Notes under the pieces: model-generated
Databases searched by the model: none
What the model was told of the DNA's origin: nothing
Seen by the model: only the letters and a program-made list of their open reading frames with translations
In this document: positions 1 to 64,000 of the stretch, piece after piece
Numbering within the stretch: position 1 is the stretch's first letter
Layout of the letters: every line of letters begins with the position of its first letter
Program-made: the position numbers and the translations under genes
Origin: Typha latifolia
Lineage: Eukaryota > Streptophyta > Magnoliopsida > Poales > Typhaceae
Assembly: GCA_019914945.1 (NCBI GenBank)
Contig: CM034100.1
Coordinates: forward strand, 8,815,096-8,879,095
DNA length: 64,000 nucleotides
Direction of reading: 5' to 3'

Positions 1-1282
1 GCACTTAAGGTTTTTTTTCTTATTTTTCTCCTAGCTTTTCTATTTATGTCATTTAATATTAAATATTAACGAGACGCTAAGAGAGAGAGACAGAAATGGT
101 CCCATACTCATACTCATCATCATCTTCTTCTTCTTCATCTTCTACTTTATATAGTGTTAATTCTTCTTCTTTGGTTGCTGCTACTCCTTTTTTTTATCTT
201 TTTTTTATACTTAAACAATAAAATTCTAATGTAGCGCAGTTTTAGATAGATATTTAAAAAAAATATAATCATTTGATGTCCAAATATTATAAAATTAATT
301 TAATAAAATCGTTGACATTATGATCTATAACTTTTATATTTAGAGTTTTTTCAGATTAGAAATCTACCTATGAAAAAATGAATAATTCTTACTTTAAATA
401 TGAATTATGAATTACCGTCAAAATTTTATAGTTAAAGACAGAATTTCGTACTTAAATGCAGACTTTCAATTCTATAGTTTCAGAAATTATTCAAAATAAA
501 ATTATCTGACGACCAAAAGGTATAAAACTAATTGGATAAAATTAGTGACATCATGATCTATAACTTTTGTATTCAAAGTTTCTCTAGTTTATTAATTTAT
601 CTGTAGTGAAATGAGTAATTCTTAGTTTAAGTACAAAATTCTAACTATAATTTATAAGTTTTTGAAGTAGATACCATTATTTATTTGTAGCATAAATTAA
701 ATTCTCTTTTTGAAATATTGATTAAACATTGGTTCTAATTGTAATTCATAAGTTTTTGGAACATTCAATCTTCTTCTACTGCTCTTGCTATCTCCTAGAA
801 CAACCGAGCTCTAAATTCGAAATTTGGAGTCCAATAGCCCCACCAAAAAGAGGAGTCCGGCTCTATTTTTTTAAAGTTTTTAAAAATTCCAACTTTGCCT
901 AATAAGTATTTCATTCAATAATTTTAATTTCATCTTTATCATTTATTAAATAATATAGTAAGTTAAACTGAGTATATTATTAGTTTAACTAATCAGTTTT
1001 TAACAAAAATAATACCGTTGGAAAGTTTTCATCAAGACCTTAAAATGAATCTAATATTAAATTATTTTTAAGTAATTTAAATTTAAAATTTTTTATTATT
1101 TATAAAATAAATATTTTTATTATTATTTAAAATCAATGTGCCTTAAAATATAATTACTCAAAATTATTTTCCATGTAAATACTAAAAATAATTATTCAAA
1201 GTTAGAGCAACGAGCTATGTAATTGAATATTGACTGTGGTCGCGAGGATAGAGAAATCTTTTCAATTGATTTAAATAAATTC
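1..1282. other. AT-rich non-coding stretch with internal direct repeat
   Basis: I see no reading frame of note. A short CAT/CTT microsatellite lies at about 113-150. A degenerate direct repeat links about 260-415 to about 500-660: both carry a block reading like 'atgatctataactttt' followed by a diverged 'gaaatctacctatg'-like block. The same wording recurs near 12640-12720 in a gypsy-type LTR, so this may be LTR-derived U5 sequence. The origin of the rest is unknown. Confidence 0.5.
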
Positions 1283-2022
1283 CATGACTCAATCTATACT
1301 AACCTTGCTCACTAGACCCCGCAGCACATTTTTTCCCGTAAAAGTTTCCAAACCTTAGTGACTCTCGAGGTTGGTCCTTCCGTCTTAGTGACTCTCGAGA
1401 TATAGTTTTTTCAAATTTGATGTAAATGCGTTATGATGAGAACGATTCAACATAATACTAGACGACACTTAGAGTTAGATTAAACCCCTATAGATAAGAT
1501 AAATATCTCTTAGAGATAAAGTAATATCTCTTAGAGATAAGATAAGTATATCTTAAAGATAAGATACATATCACTTTAAAAATTCTCTACAAATTCTTTG
1601 CGAAATACCTATTAGAGATAAAACTAAATCCAAGTTAAATCAGATCTCACATAACTCCAAAAATTGCAAGTTATGTGGGGGCATTCGAACGCAACCCTGG
1701 TGCATTCAAACATGGTGATACGAAGTATGAACATGTTATGAATATCCAAATATGTACTTCTATATGTGTGAACACGCTGTGAATGGCTGCAGGGTGATTT
1801 TGAACGGCTGACTAAACAGTTTAATGCAGTGTCATTTCAATGCTTTTTATTATACTACTCTAACCTTCATAACACCATTTGAGCACTTCAATGATAATTT
1901 TACTCAAAATTAATCTTCCACAGTGTATAAGCTCATACATAAAATCTAGACACATTGTATTAATATAATTATTTTAAAATATAATTTGCCAATTACATAA
2001 GTACAAATAAAACCTAATAACA
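1283..2022 (-). repeat. 3' LTR of element A (truncated)
   Basis: It aligns by eye with 3639-4775 through the shared blocks 'actaaccttgct..tagacccc', the GATAAG/TATCTC array (1480-1570) and the 'gcattcgaacgc' motif (1682-1692). It lacks the roughly 230 bp that should lie at its low-coordinate end, which is the 3' end of the LTR on its own strand. No target-site duplication can therefore be read on this side. Confidence 0.75.
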
Positions 2023-2034
2023 TCTCCCTTTGGC
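2023..2034 (-). promoter_or_regulatory. Polypurine tract of element A
   Basis: On the minus strand this reads gccaaagggaga, directly upstream of the 3' LTR start. The same arrangement is found in element B at 14863-14877. The position and purine content fit the primer for plus-strand synthesis. Confidence 0.7.
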
Positions 2035-2707
2035 AATTTGTGACGAAAATATGATTTTCTAAAATACAAAGTGTTTATCGATAAAATTGCATACATTCTA
2101 ATATAGTACAACACACATTCTATTTACTATCAAATATTTTTTACAACTTCAATATTCATACCAAATAAAATGTATGTGAGGCTATAAAAATAAATTAAGA
2201 AATCTATAGCAAACTAAAGCCAAATGACTAACACATTATATATCACTCTCTCCTTTTTTTGTTATAAATTGACAAAGAATGTAATGAAACACTCATATTC
2301 CCATTCAAAATATATAGACTTACCTAGTTTTTGAGCCCATAAGTTTTGAAAATGCACAAAAATATTCTAAGTCTCAAATTTTATTTCCAAGTATTCAAAG
2401 TTAAAATGGATTCATAAAAAAAAATTAACATTTACGTTCACATATCAATTCATTATTGGTTGATGCGCTCAAAAACTTCAAATTGACTTATGAAAGAAGT
2501 CAAACTCATTATAAAGTAAGGAGGAAATAGATGCATACATGTTTACATTAGTATATTATAGACTAAACAGTTTGATCACTAAAAATAATCAAAAAAAATA
2601 TCTAATTATAGTGTTTTGATAATTCGCTCTACTAAAATATGGAAATATAAGACAATTCTAGTAAATCAAATATCAAAAGAAGAGATTAAACTGACGTCAA
2701 ACCAAAC

Positions 2708-3586
2708 TCAGTTCACATTCTTCACTTCCATGATATTAGGGTCTAGCTCACAATTCCCATCAAAATCCTCATATTCATCTCTAATGGTTATCGAAGCAAA
2801 ACCTTTATAATTTTTGAGGTTTATGATGAGAAGACCTGAAGGTTTGTAAGTAGCCTAGAAGTTGCTCCACTTTTATTGAGTCTATATCCTTGCTTTCTTT
2901 AATAGTAGTGATTTTGATCTGAACCTTTTAGGCAAGAATCTAAGAATTTTTCTAACAATTATGTTTTCGAGAATCTTTTCACCTAGATTAAAATTTGAGT
3001 TCACAATGTCATTAAGTTTTGCATAAGATTCATCAAAAGACTAATTCTCCTCCATGCGGAGGATTTCAAAGCTTGTCGTCGACCTTTATAGCTTAGACAG
3101 CCTGATAGCAGATGTCCCCTTATGAGTAGTCTCAAAGTTTTGCATAAGATTCATTAAAAGACTCATTCTCCTCCATGCGGAGGATTTCAAAGCTTGTCGT
3201 CGACCTTTATAGCTTAGACAGCTTGATAGCAGATGTCCCCTCATGAGTAGTCTCAAAGATATCCCATGCATTCTTAGCTGCTTCGCAAGTAAAAAAATGA
3301 CGAAATTCATTAGAAGAGACATAACAAAAAATCACATTTATTGTCTTGTTATTCTAACCAATTTTCTCATAATCAACTTTTTCCATATATCGTCTGGTTT
3401 TTCAACAATTTTATTTTCCACTTCATAAGTAGGAGGACTCCAACCATCCATTACAGACAACCAAACTCTTTCATCTATAGATTTTAAATATGCATGCATC
3501 CTAGCTTTCCAATAAGAATAGTTTGGTCTATCTAACGCAAGAGGCGCTCTAATGAAAAAAGATAATTTTCCTACAAAATAATCCAT
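2708..3586 (-). pseudogene. gag: Copia-type gag (UBN2/DUF4219-like), element A
   Basis: Gag packages element RNA into virus-like particles. The N-terminus starts MDYFVGKLSFF at 3586, 30 bp past the primer site, and carries the copia signature NYSYWKARMHAYLKS followed by DERVW. Further along, in other frames, come pieces matching the UBN2 core: a 'KNAWDIFETTHEGT'-like segment, 'MEENESFDEFY', then 'RKILRFLPKRF' and 'TTIKESKDID'. A 121-bp tandem duplication (3016-3257) shifts the frame in the middle. The frame ends in a stop at 2708-2710 after a lysine-rich segment. There is no zinc knuckle, and none of pol follows. The family assignment rests on the motif order. Confidence 0.78.
3016..3257. repeat. 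Two 121-bp tandem copies within gag
   Basis: 3016-3136 and 3137-3257 are near-identical direct copies, differing at only a few positions. The period of 121 is not a multiple of three, so the duplication breaks the gag frame. Confidence 0.9.
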
Positions 3587-3615
3587 CTCCTAAAGGAGCT
3601 CTCTATAAGAAACTT

Positions 3616-3628
3616 GACTCTGATACCA
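3616..3628 (-). promoter_or_regulatory. Primer binding site, element A
   Basis: Minus strand tggtatcagagtc, a match to the plant tRNA-iMet-type primer site with one late mismatch. It lies about 10 bp inside the 5' LTR boundary (3639) and about 30 bp upstream of the gag start. Confidence 0.85.
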
Positions 3629-3638
3629 ATTAAAAAAA

Positions 3639-4775
3639 TGTAAGAAACGCTCTAGGAGATAGAATCTCACATATTACCGATAATAATACATGAAAAATAA
3701 AATGTGAAAAAGACAATTACCAACATAAAATTTTTTATTTAGAAAAATATTAAACTAGGTAAAAAATAACGGATCCAAACTCGGATTAAAACCAAGTACT
3801 AAAACTTAGAGGAGTTAACAAGAAGCCTACAAATCACCCACCGATTCCCACAACTTAATATGTACCAACCTTGCTTGTTAGACCCCGTGACACACTGCTT
3901 CTTGTGATAAGTTTTCAAATTGTAGTGACTTTCAAGGTTGATCTTTCTGTCTCAATGACCCTTGAGACGTAGTTATTCTAGATCTGATATAGATGCATTG
4001 AGATGAGAATTATTCAGCATGTCCCGTCTAAAGTAGAGAAGTAATATCTAATGGCTTCCAAAAGATGATATCTAATTTAGTACTTGACGACACTCACTTC
4101 TAGGGTTAGATTAAACCCTTTTATATACTTCTTAAAGATAAGATAAGTATATATCTTAGAGATATAAGATAAAAATATCTTGAAGATAAAGTAAATATCT
4201 CTTGGAGATAAAGTAAATATCTTTTAGAGATAAGATAAATATCTCTTGAACGATTTTTCATGGATTCTCTTAAAAATAAGATAAATACATCTTAGAGATA
4301 AAGTCAAATCTAAGTCAAATTATATATTACGTAACTCCAAAAATTGTAAGTTATGTGGGGGCATTCGAACACGACCCGAGTGCATTTGAACTCAATGACT
4401 TGAAGTGTGAACGTGTTGTGAATGCCTAAATATGCACCTTTGTATGTGTGAATGCATTGTGAATGGCTATAGGGTGTGTTCGAACGGCCTTGGAGTGCGT
4501 TCAAATGGCCTGAGAGTTTGTTTGAACGTGCTCGAATGCCCCTTTTACTAGGTAGACAAGATAATTGAATGCAAAGAGGTTGTTCCTTTGCCTTTTGGTA
4601 TTTTTTTCATACTACAACTTTCTTGACACTATTTGAGCACGTCAATAATAATTTAACTTTAAAATTAATCTTCCATAGTGCATATGCTCATAAAAAATTT
4701 AAACACATTACATGAGTATAAATTATATTTTAAAATATAATTTTCCAATTACATAAGTAGAAATTAAACCTAACA
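3639..4775 (-). repeat. 5' LTR of element A
   Basis: About 1.14 kb, sense strand TGTTAGG...TTACA. On the sense strand the order is: a cluster of TTCGAA-type motifs (4361-4540), an array of TATCTCT/AGAGATA units with embedded GATAAG (about 4125-4265), then a TATA box (TATATAAAAG, about 4110-4122), then a downstream part with the copia-like 'GGTTTTTT'-type U5 wording. The internal boundary is set by the primer site at 3616-3628. Confidence 0.8.
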
Positions 4776-5229
4776 AGATTTAACTCTATTTGGGTAAAAA
4801 GCTAGACTTACTTATATGAGTTGTACTATAAATATGATTAAATTTACCAAACTGGCCTTGTTCCAAAATTAATTTACCAAAATAGATTGCCTCTCAAACT
4901 TGTTACTAAAGGGGGGGTGGGGGAGGGGGGGTTTAGGGCACCGGAGCACTAATTAAAAAGCTAAAAAAGTTTGACATTTTATTTTTCTATGAAAATGCCA
5001 AGCTCTTTTAGCATTTCATTTTATATAGTTTAGTTAACCATCGCTTAAGAGCCCAATTAAATTTAAGAGTAAAATTTTGAAACATTAAGCATTTTCAAAA
5101 AATATTTTCTACTTAAACCCTCGTTCACTTGTGCAATAGGAATAGCTTTATTGAATAAGTCTCATTATTCTGGTATAGTAACTAAATAGCAACTTAGCTG
5201 TTACGAACTAGATCATTTTGAGGGATAGT
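4776..5229. other. Unclassified spacer with long G-run
   Basis: No gene is seen. At 4911-4937 there is a run of G blocks (7, 5, 7 and 3 G, separated by single A/T/TTTA), which fits a G-quadruplex pattern. The rest is AT-rich and unassigned. Confidence 0.5.
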
Positions 5230-6609
5230 AATCTCAAAAAGTCCTGGATCTAATAGCTTTAGAATAAAGTCAATCAGAAATCCGGATGAAAAGTTATGGT
5301 TAAAATAGTATAGCAAAGTCAGATATGGTAGAACGGTAAATAACCGATGTTGCGGCGGTTGTCAGAGGGTAGCGGATGGCTAAGGGCAGTGGTGGATGGT
5401 CATAGGATAGGGTGATTACTGGTGGAGGAAGGTGGTGGCTATGGTTTGGATGCTTGAAAGAGTTTTACAGTTATGATTTACTCCTATGAAGATAAAGATG
5501 ATCTAATGATTATGATAAAAAATAAAGATGATAAAAAATATTTGGCTAAATTCAGATTCATTCAACGCATAAACAATTAGGGCTACACTCCACATATTTA
5601 TAGAAGCTAGTCCTAAATTGATCCAAACTAGGATTTGCCTTCAGAGCTTACATTAAAGATAAACATGATTGAGAGATAAACATAACTTATCTAAATCAAC
5701 CTTTCTTATCCTTCTAAGAATATTTCTTCGTTCTGTCATAGATAGAGTCATAATACATAGAAGCCTTGAATATGAAAGTTGTAGATTATGACGTTTTCGA
5801 TCTTCTTCAATAGTTTTGTAATATTCAGTCAATTGATAAATATCTGCAGAATATTTTTCTAAAACTACACAGGAGTTAACTAAACTGAACTTAGGTGATT
5901 AAATAAATTCTAATTTACTTGGACTCTAACTAAACTACACAAGCAAAATAAATAAGATAACTAGACTCGATCCATCGAGCCCAATGTCCATTGTAATTTA
6001 TTATATCTCTCCTCTTATTTAAGACAATATTACGGACCAGATCTGGACTGATCCAGACGTAAGAAAATTATAAAAATTTAAGTGGAGGTAGCCTCATGAG
6101 TTAGAGTTCTAATGGATCTATTCACCTAAATCAGAGTTTAGGATTAAAAGTTAAAAATAAAATAGTGGAGATAGGTCAGAGAGGGTGGAACGATAAATAT
6201 CTGACATTCGGCGGTCGTCGGAGGGTGGCGGTGGATGGCCGTATTGTAGGATGGCTGCTGGAGGTAGGAGGTGGCTAGGGATTAGAAGTTTTGAAGGATC
6301 TACGACTATGATCTACCCCTAGAAAGGTAAGATGATCCAACGGTTACGATAAAATGGTAAATACGGTAATAAGAAAATAACTAAACTTAATTAATTTTCA
6401 ATATTTGGATACTTGCATCCTTGCATGATTAACAAAGAAATCTTGCGCCTCTATATATAAAGATAGGTTATAATGAGTCCTATTCGGACTTAGCCTAAAG
6501 GCTAACACGACTCGAATTAGGACTTGCCTTAAAGATTTATATAATTTAATTAGACTTGCCTTAAAGGTTTACCTGTTAATTAGACTTACCTTAAGGGCTC
6601 TTGTGATTT
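5230..6609 (-). repeat. Two related LTR-like segments in direct order
   Basis: About 5230-5640 and about 6090-6530 share an ordered series of blocks: 'gataaataaccgatgttgcggcgg' versus 'gataaatatctgacattcggcgg' type wording, then GGTGG-rich sequence, then 'tacgactatgatctacccct'-like text, then 'acttgcctt' motifs. Part of the first segment (about 5880-5985) is the reverse complement of 12480-12545, the U3 of the gypsy-type LTR at 12439. A reversed TATA box (ctataaatatgtgg on the minus strand) sits near 5594-5607. The best reading is two minus-strand LTR relics of one family. The edges are uncertain. Confidence 0.45.
6517..6609. repeat. Degenerate 'acttgccttaa' tandem repeat
   Basis: Three to four units of about 28 bp share 'gacttgccttaaag'. 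Related units continue on the far side of the solo LTR at about 9230-9330, so the solo LTR inserted into an existing tandem repeat. Confidence 0.6.
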
Positions 6610-7973
6610 TGATACATTTAGTTAGGATCTTTTTTTATTGCATTAGTTGTTTATTTTCATTAAAATAAAATTCCTGTATGTCACGTTCAAACGCCCTTTT
6701 GAACGCCTACATCAGGTTCGCAAATACAGAGAACGTATATTGTGCGTTTGAACGTGGTCAGGCGAGTTTGAACACCCGCGTTCGAATGCCTGCATCGCGT
6801 TCGCACATACAGATAATACATTTTGTGCGTTCGAATGTGATGGGGCACGTTTGAACGTGATCGGCGGGAATCCTCTGAAATATTAATTTCTTGCCTCTCT
6901 ATCAGCTATCTACCCTCGATTGTCAAGCCCCCATCTTCTTTGGGATCTTGAGCACTTCGTTCCCTTCGACTATGTAACGCCCCCGCCCGGCACGGGCACA
7001 TGCACGCCCACGTGCCCACACGGCACGCGCGGCGCACGCGACAGGTCGGGCGGGGCCCATCACACACAGATACACTCCTGTACACATATAATCATGACAT
7101 CCTTAAATAAAACCTGCTAACCTATCCATGATCATATAATCCACCACCAAATAAATCATACTATTAACCAAATAAACCGGTTAACATATGAATATCCTAG
7201 TTCATAATAATATACATTAGCCCACTACATAATCTGGCAGGACCCACACAGGCCACAACAAACCATCAAGATACAACTAAAATAACTAATACAAGAGTAC
7301 GCCATGATTCAACCTGTATCATACAAATCATCGTCTAATACAAAAGAATACAAATATTAAATGCCGGTATAACTCAATATGTGGTTAAACTATCATCTAT
7401 ACTGTCTCGCATCTATAGCTCACCTCATCATCGCTCTAAAATATCTTCTCAAGATATCTCAAGTCGCTATCACGTACCACATATCTGAGAGGGTTAGAAA
7501 AGAAATAAAGAAAGTCATGAGCAAAAGGCTTAGTGAATAGACCTTACCCTAAATCAGTGATGCCAAACAGAAAGTAAATCATGTACTGGATAATATGAAT
7601 CAGAAAGTAGCATGATGCTATGTATGAACATGTATATATGTATCCTCAATAACATACAATATGAATAAAATCAATTCTCATGAATGAGCATATTATATCC
7701 TCAACCAAAAATATATCACATGATAAAATTACCATATAACATCACCGAATATAACGACATATCATGTATAACAATTATGATCCAATGAAACTGATCACAT
7801 TAATGATGATGCATGATGCATGCCAACCACTAGATAATCGTATATATCATAGCCAGATATAATCCACATATCTCTCACTATCATAATCAACCGTTTCAAC
7901 TCTAAATATCATCCACCATGCTGGACTACGGTACCCGGCTCCAAACTTGATACACAACATGTCACAAGCTCAG

Positions 7974-8204
7974 AGCATACCCTGTCATACGCTAAGAGTA
8001 TCTCTGTAGATGAATCATACCCTACCATACGCAAAGAGTATCTCTGTAGATAAATCATACCCTATCATACGCTAAGGGTATCTCAGAAGAAAGTAATCAT
8101 ACCCTGCCATACGCTAAGGGTATATCAATAATAGTTGTACCCTGTCATATGCTAAGAGTACAACCATCAGTCATCACCATACTCTGCCATACGCTAAGAG
8201 TATG
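7974..8204. repeat. Array of six imperfect hairpins in LTR N0
   Basis: Six units share a loop like 'gccatacgcta' between arms of the type ATACCCT/AGGGTAT. Arms vary together: unit 6 has CATACTCT/AGAGTATG, and unit 5 has GTTGTAC/GTACAAC flanking. The same array occurs in N3 (about 45774-45975) and in part in N1 (about 34450-34530) and N4 (about 53510-53575). Confidence 0.8.
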
Positions 8205-8465
8205 TCCAGTACCAGTCCGGACCAGGTACCGTTCTAGCCATCACATCATCTCACATCACATAACATCACATCACATCACATATACATGTACTTTTATGAT
8301 TTACTATACATGATAAATCATATGCATATATCTAGTACGACAACAGATCATGCGGTGAGGGAGGAGCTTGCGGACCTAGGTCGGCAGGGAGGGCACCGGC
8401 CACTACTGGCCAGCCAGCGGCCGGCCTCTCGCCGACGGCTCGGCTCCAACGAGCTCGAGCTCGGG

Positions 8466-8537
<72 letters not shown>
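8466..8537. repeat. (GA)n microsatellite
   Basis: About 36 uninterrupted GA units lie inside the GC-rich head of N0. It corresponds to the CT-rich promoter/leader tract of the other N-family LTRs read from the opposite strand. Confidence 0.95.
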
Positions 8538-8538
<1 letters not shown>

Positions 8539-9222
8539 CAGAGAGAGGGAGGAAGAGTTTCTCACTGGCGGCGGCGGCTTCGGGAAGGTGGCGGCGGGCC
8601 GACGTTGGCAATGAGGAGTGCGAAAGAAAGTGTCGAGAGAGTGGAGTGAGAGAGAGACCGAGAGAAATAGATAGATAGAGAGAGAGAAATTTAAAGGGAG
8701 AGAATAAGCGGTGGAAGGGGTTGTGGCGGGGCTGGGGCCCACTGTAGCCCGTTGGCTGCGATAGTGGCAATGGGCGCGTGGCGCCCCCACCACGCAAGCT
8801 GCATGTGCAGCTTGCATGGGCATGAGGCCGGCCACACTGCGTGCCCAAAATTAATTTTTTTTTTTGGGTTTGGGTTGTTACAGTCTATATTCCTTAATCA
8901 CTTCAAACATCCACCTACATCTCCAAACCCATCCATAACCCTAACATCCACCCCACCCATCACCACCACCATCACTAATGTTATTATGTATTTTCATCCC
9001 AGTTTTAGTTTGAATCTATGAAGGGCTACAAAAGTTGTAGATCAGGGAGTTACGAATTGATTCCACTTGGTTTCATAATTTTCTGACTACGGGAGAATAT
9101 TTGGTGAATATTTTCCCTCGATTGTGCGATCAGCTTCTTGCAATAAATTCATATATTTAAAGAATTGTTCCGTGACTTATCAATTGACATCAGAGCCTAT
9201 CAATTGGTATCAGAGTCTATCA

Positions 9223-10090
9223 AATTTATTTGTACTTGCCTTAACTAGACTTGCCTTAAGGGCTGTCATGACTTATTTTGACTTGCCTTAATAGTTTATC
9301 TGACTAAACTAGACTTGACTCGATTTGACTTGACTTAACCCATGTGGTTGGATCGTAACGCATATAGTCTGCACTGCATAGCCCACCACTACCACTACAT
9401 AACCACACAATATTATGCATTGCTACACACTGCCTTGTATTGCCATGCATTGCCATGCATTTGTAAGTCCGTATTTATTCTTAATGTGGATATATGGACA
9501 ATTTATCCCTCATTTGTACTAAAAAAGTTCAAAAAACATATATTATTACTACTAGTGTACATCCAATCAAGGTATTTTTTATCATTTGGTATAAACCATC
9601 ATTAATTTTCAATACAAATTTACTATTCCCCAAAACTTCAATATCAACTTTATGTCACATCAAATATAATTATTACACTTTATACTATTATTGAACTAAA
9701 CAATTAATAGCTTATAGTGATATTAGCTATCTTAATCTAGTATTAAAATTAGAATAATCATTCTAGAATATGGCTTATTCTACAAGTGAACAAAGCCAAT
9801 TGTGTTGGCACACTAGATTGTTTTGGTATCTAAAAATCAAACGCTAAGAGATAAGCATTTTCAGTACACGTCAAATGCTTATTGTTTAAGCGTTTTACTT
9901 GAAAATACCCTACCCCAAATATAGAACATTTACATATCTGTTGTCTATCAAACACTACATAATATCACATAAATGTAAGAAATTTTGTTGATAACATAAC
10001 ATTTACATATATCTTATGATCCACCAAACACAAGTAAAATAAGTAAATTCACATCTGGTACGACTCGGGTTAACCTAGACATCTTGAACT
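9223..10090. other. AT-rich stretch without recognisable gene
   Basis: It begins with 'acttgccttaa' repeat units (9230-9330), then a short tandem of 'attgccatgc' around 9430-9460. The remaining AT-rich sequence holds only short frames with no recognisable family. Confidence 0.5.
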
Positions 10091-10094
10091 AATG

Positions 10095-10850
10095 AGATAG
10101 GGGTCAAAACCCCTTAGCTTAATTAGATTTGTTTGTATTTGCAATTAAGTCCTTAGTTAAGTTAGTTATGGCAGGCTCTTAAGCTGGTCGATCATGTCAG
10201 TTAGATAGCCACCAAATTGTGGTGCACACTTGATCTTAGAATTGACGTGTTAGCTTCATTTGCTTTCATCTCTTTAATTTGGATTAAGTTATAGTGGTCG
10301 GGCTAGCCAAACTGAGTTGTACTGTGGCCACCTATAAATATTTAGGTGTTGACAATATTTGGATTATTGAATGAATATTGAAACCATTAGCTTTGTCGCA
10401 AGGCTCTTCTATCCCGCTTTCCGTCTCGTGCAAGCTCTCTCTCTCTCGCCGAGCTTCATCTTTGGCCATGGTTAGTGCTGCCGTTGCCCTTTCCTTACGC
10501 TCGATCATCCCCTTTCGTCTCTAGGAGTACAGCCCCCTTCTTACCTCGTCTAGCTTTATGCTTTATCCCCACCATTGCTCCCATATCCATCTTCCATACC
10601 CTAACCTAGCTATTATTCCATCTTTCACCTTCCATGTCCATCCTGCCATCTTCTGACACTTTATTAGTATTTCCACCATAACTTTTGATCTACATCTTCA
10701 ATCATCTTAATTTTGATTGCATTGGATTTCTAACTTCTAGGGATACAACTCTACTAGAGTTTTAGACCTTTTGGATGGTTAGATCGGTCCGCATTGCCCG
10801 TCAAAGTTTTGATTCTAGATTTGATTAGAGCTAGGTCTTGTTGTGATCAC
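10095..10850 (+). repeat. Unclassified LTR-like segment with TATA box
   Basis: The composition and order fit a gypsy-type LTR: an upstream part, a TATA box (ctataaatattt, about 10331-10342), a CT-rich leader (about 10430-10460), and a U5-like tail (about 10680-10830) with the wording 'tttgattgcattggatt' found in related LTRs. A short hairpin, aggggt/acccct, lies at about 10099-10113. No primer site or partner LTR was found, and the edges are guesses. Confidence 0.4.
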
Positions 10851-10870
10851 AACCACCCCGAGGGTGATCA

Positions 10871-11337
10871 GAACAACATCAAACCATATTAAAGTAAAAC
10901 CACTAAATGAAATATATTTACATCAAAATATTTCAAATACCTAAAACAAATATATACTCTTCTAATACATAAAATCGTAAATGTCGTGATTTCTTTTTTT
11001 TTTCCCTAAGCAACTCTAGGTCATGGGATGTAGATGACTCCTATGTAATTGTAAAAGATGCATGTCTACATCTACTAGCTGCTCTAATGTATTCTATTCC
11101 TCTCTAATCAGTTCCTCTCTAATCGCCTCCTCTATAATCTCCTCTCTAACCGGTTCCTCTATATAGCTCGTATAGAGTTGCCTCCTCATTGGCTTGCTCC
11201 GTGGTAGCTATCTCTCTCTCTCTTGGCACTCTCTCTCTATCTCTCTATCTCTCTATCTCTCCCCCTCTACCTCCTACTCTACCTCTACCTCTAACTATAA
11301 AAGGTTATAATGATTGATAATTTGGAGGAGCTGACTA
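10871..11337. other. Pyrimidine-rich non-coding stretch
   Basis: It contains four to five degenerate units of about 17 bp of the type 'cctctctaatc' (11098-11165) and a CTCTAT-rich simple repeat (11210-11290). No reading frame of note. Confidence 0.5.
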
Positions 11338-12436
11338 TAACACCCGCCACCAAACACGTGGCCTTCATGTGGGTAGAACCCACATGATTACTATATGACC
11401 TGTTAGTTAATATTTCAATACAATATACAAGTGAAAAACTAACATTTTCATAAATAATACAGACAAAGAAGCCTATAACACTAAGGCCATAATAAGCCCG
11501 AAATACATATCCATAACAAAAATAAGACCAAGCCCACGTAGGAGCTACAAGCCATTTAGCTTAATTTATATGAATAAAATAAGAATAAGAATTAGAAGAC
11601 TCAAAGCCATTTTTCGCTAGATCCTCCATGGGCTTAGGATTCATTTACTAATATGAAAATAATTCCACCAAATAGTGGTGAGCATAATGCCCAGCAAATA
11701 TCCACTACTATACTCTAAAAGTACTGCGATAAAAGATGCAATAATAAATAAATATAAATATTCGCATCATGTTCAGATACAATGCATCAATACTACCTAC
11801 TCATTATGCTCATCCCATATGCGCACATGCATTAGCAGTCGATAACCCACCAAACATCATCTGGACTATTGAATCTTCAAACTCGAGCTCACACTAAGCT
11901 CCGTCTAGGGGCTATGTCAATGCTACACCACATAACATATATCCTCTCAGACTACCAAGTCTATAACTTAGGCTCTTGACGAGCAACGCCCATAGGCTAC
12001 ATCATCATCTCACAACTGACCACACGCATACCCCCAAGAGTGGGTAGATTCTAGCGGTAGAATTACCAACCCATCACTCGACGAACAACATGACCAATTG
12101 TCTGCCACCACAGACTAAGAACCTCAGTCATAAGCCCATCACATAAGTCAGGATCACATATCGATACTACCATTTAAGCCTTCGGCTCCACATCATTACA
12201 CCACCGTGCGAAAATCATGAGTCATCGCTCACAGATGTCGTCACCCTGCGCTATCGGGTACTGCTAGGTCTACAACATCCTATGCTATCGGGTACTGCTA
12301 AGGTATGACTCTAGTCGATCAATGGTAAATTGCCCATCGCCCGGGGAAATGGCTACCTGATTGTCTATGATCAACAGATTGAGATCTCAGGCATAGGCCC
12401 TAATATATATATATGTATAATAGTATCCCCCGCCTC
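11338..12436 (-). repeat. Diverged N-like LTR fragment
   Basis: It begins TATAACACCCGCC, a plausible mutated form of the TGTAAC(A/G)CCC terminus of the N family. Like N0 it is rich in 'cat'/'cac' words and carries a short tandem repeat (ctatcgggtactgcta at about 12252 and about 12283). It ends where the LTR at 12439 begins. No coding sequence. It may be a separate family. Confidence 0.4.
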
Positions 12437-12438
12437 TA

Positions 12439-12841
12439 TGATACGAACTGGATCAAATTGGATCACATCAAAGGGAGATTAGGCTCAATGGACTGAGTCT
12501 AATTATCTTATTTGATTATTTAGTTTAGTTAGAATCTTAACAGGTTAGGATTTTATTTAATTAGCTAAATCCAACTCTTTGCAATTTCGGAAAATATCCA
12601 CAGAATATTCTACACATATCCAAATAATATCAAACTAGTTGGACAAGGTCGCCAACCTCCAGATCTACACTTTTATATTCATGACTTCTCCAGATTCGGA
12701 ATCTATCTATGACAAAACGAAGGGTTAATCCGAGAAGATAAGGAAGACTGGTTTAGTTGGTTTATTACGGTTTTAACTTAGTTGTTGATTTGTTAGGATT
12801 TGTTAGAGTTGTTTAATTTAGTTGATGAGTCCCTAGGATGA

Positions 12842-12894
<53 letters not shown>

Positions 12895-13346
12895 GAGGAA
12901 ACCCTCATTGGAGTATGATGATGATGATATTGGAATTGGCTTTGGCCTTTATCTCCTCCTCTACTTGTCTCTAGCCATTGACGCCCTCTCCCACCTCCCT
13001 TCATCCACTGCCCAAGTCTTTGGTCGGCCTTTTCCAACTTCTAACCTCTCTCTTCTACAACAACTTCTCTGCCTTCACACCAAGAATTAAACCTAACATC
13101 TATCTAGCCATTGTAGGGCTATCAAGCTAGGATCTAATTGACCTGTGGCCACTGTTGGGTCGATATCTTGAGATCTAACCGTTTGAATTTTATGATCTTG
13201 GATTCGTTGGAAAGCTCTCTCCAATAGAAACAAGATATTCAAATTCAAGTGGATCTGTTGGTTAGATTGTTCGCAGATTCTCTTGGGAATTATGTACTTT
13301 ATTGAGTCCAGAACCGTTGTAGATCGAATTAGGCTAGTTCGTAACA
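12439..13346 (+). repeat. 5' LTR of gypsy fragment G5
   Basis: It runs from TGATACGAACTGG to CGTAACA and is followed by a primer site (tagtatcagagcc, 13349-13361) and a gag start (13385), so its 3' boundary is well placed. At the place where sister LTRs have 'ctataaatatgtgg' this one has a (TA)n run followed by 'tgtggagg' (12844-12896), as if the TATA box had expanded. U3 lacks the TTCGAA motif cluster seen in the related families. Confidence 0.65.
12844..12891. repeat. (TA)n microsatellite at the TATA position
   Basis: About 24 uninterrupted TA units lie between 'gagca' and 'tgtggagg'. Confidence 0.95.
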
Positions 13347-13348
13347 AC

Positions 13349-13361
13349 TAGTATCAGAGCC
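13349..13361 (+). promoter_or_regulatory. Primer binding site of G5
   Basis: tagtatcagagcc, one mismatch from the tRNA-iMet-type site, between the LTR end and the gag start. Confidence 0.8.
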
Positions 13362-13384
13362 AGGCGAACCTCAGATTTTCATTA

Positions 13385-13725
13385 ATGGTTGAAACAAGGA
13401 AGATGACATCAACAAGGAGACTAATGGAGAGCACATCGACAAGGAAAAACTCAATCCACGATAACCCTAACCGTGAGGTCGATTCCTTTGGAGAGACCAT
13501 GGCAAGACTGAGTTAACCAACGTCCATGGGTATGAACATGGGCTTGGCGGATGAACTTAGGGGCATGTTCCAAACATTGCTGTATAGAGTTGATATAATA
13601 CAAAAGGATCACAATAATTTAAAGGAATATATCATGAACTGATCAGCTTCGTCATCTCCTCGACAAAGATTGATACCTCAAGAAGGACCAGCGATGGTAC
13701 CACACCGATCCGATACCCTTTGTAG
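13385..13725 (+). pseudogene. gag: Gypsy gag N-terminal fragment (G5)
   Basis: The frame opens MVETRKMTSTRR, the same gag start as in G2, G3 and G4. It continues through 'DELRGMFQTLLYRVD' and 'KDHNNLKEYIMN' with stops after 'ETMARLS' and 'KEYIMN'. It stops matching at about 13725, where a minus-strand gypsy LTR begins abruptly. The gag core, zinc knuckle and all of pol are missing. Confidence 0.8.
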
Positions 13726-14353
13726 ATTCGAACTACAACTGGGACGAAAACACAGAATAACGTGGGTGATGGTGGTGGTGACGAATGGAGTGGATGTTAG
13801 GGTTATAGATGGGTATGGAGATGGAGGTAGATGGTGGATGTGATTAAGGGATATAGACGAAGGGAACGAAGTGGTCGAGGTCCCAAAGAAAAGGGGTGAC
13901 TCGACAGACGAGGGAGATTAGAAGTTAGGAGAAACCTTGCCAACGGTAAGGATGGTCAAGAGGGAGGAGGGAGATTAGGGTAGATAGATGATAAAGAGAC
14001 AAGAAATTAATATTCCAATAGCATAATGAATTTGATAGCCATCCACATATTTATAGAGGCTAGCCAACAAGTCCTAAAATAATAAGTAACCCTAATTCTA
14101 GAGGATTCCTGCCGATCGTATTCGAACGCACAAAAGACATTCTCTATATGTGTGAACACGATGTAGGCATTCGAACTTGCCCGATCGCGTTCGAACGCAT
14201 TTTTCGTCTTCTCTGAATTTGTGAACCTAATGCAGGCGTTCGCAAGAGCATTCGAATGCGAACCGTCCTGCGTTCGAATGCGATTACATGAATTTTATTT
14301 TAATGGAAATAAACAACTAATGCAAAAAGAAAAGATCTTAACTAAATGTATTA
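13726..14353 (-). repeat. Gypsy-type LTR, minus strand, U5 truncated
   Basis: It matches the G2/G4 LTR family in reverse: reversed TATA (catatttatagagg, about 14048-14061), then the TTCGAACGC cluster (14120-14290), then the 'ttttaatggaaataaacaactaatgc' end. About 200 bp of the U5 end are missing at 13726, where it joins the G5 gag fragment. At 14353 it joins the truncated 3' LTR of element B. It may be a truncated insertion or a recombination product. Confidence 0.7.
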
Positions 14354-14862
14354 GCAATATCTCTTATAGATAAGATAAGTATCTCTTAGAGATAAGAGAA
14401 ATATCTATTCAAAGATTCTCCACGGATTTTCTTAGAGATAAGATAAATAGAGATGGACCCAAATCTAAGTCAAATAAGCCAAAGTCGTTCGAACGCCCGC
14501 AAAGCCCCTTCGAATGGGCTCGATTGCCTATTATTTTCTTCTTTATCGGGAAAATGCGTTCGAACACCGAGTGGTCTGTTCAAATGGCTGAGCAGACTGT
14601 TGAATGCAGAGTTGTTGTCCCTGTGCCCATGGGTTTTTTTTATACTATTTTGACCATCATGACACCATTTGAGCACTTCAATGACAATTCCAAAACTGTT
14701 TCGAATACTTTGACTTTAATTTCAATCTTTCACTTCAAACATCTCATAATTTGTCATGACTTGTGCATATGCTCATACAATAAATTTAGACACATTACAT
14801 AAATAAAAATTATATTTTAAAACACAATTTGTCAATTACATTAGTACAAATAAAATCTAACA
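14354..14862 (-). repeat. 3' LTR of element B (truncated)
   Basis: It carries the TATCTCT/AGAGATA-GATAAG array (14357-14435), GTTCGAAC at 14487-14494 and again near 14558-14565, and ends ..tctaaca at 14862. It is truncated at 14354 by the adjoining gypsy LTR. The polypurine tract follows at 14863-14877 (minus strand gccaaaggaggagat). Confidence 0.75.
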
Positions 14863-16074
14863 ATCTCCTCCTTTGGCAATTTGTGACAAAATATAATTTC
14901 CTAAATTACAAAGTGTCTACCCATAACAATGCATACATCCTAATAGAGCATAGCACAAGTTCTCTTTTACTATCATATATCTTGTACAACTTTAATATTC
15001 ATACCAAGTGAAATGCATGTGAGGCTATAAAAATAAATTAAGCAATCAATAGCAAACCAAATTGAAATGATTAACTCCATTTTCACTCTCCCCTTTTTTG
15101 TCATAAATTGACAAAGAATGAGATCAAACCCTCATACTGCCCCTCAAAATTAGTCTATTTCACGTCATTTTTGTAACAACCTAGCCCTAAGAAAAAAAAG
15201 AAAGATAATAGTTGGGCACGACGCGACCGGCCATATTATGGCTGGCCTAGTGCCCAATTCGAGCCTAGCAGGTGAGAAAATTCTCACCTGCCATGGCAAA
15301 CCTTGGGGCTGCCGCCACTATCCTCCCTCCTCCACTGCCTTCTCTCTTTCTTTAAATCTCTCTCTCACTCAGTCACCCTCTCACTCAGTCACCCTCTCAC
15401 TCTACTCTCTCTTACACTCTCTTTCTCTCCTCATTGCTTACACCGGCTTGCCACCACTTCTTTTGGAACCGCCGTCATCAGTGAGATCTCTCACTCCCTC
15501 TCTTTCCTTTTCTTTTTCTCTCTCTCCCTCTCTTTTTCTTGCCTTGCACTTGGGCTCGCCGGAGCTAAGTCGCTGGCTGGCCAACAGCGACCGGGCCCCT
15601 CCCCGCCCGCCTAGGTCCATAGCCTCCTCCCTTCTCCTTCTTCTCTTCTTCTTCTTCTTTTCTTTTCTTTCTTCTTCTTCTTCCTCAGCCTTCCCCCTTC
15701 TACAATAGTGCTGGGCTCGGCCCAGCATTGTAGCGAGGGGTGGCTCCCTTTTAATATTTTTACATTAATTATATGATTTATTTTCTAAAATTTAGGTAAA
15801 TTAGTTTATTTAGATGGTAGATTATTTTGATAATTTACACTCAACAGTATAAGTATTAGCTAAGTATATTTGGTATAAGAATTTTTTAATTATAATTATA
15901 AATACTTGCATATGAATTTATTTATAGTCTAGCTAGTTTATTAGATTAATACATGTTTAAATTATATAAGTTTCTATTAATGTTTATGTATACTTATACA
16001 TGCATATATTTAATATATATAAATATATAAGAAATTTCTAGCACCATATTATTATATATAATTATATATTATTT

Positions 16075-16823
16075 TGATATGATTAGTAATAATGAGGTTG
16101 CTACAATATGAAGATCTACCTAAATTCTTCTTAGGGTGACACTTTCGAGGAGATCTGTTGAAGATTTAACCGTCCAAGAGATCTGTAATTTGGATAAATT
16201 GTTCCTCTTGAAGTAAGGAATCCAACACAACCAAGATCACATTGATCAGACTTGTAGACCAAAAGTTATAGGAAAAATACTGACCATGGGTCGAATGGTG
16301 GCGTGGGGACGTGAGTAATGGAATAGGAAATTAATGGTTAGGTTTTGTGGAAGATGATGACTACAGTGGTGGGGTAGAGCATTTAGCTAGACGAAGCAGG
16401 AGAGAGTGGACCAATTCTTGAGAGGCAAGGGGGCATGGTCAGATTGAGGGAGGAAGAAGACGACGTCCAAGATTGGATGCCGTTGGAGGAAAGAGTAAGG
16501 GTTTGGAAGGATAACTTCAATATTTCATCAATAATACTCAATTAGGTTGCCTTCCACATATTTAGAGGCTAACCTATCAAACAAAATAATTAAAAGATAA
16601 CCCTAGGATAATGCAGTTCGCCAAGTACATTTGAACATGGTCAAACGCGTTGGAACGCACTAAACATGTTCTTTGTTTTTGTTAACGTATGTAGGCATTC
16701 AATAGCCAATTTGAGCGCAACTTCCTGGCGTTCGAATGCGACTGCTAGAAATTTTATTCTTGCAAAGCAAAAGTTATTTCTAAAACAAAATAAACAAAAA
16801 TCATAACTAGCTAAATCGTAACA
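16075..16823 (-). repeat. 3' LTR of G1
   Basis: TGATATGATTAG...CGTAACA, flanked outside by TATTT. U3 on the minus strand carries 'gcgttggaacgc' and 'gcgttcgaatgc' variants (about 16648-16740) upstream of a region like other gypsy TATA segments (catatttagagg, about 16556-16567). Confidence 0.82.
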
Positions 16824-16849
16824 GCCCACCACGCATCCCCCACCTTGCC
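16824..16849 (-). promoter_or_regulatory. Polypurine tract of G1
   Basis: On the minus strand a G-rich stretch (gcaaggtgggggatgcgtgg) precedes the 3' LTR. It lies within the reading frame just past the chromodomain, as in G2 and G4. Confidence 0.75.
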
Positions 16850-18105
16850 TCAAGGTGTGAAGTTGAGAAATCAATTGACAATCTTAGACTCAACCTCCCA
16901 TGACACCTTATCGGATGGTTTGCCCAACCATTCAATCAAGATCTTCGTCTCTAGCCTCGAGCCATGCCGCCTCCATCGTCTTGTTAGTATCCATATTGGA
17001 CCTGATGCGAATCCTCCTCAGGTTCTGGTAGAACTGACCCCGCCACTTGATCTGGCCTAATCCTCGCCTTCAGCAACAAAACATGGAATACTAGGTATTC
17101 TCTAGACTCATCTAGTAGCTCAAGCTTATAAGTAACTAGTCCAACATGCTCACAAACTCGAAATGGATTAAAAAATTTGAATGCCAATTTCTATTCTGAA
17201 TAGGGTGTAAGGTGATTTGACGATAGGGTTGAGCTCGTACAAACACCATGTCGTCCACACTAAACTCCTTGTGATGATGCTGATCATACATTTGTTTCAT
17301 CCGATCTGGGCTGCTCTCATATACATCTGCAACCTCCTAAGAGTATCATCACGATCCATCAATGCCATATCAATCTCAATCTGTTACGACGAAGCCGGTA
17401 AATCATACGCCCTTAATGCCGGTATCGCCCGATCGTATACTACCTTGAATAGGGTCATGCTGGTATTGCCGTGATGAGAAGTTTTATACAACCACTCAGC
17501 CCATGGAAGAAACTCTAATCAGTGTTTAGGACGATCACCGACAAAACAGTAAAGGTATTGCTCAATTCCCTAATTAACCACCTCCGTTTGCTAGTCGATT
17601 TGGAGGTGGTATGCCGAGCTAAAGTTCACTTTTGTGCCCTGCAACATGAAGTATTCAGTCCAAAACTCGCTGATAAATATATGATTAGATTCGAAATAAT
17701 TGAGTAAAGCATTTCATGAAGTTTGGCGACATTTTGGATGAAACATTTGACTACCAATTTGGTGGAAAAAGGGTGCGCAAAGGCTGAAAAATGTGTGTAT
17801 TTACTCAACCAGTCCACCACCATAAAGATAACTGAATACCCACATACCAGTGGTAACCCCTCCATAAAAACCATAAAGATATCCTCCCAAACACCTCCTG
17901 TACTAGCAAGGGTTGTAGAAGTCGAGCTGGCTTCCAGTTCTTCGTCTTTGCTCGTTGACACATCTTGCACGCCCTCACGTGTGCCTTGACATCCTTTATC
18001 ATTCTGGTCTAGGTACAGCTATAGGATAGCCTCTTGTAAGTCCATAGAACACCTTCATGACTTACTTCAGGAGTGTTGTGGAAGTGTTCTAGCAATTTGG
18101 ACTGC
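16842..18105 (-). pseudogene. int: Integrase and chromodomain remnant of G1
   Basis: Integrase inserts the cDNA; the C-terminal chromodomain of chromoviruses directs insertion to marked chromatin. On the minus strand the order is an HHCC finger remnant ('SHEGVLWTYKRL', then 'CKMCQRAKTKN', about 17960-18080), the catalytic core ('GYSVIFMVVDWLSKYTHF', about 17790-17880), an SH3-like segment ('RAQPYRQITLHP', about 17195-17230), then a chromodomain ('ILIEWLGKPSDKVSWEVES', about 16880-16950). The first catalytic Asp of the core is replaced (EDIFMVF where the family has an Asp), and the second lies in 'IISNLI' where the family has SD. Several stops and frameshifts follow. The protein is dead. Confidence 0.78.
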
Positions 18106-19054
18106 ACAATGCATCCGCAGGCACTTGGATACACTTGTGGTCAAGCAATAAACCGTCTCTATCGTCTATCTCGGGATGGTGCTTCGGATTAGCTCAAACC
18201 TCTTGCAATAACCCTCTTATGCACAACAGGTCAGCGACACTTGCGCTCCTTAACTCCTTGAGAAAGGGAAAAGAAGGCATGAAAAAAGTCTCTAATTCAG
18301 CTTCAATCGGCTGGCATGAAAGAGCATCTACCGCTCAATTCTTTATTCCCTTTTTGTATTGTATCTCATAGGCATACCCCAAAAGCTCTGCCACCCACCA
18401 CTACTGTGCTGGTGTGTGTATCCATTGACTCATGAAATATGACAAACTCTTCTAGTCAGTGCGGATGATGAAGTGACGTCCCACCAAATACAGCGTCCAC
18501 TTTGTCACGACGTGAAGAATCGCCAATATTTCTCTCATAAGTTGAGAGCTATTGTGATCTACCAGACAAAACTTTACTCAAGAATGCTATAGGTTGGCCT
18601 CCTTGCATTAGGACAACACCTATTCTCACTCCGGATATGTCACATTCAATAACAAACTCCCTTTGGAAATTTGGCAACGCCAAAACTGGGGTTTAAAATG
18701 TAGCAGATTTCAATTCTTCAAAGGCCATCGTTGCCTTGTCACTCCATAAAAAGGAATCCTTCCTTAAAAGGGCGATAAGTGGTGTTGCAATTTTACCATA
18801 TCCAGCAACAAATCTGCGGTAGTAACATGTTAACCCAAGGAACCCACGCAGCTCGTGGATATTCCTCGGAATCGACCAATCAGTCATACTCTTCACCTTG
18901 CTTGGATCGGCTGCTACACCTTTTGCTGAAATGATATGCCCCGAATATTCCATCTTTCTCTCAAACCACAAACATTTAGACATCTTGACTTTCAAGGAGT
19001 TTTCTTCAAGTAGCTTTAGCACTTCATGCAAATGTTTCAAATAATTTTCAAAAC
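18106..19054 (-). pseudogene. pol: C-terminal reverse transcriptase and RNase H of G1
   Basis: On the minus strand from 19054: 'SFENYLKHLHEVLKLLEEN', 'MSKCLWFERKMEYSGHII', 'VKSMTDWSIPRNIHELRGFL' and 'YYRRFVAGYGKIATPL', the reverse transcriptase thumb/connection region. Then the RNase H signature 'FVIECDISGVRIGVVL' and 'LSTYEREILAILHVVTKW', ending near 'AVDALSCQP'. The first 125 codons are open; then stops appear. The upstream half, including the catalytic FFDD, lies across the G2 insertion at 27313-28089. Confidence 0.82.
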
Positions 19055-19099
19055 TTGCATTATGTAACACCCATTAAAAAAAAAAAAAAAAATTTAAGC

Positions 19100-20231
19100 G
19101 CACGCGCCATGCGCGTGCACCCTAACCGCAGCGCATGCGCTGACTCCTTCTTCCCTCTCCCCCACCTCTCACAGTTAGTTGCGAGAGGTGGGAGAGAAGG
19201 GCGCCGGAGTGGAGTGAACTCCACTCCGTTGCCCTCTCCACCTCTTCTCTATTTAATCTCCACCCATTTTCCCCCTCGAGTTCCTTCTTTTCGGAATCTT
19301 CTCTTTTTCGCTTTTCCCTACTCTCTTTTCTCTCCTGAGCCGCCGAAGTTTTCGTCATGGGCAGTGAGTCACCGGAGCGCCGGCAGTCAACCAAAACCCC
19401 TCACCTCGATCGTCAGGTTAGCCTTCATCCCCTCTTTATTGCAATTTGAAAATAGCCTAGTTAAGCATGCGTAATTAGGATTTTATTTTCGTCTGCTTCC
19501 ACCGGAGAAATACGCCGACCGGCGACCTCGGGTCGACCACCCACCGGTTCGGGAAGTTTCCCTATTTTTCCCCCTTGCTGTAGGTACCCAAATTGGGTAC
19601 CCATGGGACGCAAGGGAGGCGATGCCATGTCGCCTCCCACCGCCGGGTTTCCTTGGCACCAGCGGCCACCACCGGCGGTGGTGGCCTGACTCGTCAACCT
19701 CGACCGACCCACCTCTTCACTTGAAAGAGGTGGGTACCCGAGAATAGGGCTTCGAGCCCACCTAGCTCTGAGTTGAAAACTCCATGGCCGCCGGCCATGG
19801 AGTTCCTCAACTCTTACCCTCCGGCCGCACTAGCCGGAAGTTCTATCCACTCCTGCGCCCAAGTTGAACTAGTCAACTTGGGGAGAAGTTGCTGGAGCCG
19901 AGGGGGGGCTGCCGGTGACGAGGATCACCGGCAGCAACACCCCTCTCCTCTGTTTCTCCTTCTCTGTCAAGGAGACGAAGAGAGGGTGGAGGTTGGGCCC
20001 CCACCGCTCTCTCTCTGTGGGTTGTGGCGTGGGCTGCGTTGCAGCCTAAGTCCACAGTCCCTTTTTTTTTCTCTAAGGTCTCGGTGGACTGGGCTCTAGA
20101 GCCCAGTCCACCCCTTGGTTTCTGGTGGGCTGCGGGAGGCCCCGCAGACCACCTCCTTATTTGTTGTCAGACTGGGCTCTGGAGCCCAGTCCACCATCTC
20201 ACCCTGCTAGACTGGGCTCTTGAGCCCAGTC
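19100..20231. repeat. Chain of perfect hairpins and palindromes in N2
   Basis: Arms read by eye: 19100-19107/19111-19118 (8 bp); palindrome 19130-19141; 19161-19170/19183-19192 (10 bp); 19205-19215/19218-19228 (11); 19583-19591/19593-19601 (9); 19614-19622/19630-19638 (9); 19664-19674/19676-19686 (11); 19708-19717/19725-19734 (10); 19747-19759 (5, TCG loop); 19778-19789/19793-19804 (12); 19820-19825/19833-19838 (6); 19859-19867/19873-19881 (9); 19908-19918/19925-19935 (11); 20032-20037/20041-20046 (6); 20083-20112 (15-bp arms, no loop); 20131-20136/20141-20146 (6); 20170-20179/20182-20191 and 20210-20219/20222-20231 (10 each). Except for the three GACTGGGCTC units, the hairpins differ in sequence. 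Confidence 0.9.
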
Positions 20232-21243
20232 CATTACCTCTGGTAGGTCTGCAGCCCACTCTCTCTCTCTCACTCTCACTTAATTTGCTGGGCCTTGAAC
20301 TCAGCCCAATCTTTAACATTTTTTTTAACCCTAGTCTAATTAATTTTGAGTCTGTTATTTTTCTTAAATTCTGTTAGCTACCTAAATTGTAATTATTATA
20401 ATTTTTCTCAACCATGTTATTAATAAAATTAGGGACTATACAAAATCAAAATAGTATTTGAATTTATTAGTCTTCTCAATTATCTTCACATTTACAATGT
20501 GAACGGCTCTAATGACCATTATTATTTTAATTAGGACAAATAATATCTCAGACCTAGAGAATCAAACTTAAATATACACAACAAGATGGTTAGTTTATAA
20601 GTCCATTAATTTTATGTCTATTTTATTTATAAATTATTAGATTCAGCATTATGCGGGAAGGATCTTGAAATTCAAGAAGAGCCGACTGATTAGGAGAGTA
20701 AGACGGATTCCAGAAATACCCCAGGCGAGTAGAATTTTATAATAGTCTTTAAAAATGCATGCTTATGTCATATCTTACCTGTGATAGTTAAATGTCATTT
20801 CCTTATGAAACTTATATGACATCTCATATTTGCATTTAATTACATGTCAGTTCTTGTATTATTTATCACTTAATGCACATGTATGATAGACTCTATGTTT
20901 GTTTATAATATCTGTTATTGTGATGATTATGTTAAATAAATAATAGAAGTTATGGCACCACGTGCACGTATCACTATTAGTCAAGTCCCAGTTAGGCAGT
21001 GCCCTTTTACCTACTCAACCCGGGGTTAGGGGTAAGTGTATATTATATAGTATCATATTAGCGGCCTACACCTGAGGTCAGTAGCAGATGGAGCATTCAG
21101 GTGATTACACTGCCCTAGTTGGAGACTTGACTAGTATGATATTAGAAAAGATGATTGAGAGGAAGGGATTGTAGTTCTAGCGGTACCCGAGTACACAGGG
21201 TCAGGGCGTCTATTGAGCTGTGTGCTCTTACCAGCCGTATGTG

Positions 21244-22248
21244 TGATACGATCACGCCTCTAGCTATGGAGCTATGATATCAGCTTAATACGATTACGCC
21301 TCTGGCTATGGAGCTCTGATACCAGCTTATTATGATCTCTCCTTTGGGGCTAAAGATCGATCTCTTCCGATTCTCAGATCTGGATTAGATCTTGCACGGA
21401 ACTTTGAAATAAGATCCCGAACTATGCCGCTGTTGGATCGATGTAAAATTTTGATATGTTGTAGCCCTAGAAAAGAGCTTTCCAACAAATCAAGTTTTAG
21501 GCGAATCGAAGTTGTGGATCTCGAGATATCGTCCATTTAGTGGACGAACGTCAGGATGCTCTGTTTTGGATTCGTGGATGGAGGCACGAGATCCTAGGTA
21601 ATGATGGTTGGTGGAGGACCGGCATTAATGGGGTGGCACCGGTGAAAAAGTGGTGGTGGATGGGTTATGGTTGATGGAATGGTTAGGGCAAGTGCTGGAT
21701 AGATTGGACGAAGGGGGAGGAGAGGGCCACTCCTAAGAGACTAGGGTGATTGGCCAGTCGAGGGAGATTAGAAGCGGCGTCACCGGGGATTGAGGGAACG
21801 AGAGCGAAGAAGACGAAGGAGGCAAGGCAAACTCAATTCTCAATAATCAATAATCAATTTGGTTGCCTACCACATCCTTTTATAGGCTAACCAACAACTC
21901 AAATTAACCCTAAAAACACAATTTTCGTCGACCGCGTTCGAACTTGCCCGACCGCGTTCGAACGCACCTAGTTCACTCTTCTGGATTTACGAACGCGCGA
22001 TCGAACGCACCTGTCGGTATTTGCTAACGCGATGCAGGCGTTCACAGTGCGTTCGAACGCACAATACATTCTCTTCACCACGTTCACAACCCCGTTCACA
22101 AATCGCGTTCGAACTCACTCCACCCGCGTTCGAACGCGACTTACAGAAAACTTATTTTAATGGGAATTAAACACTAAAACATGAAATAAAAACACTCCTA
22201 AAGTGAATCCATGCTAGAGACGACGTCGGTGAAGTCCGAATCGTATCA
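21244..22248 (-). mobile_element. Gypsy-type solo LTR inside N2, with two PBS-bearing end units
   Basis: It is bounded by a perfect 5-bp duplication, ATGTG (21239-21243 and 22249-22253), and ends TGATAC..GTATCA. On the minus strand U3 carries five GTTCGAAC sites (21936, 21956, 22051, 22107, 22128) upstream of a TATA box (TATAAAAGG, about 21881-21889). The U5 end (plus 21244-21331) consists of two 44-bp units, each holding a reversed primer-site copy (gctctgatacca or gctatgatatca). These copies are inside the duplication and so belong to the integrated LTR. Confidence 0.88.
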
Positions 22249-22922
22249 ATGTGATGATTTTTCTCTGTGCGGTGTTGATGGGCCTACGACTGGGGTCCTT
22301 AGTCTGATGGCCACAGACAACCGGTCATATGCAGCGTCGCCAGGCATGTATGGGCGATAATATTGCTAGTTGACTAGTCCCCCTCGATTTTTATGATGCT
22401 ATGTGAGATATGTTATTGTGACTCGACTCCTGTGTGGATTTCTATGTAAAATAAGCTATAATGATGAAAGCTCTTAAAAGTCATAATGTACATTTTTTCC
22501 TGACATGTTATGAGTTGCATTTTTACTTATCATGTAATATTCTTAGATTATTATTAGATTTTACTTGCTGGGCCCCGTGCTCACCGCCATTTTTGGTGGA
22601 AATATTTCAGAGATATAGAGGATGCTGACATCGAGGAGTAGCAGATTCATTCCTTATTTTTAGCATTTGTTTATTCTATCATTTCAGTTGGACTTAGACC
22701 CTACGAGGGTATTTATGTTTTAGCAAATTTGTGATGGACTTGTATTCCTAGAGGCTTGTTGAGGCCTGTGATATTATAATTCATGATTATTTGTTGGATT
22801 ATTATGGTATTTCTTGACTTATTCAGATACTTGGTGAGATTATTTTACTGACCGATTACGTGGGAATCACGTGGACATGCTCCACATGAAGAACACGTGA
22901 ATTTTTAGAAGTGGGTGTTTCA

Positions 22923-23683
22923 CATTAGGTGTTTATTTTTATTAAAATAAAATTTCTTTAGGTCGCGTTCGAATGCCCTTGTGAATGCCTTGTGAATGCC
23001 TATGTCGCGTTTGTAAATCCAAAGAAGGGGCTTTTTAAGTGCGTTCGAACGCGATCGGGCGTGTTCGAATGCGATCGACGGGAATCCTCTAGAATTAGGA
23101 TTTCATATTATTTTAGGATTTATTGGCTAGCCTCTATAAATATGTGGATGACACCCAACTTCATTATGGAATTGGATTATTGATTGTTTGCCTCCTATCT
23201 TCTCTCTAGACTTCTCCCTCCTCTCTCTTCACCATCCTTCCACCTCTACCGCTGGCAAGGTTTCTCCTAACTTCTAATCTCCCTCGACTGCCGATCGACC
23301 CCTGTTCTTTGGGATCTCAACCACTTCGTTCCCCTCGTCTACTTCCTTTAATCACTTCCACAATGGTTATTCCATATTTTCGTCCCTGATACAGTTTGTA
23401 TATTTGAAGGTCATAAATACAAAAGTTGTAGATTATGAAGTTACAGATCCAACCCAATTGGTTTCGTAATTTTATGACTACTAGAGAATAGCTGACGAAT
23501 ATTTTCCCACAGTTGCGCGGACTGCTTCGTACAATAAATTCAGATCTTAAGGAATTGAGGAATTGTTCCGTAGCTGATCTTTTGGTTCTAGATCCTATCA
23601 ATTTGGTATCAGAGCCTATCATTTGGTATCAGAGCCTTAACAAGTTGGTATTAGAGCCTATCAATTAGTATCAGAGCCAAACA
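22923..23683 (+). repeat. 5' LTR of G2
   Basis: It resumes after N2 with 'cattaggtgttta' and has GTTCGAAC at 23043-23050, a TATA box (tataaatatg, about 23135-23144), a CT-rich leader and a U5. Its last 83 bp (23601-23683) are four 20-21 bp units of primer-site copy plus 'tatca/taaca/aaaca'. The true primer site follows at 23687-23698. Confidence 0.85.
23601..23683 (+). repeat. Four tandem PBS-like units at the LTR end
   Basis: Units 23601-23621, 23622-23642, 23643-23663 and 23664-23683 each contain tggtatcagagcc or a one- to two-base variant and end in CA. Confidence 0.92.
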
Positions 23684-23686
23684 ATT

Positions 23687-23698
23687 TGGTATCAGAGC
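23687..23698 (+). promoter_or_regulatory. Primer binding site of G2
   Basis: tggtatcagagc, exact for the plant tRNA-iMet-type site, 3 bp after the LTR end and 23 bp before the gag start. Confidence 0.85.
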
Positions 23699-23721
23699 AG
23701 GCGAACTCTAGACCTCCATTA

Positions 23722-24927
23722 ATGGTTGAAACAAGGAAGATGACATCAATAAGGAGACCTATGGAGAGCACACCGACAAGGGAGGACTCACTGCACGACG
23801 ATCCTAACCATGAGGCCGATTTCTTTGGAGCAACCACAGCAGGACCAAGTCAACCAACGCCCATGGGTTCGAATATGGATGAACTAAGGGGCATGTTTCA
23901 AACATTGTCACATAGAGTTGACAACATACAAAAGGATCATAATGAATTCAAGGAATATGTCATGAATCGATCGAGTTCATTATCTTCCCGACGACGAACG
24001 AAGTTTCAAGAAGGACCAGCGGTGGAACCCTATAGAACTGATACCCTAGAAGTCCAGGTGCATCATATGAGTGTCAATGATATCCTCCTACCTATGCCTT
24101 CACATTATCCCCCACCTCCAGTACAAAACCCAAGACCAGCGGTGGTGGAACCCGAGAGGCGTGTGGCACTAGTGCGCTTCATTGATGAGGAGGATTGGCA
24201 CTTTGAGGATGAGGTTGATCCCTATGGAGATAGATATGGACGTGCCCGAGGATTTAGATAAGGTGATCAACATGCACAAAGGTTTAGACCTGAACCAAGG
24301 ATCTTTCGCGAATCTGACAATGCTATTCGAGGGAGAACTGCACATTTGGACTTTCCAAAATTCCAAGGCAGTGATCCAACGGATTGGGTATTTCAAGTTG
24401 AACAATATTTTGATTGTCAAGGTACAGCTGAAGATCCAAAAGTGCAGATGGCAAGCTTTCACCTCCAAGAAACGGCGTTGCATTGGTATAGATCGATAAT
24501 TCGTGGTGGTGGATTTATCGGATGGGCTGATTTTTGTAGGAGGATTACACTCAGATTTGGGACAGCAGCATATGAAGATTTTGCTACCACATTAAGCAAG
24601 ATGGTTCAAAGGACTACCGTATTGGAGTACTAAGCTGAGTTTGAAAGAGTTAGTAGTCATTGTGAGCCACCATGGCCTGAACGTACATTGATGAGTACAT
24701 TTATTTCAGGGTTACAAGAGGAGACACAAGTGGATGTTCGTGCTCTATGTCCTATTACTCTTGAGGAGGCATTTGAGAAGGCCGTGAGGATGGAACAAAA
24801 ACATAGGGCTCTAAAGATGCCAGCAAAAACTAATTGGGGCAATCGAGATGGGCGGTTTGCACCTAGAACGTCGGTTGGAAATCCTGCGGTTTTAAAAACA
24901 GTGGATGTGACTATCTTCTTCAGTTAG
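23722..24927 (+). pseudogene. gag: Gag of chromovirus G2
   Basis: The structural gag begins MVETRKMTSIRRPMES at 23722, the start conserved in G3 and G5. The N-terminal part is basic and proline-rich. The Retrotrans_gag core follows: 'LDFPKFQGSDPTDWVFQVEQ' (about 24340-24400), 'ETALHWYRS', 'FCRRITLRFG', then 'LMSTFISGLQEETQVDVRAL' and 'LEEAFEKAVRMEQKH'. All parts are in one frame, interrupted by stops at 24259-24261 and 24631-24633, and ended at 24925-24927. The zinc knuckle and protease that should follow are missing: the next recognisable codons are already reverse transcriptase in another frame. This is the best preserved gag of the family in the window. Confidence 0.87.
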
Positions 24928-24929
24928 GA

Positions 24930-25755
24930 CTAGTAGGAGATGAGCCTTAAACGAGTTCAAGTACTAGTAGCGAATTGTCTAATTTATTAGATAACTTTTC
25001 TGGACTGTTTGTGAAGCCATAAGAGTTACCACCGAGGAGAGTGGCAGATCATCGCATAGAGATTGTACCCGGGGCTGCACCGGCAAACGTGAGGCCATAT
25101 CGGTATCCACATGTGCAAAAAGAAGTTATCTCAAAGATAGTAGCCGAGATGTTGGAGCAAGGCCTCGTTCAACTAAGTCATAGCTCATACTCATCCCCCA
25201 TGTTATTGGTGCGAAAAAAGGACGGGACATGGCATTTTTGTGTTGATTATCGAGCACTAAATGCTATTATCGTTAAGGACCGGTATCCTATTCCGATTAT
25301 CGAGGAGTTGCTAGATAAGCTTGCAGGGGCAACTATATTCAGCAAGCTTGACTTGAGGGCTGGGGCTGGTATCATCAAATTATAGTTCACTAGGCGGATG
25401 TGCACAAAATTGCATTTCGGATTCTGGATGGGCATATTTCAATACTCTAGCTACCTTTCAAGGCCTCATGAAAGATATATTTTGGCCTCTCTTGTGAAGG
25501 TTTGTCTTGATATTTTTTGACAATATTTTAGTGTATAGCAGGATTGAATTGGAGCATTGGCGACATTTGGAGGACGTGCTGAATTTGTTCGAGCAAAACC
25601 AATTGAAGATCAAGAAGTCCAAGTGCCTATGCGGAGTACCAAATGTGGAGCATTTAGGCCACATCATTTCAGCGGATGGTGTAGCGGCGGAGCCTCAAAA
25701 AGTTGCATGTATGACTGCTTGGCCTATTCCTACTACTACCACCGAATTGAGATGA
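24930..25755 (+). pseudogene. pol: Reverse transcriptase of G2, with internal deletion
   Basis: It starts with a linker ('SNLLDNFSGLF') and 'DHRIEIVPGAAPANVRPYRY'. Then come the fingers and palm: 'GTWHFCVDYRALNAI', 'RYPIPIIEELLDKL', and motif A 'TIFSKLDLR'. After 'LDLR' the frame is lost and about 30-40 codons (the MPFGL region) are damaged or missing. It resumes at 25507 with the catalytic box reading FFDNILVYS, so one of the two catalytic aspartates is Asn. It continues 'SKCLCGVPNVEHLGHIIS' into the connection. The enzyme would be inactive even without the stops. Confidence 0.83.
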
Positions 25756-26298
25756 TTTTTGGGGCTGATTGGTTATTATCGTCGATTCATCACCTCTGGC
25801 AAAATCGCTGCTCCTCTCACTTCTTTGTTGAAGAAGGACTCTTTTAGATGGATGGATGAAGCCACTTTAGCCTTTGAAAAATTGAAAACAACGATGGCGA
25901 CGGCACCCGTTTTACTACTACTGAACTTCACCAAAGAGTTCATTGTGGAATGTGATGCGTCAGGTGTTTGCATAGGAGCTGTACTAATACAAGAAGAACG
26001 TCCCATTGCCTATCTTAGCAAGGCTTTATCGCAAAAATCTCAACAATTATCGACTTATGAGAGAGAGATGTTGGCAATTCTGCATGCGGTGATAAAATGG
26101 AGGCCTTATTTGATCGGTAGACGATTCATTATCCAAGCCGATCAAAGTAGCCTTCCATACTTTATGGGACAGCGCATACACATTCCGGCACAGCAATGAT
26201 CAAAGTTGCTGGGGTATGATTATGAAATTCAATATAAGAAGAGAACAGAAAATAGAGCGGCGGATGCACTATCGCGCCAATCCGTTACCGACAACATG
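25756..26298 (+). pseudogene. pol: RT connection and RNase H of G2
   Basis: 'FLGLIGYYRRFITSGKIAAP' leads to 'DEATLAFEKLKTTMATAPVL'. Then comes the Ty3-type RNase H: 'FIVECDASGVCIGAVLIQ', 'PIAYLSKALSQKSQQLSTYE', 'REMLAILHAVIKWRPYL', 'QADQSSLPYFM', ending at 'NRAADALSRQ'. It is open for about 146 codons to 26197. At 26298 the frame jumps straight into chromodomain codons, so the whole integrase is deleted. Confidence 0.85.
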
Positions 26299-26411
26299 GT
26301 ACCAGATTGGAGATGGAGATTCTAATTGATTGGCTTGGGAGGAAATCTGATGAGGTGACATGGGAGTTGGAGACTAATATCTTGGAGCATTTCCCTGACT
26401 TTTCACCTTGA
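26299..26411 (+). pseudogene. Chromodomain remnant of G2
   Basis: 'EILIDWLGRKSDEVTWELE' and 'TNILEHFPDF' match the end of the chromodomain seen in G1 and G4. It sits directly after RNase H because integrase is deleted. It is followed by the G-rich polypurine tract (26415-26438) and the 3' LTR. Confidence 0.8.
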
Positions 26412-26414
26412 CGG

Positions 26415-26438
26415 CAATGTGGGGGAAGCGTGGGGGGT
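26415..26438 (+). promoter_or_regulatory. Polypurine tract of G2
   Basis: G-rich stretch (aatgtgggggaagcgtgggg) immediately upstream of the 3' LTR start at 26439. Confidence 0.78.
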
Positions 26439-27312
26439 TGATATGCTTAGTTAGGATCTTTTCTTATTGCATTAGGTATTTAGTTTCATTAAAATAAAAT
26501 TCCTTTAGGTCGTGTTCGAACACCCTTGTGAACGCTTGTGAACGCCTTGCGAATGCCCACATTCGAATGCCTTGTGAACGCCTTGTGCATGCCCGTATAA
26601 ATATGTGGATGGCACCCAACTCTAGAATTAGGATTTCATATATTTTAGGACTTGTTGGCTAGCCTCTATAAATATGTGGATGGCACCCAACTTCATTATG
26701 GAATTGAATTTTTGATTTCTTGCCTCTTATCTTCTCTCCAGACTTCTGCGTCCTCCCTCTTCACCATCCTTCCACCTCTACCGTTGGCAAGATTTCTCCT
26801 AACTTCTAATCTCTCTCGACTGCCGAGCCACCCCTCTTCTTTTGGATCTCAAACACTTCGTTCCCCTCGTATACTTCCCTTAATTACTTTCACAATCTAC
26901 CATAATCTCCATACCTATCTATAACCCTAACATCCACTCCACCCGTCACCACCACCATCACCCACGTTATTCTGTATTTTCGTCCATGCTACAGCTCAAA
27001 TCTGTGAAGGGCATAAATACGAAATTTGTAGATTAGGAAGTTACAAGTCCAACCTAACTGATCTCGTAATTTGCTGACTGCCGGAGAATACCTGACATTT
27101 TTCCCACGGTTGCAAGGACTGCTTCCTACAATAAATTCAGATCTTAAGGAATTATTCCGTAGTCGATCTTTTGGTTCCAGATCCTATCAATTTGGTATCT
27201 AAGCCTATCATTTGGTACTAGAGCCTATCATTTGGTATCAGAGCTTATCAATTAGTATCAGAGCCTTAACAAGTTGGTATCAAAGCCTATCAATTAGTAT
27301 CAGAGCTAAACA
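26439..27312 (+). repeat. 3' LTR of G2
   Basis: TGATATGCTTAGTTAGG...CTAAACA. The TATA segment 'tataaatatgtggatggc' occurs twice (26596 and 26667, a 71-bp tandem duplication). The end carries six primer-site units (27190-27312) against four in the 5' LTR. Confidence 0.85.
27190..27312 (+). repeat. Six tandem PBS-like units at the LTR end
   Basis: Units of 20-21 bp start at 27190, 27211, 27231, 27251, 27272 and 27293. Each contains a tggtatcagagcc variant and ends in CA. G1 coding sequence resumes at the next base. Confidence 0.92.
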
Positions 27313-28089
27313 TTGTGCTATACACCAAGATATCATCAAAGAACACCAACACATACTGGTCATTCATGAAGCTTTGAAATGTGCCGGAGTATTGATCAAT
27401 CCGAAGGGCATGACTCAAAACTCATAATGGCCATCATGAGTTTGAAAAGCTGTCTTGTGCATGCCTTTAGGATGGACTCGAATTTGGTGATATCCAACTC
27501 TATGGTCCAGTTTGCTGAAATAAGAAGCCCCTATCAATTCATCCAATGACTTTTCTATCACTGATATTAGGTACCAGTCCTTAACGGTTATGGCATTGAG
27601 TACTTGGTAGTTGACACAAAAATGACATGAACCATTCTTCTTGCGCAGAAGTAAAACCGATGAGGAATAAACACTATTGCTTAATTGAATGATTCCTTGT
27701 TCAAGCATCTCGACAAGCAACTTTGTTATCTCTTCTTTTTGTATATGAGGATACTGATAAGGATGCACATTAGCCGACTAGCTCCTGGTACAATGGCTAT
27801 CTTGTGGTCTGAATTTTTGCACGGTCCTTGTGGCTCTTCAAATAACACAGAGAATTCAGATAATATTGGTAATAATTCTTGGGGTTTACCTAAGCTTAAG
27901 TGAGGCTTCGTTCTACTGGAGACATCTGAAAGAGATACACCAACTCCTTTAGCTGTGGTAGCATGGACATAGGTTGCAATATGGTGTTAGATTGTGTTTT
28001 CACCCCCATTTAGCCGCACCACCTTACCATTTCTCCGAAATATTATCCACATGTCGCAAAAATCGAACGTCACTGGTCCTAGGTTTTGT
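27313..28089 (-). pseudogene. pol: N-terminal reverse transcriptase of G1
   Basis: Minus strand: 'HPYQYPHIQKEEITKLLVEM', 'YSSSVLLLRKKNGSCHFCVN', 'VIEKSLDELIGASYFSKLDH', '[20 protein letters not shown]', then 'MPFGLINTPA' and, one frameshift later, the catalytic 'VFFDDILVYS' (about 27318-27345). The catalytic YxDD-type box is intact here, unlike in G2 and G4. The sequence then breaks at the G2 insertion and continues at 19054. 27770-28089 is the diverged linker towards protease. Confidence 0.82.
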
Positions 28090-28965
28090 CTAAGTACCTA
28101 GGACAAGATCAGCACCCCGCAAGGCAAGTGAATACAAATCAACAATCAATTCGTGTCCTTGGACCCGAATTTCCACTTGACGACACAAACTATCAGCTTT
28201 CAATTTTGTTCCATCGCTAATTGCTACATCAAATGCATTGGACGGTTCCGCTTCTAACCCAATCCTCCTTACCAAGCGCTCATCTAAGAAGTTACATGTG
28301 CTCCCTGAATCAATGAGGATGTGCATGCAGTGCTTCTTAACCAACCCATCTACTTGAAGCGTCTTTGGTGCAGCGATTCCGGAGTAGGCATACATTGAAA
28401 TTTTGGCTTGCATATCCTTCTCTTTGTATGCCTCCGAGGCCTCCTCAAGAAGCTCTTCCACAATCTCTTCCTCGACCAATTCCTCTGGATCATCTTGACC
28501 ATCAACCAACGTGATGCTTCCCGTCGCTTTAGCACACCGATGACCATGTGTGAAACATTCATCACAACTGAAGCATAGGTCGTTTTCCCTCCACTCTTCC
28601 ACTTGGGCAGGTTTGAGAGTTTAGACAGGAGCTCTATAGTTCCCCTTCACATCAACGGAGGGCCGGAGTGGAGCTCTTGGTCATGGATTTCTAGCTGCCA
28701 ACCTTAGAGTCGCTATAGCAGTACAAATTACTTCAACTCGCTGGTAAGGTTGTCATGGTTCTCAAATGGACCATGAGTTTTTGCCTTAGTTCCTCAAGCC
28801 ATGGTGCTTCCTCTCCAAAATGATAGCGTCCTCTTATGCTTCCTCTAAGGTTCTTGGACGCATGGCTTCAACATCTGCTCACAATTCACTTCACAGCCCA
28901 GCTAAGAAGTTAGACTTCAGCAAGGCGTTCGGCCATGGTGGATCACAACGCGCACTAATCTGATA
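28090..28965 (-). pseudogene. pr: Gag C-terminus, zinc knuckle and aspartic protease of G1
   Basis: The minus strand from 28965 reads the end of gag ('CDPPWPNALLKSNFLAGL', 'DVEAMRPRTLEEA', with stops). Then comes a CCHC-like knuckle 'LCFSCDECFTHGHRCA' (about 28530-28575) and an acidic linker. The retropepsin follows, with active-site triad DSG in 'HILIDSGSTCNFLD' (about 28280-28320), which matures the polyprotein. The open part from 28602 to 28090 covers 170 codons. Gag continues beyond the G3 insertion at 30488. Confidence 0.83.
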
Positions 28966-28970
28966 CACCT

Positions 28971-29706
28971 TGTTAGAGTCTTTTCTTATTGCATTAGTTA
29001 TTTATTTTCATTAAAATAAATTTTATATAAGTCACATTCGAACACGGTTGGGCGCGTTTGAACGCCTGCATCAAGTTCGCAAAAATAGAGAAAACCTTTT
29101 GTGCATTCAAAATTGATCGGGCGCGTTCAAACACGATCGACTATAGTCCATTAGAATTAGGGTTAATAATTATTATTTTGGCTTGTTGGCTAGCCTCTAT
29201 AAAGATGTGGATGGCATCCAAAATAATTATGCTATTAGATTATTGATTTTTTGCCTCTCTATCTTCTCTCTACCCTAATCTCTCTCCTCCCTCTTCACCA
29301 ACCTACCACCTCTAGCGTTGGCAAGGTCTCTCCTAACTTCTAATTTCCCTTGTCTATTGAGTCCTCCCTCTTCCATGGGATCTTGACCACTTCTTCCCCT
29401 TCATCCTTATCCCTTAAACTACATTGACAATCCACCCTCATCTCTATTATCATCCATAACCCTAACATCCACTCCACCCATCACCAGCACCATCATCTGC
29501 ACTTAATCATAATTTTGTCCTAATTATAGTTCTAATATGTGAAGGGCATAAATATGAAAATGCAAATTAGTGAGCTACAGATCGATTCCATTTAATTTCA
29601 TAATTTTGTGACTACAAGAGAATATTTGATAAATATTTTTTTCAGTTGCATGGACTGATTCCTATAATAAATCTAGATCTTGAAGGAATTATTTCGTAGC
29701 CTATCA
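28971..29706 (+). repeat. 5' LTR of G3
   Basis: TGATACACCTTG...GTAGCCTATCA. TTCGAA/TTTGAACG motifs lie at 29037-29135 and a TATA box (tataaagatg) at about 29198-29207. It has a simple end without extra primer-site units. Confidence 0.85.
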
Positions 29707-29707
29707 C

Positions 29708-29720
29708 TAGTATTAGAGCT
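29708..29720 (+). promoter_or_regulatory. Primer binding site of G3
   Basis: ctagtattagagc, a degenerate tRNA-iMet-type site, next to the LTR end. Confidence 0.7.
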
Positions 29721-29743
29721 AGGTGAACCTTAGACCTCCATTA

Positions 29744-30345
29744 ATGGTGGAAACAAGGAAGATGATATCAACAAGGAGATCAAGGGAGAAGACACTAACA
29801 AGGGAAGACTCAATCCACGATAACCCTAACTGTGAGGCTGATTTCTTTGGATCGACCACGACAGGACTGAGTCAACCAATGTCTATGGGTGTGAATATGT
29901 GCTTAGCGGATAAACTTATGGGAATGTTCCAAATATTGCTGCATAGGGTAGACATAATGCAGAATGATCATAATACTTTAAAGGAATATGTCATGAACCG
30001 ATCGGCTTCGTCCTCTCCTCGACGAAGATCGGTGCCTTAAGAAGGACCAGCGGTGGGACCACACCGAACTGATACCCCACAGGTCTAGGTACCTATGCCT
30101 ACACATCATCCCCCACCTCTGATACACAACCCAAGACCAACGATGGTGGAACCCGAGAGGCGTGCGACACCGGTGCGCTTCGTCGATGAAGAAGATTGGC
30201 ACTTAGAGGATGATGTTGATCCCTTTGGAGATGGTGATGGACATGATTGAGGATTTAGAGAAGGAGATCAACAAGCACAAAAGTTCAGACCTGAACCAAG
30301 GATTATTTGCGAACTCGATAATGCTATCTGAGGAAGATCCACATG
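29744..30345 (+). pseudogene. gag: Gag N-terminal part of G3
   Basis: MVETRKMISTRRSREK at 29744, then 'DKLMGMFQILLHRVDIMQ', 'LKEYVMNRSASSSPRRR' and 'EEDWHLEDDVDPFGDGDGHD', colinear with G2 gag. Stops occur after 'RRRSVP', after 'TDTPQV' and after 'GDGHD'. It ends at about 30345, where integrase codons begin without a linker. Confidence 0.82.
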
Positions 30346-30464
30346 CTTGGACTTGGCTTTGATGGATATAGAAGCCACATTGAGGAGGTTGCATGCCCAT
30401 CTTAAACTTGCTCAAAACTGTATGAAACAAATTTATGATCGTAGCCATAGGGAGCAGTAGTTCG
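30346..30464 (+). pseudogene. int: Integrase C-terminal scrap of G3
   Basis: 'LALMDIEATLRRLRAHLKLA' followed by 'QNCMKQIYDRSHREQ' matches the G4 segment 'LALMDRDATLRRLRAYLKLA' (37195-37470). It is joined directly to gag, so protease, reverse transcriptase and most of integrase were removed in one deletion. Confidence 0.8.
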
Positions 30465-30487
30465 ACATTTCGTAGCATATCATAATC

Positions 30488-31215
30488 TGATCGAACTCTT
30501 CTTGGTACCCTATGACTGTAGTTCGTTGTACCATCATGGTGAGGAGAGCATCAAAATCTTTATATCTAGCAGTCCCAAACCTTTTCACAATGTCCCTTGT
30601 AAGGTCAGCCCATGTCCTAAACCGCCCGTACCAATGAAGAGTGGTCCTTCAAAATAGAAGCTTGCTAGCATCACCTTGGAGTCTTCTAGTATTCTTTGCA
30701 ACTCAAAAAATTGCTCAACCCTGTATATCCAATCAAGAGGATCACCACTTTGAAATTTTGGAAAATTAAGACGTACCGATCGACCCTGTATACCGAAATT
30801 ATTGTTAGGATCGTAGCCTTAACCCGGTCTAGCCACGAGAGGGTGTTGTTGTTGTCAGCATGCTTCCCTTCTCCACTGCATAAAATTATGTCGGTGTTTC
30901 ACCTCATCATACTCCAGCCACTCCTCATCATCTTCATGTAAAGTTCGCACTCGAGCCCTACGTTTCTCCTCGGGTTGCACCAGTCTAGGAATAACTAGGG
31001 CCTAGGCCTTCTACATCATGTTGGTCAGTGCTAAGGCAGCCATCAATGTGGACACTAGGCCTTCTAGAGTCATTGGACTTTTCGAGAAAAGATTTGCTCT
31101 CCGTGCTGCACGCCTTGGTGTTTTGATGTTTGCGCCTTCCTCCGTTACGTTGAGATCTTCCGTGCCTTCTAGAATCCATCACTCGAGTCGTCATCATCAA
31201 TGATATGTCTAAGGT
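30488..31215 (-). pseudogene. gag: Gag N-terminal part of G1
   Basis: On the minus strand the Retrotrans_gag core is readable: 'LNFPKFQSGDPLDWIYRVEQ' (about 30720-30780), 'SKVMLASFYFEG', and, after a frameshift, a segment like the 'MVQRTTV' box of G2 (about 30510-30530). The upstream, more basic N-terminal part runs to about 31210, just below the primer site. Many stops. The G3 insertion separates it from the rest of gag at 28965. Confidence 0.72.
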
Positions 31216-31221
31216 CAGCCT

Positions 31222-31234
31222 GGCTTTGATATCA
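31222..31234 (-). promoter_or_regulatory. Primer binding site of G1
   Basis: Minus strand tgatatcaaagcc, two changes from tggtatcagagcc, two bases from the 5' LTR. Confidence 0.75.
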
Positions 31235-31236
31235 CT

Positions 31237-31862
31237 TGATATGATCAGTAATAATGAGGTTGCAACAATATGAAGATCTGCCAAATTCTTCTTAGGGCTG
31301 AACTTTTGAGTAGATCTATAGGAGATCTAATTATTCAATCGATCTATAACTTGGACAGATTGTTCCTCTTGGAGTATGGAATCTAACGCAATCAAGATCA
31401 TATTGATCGGACTTATAGATCAAAAGTTATGGGAAAAATACTGACCGTTGGTCAGATGGTGGTGTGGGGATGTGAGTAATGGAATAAGAAATTAATTGTT
31501 AGGTTTTGTGAAAGATGGTGACTATGGTGGTGGGGTAGAGCATTAAGCTAGACAAAGGAGGAGAGAGTGGATCGATCCTTGAGACGCAAAGGGGCATGGT
31601 CAAATTGAGGGAGGAAGAAGACGATGTCTAAGATTGGATGCCATCGGTGGAAAGAGAGTGGGTTGGAAAGGATAACTCCAATATTTTATCAATAATCCTT
31701 AACACATGGCGATGACACTAAACACATTCTCTATTTTTGTGAACATATCCAAGCGTTCGATAGTCGTGTTCGAACATGACTGCCAGAAATTTTATTCTTC
31801 CAAAGCAAAAGTTATTTCTAAAACAAAAATAAACAAAAGTCATAACTAGCTAAATTGTAACA
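31237..31862 (-). repeat. 5' LTR of G1
   Basis: TGATATGATCAG...TTGTAACA, colinear with 16075-16823 but about 120 bp shorter in U3, where the TATA region seems deleted. GTTCGAAC lies at 31768-31775. TATTT follows. Confidence 0.82.
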
Positions 31863-32995
31863 TATTTTTATATTAATGGATAATGATTATTATATGTATA
31901 ATTAATAACTAGTTAAGTAAAAATAGTAATTGCCAAATAATTGAATTATACTTAGTTATTTTATGCCCATATATATTAATTATATTATTGTATATCTGAT
32001 TCTTTTATAGTTTTATATCAAAAGAGATTAATTATTATATGCCTAATATATAGTTAGAATAAGGTTGTCATAAGTATATATATATATATAATATAAACCT
32101 AGTTATTTAACAAAATCTAATAAATTAGTAGATTTTACACTAATGAATTCTAAATGGGATAAACAACTTAGTTCATACTACTTAAACATTTTCCAACTCT
32201 GAATCCCCTTATTTGAGACCCCGTATATTTTATTAGCGATGAGTTGATACTCGGTTGACGGATGTGGGGGAAACGTGGTTCATGTCTTCTGATAAGACTT
32301 TGAGTAGTCTTATCCCCTAGACACTTTCTCAAATTAGGATATATTATATAATTATGTATATGCATGTTTTGGCCTCCAACATGATTGTATGATCTTATCT
32401 AGAGATGATTTCAGTCGAACATATTTTATCATTCATGTTAATGGACTGATCTTGGATATGAATATGATGATGATATATATAAAGATGATTAGATATAACT
32501 ATACTGTTATAACTTTTTGCCGAGATAATCTATAGCATGAGTATGCATGATCATACATGTAATATTGGAGATTTTATCACATCATATACATATTTAGACT
32601 CCTCTTCTACCTAAATTTCTGATATGCATGACTTGTTAAACTACTTGATATAATACATATGATTTGTCATTTATAAGGAAAGTATGAAATTTGATTAATA
32701 GGATAGTTAATAGAAAGTGTAAGGATACCCTAGCGGGCACGAGGTTAGGACGCGCTTGGTGGATGATTGATCGCTTGACATAGTCACGATCCTTTGACCT
32801 TACATCCGAGGTCATTAGTCTGTGTGCGTAGTAGACATTCAGATACATGCCGTTCGCAAGGGTATATGTGGCGAATTGTTTTCATGTGTTTCTATCAGCT
32901 AGAAGGGTGCCTATGATACACTTAGTAGAGTCTTTTCTTATTGCATTAGTTATTTATTTTTATTAAAATAAATTTTCTTTAGGTCGTGTCTTGGA

Positions 32996-33530
32996 TTTGA
33001 CAAGTATATCGTCGACGTACACCTCCATACAGTCATGCATCATATCGTGATAGATTGCAGTCAGTAGCAGGTGGGCTCTCAGTTCATCGATTGCTGTGGA
33101 TTCTGCTATTACACAGGATTTAGGAGCCAGCCTTTCCAGGAGCCGGGTTCAACATCAAGAGCAAATACAGATGCAATGACACGCTTCTCATTATAAGTAG
33201 AGACGGTTGGTTTTGAGCCTTACCGCATCGCAGGCGCACGCGCGGTAGCGTTCGTGGTGGTGCTTCAGGATTCCAATGTAATGGATCCACTGAAATGATA
33301 TAGCAAGCACTAGGGCTTCCTCAAACAAAGAGCTAGACAAAGAAAGAAGTTGTTTTTGCTCCTTGCCCTTAGTTAAGCGAGTGGGCAAACAAACAATGCA
33401 CTATCTGCCAAGCTGTTATGGAGATTGAAACCAGAGGAGAGCGTTGGAGAGAAATAAAGATTTGGATGCAAAAAAAAAAACAAAAAGCTCTAGCATTGAA
33501 AGCAGAACCAACCTTTTCGAACATTTTTTT
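32996..33530. other. Foreign segment in the solo LTR, with RT scrap
   Basis: On the minus strand 32996-33060 reads 'AIYHDMMHDCMEVYVDDILV', the catalytic box of a gypsy reverse transcriptase of a different lineage from G1-G4. The following 33080-33420 has no recognisable family. A run of 11 A lies at 33471-33481. No flanking duplication was found, so how it got there is unclear. Confidence 0.6.
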
Positions 33531-33590
33531 GAACGCCTGCATTAGGTTTGCAAAAACAAAGAATGCAAAATGCGCGTTCGAGTGCCATGT

Positions 33591-33940
33591 TCGAACGCCT
33601 TATTCAAACGTCGCGTTCAAACGTTTGCATTAGGTTCGCATCGACAGAGAACGCCTTTTGTGTGTTCGAAAGCGATCGGTGCATTCGAATGCGATCGGCG
33701 AGAGTCCACTAGAATTAGAGTTAATAATTATTGTTTTGGCTTGTTGGCTAGCCTCTATAAAGATTTCGAACGCCTTATTCAAATGCCGCATTCAAACGTT
33801 TGCATTAGGTTCGCATCGACAGAGAACGCCTTTTGTGTGTTCGAAAGCGATCGGTGCATTCGAATGCGATCGGCGAGAGTCCACTAGAATTAGAGTTAAT
33901 AATTATTATTTTGGCTTGTTGGCTAGCCTCTATAAAGATG
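33591..33940 (+). repeat. 175-bp tandem duplication of U3 and TATA
   Basis: 33591-33765 and 33766-33940 are near-identical. Each has TTCGAA-type motifs and a TATA box (tataaagat, 33756-33764 and 33931-33939). Confidence 0.9.
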
Positions 33941-35957
33941 TTGATGGCAGCCAAAATCATTACGTTATTATAATATTGATTTCTTGCCTCTCTATCTTCT
34001 CTCTAGTCTCTCTAACCTAATCTCCCTCCTCCCTCTTCACCAACTAGCCACCTCTATTATTGGCAAGGTCTCTCCTAACTTCTAATCTCTCTCGTTTGTC
34101 GAGGCCCCCCTTTTCCTTGGGATCTCAACCATTTCTTCCCCTTTGTCTTTATCCCTTAAACAACATCAACCATCCACCCTCATCTCCATTATCATCCATA
34201 ACCCTAACATTCACTCCACCTGTCACAACCACCATCATCCGCACTATATCGTATTTTTATCCCAATTGTAGTTCGAATATGTGAATGACATAAATATGTA
34301 AAATGGAGATCAGGAAGTTACGGATCGATCGCACTTAGTTTTGTAACTTTCTAATTATGAGAGAATATATTCCCTCGGTTGTACGGGCTGCTTCCTATAA
34401 TAAATCTAGATTTTGAAGGAATCGTTCCGTAACCTATCAGCCAAGTCTAGATGGATATTGATATCCTTAGCGGATGGCAGGGTATGATTATGATTGAGAT
34501 ACCCTTTGTGGATGGCAAGGTATGCTCTGAGCCTTCAGGCATATTGATGAGACCGGGTACCGGGAGTTGACTATACCTAGTGGTCTAGTATTATGATATA
34601 TTCTGAGATGTTATTGATGACTGAGATGTTGAGAAATGTATATGATTTTATTATTATCTAATATACTTAATTTTCGAGTGGTCAATAAACATCATATATG
34701 GTTGCATTTGATATCATAACATGGTAATAGTCGGCATGCATCATATGTCATATTTGAGAGAGAGTTAATGGTATGACATAGAGATTGTTTATAAATTATC
34801 GAGAATTATATATTTTGATCAGTTATGACATGATATCTACATTTCATTTATATATTAGTAAGAATATATTCATATACTCATTAATGACATAATGCTCCTA
34901 TGTGATTCATATTATTCGGTACATTATTTACTCTTTGTTTGGCATTACTGATTCGGAGTAAGGTCTATTCACTGAGCTTTGTGCTCATTACTCTCTTTAT
35001 TTCTTTTCTAACCCTTTCAGATATGTAGTATGTGATAGCGATTTGAGATATACTAGATATTTTAGAATGATAAGGTGAGCTATATATGCGAGACAGTATA
35101 GATAATAATTGTATAGAAATTAAATTATATCGTTGTTTGTAATATTTGTACTTTATTATAACAGAAGATGATTTGTATAATATATGTTAGATTATAGTGT
35201 ACTCAAGTATTAGTTGTTTTAGTTGTATCTTAATAGTTTGTCGTGCCCTGTGTGAGCTCTGCTAGATTATGTAATAGTCTAATGTATATTATTGTGAACT
35301 TGGATGTTCATATATTAACATATTTTATTTGATGATGTTATGTTTATATTAGCAGAGGAGAGTATCTCTGTGTGACAGGCCTCACTAGACCTATCGTGTG
35401 CGCCGCGCGTATAGTGTGAGCGAGTCAGCATGCACGTGCCCGTGTCGGGCGGGGGCGTTATAATTTTTCATTCAATGAATTTCAACAACGTACAAAAATA
35501 TTCAAAGTCTTAAATCTAATTTTCAAGTATTCAAAGTTAAAAACGATTCACAAATTAAAAGATTTAACATTTGAGTTCACATATCATATTCAAGTATTTT
35601 ATTGTTGATGCACTCAAGAATTACAAATTGACTTATGAAAAAGTTCAGACTCATTATAAAGTCAAGAGATAATAGATGCACAAATATTTACATTAGCATA
35701 TTATAAACTAAGCAGTTTGATCACTCAATATTGTCAAAAGAAAATATCTAATTGTAGTATCTCGATAATTCACTCTAGTAAAGCACAAAAATATAAGGCA
35801 ATTCTAAGACATCAAACATCAAAAGACGACACTAAACTAAAGTCAAACCAAACTTAGTTCACATTCTCCCTTTCAATTCAAGAAACAATTTTTTTTGCAA
35901 TTTTTATTTTTTTGTTTCTCTCATTTTTTTATATTAAATAACAATTTTGGTGCAATG

Positions 35958-36765
35958 TGATATGTTACAGAATGATCCCTTCAAGATTTGGATTGATTGC
36001 AGGAAGCAGTCCGTGCAACTTAGGGAAAATATTCACCAAATATTCTCTTCTAGTCAGAAAATTATGAACCCAAAGTTGATTGATCCGTAGCTTCGTTATC
36101 TACATTTTTTATATTTGTGATGATGGTGGTGGTGATGGGTAGAGTGGATGTTAGGGTTATGAATGCTAATGGAGATGAGAGTGGACTGTCGATGTAATTT
36201 AAGGTATAAAGACGAAGGGGAAGAAGTGGTCGAGATCACAAGGAGGAGGGAGGACTCGATAGACGAAGGAGATTAGAAGATATATGAGACCTTGCCAACA
36301 GTAGAGGTGGCTAGTTGGTGAAGAGGGAGGAGGGAGATTAGAGTAGAGAGACTAGAGAGAGGATAAAGGAAGATAAAAACCAATATTCATTAAGCATAAT
36401 GATTTTGGCCACCATCTACACCTTTATAAAGGCTAGCCAACAAGCCAAAATAAGAATTATTAACCCTAATTCTAGTGGACTCCCGCTGATCACGTTCCAA
36501 CACGCCCAACCGCATTCGAATGCGCCCAACCGCGTTCAAATGCGCCAAACCGCGTTCGAACACACAAAAGACGTTCTCTGTGAATGCAAACTGATGCAGG
36601 CATTCTTTGAAGGCACTTCTCGTGTTCTGTGTTTGCAAACTAATGTAGGCATTCGCAAAGGCGTTTGAACGCCCCCTTTCGCATTCGAACACGACCTACA
36701 GAAAATTTTTTTTAGTGAAAATAAATAACTAATGCAATGAGAAAAGACTCTAGTAAGGTGTATCA
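35958..36765 (-). repeat. 3' LTR of G4
   Basis: Plus strand TGATATGTTACAG...GTGTATCA. GTTCGAAC lies at 36554-36561 among related variants (36490-36690). A reversed TATA (cacctttataaagg) lies near 36418-36431. Confidence 0.85.
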
Positions 36766-36905
36766 GTCCACCATGCTTCCCCCACCTTGTCCTCAAGGTG
36801 TAAAGTCGGGGAAACACTCGAAGATATCCGTCTCCAACTCCCATATTGCCTCGACGGATAGTTTGCCAAGCCACTCGACTAGAACCTCCATCTACAATCT
36901 GGTAC
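36766..36905 (-). pseudogene. Polypurine tract and chromodomain of G4
   Basis: On the minus strand 'VLVEWLGKLSVEAIWELETD' then 'IFECFPDFTP' ends in a stop and runs into a G-rich polypurine tract (caaggtgggggaagcatgg, about 36770-36790) next to the 3' LTR. As in G1 and G2, the chromodomain overlaps the approach to the polypurine tract. Confidence 0.78.
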
Positions 36906-38040
36906 CATGATATCGTCGGCGACTAGCAAGTATATGAACTAGCTCCACAATCTCTGTCTCCTCCAATGGCTCTGGTAGAACTAATCCAATGATCTAATGA
37001 TCACCAATCCACTCCCTTAATAATGAAACATGAAAGACACGATGTACTCTTGACACCTCAGGTAGCTCCAAACGATACGCAACCGGACCAATATGCTCTA
37101 ACATTCGAATTAGACCGAAGTAGCGATGAGCTAACTTCTGGTTTGGCATCGGACGCAAGGTCACTTGTCGATATGGTTGCACCCTCACGAACACCTAGTT
37201 GCCAACGTAGAACACTTGCTCTCGATGGATGCGAACATAAACTTGCTTCATGCGGTTTTGAGCAAGTTTAAGATAGGCACGCAACCTCCTCAATGTGGCA
37301 TCTCTATCCATCAAAGCTAGGTCCACCTCTGTCCAATCTACAGATGCCATTGGGTCATAGACGCATAATGTTGGAGCCGTGCGCCCATACACCACCTCGA
37401 ATGGAGTCATGCCAATACTGCTGTGGTGGGCGATATTGTAAGACCACTCTGCCCACGATAAGAACTCCAACCATTATCTCGACATCTCTCAAACAAAGCA
37501 CCACAAGTACTACTCAATGCTTCGATTGACCACCTCGAGTTGGTCATCCGTCTATGGATGGTCGGCCGAGCTGAAGTTCAATCGAGTCCCTTGCAATCTA
37601 AAAAACTCTATCCAAAAGTCGCTCAGAAATACATGATCACGATCTGAGACAATCATGCGTGGCATGCCATGCAACAGAGCAACATTTCTAACAAAAATTA
37701 CTGCCACTAACTTGGCAGAAAATTGATGTGAAACTCGTAACATCTCGTCTCAGTACTGGCCACGTGCAGCTTTGTGATATCCTCCTATAAGTCCTCAAGA
37801 CACCTCTTGACTAGCCTCTAGAGTTTGGTGGAAGTGCTCTAACAATTTCTGTCGCAATCCATAATTTGCGGGCACCCAAATGCACCCGTGATCCAATAGA
37901 AAACTGCCTCGGTTCTCCAACTCTGAATGGCGCTCTAGATCATCCAATACCTCCTATAACAATCTCATAACATCTGAGTTGAATCTACATGCATACCTCA
38001 GCTCATCAAGAAAAGAACAAGTGGGAGAAGAATAGGCTAC
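36906..38040 (-). pseudogene. int: Integrase of G4, core partly deleted
   Basis: Minus strand: N-terminal region ('LLDHGCIWVPA', 'LLEHFHQTLEASQE'), then a deletion. The core resumes at 'SHQFSAKLVAVIFV' (about 37700-37740), with the second catalytic Asp present in 'MIVSDRDHVFLSDFW', then 'LQGTRLNFSSADHP', stop. Next 'FLSWAEWSYNIAHHSSIGMT' and 'PFEVVYGRTAP' (37195-37470). The SH3-like tail is 'RVQPYRQVTLRP', 'YFGLIRMLEHIGPVAYRLEL' (36994-37194). The first catalytic Asp segment is absent. Confidence 0.82.
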
Positions 38041-38492
38041 AGCTTGGGGGTACCGGTTTGGCACGATAGTGCATCCACTGCTCTATTTTCTGTTCCTTTC
38101 TTGTATTGAATTTTATAATCATTCCCCAGCAATTTTATGACCCATCTTTGCTATGCTGGACTGTGAATACGATGTCCCATAAAGTATGGAAGGCTCATTT
38201 GATTGGTTCGGATAATGAATTGCCTACCGATCAAATAAGGCCTCCACTTTGTTACCGCATGCAGAGTTGCCAACATCTCTCTCTCGTAGGTCGATATTTG
38301 CTAGGATTTTTGTGATAATGCCTTACTGAGAAAAGCTATAGGATGTCCTCCTTGCATTACTATAGCTCCTATGCCAATTTCCGATGCATTACATTCCAGA
38401 ATGAACTTTTTGGTGAAGTCCGGTAGAGTTAGGGCATCGTTGTCATTGCTATTTTTAGTTTTTCAAAGGCTGTACTAGCTTCATCTGTCCAT
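38041..38492 (-). pseudogene. pol: RNase H of G4
   Basis: The minus strand shows the fragmentary order of the Ty3 RNase H: a 'DEASTAFEKLKIAM' lead-in, then frames matching 'ECNASEIGIGAIVMQ'- and 'YERE'-like blocks, and the end 'IQYKKGTENRAVDALSC' (about 38050-38110). Multiple frameshifts; assigned by position and by likeness to G2. Confidence 0.7.
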
Positions 38493-39130
38493 CTAAAAGA
38501 GTCCTATATCAGCAAAGAAGTGAGAAGAGTAGCGATCTTGCCATACCCGGTGATGAAGTGGCAATAATATTCGGTCAGCCCCAAGAATCCCTGCAATCCT
38601 GTGGTAGAAGTAGGGATCAACCAAGTGGTCATGCACACCACCTTTTGAGGATTCGCCGCCACTCCATCCGCTGTGATGATTTGGTCTAAATACTCCAATT
38701 GTGGTACTTCTGATCGGCACTTAGACTTCTTAATCTTCAGCTAGTTTTGCTTCAATAAATTTAGCATATCCTCCATATGCCGCCAATGCTCCATTTCAAT
38801 CTTGTTGTACACCAAAATATCATTAAAGAATACCAAGACATACCTTCACAGTAGAGGCCGAAAAATATTATTTGTGAGACCTTGAAAAGTAGTTGAAACA
38901 TTGGTGAGACCAAAGAAAATCACCCGAAACTCATAGTGCTCGTTTGGAGTCCGAAATACAGTTTTATGCACATCTGCTGGGTGAACTCTAATTTGATGAT
39001 ACCCGACCCTCAAGTCAAGCTTGCTGAATATGGTCGCCCCTACAAGCTCATCCAGCACCTCTATGACCGGAATGGGATCCTGGTCCTTGACAGTGATAGC
39101 ATTTAGGGCCCGGTAGTTGACACAAAAATG
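38493..39130 (-). pseudogene. pol: Reverse transcriptase palm and connection of G4
   Basis: Minus strand: '[20 protein letters not shown]' with '[15 protein letters not shown]' (motif A Asp present), '[11 protein letters not shown]', then the catalytic box as VFFNDILVY, one Asp changed to Asn, followed by 'KKSKCRSEVPQLEYLDQII' and 'GFLGLTEYYCHFITGYGKIA'. G2 also has Asn in this box, but at the second Asp (FFDN) rather than the first (FFND), so the two losses are independent. Confidence 0.83.
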
Positions 39131-39577
39131 CTATGTCCTGTCCTTCTTCCGCACCAATAGCATGGGCGATGAGTAAGAGCTATGACTTGGTTGTATGAGG
39201 CTTTGCTCCAACATCTCGGCTACCATCTTGGAGATAACTTCCTTTTGCCCATGTGGATACTGATATGGTCTCACATTTGCTGGTGCAGCCCCGGGCACAA
39301 TCTCTATGCGATGGTCCACCGTTCGATTCATGACATATTCCGTCAAGGCATTATGATCACTCTGCATTGCGTCCACCCTATGTAGCAATATTTGAAACAT
39401 ACCCCTAAGTTCATCCACCAAGCCTATGTTCGCACCCATGGACATTGGTTGACTTAGTCCTATCGTTGCCGCCCTAAGGGAATCGGCCTCTCGGTTAGGA
39501 TTATCGTGGATTGAGTCTTCCCTTGTCGGTGTGCTCTCCATTGATCTCCTTGTTGATGCCATCTTCCTTGTCTCCAC
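39131..39577 (-). pseudogene. In-frame gag-reverse transcriptase fusion of G4
   Basis: A 148-codon open stretch joins the gag N-terminus ('METRKMASTRRSMESTPTRE', 'DELRGMFQILLHRVDAMQ', 'ALTEYVMNR') directly to the reverse transcriptase N-terminus ('TVDHRIEIVPGAAPANVRPY', 'SSYSSPMLLVRKKD'). In G2 these two blocks are about 1 kb apart, so a deletion removed gag core, knuckle and protease while keeping the frame. The usual gag ATG is ATA here. The fusion is probably accidental, but it is the longest such frame in G4. Confidence 0.85.
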
Positions 39578-39603
39578 TATTAATGGAGGTTCGAGGTTAA
39601 CCT

Positions 39604-39616
39604 AGCTCTGATACCA
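39604..39616 (-). promoter_or_regulatory. Primer binding site of G4
   Basis: Plus strand agctctgatacca, that is tggtatcagagct on the minus strand, next to the 5' LTR. Confidence 0.83.
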
Positions 39617-40457
39617 ACAAAAGGTTACGAAATGATCCCTTTAAGATCTGTATTGATTGTAGAAAGCAGTCCGCGTAACTGAGAGAAAATATTCACTAAA
39701 TATTCTCCTGTAGTAAGAAAATTACAAAACCAAGTTTGATCAATTTGTAACTTCTTGATCTACATTTTTTCTATTTGTACAATTCATAGATTCGAATAAT
39801 AACTAGAACATAAGGGAATAATGGTGGTGGTGATGGGTGGAGTGGATGTTAGAGTTATGAATGATAATAGAGATGAGGGTGGATGGTTGATGTAGTTTAA
39901 GAGATAAGGATGAAGAGAAAAAAGTGATCGAGATCCCAAGGAGGAGGGAGGACTCGATAGATGAATGAGATAAGAAGATAGATGAGACCTTGCCAACGGT
40001 AGAGGTGGCTGGTTAGTGAAGAGGGAGGAGGGAGATTAGAGTAGAGAGACTAGAGAGAGAGGATAGAGGAAGATAAAAACCAATATTCATTAAGCATAAT
40101 AACTTTGGCTGCCATCCACACCTTTATAGAGGCTAGCCAATATGCCAAAATAACAATTATTAACCCTAATTCTAGTGGACTCCCGTTGATCGCGTTCGAA
40201 CACGCCCGACCGCATTCGAATGCATAAAAGATGTTCTATGTGGATGTGAACTGATGTAGGCATTCACACGCCTGCGTTTGAACGCGCTCGGCCATGTTTG
40301 AACGCACTTTTTGTGTTCTCTATTTTGCAAACTAGTGCAGATGTTTGTAAAGGCATTCGAATGCCCCCTTCCCTGTTGGAATCCGACCTACAAAAAATTT
40401 ATTTTAATGAAAATAAATAACTAATGCAATAAGAAAAGACTTTAGCAAGGTGTATTA
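39617..40457 (-). repeat. 5' LTR of G4
   Basis: Colinear with the 3' LTR. GTTCGAAC at 40194-40201, reversed TATA (cacctttatagagg) at about 40119-40132. The inner edge is blurred ('aacaaaaggttacg' where the family has TGATAGG). Confidence 0.82.
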
Positions 40458-40462
40458 CAATG

Positions 40463-41169
40463 ATGACTTTCACACATGAGTTAGGTAGCCCTTTTCTTAC
40501 AAAGCACCATATTAAAAATGAAGATAACTCATAAATGATATAGTGGTGCACGATGTCAAACTGCACACTTTCAATATGGCTTTTCACATTAATAACGTTG
40601 TAGCCCTTTTTATTGATCTTTTAATAAGGAGAAATATTAGGAGGGTAAAACTAAATCAAAAAGGTCAAACTATCAATGTCAATCTAATGAGTAAGATATC
40701 TAAAGGACACTGCATGAGATAATACTCATACAAAAATTAAATCACAATAATTATAATGGATGTGCATAGAAGGTGATAAAAAATATCCAAGAGTAAATAA
40801 TAAAACACTTAGAGATAATATACCAAACGTTAACATAAGTGACTATAACTTCAAATAATAACTCTATAATAGGATGACTACATGTCATAAGAGTCACTCT
40901 TATTCAATAAGTGCATCAAAATTTTTAATTTTCTCATTTTATTTTAAAGAAAGCCAACTATAATCTAAAATAAAAATGAAAATGAGAAACCGTAAACAGA
41001 ACAGAAATCCTAAAATGCACAAATTATCAACCAATCCAAATAATACCTAAAACTAAAAATTAGATACATACACAAAAGCATATAGCTAGGGAATATCATT
41101 AAACAATCAAACTCCCCTTAGCTAGCATATCCTACTAAGGGATCACTCAATAGCACCATCCAAAAGAGT
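40463..41169 (-). other. Non-coding part of element B
   Basis: AT-rich internal sequence between the G4 insertion and the gag end. A pol gene should be here in an autonomous copia element. I find no protease, integrase or reverse transcriptase motif on either strand. Confidence 0.5.
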
Positions 41170-42412
41170 ACCAAAATAAAAGCAAAAATGTCTTCTTTCC
41201 TAACCCAAATTTGTCTAGTTTTCAGCCCATAATAAAAAACATGTTTAGATTTTTGTACAAATTTATAATGTGGCCTAATATATCATTTATCTCCAAAATT
41301 ATAGTAAGTGAGAATATAAATTCTACCATTAGATCCATTCCTATATGTCTTAGCATTCACATTACACTTCTCGTTATATTTCTTGACAGTTGTCTTATAA
41401 TCAATATGAGAAGTATTAATGTAATGACAAGATGATTGAACAAAAGAAAGGAGAAGAATATACATTACATTGCACTTTTTGGAGAAGAGGTATTTGATCA
41501 TTTAGCATCATATCCTAGCCCTTCCTTCTCTTTTCCCTTCCTTTGTGATCCAAGGAGTTGATTCAAATTTTTGGACCCTATATTAAAAACTTATCAAATG
41601 AGCTGTTAACTTTTTTTAATTCAATCTCAAGAAAATTAACCTTTTAAGATAAGCTTTCTCTTAAAGAAGCTTGCTCACGCCAATTAACCCCCAAAAATTT
41701 AAGTTTATCACATAATAAAGAATTTTCAGAAATTAAAGAGTTCGAGTTTAAGAGAGTGTTATCCAAATTTTTTTGAAGCTTTAAATTTTCTTCTTTGAGA
41801 CACTCCATATCTTTCAACATGTCTACATGATGCTTCATCATCTTGGCTTTTTCTTCTTGCGTCAACTTAAACTTTCGTACAAGCTTCAAATTAGTTTTTT
41901 TATATCTTGTAAGTTTCTTTGTATAGTGCATCATAGGCGGCTTGGATGTTGATCCCATTGTCATCATCAAAATCATTTTCACTTTTCTTTGCTGCATTTG
42001 ACATCTCATAAGAACTATTAGAAGATAATGAGGAAGCGGTAAAAGAAAAATAATTTTCTTTTTCGGATTCAGAGTCATCATCAATAGAATCATTAGTATC
42101 ATCCCAAGTGGCATACAAAGTCTTGCCTTTTTTATTAAGGTAATTTGGGCATTCATGAGCTATATGCCCATAACCATGGCATTCATAACATTGAATTACT
42201 CCCCTTTGATAATTGCTTCTAAGTCTTCTCCTTTAACAATTAGAATTTTTGAAGGAATCCTTAATTAATTTTATAAAGAGTCTTATCAATTCAACGTCAA
42301 TATCATTACCCTCATCGGACTTTAGAAAAGCATACATCCTATCTTTCCAATATGAATTTTTAGATCTATTTAACATAGGAGATTTATCAATACCTTCTTT
42401 CAAAAAATCCAT
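41170..42412 (-). pseudogene. gag: Copia-type gag of element B
   Basis: On the minus strand it starts MDFLKEGIDKSPM at 42412 with the 'NSYWKDRMYAFLKSDEG' signature shared with element A. The UBN2 core is then deleted. Next is a clear CCHC knuckle, 'CYECHGYGHIAHEC' (about 42148-42189), followed by 'YATWDDTNDSIDDDSESEKE' and a long heptad-like, probably coiled-coil segment ('LTQEEKAKMMKHHVDMLKDM'; 41644-41900). A second, decayed knuckle lies at about 41270-41350 ('GRIYILTYYNFGDK', stop, 'YIRPHYKF'), then 'QIWVRKED'. After that the coding signal ends. Several frameshifts. Confidence 0.8.
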
Positions 42413-42448
42413 CTCCTAAAAGATTTATCTCTAAGCTAAGAAAGCCTG

Positions 42449-42462
42449 CTCTAATACTAATT
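42449..42462 (-). promoter_or_regulatory. Primer binding site of element B (decayed)
   Basis: Plus strand gctctaatactaat where element A has gactctgataccaat; both changes fit C-to-T or G-to-A decay. Confidence 0.65.
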
Positions 42463-42479
42463 AAAAAAAAAACTAAAAC

Positions 42480-43501
42480 TTACATGAATACTTAGGATAA
42501 AAAAACTTGCCTTTCTATCATGCGCTATCAATAATAATATGCAAAAAATAAAGCGTGAAAAAGACGATTGCAAACACAAAAATTTTACGTGAAAAAACTC
42601 AAAACCTGGTAAAAAAACTAAGGATCCAAACTCGAATCGAGATCAATAACTAAAACCTGTAGTAGTTAACAAGAAGCTTACAAATCACCCATCAATCCCC
42701 ACAATTCAATATATACTAACCTTGCTCGCTAGACCCCAAGACACACTACTTCCTCTGATAATTTTCCAAACCTCGAAGGACATTGACTTAGTGCTCCTCG
42801 AGACGTAGTTCTTCTAGATTTGATGTAGATTCATAAAGTTGAAAATGATTCAGCACTTCCATCTAAAGTTGAGAATTGATCTTCAATGGCCTCCAAAGGG
42901 TAATCTCAATATCATGAATGATGGGCTTCTCTAAAAGATGATCTTCAATTTAAGACTAGGCAGTCCACCCTTCTAGGGTTAGATTAAACCATTTTATATT
43001 CTTAAAGATAAGATAAATATCTCTTAGAGATAAGATAGTATCTTTTAGAGATAAGATAAATATCTCTTCAAAGATTCTCCACGGATTCTCTTAGAGATAA
43101 GATAAATAGAGATAGACCCAAATTAAAGTCAAATCAGCCAAGGCCGTTCGAACGAGCTCAAATACCTATTATTTTACTCTTTCTCAAGAAAATGCATTCG
43201 AACGCCTAATGGTCCGTTCGAATAGATGAGCAAGACTATTGAATGCGAGTTGTTGTTCATGTGCCTTTAAATATTTTTTTATACTACTTTGACCATCATG
43301 ACACTTTTTGAGCACTTCAATGATGATTCCAAAACCGTTTCGAGTACTTTGACTTTAAATTCAATCTCCCACTTCAAACATCTCATAACTTATCATAACT
43401 TGTGCATATGCTCATACGTAAAATCTAGACATATGACATAGATGAAAAATATATTTTGAAACATAATTTGCTAATTACATTAGTACAAATTAAACCTAAC
43501 A
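42480..43501 (-). repeat. 5' LTR of element B
   Basis: It ends ..aaacctaaca at 43501. On the minus strand: GTTCGAAC 43146-43153 and a related site near 43195, the TATCTCT/AGAGATA-GATAAG array (about 43005-43110), TATA (aatataaaat, about 42991-43000), then a U5 with 'ggttttgagttttttcac'. Confidence 0.8.
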
Positions 43502-43631
43502 AGATACAATATAGTTGATGTATCTTCCATTATTTTGAACTTGGATTATACTAGCAAACTTAATTGGGAAAGTGCCGCATCAGTAGTACTTTATCGAGAG
43601 GTATCTTGTGCCAATCGACATAATGTAGAAA
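43502..43631 (+). pseudogene. PMD/MAIN-like gene fragment, upstream part
   Basis: An open frame on the plus strand reads 'LNLDYTSKLNWESAASVVLY' then 'REVSCANRHNVE', ending exactly at the N3 insertion. The wording W-E/G-S-A-x-L-x-x-LYRE-x-C-x-A-x-R is that of the plant mobile domain found in MAIN and MAIN-like proteins and in MULE-derived genes. The frame continues after N3 ('KEDIVGLLYLLQI'). It is bounded at the left by element B, which inserted into it. MAIN proteins act in the nucleus in genome integrity and silencing; whether this copy came from a host gene or from a transposon carrying PMD cannot be told. Assignment is by motif memory only. Confidence 0.6.
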
Positions 43632-43833
43632 TGTAACAACCCAAACCCAAAAAAAAAAAATTTAATTGGGCACGACGCGACCGGCCACACTATGTCCGGC
43701 CTCGTGCCCATGTAAGCTGCATGCGCAGCTTGCGTGGTGGGGGCACCACGCGCTCGCTGCCGCTGCCGCAGCCAACGGGCTGTAGCCAGTTGGTCGCGAC
43801 GGGCCTCGGCGCAGCCGCAACCCCCCTCCACCG

Positions 43834-43873
<40 letters not shown>

Positions 43874-44011
43874 AAATCTCTCTCTCTATCTATCTATCTC
43901 TCTCGGTCTCCCTCTCACTGCACTCTCCCTCGACTTTCTTTCGCACTCCTCGTTGCCAACGTCAGCCCGCCGCCACATTCCCGAAGCCGCCGCCGCCAGT
44001 GAGAAACTCTT

Positions 44012-44057
<46 letters not shown>

Positions 44058-44156
44058 CCCAAGCTAGGGCTCGTCAGAGCCGAGCCGCCGGCGAGAGGCC
44101 GGCCACTGGTTGGCCAGCAGCGGCCGGTGCTCTCCCCGCCGGCCCGGGTCCGCAAG

Positions 44157-44410
44157 CTCCTCCCTCACCTCCTCTCTTTCTTCTCTTCCTCTTCTCTTCT
44201 TCTTCTTCTTTCTTCTTTCTTCTTATTTCTTATTTCTTCTTATTTCTTATTTCTTCTTCCTTTCTCCTTTCTTTCCCTCAGCTCCCCTTCTCTCTTCTTC
44301 TTCTTCTTCTCCTCCCTTCTTCTTCTTCTTCTTCTTCTTCTTCTTCTTCTTCTTCTTCTTCTCCTTTCTTTCTTTTTCATCTTCCTCCTCTGTTTCTACT
44401 CCTTTCTTTT
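44157..44410 (+). repeat. Polypyrimidine CTT/CT-rich tract
   Basis: Almost pure C/T on the plus strand with only scattered purines, including an uninterrupted run of TTC triplets (about 44317-44360). Confidence 0.9.
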
Positions 44411-45973
44411 CTGCACAGTGCTGGGCTCGACCCAGCACCGTAGCAGGCAACGCTGGGCCGAGCCCAGCACTAGTGACATTGTTTTATTATCTACTTTATT
44501 TTATATTCATATATTTATTTAATTAGGTATTACTTCCTTAATTAATGTAGATAAATTATTTAGACATTAATTATTTTAATAATAATATATATTCTTCAAC
44601 ATGATGATTATTAATTATAATTAGTATAATTGATGATTAACTAGGTTATAAAATATTATGCATAAATATAGATAATACTTATTTTGATGTAACTATGTAT
44701 TTATATCTCTATTAGATTAATAAATAGTGTTGTAAATTATAATTAATAGATTTATGTAATGATATTCATAATATATGCAATTTCAGTAATCTTAACAATT
44801 TATTATATACTATTGTGTGTAGAATAAGATACTAGTCTTATTAATTAATTAATTATTTTACATAATTAAGTAAATACTATATAACTTCTAATTAATCAAA
44901 ATAGACTAAGAAATATAAATTTATTATAAATAGATATTATCTATACTTATATCCCATTTATAATTGTTTAGCTTTTACTTTATAATTATATATTTAGAAT
45001 ATTAAATAAAAAGAAACGAACTTTTTTTCCGTATATTATAACTAGTATTTTATAATAATAGTATATCATAATATTTGAATCGTACCTATAATGTGAATCT
45101 AGTTATGTGCAAAGTAAAAGAAGTGTTTTTAAACCAAATAAACCTTTATATTATATTTGAACTAATTTTAATTGCGACTAATTAATATTACTTGAATATT
45201 TTCAGATCCCAATCCTGTTATTTGAGACCCTATGGACCTTGCTAGCGATAAGTGTCACTCGGTTATCTGACGGACGTGAGAGATGCGTGGTTTGTATCTT
45301 CTGATCAAACTGTGAGTAGTCTTATCCCCTAGACGCCTTTCTCAAATTAGGATATATTATATATTATGTACACGCATATTTTGGCCTCCAGCATGATTAT
45401 ATAATTTTATCTAAAGATGATTTCAGTGAAGCATATTTTATCATACATTTGATTAGGCTGATATGAGTTATGAGTACATTGGTGATATATAGAGATGATT
45501 ATACTGTTATGGTTTTTATGTCGGGATGATCACTATCATGAGTATGCATGTGATAGACTAGCAAAAGTATATATGGTTAGAGTCGGCATTGCATCATTTT
45601 TCTCTCAACTTCTTTACTACCTAAATTCCATAGTTGCGTGATCTGTTGTCATACTGGATATATATGCATATAATTTATCATGTATAGGAAATCATAAAAG
45701 TACATTTGTATGTGATGTGATATGATATGATATGATATGATGGCTAGAACGGTATCTGGTTCGGACTGGTACTGGACATACTCTTAGCATATGGCAGAGT
45801 ATGGTGATGGCTGATGGTTGTACTCTTAGCGTATGACAGGGTACAACTATTATTGATATACCTTTAGCGTATGGCAGGGTATGACTACTTTCTTTTGAGA
45901 TACCCTTAGCGTATGACAGGGTATGATTTATCTACAGAGATACCCTTAGCGTATGGCAGGGTATGATTCATCT

Positions 45974-46140
45974 ACAATCATCCATCTCAACTCTAAATAT
46001 CATCCACCATGCTGGACTACGGTACCCGGCCCCAAACTCAGGGTATGCTCTAAGCTTGTGACATGATGTGTATTGAGTTTGGGGCCGGGTACCGTAGTCT
46101 AGCATGGTGGATGATATTTAGAGTTGAGATGGATGATTGT
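45974..46140. repeat. 67-bp near-perfect inverted repeat in N3
   Basis: The left arm (45974-46040) and right arm (46074-46140) are reverse complements with one mismatch by eye. The loop is 33 bp. N0 has only one copy of this segment (about 7880-7950), so the second arm was gained in N3. Confidence 0.92.
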
Positions 46141-47048
46141 GATAGTGAGAGATATGTGGATTATATCTGGCTCTGACATATACGATTATCTAGTGGTTGG
46201 CATGCATCATGCATCATCATTAATGTGACCAGTTTCATAGTTTCATAATTGTTATACATGATATGTCGTTATATTCAGTGATGTTATATGGTAATTTCAT
46301 CATGTTATATATTTTTAGTTGAGGATATAATATGCTCATTCATGAGAATTTATTTCATTCATATATATGTCATTGAGGATACATATATATATGTTCATAC
46401 ATGGTATTATGCTACTTTCTGATTCATATTATCCAGTACATAATTTACTCTCTGTTTGGCATCACTGATTCGAGGTAATGTCTATTCACTGAGCCTTTTG
46501 CTCATGACTCTCTTTATTTTTTTCTAACACTTTCAGATATGTGGTACGTGATAGCGACTTGAGATATCTTGAGAAGATATTTTAGAATGATGATGAGGTG
46601 AACTATAGATGCGAGATGGTATAGATGATAGTTTAACTAGATATTGAGTTGTACCAGTATTTGATATTTGTACTCTTTTGTATTAGACGATGATTTGGAT
46701 ATTACAGGTCGAATCATAGTGTACTTTTGTATTAGTTATTTTAGTTGTATCTTGATGGTTTGTTGTGGCCTGTGTAGGTCCTACCAGATTATGTAGTGGT
46801 CTAATGTATATTATTGTGGACTGGGATATTCATATGTTAACCGGTTTATTTGGTTAATAGTATGATTTATTTGGTGATATATTATGTGATCATGGATAGG
46901 TTAACATGTTTTATTTGATGATGTCATGATTATATGTGTACAAGAGAGTATCTGTGTATGATAGGCCTCGCCCGACCTGTTGCGTGCGCCGTGCATGCTG
47001 TGTGGGCGCGTGGGCGTGCACGTACCCGTGCCAGGTGGGGGCATTTCA

Positions 47049-48077
47049 AGAAGATATAGTTGGGCTACTTTATTTATTACAGATATTTATAAGTTGATAT
47101 TTTGGTAAGTACTTGTATGCCATTATATTTCTTGCTTATCTTATTAAGATAATTATAGGTTTAGGCATGGGAGTGACTACATGTGAGCAGGCCTGATAGA
47201 CAGCTAGCTCCCATTAAGTTTGTCGATGCTGTGCCTCAGCCACAACCTTAGCTGGGTATTGCATTTAGCGTCAGTTGATAGTGCAAAAGAAATTATGGCC
47301 AAAATCCAGCATTATATATGTTGCATTTTTACCGAGATCAAATAGACTAGCAACATGAGATTAGATAATATTTGCAAATATGTAAAATTACTTCTAGCAA
47401 GATATATTTAACTTATTTTATTAATATATTTAACTTATTTTACTAATGTGTAGATTATATGAAAACCATATATAAAAGAAGTATTGGCTAAAGTACCAGC
47501 AATATGTACAATAAAAAGCGATATATGGAGGACGAGGATATCACTTATTTATTTTGATATTGTTGAGTAATATTTTCTAAATCAAGCCATTTGCATCAAT
47601 TTGGTCCAACTTAACAAATCCCTACTCCATGTTATACGGAAGACTAACTTAACGCTATTGATAGGCATGGTAAGAGTACTCATGATTGGCAGGCTCACCA
47701 TGTAGAGTATATTGCCATGAAGGGAGCAGCGTGGAGAGCATAGTGGATTCACCACCAGTGGTTGCAGCAATGAATTATAATGATCCATGCTATTGGTATA
47801 GGAGAATTACACAATTATTAATTCCTCTAGCATGTCATTATGGTATGTTTAGTATAAATTGTAATATTATGAAATGTTTGAAATTTGCCAAAAAGTTAAC
47901 TAACTACTTAATATTTGGTGTAAGTTCTTACTTTATCGGATATTCTCTCTCAAGGCTCAGATGCACTTGCCTCACATAGTAGTGATAATGGTCGAGCATC
48001 AATGAGCGCATTGTTGACATGTGTGTTAGCGCATTGCAGATGGTTGATAAGTTACAATGTTTATATGCTCCTCCTAT
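47049..48077 (+). pseudogene. PMD/MAIN-like gene fragment, downstream part
   Basis: The frame of 43502-43631 resumes with 'EDIVGLLYLLQI'. A candidate 5' splice site (ggtaagt, about 47104-47110) and 3' splice site (aattatag, about 47151-47158) would frame a very short, 54-bp intron. Farther on, 'NDPCYWYRRITQLLI' (about 47770-47815) resembles the 'DPYMxWYRRITR' block found downstream of the PMD in MAIN-like proteins. In between, the frame is broken and no motif is certain. It is cut off at about 48078 by the truncated N4 LTR. This is the only non-retroelement coding trace in the window. Confidence 0.5.
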
Positions 48078-48229
48078 AGTGCATTAGCTAGGGCAGTGGC
48101 GGTGGGCGCGTGGTGCCTCACCATGCAAGCTGCTCATGCAGCTTACATGGGCATAAGGCCGGCCATAGTGTTGCGGCCACGTCGTGCCCAAAAAATTAAT
48201 TAAAATTTTTTTTTGGGCAGGTTGTTACA
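48078..48229 (-). repeat. Truncated 3' LTR of N4
   Basis: It matches the last 150 bp of N0 (8740-8882): 'gtgggcgcgtgg', 'gcaagctgc..gcagctt', 'gggcataaggccggcca', then GTTGTTACA. Confidence 0.82.
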
Positions 48230-48247
48230 TTTTCTTTCCCCCCTAAT
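48230..48247 (-). promoter_or_regulatory. Polypurine tract of N4
   Basis: Minus strand attaggggggaaagaaaa, immediately before the LTR start TGTAACAACC. Confidence 0.85.
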
Positions 48248-50185
48248 GAAAATTTTGACCCTGAAATTTATATCACATTGGTATTGCAAGAAAAATCCAC
48301 ATATCTAGTTCCACTACCTTCTAATCAAATCGACAACCGTGCAATCTCACTTTTTCATATTTATAACTCATACATCGTTCACTAACTTACTTACTAACTC
48401 CTAACATTACACAACCCCAAGAATCTCCCATATATAAAAAAAAATTCTTAAATCTAGGCATACTATATCCATAGACATCGATAATACTACTGATTTGCAA
48501 GAAATAACGTACACTGATTCAATAATACAATAAGTGTCATATTCTACTCCAAAATATCTCAACCTGTCCAAAACTATCACTTATTCTACTAACTGCAACC
48601 ATATAACAACGTAATGCCATAATCACTTATGATAATACGATATAACCTATTTAGTAAATTATCTCCAATCTACTAAATTTATACTCTGATCCCAAACATG
48701 CTCAATAGATTATCCCTCAATATTATCACTAATACTAGGTAGAATGATAAATACAAGTTATTTCAAGAACATATGAAATACTTAACTCATGCTTTTCTTT
48801 CTAGACAAATAATGTCACTAATCTAAACATACTCAGCATTATCCGATATCCTCATAAAATTTAGTCAATGGCACAAACTCTCTTATTTCAAAATGCACAG
48901 CTCATATGCTTAAACCATTATAGAAATTACAAAATAAATCCATATAAGAGATCACACCTATTCATATAAGACTACAATATCAACTTGTATTCATAATACA
49001 TTCTTCAAACTAATATACAGTTCATCAAATCCAACCTATCAATGTTAATCCTAATGCAACCTCAAACGAATTTATACACCCTTCTAATTCTCCACATTAT
49101 CTTCCTTCTTAATCTAGAATATCTGAAAGATTAAATTCAAACTATCTGAAGAAACATACATGATAAACTTTATAATAATCTTTCTATCAATCATTTCTAT
49201 ATCTGAACTATTCATTCCTCAATTCACATAATTCCAGTTTGATCATTATCTATTTAATTACTATCACTACTATTATATCCACCAAAATATCACTTAATGA
49301 TATCAATATTCAGGTCCAAAGACTATCTACTAAGTTCTACTAAGTAATCAAATAATCTCTTCAATATCTCGATAGATATAATATTCAATTCATAATATTA
49401 ATTCATTGCCACACAAATATTTACTAATCCATCATACTTGATCTTTAAGAATACATAAACATATCTTAGACAAATCTATAAAATTATTGTACATGAACTA
49501 AAGCTACTAAGATTAATCTCCCGAATTGGTCATGCTATTATGATCTACTAATAAAATAACTGACACTAACTGATTCATATAGATCAGAAGACATCCAAAA
49601 ATATAAATTACAACCTTACTAGTATATCTTCCATTTTACTTTAGATCAACTCATAACCTTAACTTTGCAATTCATTAAAAGATCAAATTTTCACAAACTA
49701 AAATGGAATCAATCATGAAATCCATATCTCCCAATCAAATATCTTTATCTTAAGACTCAAATACAAACTTATAAGTCTTTATAATTATTAAGATCAATCT
49801 CATCATTTTCAAAGGCTCGCTCAATAACCTCTAGTAATGATTGAACATGTACGCCAACAGTTAAACAAATGTTGATATAATCACTTTTATATACATCATT
49901 ATCTATTTATCATCTAACAATATAATAAACATTCATCAATACACTGTATATGAAACATCGTAGCCTTATGTATTCCTTTCATTACCGTCCTATGAAGCAA
50001 GTAGATCAACTTCCAAATCATCTATCAATCATAATAAATAGTCATATCTATAGGCTCTATTAATGACTCTATCAAATTATCTCTCCGATTAGTATCATCA
50101 AAACAACTAACCTGTCAAAGCACATAATATTTCAATTTAACATCTATAATTAAAACCAACATATCTCATTTCTAATTAAATCATA

Positions 50186-51189
50186 TGTTAGGTTTTTAAT
50201 TGTTGGCATTCGTGTACAAAATATTCTAAGTGTATTTTTACATGTATATGAGCTTTATACAAGTCTAGAATATCTCTCGTTTGAAGAATTGTAAGATTAT
50301 TGGAAAAAAGCTGTTGAGTTCACACCGCATTCACAAACGCGTTCGAACACGGTGCGTTCACAAATGCGTTCGAATGCGGGTACTGCGTTCACACAGACCG
50401 AGAGTTGCGTTCACAAATGCTTTCGAACGCAAGTACTTGCGTTCACACAGACCGAGAGTTGTGTTCACAAACGCGTTCAAACGCGGGTACATGAGTTCAC
50501 ACAGACCGAGAGCTACATTCACAAACGTGTTCGAACGCAACCTGAAGAATTCAAGCTGTCGCGTTCGAACGCACTTGGGCCCGTTTGAACGAACCTAAGA
50601 TCAAGTCAGGCCATTCGAATGCACCCAGGCCGCGTTCGAACACACCAACGAAGTTTGAAAATATTGGATTCTCGTGAGTTCGGATAAGACTTGGATTTGA
50701 CTCTATCTTGGAGATCATATATAAGGATTATGATGCCCTATCTCTAGTGTGGTTAAGAAGCATTATTGAAGGAGACTTCTTGAGGCTACATCGGTTCTTC
50801 AACTATCAAGGTTCCACTCATCTACAAAACTTAATCTTTTGTCTTAAGGGCTATCTAGATGAAAGATTAATCTCGAGGGCTACTGAGGTTGGACTTCAAT
50901 CACGAGAAAGCAGTGAATCGTGGGTTCTAGCGAGCAAGACTTAGAAGAACAAAGTCGTTTGGATCGACGGGTTGTTTTGTGAGTCAGTCTTGTAACTGCT
51001 ACTATCATAGTGATTGGTTTTGATCCGAGTTTGGATCCGTGGTTTTTTCCCATTTGGGTTTTTCCACGTTAAAATCTTTGCATTCATCTCTGCTTTTGTT
51101 CTTAATATTTCTTTGGACTTTTACTTAAGCGAACGAGTGATATCATGGCCTAGTATTTAGATACATATTTGTGTCTAGGGGTTTTTTCA
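50186..51189 (+). mobile_element. Copia-type solo LTR T1a inside N4
   Basis: TGTTAGGTTTTT (50186) to GGGGTTTTTTCA (51189), flanks tcata/tcaca (4 of 5). U3 carries a dense run of GTTCGAA-type sites (50341-50640) with a repeated block 'gcgttcacacagaccgagag' (three to four copies, about 50390-50515). The TATA box (tatataagg) is at about 50718-50726. U5 has the typical copia wording 'ttttttcccatttgggtttt'. The other end of the same LTR family appears in reverse at 63925. Confidence 0.85.
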
Positions 51190-52478
51190 TCACATAAACC
51201 TCATATTTTATCAAGAGTCTCAACTTAATATTCTATCACATCCTCTATATAAAGTCCATCATATATACTGAACAATTTAATCTTATAGCATCATCAAAAA
51301 TCTTTCTATAACATCATTAACATCACCTAATAGTCATAAAAAAAATAAGTCTGTATATTCATAATTAAAATTCATCAACCAAGACACACGGACATCATGC
51401 TATAATATTATTATCCTCTAAATCAATGTCCAAAACTAAACTAATAATCAAAATATACTTTCACTGTCATATATGTCATGAGACCATCAACTTAGTAACT
51501 ATCTTTACTCTATATAATTCCTTCCATTTTCATTCTTTCCATCTAATCATATTCACATACTTAGCAGCTACTAAACTAAACGTACTATCGTGTTATCCAT
51601 AACTATATACATTACGTCTCAACTACTAAAATAATTCATAATCCAATAATTGTACCCATGTCATATTTCCTATGCTCATTACCCTCTTTGGTAATCATTC
51701 ACTTAAAGATTTAAACGAGACATTAATTATCTAGTAATACTATTGGACAAACATATCCCTATTAAATCATCCATCTCGTCGGTATAATCAAAATTTTATA
51801 CCTACTAACACAAGTATCTTGCAAACATAATTTATCATACTAGTCATCCCAGAAATTCCTTTCCATATACAATCTACAATCATCTATATCACATCACTTA
51901 ATATCTTTTTCGCTATACAAAATCATCATATGTCTTACTCATCTATCCACAATCCATAATTATAACCCTCATAAAAATCAAATAAGTCTCTCTGCGCATA
52001 TATCTCTTTACATCAATCTCCTAATATCAAATATATCCATAAAAGATCAAAAATCTAAAAATATGCTATATTTGCTTAGAATAATCCTCAAATCTACTGA
52101 TAATAATCCTTCTGCACAAAATACCTATCTCCACATATTTACGAATTTCTACACTTTATCACAACATACGAACAAGTCTATATATCCAATATTATGCTCC
52201 ACAGCTTATAATACCTCAACATCAATAACATCAATGCATGATTTTAGTAATATCTCTTCCTATTCATTAGTCGCTTAGATAAATTCTTAATATACCAATA
52301 TCTCAAATTATTTCTATTAATAACCTCAAATATCAAAACTTAATAATCTCAACATCATAACCAAGATCTCTATCTCAACCAATTAATATCCCACTCGTAA
52401 AGATCGATTACTAGCGTAATCCTAAAACAAACCGACAACTACTATACTAAATGGTTTGCTAGATCATTCTTAAACCTA

Positions 52479-52491
52479 GGCTCTGATACCA
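52479..52491 (-). promoter_or_regulatory. Primer binding site of N4
   Basis: Plus strand ggctctgatacca, the exact complement of tggtatcagagcc, 7 bp from the LTR at 52499. Confidence 0.88.
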
Positions 52492-52498
52492 CCTGAAT

Positions 52499-54012
52499 TG
52501 TAATGCCCCCGCTCGATATAGACAGTGCACGCCCATGCGCCCACACGGCACACGCGGCACACACGGTAGGTCCGACGGGGCCCATCACGCACAGATACTC
52601 TTGTGCACATATAATCATGACATCATCAAATAAAACCTGCTAACCTATCCATGACCACATAATCCATCATACTATAAATCATACTATTAACCAAATAAAC
52701 CTGTTAACATAAGAATATCTAAGTCCATAATAATATATACTAGACCACTACATAATCTGGCAAGACCCACACAGGCTACAACAAACCATCAAGATACAAC
52801 TAAAATAACTAATAGAAGAGTACACTATGATTCGACCTGCATTATACAAATCATCATCTGATACAAAAGAGTACAAATATCAAATACTGGTATAACTCAA
52901 TTTCTATATAAACTATCATCTATACCATCTCGCATCTATAGCTCACCTCATCATCGCTCTAAAATATCTTCTCAAGATATCTCAAGTCGCTATCACGTAT
53001 CACATATCTAAGGGGGTTAGAAAGGAAATAAAGAGAGAGTCATGAGCAAAAGGCTTAGTGAATAGACCTTATCCTAAATTAGTGATGCCAAATAAAGAGT
53101 AAATCATGTGCTGGATAATATGAATAAGAAAGAGCATCATGTCATGAATGACTATATGAATGTATCCTCAATAATATATAAATAAAAAATAGATAACATG
53201 TCATAACTGATAAATTATATAATCCTCGATAATGAATAAACAAATCTCCACATCATACTATCATCATAACTCTCTCTCAAATATGGCACATGATGCATAC
53301 CGACCATGACGATGCTATAATATCAAATGCAAGCATATATATGATGTATATTAACTACTCGATAATTAGGTAATCAGATGATAATGAAATCATATGCACT
53401 TCTCAACATCTTAGTCATCAATGTTCGCCTCTATATGTCATCATCATGCTAGACTACTGTGCACAGTCAACACTCGGTACCTGGTCTCAACATCATGCCC
53501 GAAGGCTCAGAGCATACTCTACCATCCGCAAAGAGTATCTCAAATATAATCATACCCTGCCATCCGCTAAAGGTATCAACCTCCATCTAGATCGGGAAGC
53601 CTTCTAGCTAATAGAAATCTCGTGAGGATAACTCGCCACATATGCCATAGCGAATAACATGTGTCCAAATGTCTGCTCTGCACACAGGCTAATGATCTCG
53701 GACGTAAGGCCAATAGGATCGCGATTATATCGAGCGCTCAATCATCCCACCAAGTGCGTCCTAACCCTCGCGCCCACTCGAGTATCCTCACGTTTTCTAT
53801 CAACTATCTTATCAATTACATTTCATGCTTTTCTTCTAAATGACAGATCATATGCTTATATCCAGTATGATAAAAGGTCAATCCATAATAGGAATTTAAG
53901 TGGAACAAGAATCAAGAGAAAGATGATGCAATGTAGTCTCTAACCATGTAGTCAACACATGCATACTCATACTAATCTATCACAAGCATACTCATGCTAC
54001 ATATCAACTAGA
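52499..54012 (-). repeat. 5' LTR of N4 (truncated by A1)
   Basis: Colinear with N0 and, in reverse, with N3: the GCCCCC end, 'cctgctaacctatccatg', 'aagatatctcaagtcgctatcacgta', and the decayed hairpin array (53510-53575). It continues to 54012, where A1 starts. Confidence 0.82.
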
Positions 54013-55482
54013 TGTTAAATTCATAATTGTAATATTTGTTATGTCAAAATTATTAAATTTTAATATTTTATTTTAACTAATTAATGTATTTTATATGTAG
54101 ACCTTTGATCAATTGAATCTCATTTAATTACTAAAAATGGTCAAATTTGGGCTCAAACCAGAATTAGGCTTAGTCACTACTAACCAACTAAATCTACCTC
54201 TCATCTTTCAAGTCATGCTTAAGTCAAACCATGATCTACTAATCACTTTTTTCCTTATCTAAATCAGAATGAGTCAAAATTCCTTTTTTTTTATTAAGCA
54301 ACAGATTTTCAGTAATCAAATCTATATCAAGTTGCAGAATTTTAGCAAGAAATTTTTACCTAATGTAGCAGATTTTCATCTCCAATTCAGCCAAAATTTC
54401 AGCAATAATTGTAGCAGTAAACAAATTTCAAATTCTTATTTTAGCAGCAATTCCAGCCAAGCAAATTACCTATCTAATGCAGCAGATTTCTAACATATTT
54501 CATGCAGATTTTTACTAGATTTCATGCACATATTTAGCAGATTTCAAACACAATCACAGCAGATTTCTAGCCGATTTGGAGCAGATTTTCATGCTCCAAG
54601 AAGTCTACAAATAGAAGGGTTGAGAGCTAGAGAAAAATATCTTTTCTTATGTATTTTCTGTTAAGTTTTTCTTTTGAGGAGGAGTTGTTTAAAATTCAGC
54701 ATTCCAACTTGCAATTATTTCAATTCAATTAACAACAATATAGCACATTCGAAGAAGTTTCAATCTTTGTAAGTCAGCAAAGTTCATATTATGATCTTCT
54801 TTTAGCGTAATCTCTTGTTTTTGGATTTGGATTTTATTTTTGAAAGAAGTATTCTACAACTCTCTAGTGCTAAATCTCATATTTATTTTTATTCAAGTTG
54901 TGTAATTAACTAGTAAAATGAATTTCTAATTTTCTTAAGGTTGAGGATGAAGCTTGTTGAGAACATTTTTCTTTTATTCTAAATCTCTTATGTGTTCTTA
55001 ATTGCTAAATAAGTTTTTCTTTCTTCTACTTTAAATTTGTTGTTTAGAATTTAGATATTAGTTGTTTTTCTTAAAAAGGATACATCTAATGATTTAAAAT
55101 TCTTACTCAATATTTTCTAAAAATGAAGGAAGAACGTAATTTTTATGAAAATTGAATTGTTCATTCAAAGATAATCTTCCGATCCACTAGTAATTGATTT
55201 CTTGGTGAATCATAGAAAAAGAAGAGATTTATATTATCTAATAGAAATGTGTTATCTACAAGTGGATTCCAAGACCTTATTACTCACACTTAATTAAGAA
55301 AATTTGCAAGAAGGTTTTCTTTCTCCATAAATCTCCTAAACCCATTTTCCAACTAGGTTAAAATTATTTTTAAGATTTTCAAACACTTCAAGTTTTCAAA
55401 CAAGTCCTCGTGGGATCGATACCTTGCTTGCCGAACTACTCCATAGATTCGTGCACTTGCGAATGTTACTTAATTTGTCACA
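54013..55482 (+). repeat. 5' LTR of A1
   Basis: 1.47 kb. U3 holds many copies of 'gcagattt' (54300-54600). A TATA-like box (ctacaaatagaag) lies at about 54604-54616. The start is nearly identical to 63432-63924. Confidence 0.85.
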
Positions 55483-55491
55483 ACAAGTTTT

Positions 55492-55509
55492 TGGCGCCAT
55501 TGCTGGGGA
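55492..55509 (+). promoter_or_regulatory. Primer binding site of A1 (tRNA-Asp type)
   Basis: tggcgccattgctgggga, the Athila-type site with two transitions relative to the form I recall (TGGCGCCGTTGCCGGGGA). Confidence 0.85.
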
Positions 55510-56397
55510 CTTGTGTTGAAAACTATTTTGAAATTTTAAAATTAATTTTTCTACTAGTTGTTTAAAAAAATTTTAAAATTAGAAAAAGAAATCGAATTTT
55601 GTTCTTGTTTTGAATTATTCTACAGAAACCAAAAAACAATAGAGGATTGTGCTTAAAGAAAAGAAAATTGCTTAAAAATTACTCCCAGCGGAGTAATTGC
55701 TAATCTGTGGACTCGATTGGAAGGTTTGAATTTTCTTAACCTTACCCACGAATCTCCTCTTAGTGGATTCTAAACTGATTCTGTGTAATTATTTGTGCAT
55801 TCATATTTGCATAAAATATTTAGTAAGGGCACAAACCTCACCAAGATAAGGAATGGATTTAATCACCACATCATTGCCTACTTAAGTTAATCATCTCCTT
55901 TCATTTTAAAACCCAAGCCAAACTTCTAACTTAAAATCAAGTAGACGTCGGCCAAATGATTTCACATAGCTCATAGGAACCTCTCAAAAAGAGTTATCTT
56001 TTGGTAAGCCCAGTGAGCACCTTCCAAATTATAATGTCTAGGTAAATTCTGTCAAAAACGAGAGCCATACTAAGGCGCCTAAGGGAACTGGTATTCTGAA
56101 GAGGCCAACGCCCACCAGTATTCCTGAGAACTTACCTGGTTGTGATTTGGTAGGTCTTAACTAGTAAACCTCTAGCTTACTCTGAAAGGGAGTAGGAGCT
56201 CTCTAATTAGAAGAGAAGTAATTCTCTACAAGATTAGAATTGAAAAAAAAATTGCTTACTCTCATATTATACTTTAAAAACACAAACTATTGACTATGAT
56301 TTGCTTGGTAAGATTTGTGTTTGTAAAGCCTTTTTAAAAACTTAGAAATTGGTTAGGTTCGAGATAGTTCTAGTCAGCTTGCTAGGAAAAAAATGAC
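55510..56397 (+). other. Untranslated leader of A1
   Basis: About 0.9 kb between primer site and gag without a supported gene. Long leaders are usual in this lineage. Confidence 0.6.
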
Positions 56398-56964
56398 TTA
56401 AAACCATCAATCGGTTCATGATGATACCATAACTTTACATGAGCGATTTGCCCCTAATGGAACCCAACTTTCAAAATGCATTGTGTTACCTAACACTAAT
56501 GCAACTCATTTTGAATTAAAACCTGCCATCCTTCAATTGCTTCCTACCTTTTATGATAAGGAAAATGAGAATCCATACTCTCATGTTGATGAATTCTTGG
56601 ATATTTGTTCAACATTCAAATTTCAAAACTTTTCTGATGAATCTGCTAGGCTAAGGCTATTTCCTTTTTCATTGAAATACCAAGCAAGAGCTTGGTTGAA
56701 TCACTTAGAGCCTAACTCAATCACCACTTGGAGAGATCTGAACTATAAATTTGTGTCCAAATTTTATCCTATGCTTAAAACAAATCAATATAGATTGGCC
56801 ATCTCCACTTTCAAGCAGAAAGAGGAAGAGAAATTTCATGAGTCATAGGAAAGGTTTAAGGATCTTCAAATTAAGTGCCCTCATCACAATTTTGAAAAAT
56901 GGTGGTTAGTCCAGTATTTTTACAATGGTCTAACCGACACAAATCATAATCTGATTGAGTCCAT
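56398..56964 (+). pseudogene. gag: Gag core of A1
   Basis: Codons are readable from 'DTITLHERFAPNG' through 'NATHFELKPAILQLLP', 'SHVDEFLDICSTFKF', 'ARLRLFPFSLKYQARAWLNH', 'NSITTWRDLNYKFVSKFYPM' and 'KEEEKFHES', then a TAG where the lineage has Trp ('ESxERFKDL'), then 'IKCPHHNFEKWW' and 'VQYFYNGLTDTNHNLIESIS'. This is the Athila gag core in the correct order. It is cut at about 56964 by an N-family LTR fragment. The initiating Met could not be placed; the ATG at 56483 lies inside the homologous region, so the true start was upstream. Confidence 0.85.
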
Positions 56965-57485
56965 CAGTGGTGGGAACCATTGTCTTCGACCACCCATCGC
57001 CGAGAAGCGACTAGTGCTCCCTCATTCCCTTTCTTCTCTTCTCTCCCTCTCTCTCTCTCTCGTTCGTCGGAGCAGAGCCGCCGGCGAGAGGTCGGTCGCT
57101 GGCTGGCCAGCAGCCCAACCAGTGACCAAGCCCCTCCCTGTCGCACGGTCCCCTCCTCCCTTCTTTTCCTCTTCTTCTTCTTCTTCTTCTTCTTCTTTCT
57201 TTTTCTTTTTCCTTTCTTCTTCTTCTTCTTCCTCGGCTTCTTCTCCTTCTCTTTCTACATAGTGTTGGGCTCGGCCCAGCACTCTAGCAGGCAGTGATTT
57301 ACTATTTATTGATGTTACGTTATTTTATTTTATTTATGTTATTTATTTAGGTATTTCCTTCTTAATTAATGCAAATAGATTAGTTAGACATTAACTATTT
57401 TAATAATATTATATATTCTTCAATATGATTATTATTAATTATAATTTATATAATTAATAATTAATTAGGTATAAATATAATCACC
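56965..57485 (+). repeat. N-family LTR fragment inside A1 gag
   Basis: It matches part of N3 (about 43960-44640): CT repeat, 'gccgccggcgagaggtcgg', CTT tract, the 'gttgggctcggcccagca' hairpin and the start of the AT-rich body. Neither LTR terminus is present and no duplication was found. It looks like the remnant of a larger insertion after flanking deletions. Confidence 0.78.
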
Positions 57486-57860
57486 CAAATTTTTCTTAGA
57501 GGCCACAACAGCCTCAAATAAACCAATGAGGACCTCCAGGATTTAACCAATTTCGTCCTCCTACTTAGCCTGTCTCTTATGCCCCTTCTCTTAATCAATC
57601 GGTTATAGTACCTCAGCAACAACCATCCAACTTAGAAGCAATGATAGAGAAATTTTTCACTGGAACTAGTGCTAATTTGCAAATAATAGAAGCTACCAAT
57701 ATACAAAATTCTCAAGCCATTTCTGAGCTTTAACATCAAGTGGGTCAGTTAGCATCTAAGATTAGCATGAGAGAACAATGAAAATTTCCTAGTTAACCCA
57801 TTCCTAACCCAAAGGGGCCAATATGAGGTTAGCCAACCATCCACCTCAGGTGTGCACAAC
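57486..57860 (+). pseudogene. gag: Gag C-terminus of A1
   Basis: 'NQFRPPT', 'NLEAMIEKFFTGTSANLQII' and 'HQVGQLASKISMREQ' match the Gln/Asn-rich tail of Athila gag. Four or more stops. The zinc-knuckle region expected before it is missing, lost at the LTR-fragment junction. Confidence 0.75.
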
Positions 57861-59224
57861 GAATAAGTTCAATCAATCATTACCCTTAGGTCTGAAAAAC
57901 TAGTCAACAATAAGGTTGAAGTGCTAAATCATGAAAAATCTATCTCAAAGGGTGAAGAAATCTAAGTCCTGCAAAATAATCATGATAGTTCATTTGGAAC
58001 TATAACCTTTGACTCTAGCAACCCAAGTCAGTCTCTACCTAAGTCTAGAAATTCATCTGAGCAGACTTTTATTCCCAAAGCACCATTTCCCCAAAGACTA
58101 ACTAAGGCTAAAGTAGGAACAAACTTTAGTGAGATGATCGAATTGTTTAAGCAAGTTAAAATTAGCATTCCATTACTCGATGCCATCAAGCAAGTTCCTG
58201 CGTATGCCACATTTTTGAAGGATCTTTGCACTCAGAAAAGAAAATCAAAAGTGCAAAATACGGCATTCCTAGCTGAGCAGGTAAGTTCAATCATCCAAAA
58301 CAACATTCCGCCTAAGTTTAAAGATCCACGTTGTCCTACTATTTCGTGTGTCATTGGCAATCATGTCATTGATAAAGCCCTTTTGGATTTAGATGCAAGT
58401 GTTACTCTTTTGTCGTATTCAGTTTACAAGCAATTAGGTCTTAGAGAGTTGAAGCCAACTCAAATTAGACTCTCTTTGGTAGATCGTTCTGTCAAGTATC
58501 CTCGAGGCATCATAGAGGATGTTCTGATTACAGTAGACAAGTTTATTTTTCCTGTGGATTTCATAATCCTTGATACTGAACCTGTCTAAAACCCGAGCAA
58601 TCATATCCCTGTGATCTTAGGAAGGTCATTCCTAGCCACTGCGAATGTAGTCATTCACTATCAAAATGGGATTATGAAACTGTCTTTTGATAATATGACT
58701 GTTGAATTAAATATTTTTGATGTTAGCCATTAACCTCCTGAAACTGATAATGTTTTTGAGGTTGACATGATTGAAGGCCTATTAGAGAGCATAAATGAGA
58801 AGCCAAATGTTGAGGATCCTTTAGAAAAGTGTCTTTTACATTTTGACAGTGATTTTTATTGGAAAACTTCTTTTGAGGAGGTCAATGCATTGTTAGAATC
58901 TGCACCTCTTATGGATTTTAATAAATGGCAGCCAAAGATTGAACTTCTTCCACTATCTTCACCCCCAACTCCTCCGTCCATCATAGAACCTTCAAAGTTA
59001 GATCTTAAACCACTACCTGATACTCTTAAATATGTGTTTTTAGGCTCTTCTGAAACCCTTTCTGTTATTATAACATCTGATTTATGTAAGAAACAAGAGG
59101 AAAAACTTGTGAATGTCTTAAAAGAATACAAGGAAGCTATAGGATGGACCATAGCTAATATCAAGGGAATTAGTCCTGATGTGGTTATGCATCAAATCCA
59201 TTTAGAGGAAAATGGAAAAAAAAT
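57861..59224 (+). pseudogene. pr: Aspartic protease region of A1
   Basis: 'EMIELFKQVKISIPLLDAIK' and 'QVPAYATFLKDLCTQKRK' (58129-58240) are the Athila block before the protease. The active site reads 'ALLDLDASVTLLSYSVY' where the lineage has DLGAS, so the Gly after the catalytic Asp is changed. Then 'LKPTQIRLSLVDRS', stop at 58587-58589, 'HIPVILGRSFLATANVVI' (the flap/second motif), stop at 58731-58733. A linker with 'EKCLLHFDSD' and 'IIEPSKLDLKPLPDTLKYVF' leads to 'IGWTIANIKGISPDVVMHQI'. An 8-A run (59216-59223) marks the frameshift into reverse transcriptase. Confidence 0.84.
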
Positions 59225-60000
59225 CTCGTGAACTGCAACAGAGGTTAAATCCTATGATGAAGGATATTGTTAAAGCTGAAATGCTAAAATGATTAGATGC
59301 GGGTATTATCTACCCAATTTCGGATAGTGCATGGGTGAGTCCAATTCATGTTGTGCCTAAGAAATCTGGCATTATAGTAGTGCAGAATAAAAATGATGAG
59401 TTAGTACCCACTCGTGTTCAAACAAGGTGGCGTGTTTGCATTGACTACCGAAAACTTAATCTTATAACTAGGAAGGCTCATTTTCTCCTTTCTTTCATTG
59501 ATTAGATACTTGAAAGGTTAGCCGGACATGCTTATTATTATTTTTTAGATGGTTATTCTGGCTATAATCAAATCCCTATAGCACCTGAGGATCAAGAGAA
59601 GACCACATTTACTTGCCCCTTTGGAACATTTGCCTATCGTCGCATGCCTTTTGGGTTATGCAATGCTCCTGGTACCTTTCAAAGGTGCATGATTAGCATT
59701 TTCTCCGATATGGTAGAATAGTTTTTGGAAGTTTTTATGGATGACTTTTCTATCTTTGGATCATCATTTGATGAATGCTTGTACCACCTGTCTCTAGTCT
59801 TAGAAAGGTGCAAAGAGAAAAGCTTAGTGCTTAATTGGGAAAAATGTCACTTTATGGTGAAGAAAGGAATTGTTCTAGGACATATTATTTCTAAAGATGG
59901 GATCGAAGTCGATAAGGCTAAAGTTGACTTAATTTCTAACCTTCCATCACCTCGGACTATGAAGGAAATCCGATCATTTTTGGGTCATGCAGGTTTTTAC
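59225..60000 (+). pseudogene. pol: Reverse transcriptase of A1
   Basis: 'RLNPMMKDIVKAEMLK', stop, 'LDAGIIYPISDSAWVSPIHV', 'TRWRVCIDYRKLNLITRKAH', stop (59503-59505), 'YYYFLDGYSGYNQIPIAPED' (motif A Asp present), 'RRMPFGLCNAPGTFQRCM', stop (59719-59721), then the intact catalytic box 'EVFMDDFSIFG' and 'IRSFLGHAGFY'. All parts lie in one frame apart from the stops. The family assignment is strong; the enzyme is dead only through nonsense changes. Confidence 0.88.
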
Positions 60001-60540
60001 TGACGATTTATTAAGGATTCCAGTAAGATATCACGACCTTTATGTAATTTACTGGCTAAGGATTCTCAATTTGTCTTTAATGAAGAATGTCTTAAGGCTT
60101 TTCAATGGTTAAAAACTAAATTAACTTCAACTCTTATCATTCAACCACCAAATTGGGATGACCCTTTTGAGATTATGTGCGATGCATCTGACTATGCAAT
60201 TGGAGCGATTTTAGGACAACGGGTTAATAGGTTACCACATGTGATCTATTATGCTACTAAAACCCTGAATGATGCATAACTAAATTATTCCACTACTGAG
60301 AAATAGTTGCTAGCAGTTGTGTTTGCTTTAGACAAATTTAGATCCTACCTCTTAGGGTCTGAAGTTATCATCTATTCTGATCATGTAGCACTTAAGTACC
60401 TTCTCTCTAAAAAGGATGCTAAAGCCCGTTTAATTTGTTGGATTCTGTTGCTACAAGAATTTGATCATAAAATTAGGGACAAGAAAGGTTCTGAAAATGT
60501 TGTCGCATATCACTTATCTAGGCTTATCCTAGAATCATCT
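60001..60540 (+). pseudogene. pol: RNase H of A1
   Basis: It continues in frame: stop at 60001-60003 (TGA where CGA is expected), 'RFIKDSSKISRPLCNLLAKD', 'FEIMCDASDYAIGAILGQR', 'VIYYATKTLNDA', stops at 60277-60279 and 60304-60306, '[20 protein letters not shown]', '[20 protein letters not shown]' and '[17 protein letters not shown]'. This is the order of a Ty3-type RNase H with its first catalytic Asp in MCDAS. Confidence 0.87.
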
Positions 60541-61896
60541 TATGAATCCAAACCAATATCTGAATCTTTTCCTGATAAGCAGCTAATAAGTGCTTCTCAG
60601 CTACCATGGTATGCTGATATTGTCAATTATCTTGCTACTGATCAAATGCCTCCGCATTGGACCAAGCAAGATAAGTCCAAATTTTTAGCTGAGGTCAAGT
60701 TCTTTTTCTGGGATGACCCATATTTATTTAAGTATTGCCCAGATCAAATCATTAGGAGATGTGTGTCTGATGATGATTTTTATAAAATCATTTCTTTTTA
60801 TCATGATCAAGTCAGTCGGGGTCATTTTAGCTCTAAAAAGACTACTGCAAATTTTTTGCAACGTGGGTTTTAGTGGCCCTTTATCTTTCGTGATATTCAT
60901 GACTATTGCAAAGTTTGTGAGAGATGTTAAAGACTAGGGAGTATTTCAAAGAGGAACATGATTCCGCTCAATCTGATTTTAATTGTTGAAATTTTTGATG
61001 TCTGGGATATAGATTTCATGGGACCATTTCCAAATTCTTTTGGTTATGGGTACATTCTTGTTGCTGTAGATTATGTTTCAAAATGGGTCGAAGCCATAGC
61101 TTGTAGAACAAATGATCACAAAGTTGTAATCAAGTTTTTGAAAGACAATGTTTTTCCTCGTTTTGATACGCCGCGTGCCATTATAAGCAATGGGGGGAAA
61201 CATTTTTGCAATCAAGTTTTTAAAAGACTTATGCTTAAATATTCTGTCATGCATAAGGTTGCTACTCCCTATCACCCCCAAACTAGCGGCTAGGTCGAGA
61301 TATCCAATAGAGAGATCAAAAGAATTTTGGAAAAGACGGTTAACCCCACTAGGAAAGATTAGTCATTAAGGCTTAGTGATGCATTGTGGGCATATCAAAC
61401 TGCATTTAAAACTCCTATTGGGATATCCCCATATCGAATTGTGTTTGGTAAGGTTTGTCATCTTCCTGTAGAGCTAGAACATTGAGCTTATTGGGCGATT
61501 AAGCAACTGAATGTTGATCTTGATAAGGCACGTGCTCATAGGAAATTACAATTGAATGAGTTAGAGGAAATTAGAAATAATGCTTATGACTGTGCTAAAA
61601 GCTATAAGGATAAAATAAAACAATATCATGAAAAACATATATTGAGAAAATCATTTAGTCTTGGTCAAAAAGTCCTACTTTATAATTCGCATTTACATCT
61701 TTTTCTTGAAAATTGAGAAGTAAGTGGACGGACCCTTTTACTATATGCACTATCTATCCCTATGGAGCTGTCGAGATTGAAAACTCTAAAAATGGTGAGG
61801 TATTTAAGGTGAATGGTCAAAGGCTTAAACCATTTATAGAATTGCGCAATCGAGAAGTGGAAGAAGCACTTCTAGAAGATCCTAATTATCAAGGCT
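60541..61896 (+). pseudogene. int: Integrase of A1
   Basis: Zinc finger: '[17 protein letters not shown]' and 'CKVCERC' (about 60790-60930). Core: first Asp in '[20 protein letters not shown]' (about 60995-61050). The second catalytic Asp is Asn in '[12 protein letters not shown]' (about 61175-61210). The Glu is present in 'VEISNREIKRILEK', just after a TAG at 61291-61293. Then '[20 protein letters not shown]' and 'QYHEKHILRKSFSLGQKVLL', and, after a 1-base frameshift near 61705, 'LRSKWTDPFTI' and 'GEVFKVNGQRLKPF' (61713-61898). It ends without a chromodomain, as expected for Athila. Confidence 0.87.
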
Positions 61897-61898
61897 AA

Positions 61899-63417
61899 TC
61901 TCTATATCTGCTAGAGATTGTTTTTGTACATTGTTATTTGACTTTTTTATTTTTATTATTATATGTACAGTATTTGCAAGGAAGAAGCTTGTAGTATAAA
62001 TTATCCTTCTCAGATAAATTCTACTATTTTTTGTGCTTTATTTTCTTACATTGAGGACAATATAGAATTTAGATTGGGGGGTGAAATTTCATATTTTATT
62101 TTAGGTCTTTTTATTTTAGTTACTTGTAGTTATGTTTTGTTTTTCGATATTTTTCTATGTGTTTTTGCTCCTTAGAATATGTAGTGGTATTTAACAGGAT
62201 CAATTTGGTTACAAAGCGAGGATTAAACACGAAGTGATGTTTTGATTAAGCGAAGCATAAATCCTATTTTCTTCATTCTAATTTTATACACTTATTTAAA
62301 AAAAACTAATGGGACATGTATTTTAGTGATGCAATCCTCAAAATGTAGTCTTGTTATCATTATGTTTTCGAAATAAATGCTACGATCAGTATAAAATATC
62401 TGGTATTCTTAGTAATTCTCGATCTATCATCATAGAGTTTCATGCTAATTATTTAGGAGAAATTATACACTTATTTTCAGATCTCTCTACGGAGTAGCCC
62501 GGCCTTCGCGTAACCACTCGGAAAGTGTTCGCGTCAAAAGGCAGAGTTACCATCTCTAATTCATGGTTGTTAATTGGATACCGCTTTTTTGGTTCGAGGT
62601 GTGACGCCCGAGGGGTGCCCCATCACCTAGTGGCTAAATCCACTTGCAGAATCCTCGCTACAAGGACCATCTAGAAAGCAAGATAACACTAGCATTGCTC
62701 AACTATGAAATTTCAAGTTAAGTTAATAAGAAAATTAAGATTGTAATAAAGCATATTATACATATATACCTTGGTGTTCCGGTGTGATTCAGATTTGGAT
62801 CTATCTCCTTGTGTTTAATTGCAGCATGCTTTTCTATTATGATTTTGGGAGAATGAATAGTTTTAATAAGGGTAGAATGTATATTAATGCTAAATGAGAA
62901 GATAATTGGATACCTTGCCTACATTTTTTAGATTGATTGACTCTAGCTATTTCTGCTTTGTGTAAATTTACTAGTATTTACCTGTGTATATTCTTAGTAT
63001 GAGGTCTTGAGGGTAATTGCAAAGTTTGAGATTTACTGATCTGAGTGGATGTAATTGTCAGTATTCCTGGGTTGATTTTGCTAAATGTTGTTACATAATC
63101 AATAAGGAGCAAAATTTTAGGTGATTTTATTATTTTATTTTCAAGATTTTTTTTAATTACTTGAGTCTTGTATTTTCTTTCTTTTATTTTGTTTAATTGA
63201 CTTAATAAATTTTGTGGGTAAATTCACTACAAACCCTCACAAGACACAACTCGTCCATTAGTGGAAGCTAGGGGTTTAAAGGCTTGTTGCATATGCTAAA
63301 TGCAATCGCGATGCCTGCGAAAGTGAGTTAGAATTTTATTATAATTATATTTTTTTCTTTTTTTTTCTTTCCGAATTCTTTGTTCTTCTGTTTTGCTCGA
63401 GGACTAGCAAAAATCAT
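61899..63417 (+). other. 3' spacer of A1
   Basis: About 1.5 kb without a supported gene. In some relatives an env-like frame lies here; none is visible. At 62042-62083 the text 'cattgaggacaatatagaat' followed by a G6 run (gattggggggtg) resembles an extra polypurine tract known from Athila relatives. Confidence 0.6.
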
Positions 63418-63431
63418 GGTTTGGGGGTATT
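63418..63431 (+). promoter_or_regulatory. Polypurine tract of A1
   Basis: ggtttgggggtatt, directly before the 3' LTR start TGTTAAATT. Confidence 0.75.
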
Positions 63432-63924
63432 TGTTAAATTGATAATTGTAATATTTGTTATGCCCAAATTATTAAATATTAATATTTTATTTTAACTAAT
63501 TAATATAGTTTAGTTATATGTAGACCTTTGATCAATGAAATCTCATTTAATCACTAAAAATGGTCAAATTTGGGCTCAAACCAGAAATAGGCTTAGTCAC
63601 TATTAACCAACTGAATCTACCTCTCATCTTTCAAGTCATGTTTAAGTCAAACCATGATCTACTAATCACTTTTTTTTTCCTTATCTAAATCAGAATGAGT
63701 CAAAATTCTTTTTTTTTTATCAAGCAACAGATTTTCAGCAATCAAATCTCTATCAAGTTGCAGAATTTTAGCAAGAAATTTCACCTAATGCAGCAGTTTT
63801 TCATCTCCAATTCAGCCAAAATTTTAGCAATAATTACAGTAGTAAACAAATTTCAAATTTCTATTTGAGCAGCAATTCCAGCCAAGTAAATTACCTACCT
63901 AATGCAGCAGATTTCTAACATATT
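63432..63924 (+). repeat. 3' LTR of A1, interrupted
   Basis: It aligns over its whole length with 54013-54500. It stops at 63924 where T1b begins. Confidence 0.88.
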
Positions 63925-64000
63925 TGAAAAACCCTTAGACATAAGTATGTATCTAAATACTAGGCATTGATATCACTCGTTCGCTTAAGTAAAAGTCCGT
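63925..64000 (-). mobile_element. Copia-type LTR T1b, edge of a further insertion
   Basis: TGAAAAACCCTTAGACATA... is the reverse complement of the end of T1a (51115-51189), including 'gcgaacgagtgatatca'. The element runs out of the window. It is the youngest layer here, sitting inside the A1 LTR. Confidence 0.82.

Follow-up and report, generated by a model that had tools for sequence, protein, structure and literature searches.

A hairpin train at the core of an apparent spliceosomal intron within the LTR of an old Ty3/gypsy chromovirus family in Typha latifolia

Introduction

Why should the LTR of a plant retrotransposon carry a train of perfect inverted repeats that are mostly unrelated to one another in sequence, and at what step in the life of the element, if at any, do they act? 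The question is raised by a locus of Typha latifolia that lies in a stretch of 64,000 nucleotides of contig CM034100.1 (hereafter the window; positions are counted from its first letter). A sequence-only reading of the window had described a series of hairpins over 1.1 kb of an LTR and had offered two accounts of it, a structured RNA leader or a mutational process that generates palindromes. Behind the question stands a wider one, for little is known of how genomic RNA is separated from messenger RNA in plant retrotransposons. Here we report that the main part of the train makes up, judging from the genomic copies of the family, the core of a spliceosomal intron, 1.22 kb long and contained entirely in the LTR of an old chromovirus family, and we weigh what the hairpins may do there.

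Results

The hairpins and their layout

An inverted-repeat scan of 19063-20300 found 16 perfect examples, with arms 7-15 bp long and loops of 0-12 nt, and all six hairpins named in the earlier reading were among them. With arms of at least 9 bp and loops of at most 12 nt there were 12 perfect inverted repeats in 19100-20240, whereas 200 dinucleotide shuffles of this stretch yielded a mean of 0.045 and a maximum of 1; the earlier estimate, that chance would give a few, was therefore far too high. When the window was cut into 1141-base bins, 56 in all, 10 repeats fell in the bin 19398-20538 and 0-2 in each of the others, one of which includes the upstream part of the train. Folding energies were computed part by part on both strands, with 60 shuffles per part, a comparison that the sequence-only reading had proposed and in which the train fell far below its controls. 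The stretch 19576-20265 folds at -381 kcal/mol as against -276 for the shuffled sequences, with z values of -12.8 on the plus strand and -15.5 on the minus strand, and 19095-19235 gave -10.8 and -7.9. The remaining parts gave, on the plus and minus strands respectively, +1.7 and +1.1 (19236-19416), -1.4 and +0.4 (19417-19575), -0.7 and -0.2 (20266-20640) and -2.2 and -0.7 (20641-21247). Because strong values occur only at 19095-19235 and 19576-20265, the structure consists of two separate blocks, each strong on both strands. Together, the shuffle counts and the folding energies rule out a chance origin of the hairpins.

The stems fall accordingly into two clusters, 19100-19228 and 19580-20260, between which the window copy has no stem of 7 bp or more; the gap is occupied by the TATA-like box, exon 1 and the start of the intron (Table 1). 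The stems of the earlier reading are real, but their series comes in two groups. The same layout is seen in the family. Among 38 copies the main train contains a mean of 6.97 perfect stems per copy with arms of at least 9 bp and exon 2 a mean of 0.63, and no hairpin of this arm length was found in the promoter and exon 1 or in the 5' part of the intron. Both LTRs of a full-length element, L030/L031, bear hairpins, 10 and 11 respectively with arms of at least 9 bp.

Most of the stems have no sequence kinship. There are only three small related sets, namely the GACTGGGCTC units, the stems at 19161 and 19707, which have CCCACCTCT in common, and those at 20030, 20124 and 20242, which have TGGGCTGC in common. 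The earlier statement that this is not a simple tandem repeat is borne out, and such a repeat is ruled out by the smallness of the related sets; the statement that the last three units are the sole copies of one another does not hold, since the other two sets are related as well. The number of duplicated units varies from copy to copy. In several stems the arms are complementary right to the centre, with spacers of 0-2 nt. A comparison with Rfam returned 30 matches at E <=1, mostly to miRNA models, of which none reached the gathering score.

Other repeats were noted elsewhere in the window: 167 bases at 45974-46140 match their own complement at 87%, and there are direct tandem pairs at 33590-33939 (175 bp, 98% identity) and 3014-3258 (124 bp, 97% identity).

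The hairpins are carried by a solo LTR from a Ty3/gypsy chromovirus

The sequence-only reading placed the train in an LTR, and the ends of 19063-22922 agree. They read TGTAACACCC...GGGTGTTTCA, and the TG...CA ends together with the 5-bp duplication CATTA on either side identify the window copy as a solo LTR, about 2.85 kb long when a later insert is subtracted. Many other copies in the 214-Mb genome match 19063-22922 apart from this insert. Among the 20 of them in which both flanks could be read, the 5-bp duplication is exact in 13 (a number that includes L032 and L037, which have identical flanks and may be one duplicated insertion) and has one mismatch in 3. The four without a duplication are L030, which is half of a full-length element, and L015, L035 and L038, the flanks of which resemble those of full-length elements.

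The full-length relative, L030 with L031, identifies the family. A Pfam search of L030, made in six pieces that were each searched apart, matched Retrotrans_gag, zf-CCHC, RVT_1, RT_RNaseH, rve, SH3_Tf2-1 and Chromo, the last with 26.0 bits against a cut-off of 25.1. The order is gag, zinc knuckle, reverse transcriptase, RNase H, integrase and chromodomain, and this order together with the chromodomain places the element among the Ty3/gypsy chromoviruses and not in Copia. Three nt past the LTR, L030 has the primer-binding site TGGTATCAGAGC, which we take to match the initiator tRNA. Among the best 120 of 7995 scored protein relatives the identities ranged over 46-74%, and every organism named was a plant except in a single Bifidobacterium-labelled record.

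Table 1. Features of the LTR in the window, with positions counted from the first letter of the window
Feature	Position	Strand	Remarks
Solo LTR, Ty3/gypsy chromovirus	19063..22922	+	TG...CA ends; CATTA duplication on both sides
Upstream hairpin cluster, four stems	19100..19228	.	Before the TATA-like box; stems at 19100-19118, 19129-19142, 19161-19192 and 19205-19228
TATA-like box TATTTAA	19250..19256	+	Predicted promoter; kept in nearly all aligned rows
Exon 1 of leader	19280..19416	+	Ends in CAG; 3' end from spliced copies, 5' end predicted
Spliceosomal-type intron GTTAGC...TTATTAG	19417..20640	+	Within the LTR; 1.22 kb
Main hairpin train, about 16 stems in the family	19580..20260	.	Some stems decayed in the window copy
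A+T-rich 3' part of intron	20266..20640	+	GC 0.256; mean of 0.05 hairpins per copy
Exon 2, first part (LTR 3' of the acceptor)	20641..21243	+	Directly follows exon 1 where the intron is spliced out
Later insertion, window copy	21244..22248	.	TG...CA ends; 5-bp duplication ATGTG
LTR 3' part	22254..22922	+	Followed in L030 by 3 nt and then TGGTATCAGAGC

The later insert comprises 1,005 bp that the other copies lack at this position. It has 9-bp inverted ends, TGATACGAT/ATCGTATCA, set by eye like the ATGTG duplication, and is probably another solo LTR. Within it, at 21933-22141, a 17-nt unit built round the palindrome TTCGAA occurs six times, at a spacing of 20-56 nt, and similar words recur near 22960. 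On the other side of the LTR, a repeat fragment at 18312-19062 is akin to 25563-26279 and 38059-38372; it is probably minus-strand gypsy pol, and at 19063 the LTR breaks into it.

An apparent intron within the LTR

A search with the 3' part of the LTR gave 40 copies among the matches listed, of which 18 were new relative to the first list. Seven of the 18 (L066-L072) are without about 1.2 kb, nine retain the hairpin region wholly or in part, and two (L048 and L054) are without the 5' region; one of the nine, L062, has lost the train by a different internal loss. A base-by-base reading of all seven intronless copies shows that exactly 19417-20640 is gone, so that CAG is joined to ATTCA, with one changed letter in the CAG of two copies. 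At the ends of the missing part, all 39 aligned intron-bearing rows retain GT and 37 of 38 retain AG. A pattern search of the genome that allowed at most 3 mismatches located 8 junction loci, and a second junction probe located 8, one of them shared, which makes 15 distinct intronless loci; the 8 beyond the first seven agree in alignment with the same exon join. Control patterns read backwards had no match in the genome, and a probe for the exon-intron boundary found 75 loci, the window included. The simplest explanation of the intronless copies, as far as genomic sequence can tell, is reverse transcription of spliced RNA.

Since the intron takes in 19580-20260, most of the train, about 16 stems, is intronic. 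This modifies the earlier suggestion that most hairpins lie in the transcribed leader. The TATA-like box at about 19250 is present as TATTTAA in nearly all rows compared, and most of the stems do lie 3' of it, but these belong to the intron, and four stems are 5' of the box and outside the intron altogether.

Intronless copies arise repeatedly and seem to spread poorly

Before counting, 11 of the 57 fetched loci (L009-L065) were dropped, as they held too little of the region. The trees contain L009-L047 apart from L023 and L039, which are without exon 2, together with the intronless copies and, in the tree with seven such copies, L073; L048-L065, L074 and L075-L085 were left out. In a tree of 46 LTRs, built from non-intron sequence, the seven intronless copies require 7 changes, of which 6 are forced by well-supported branches, and a single intronless clade is rejected with p-AU 1e-44. 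The intronless label does not cluster on this tree, as 500 of 500 shuffles required as few changes. In a 53-row tree, based on exon 2 only, 15 intronless copies require 13 changes, at least 9 of them forced by well-supported branches, and here too a single intronless clade is rejected (p-AU 5e-6) and clustering of the label was not found (267 of 500 shuffles as low). Among 200 bootstrap trees the number of losses was 11-14. Both trees therefore reject the notion that the intronless form is one deletion lineage. L086 and L093 are a supported intronless pair (98/86), L069 and L072 group weakly, and no other intronless copies group. In the assembly (G000 C6) L086 and L093 are on the same chromosome, about 36 kb apart and in opposite orientation; they are perhaps an intronless lineage that moved again.

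These counts were compared with a simulation in which loss is inherited and has an equal chance on each branch, using sets with 13-17 intronless tips and 60 bootstrap trees. Under such neutral, heritable loss the simulations averaged 7.0 losses, and 1.8% of 4156 had at least as many as were observed on the tree in question, a comparison that assumes the equal chance per branch and draws the intron-bearing and intronless copies from different searches. On the best tree alone the observed losses were matched in 0.7%; when only the 9 forced losses are counted, the simulated share is 25%. The value of 1.8% makes the intronless copies look like dead ends and suggests that they seldom found lineages, while intron-bearing ones do. 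Absence of the train is not always sterile, since L062 has lost the train by another route and L086 and L093 form a supported pair.

Are the stems maintained?

The sequence-only reading proposed a test of the stems for covariation and named their decay at the neutral rate in other copies as a refutation, and the comparison of copies gives a divided answer; all p values for arms and spacers below are single-test and uncorrected for the several tests made. In a set of 40 LTRs the intronic arms have 67 shared to 80 single changes as against 76 to 90 in the spacers (p 1.0), so that arms and spacers do not differ. Upstream of the promoter the same set has 8 shared to 23 single changes in arms as against 16 to 9 outside them (p 0.006). 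The addition of the older lineages L075-L085 gave a set of 58 rows; the tests on this set, like those of p-distance and compensatory change, cover the region up to 20060. Single-copy changes in it occur at similar rates, 7.3 (arms) and 8.0 (spacers) per 1000 clean cells. Changes in at least 3 copies are not significantly depleted in arms (65:86 vs 93:82 shared to single, p 0.076), those in at least 8 copies are rarer there (14:86 vs 32:82, p 0.013), and so are transversions in at least 3 copies (4:45 vs 21:50, p 0.0055); for transitions alone the depletion has p 0.19 (at least 3 copies) and p 0.067 (at least 8 copies). Among 28 distant copies the p-distance rises from 0.107 in the arms through 0.165 in the loops to 0.198 in the spacers, where arms are the columns paired in at least 3 copies, a definition that may somewhat favour conserved columns. 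This arm deficit holds alike for CpG, other G/C and A/T columns and was matched by none of 488 circular shifts.

Compensatory change is at most weakly in excess. Double changes that keep pairing comprise 0.062 of changed pairs as against 0.040 with re-dealt partners, a proportion reached in 12 of 200 controls, and in a second test 0.057 as against 0.021-0.043, reached in 0 of 12 controls (L079 was trimmed in both tests and L076 in that with 200 controls). Only six pairs have two pair types in at least 2 copies each, strong covariation across copies was not found in the stems, and the changes in them are mostly single and uncompensated. In the intron stems G.T mispairs are not commoner than A.C (5 and 6 among mispairs common to at least 8 copies), which would not be predicted by pairing of the sense RNA alone. 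In the four upstream stems the G.T and A.C mispairs number 7 and 2 in at least 3 copies, and 7 and 16 in one or two copies.

The stems thus look old and inherited, subject to constraint in the long run and to decay after insertion. For the structured leader of the earlier reading, the folding and the conserved arms of the distant copies speak in favour, and the 40-LTR set, the weak covariation and the parity of G.T and A.C speak against; the stems may act as RNA or as DNA.

Discussion

The reading that we prefer, with a probability of about 0.5, is that the hairpin region is a cis-acting element of the unspliced genomic RNA that serves its retention, export or packaging. Transcription from the 5' LTR, with a start site predicted near 19280, would place the main train in the leader of the full-length RNA, and splicing would strip it from that leader. 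The genomic copies suggest that spliced RNA has been reverse-transcribed repeatedly, to yield LTRs without the intron. Lying between donor and acceptor, the main train is confined to unspliced RNA, by position only; there it could promote retention of the intron, or the export or packaging of the RNA that is to be copied, and the spliced RNA, with its unstructured leader, could act as message. A bolder form of this proposal, which we regard as tentative, is that the train labels the unspliced RNA as genome, that splicing removes the label, and that copies of the stripped RNA are dead ends. If this were true, the LTR would encode a mark of genomic RNA together with a fossil record of its failures.

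Several alternatives must be weighed against the cis-acting RNA element, and the main one, possible but in our judgment not probable, is that the hairpins are DNA palindromes with a role in transcription or chromatin, as sites for dimeric proteins, as cruciforms, or as the seed of hairpin-derived small RNAs, as proposed for Sirevirus LTRs, their position in an intron being secondary. Complementarity that continues to the centre, with spacers of 0-2 nt, exceeds what RNA pairing needs, the folding energy lies far beneath that of the shuffles on either strand, the intron stems show no preference for G.T over A.C, and the arms of the four stems 5' of the TATA-like box look constrained (p 0.006). 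Against this reading stands the placing of some 16 stems 3' of the promoter and inside an intron, and the stems, being mostly unrelated, are unlike repeated binding sites. That the intronless copies are chance deletions, or an ancestral form that preceded insertion of an intron-like piece, would explain the mere existence of two length forms; it is very improbable given the same GT-AG junction in separate lineages and the rejection of a single clade for 7 copies and for 15.

It is also conceivable, although unlikely, that the hairpins are the product of a palindrome-making mutational process, such as snap-back of the reverse transcriptase or a switch of its template, and would then be tolerated because the intron and the far-upstream DNA are free to vary. 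Tiny spacers, perfect arms and mostly unrelated sequences are what such a process would leave, duplicated units differ in number among copies, and the promoter and exon 1 and the 5' part of the intron are free of arms of 9 bp or more in the 38 copies. However, divergent copies have the same stems and have lost them by decay or deletion, the arms are better conserved than the spacers in the distant set, and a comparison of the copies by eye showed no case in which a stem had arisen from an ancestor with one arm, a comparison beyond which lie palindromes older than the common ancestor of all copies. The variation seen by eye was the decay, deletion and duplication of existing units. A little less likely still, the hairpins may have no present role and be an accident of origin that was amplified by copying and decays neutrally. 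Weak covariation, the equality of arms and spacers in the 40-LTR set and the mostly uncompensated single changes are as this would predict, but the arm constraint in the distant set and the retention of the intron in spreading lineages are not.

Whichever of these readings applies to the hairpins, the LTR intron leaves in the genome a tally of the spliced RNAs that underwent copying, which allows a direct comparison of how intron-bearing and intronless copies have fared. The hairpin region is compact enough to be tested for splicing control, packaging and small-RNA production.

The preferred reading, a cis-acting element of unspliced RNA, has a counterpart in retroviral leaders, where packaging stem-loops lie 3' of the splice donor, and in HTLV-1, BLV and foamy viruses the splice donor is in the R region. 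As in these leaders, a structured element is lost upon splicing, so that unspliced genomes would be chosen, although here this follows from position only. The acceptor of retroviral leaders is far downstream, whereas here it is inside the LTR.

Among plant elements, the LTRs of maize Sireviruses have a palindrome-rich cis-regulatory region (Bousios et al. 2016, via the accessible parts of PMC5311732 and PMC10760457), the same extracts link the palindrome clusters to small-RNA hotspots, and in maize Copia structured regions the commonest motif is given as CACCGGACNNNGTCCGGTG (PMC10760457). The present LTR resembles these, as far as the extracts describe them, in having clusters of palindromes that vary in sequence and are predicted to form secondary structure, and differs in that Sireviruses are Copia elements, whereas here the carrier is a Ty3/gypsy chromovirus with stems that are mostly unrelated and mostly intronic. 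Splicing is described for the plant LTR retrotransposons Ogre and EVADE (PMC12786077) and for BARE1, CRR and Bagy2 (PMC3735527), in the portions of these papers available to us. In all of them, as apparently in the present family to judge from its genomic copies, retrotransposon RNA is spliced and replication needs the unspliced form; according to the excerpted text their introns lie between or within coding regions, while here donor and acceptor are both in the LTR. The last of these sources states, in its accessible part, that the copying of spliced RNA is something elements have to avoid, and that amplification of DNA copies made from spliced BARE RNA did not succeed (PMC3735527), in contrast to the at least 15 intronless copies present in this genome. 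Within its accessible text, the open-licence literature searched describes no intron that is contained entirely in an LTR. Measured against those sources, palindromic LTRs and the splicing of retrotransposons were already known, and what is new is an LTR-internal intron that carries hairpins.
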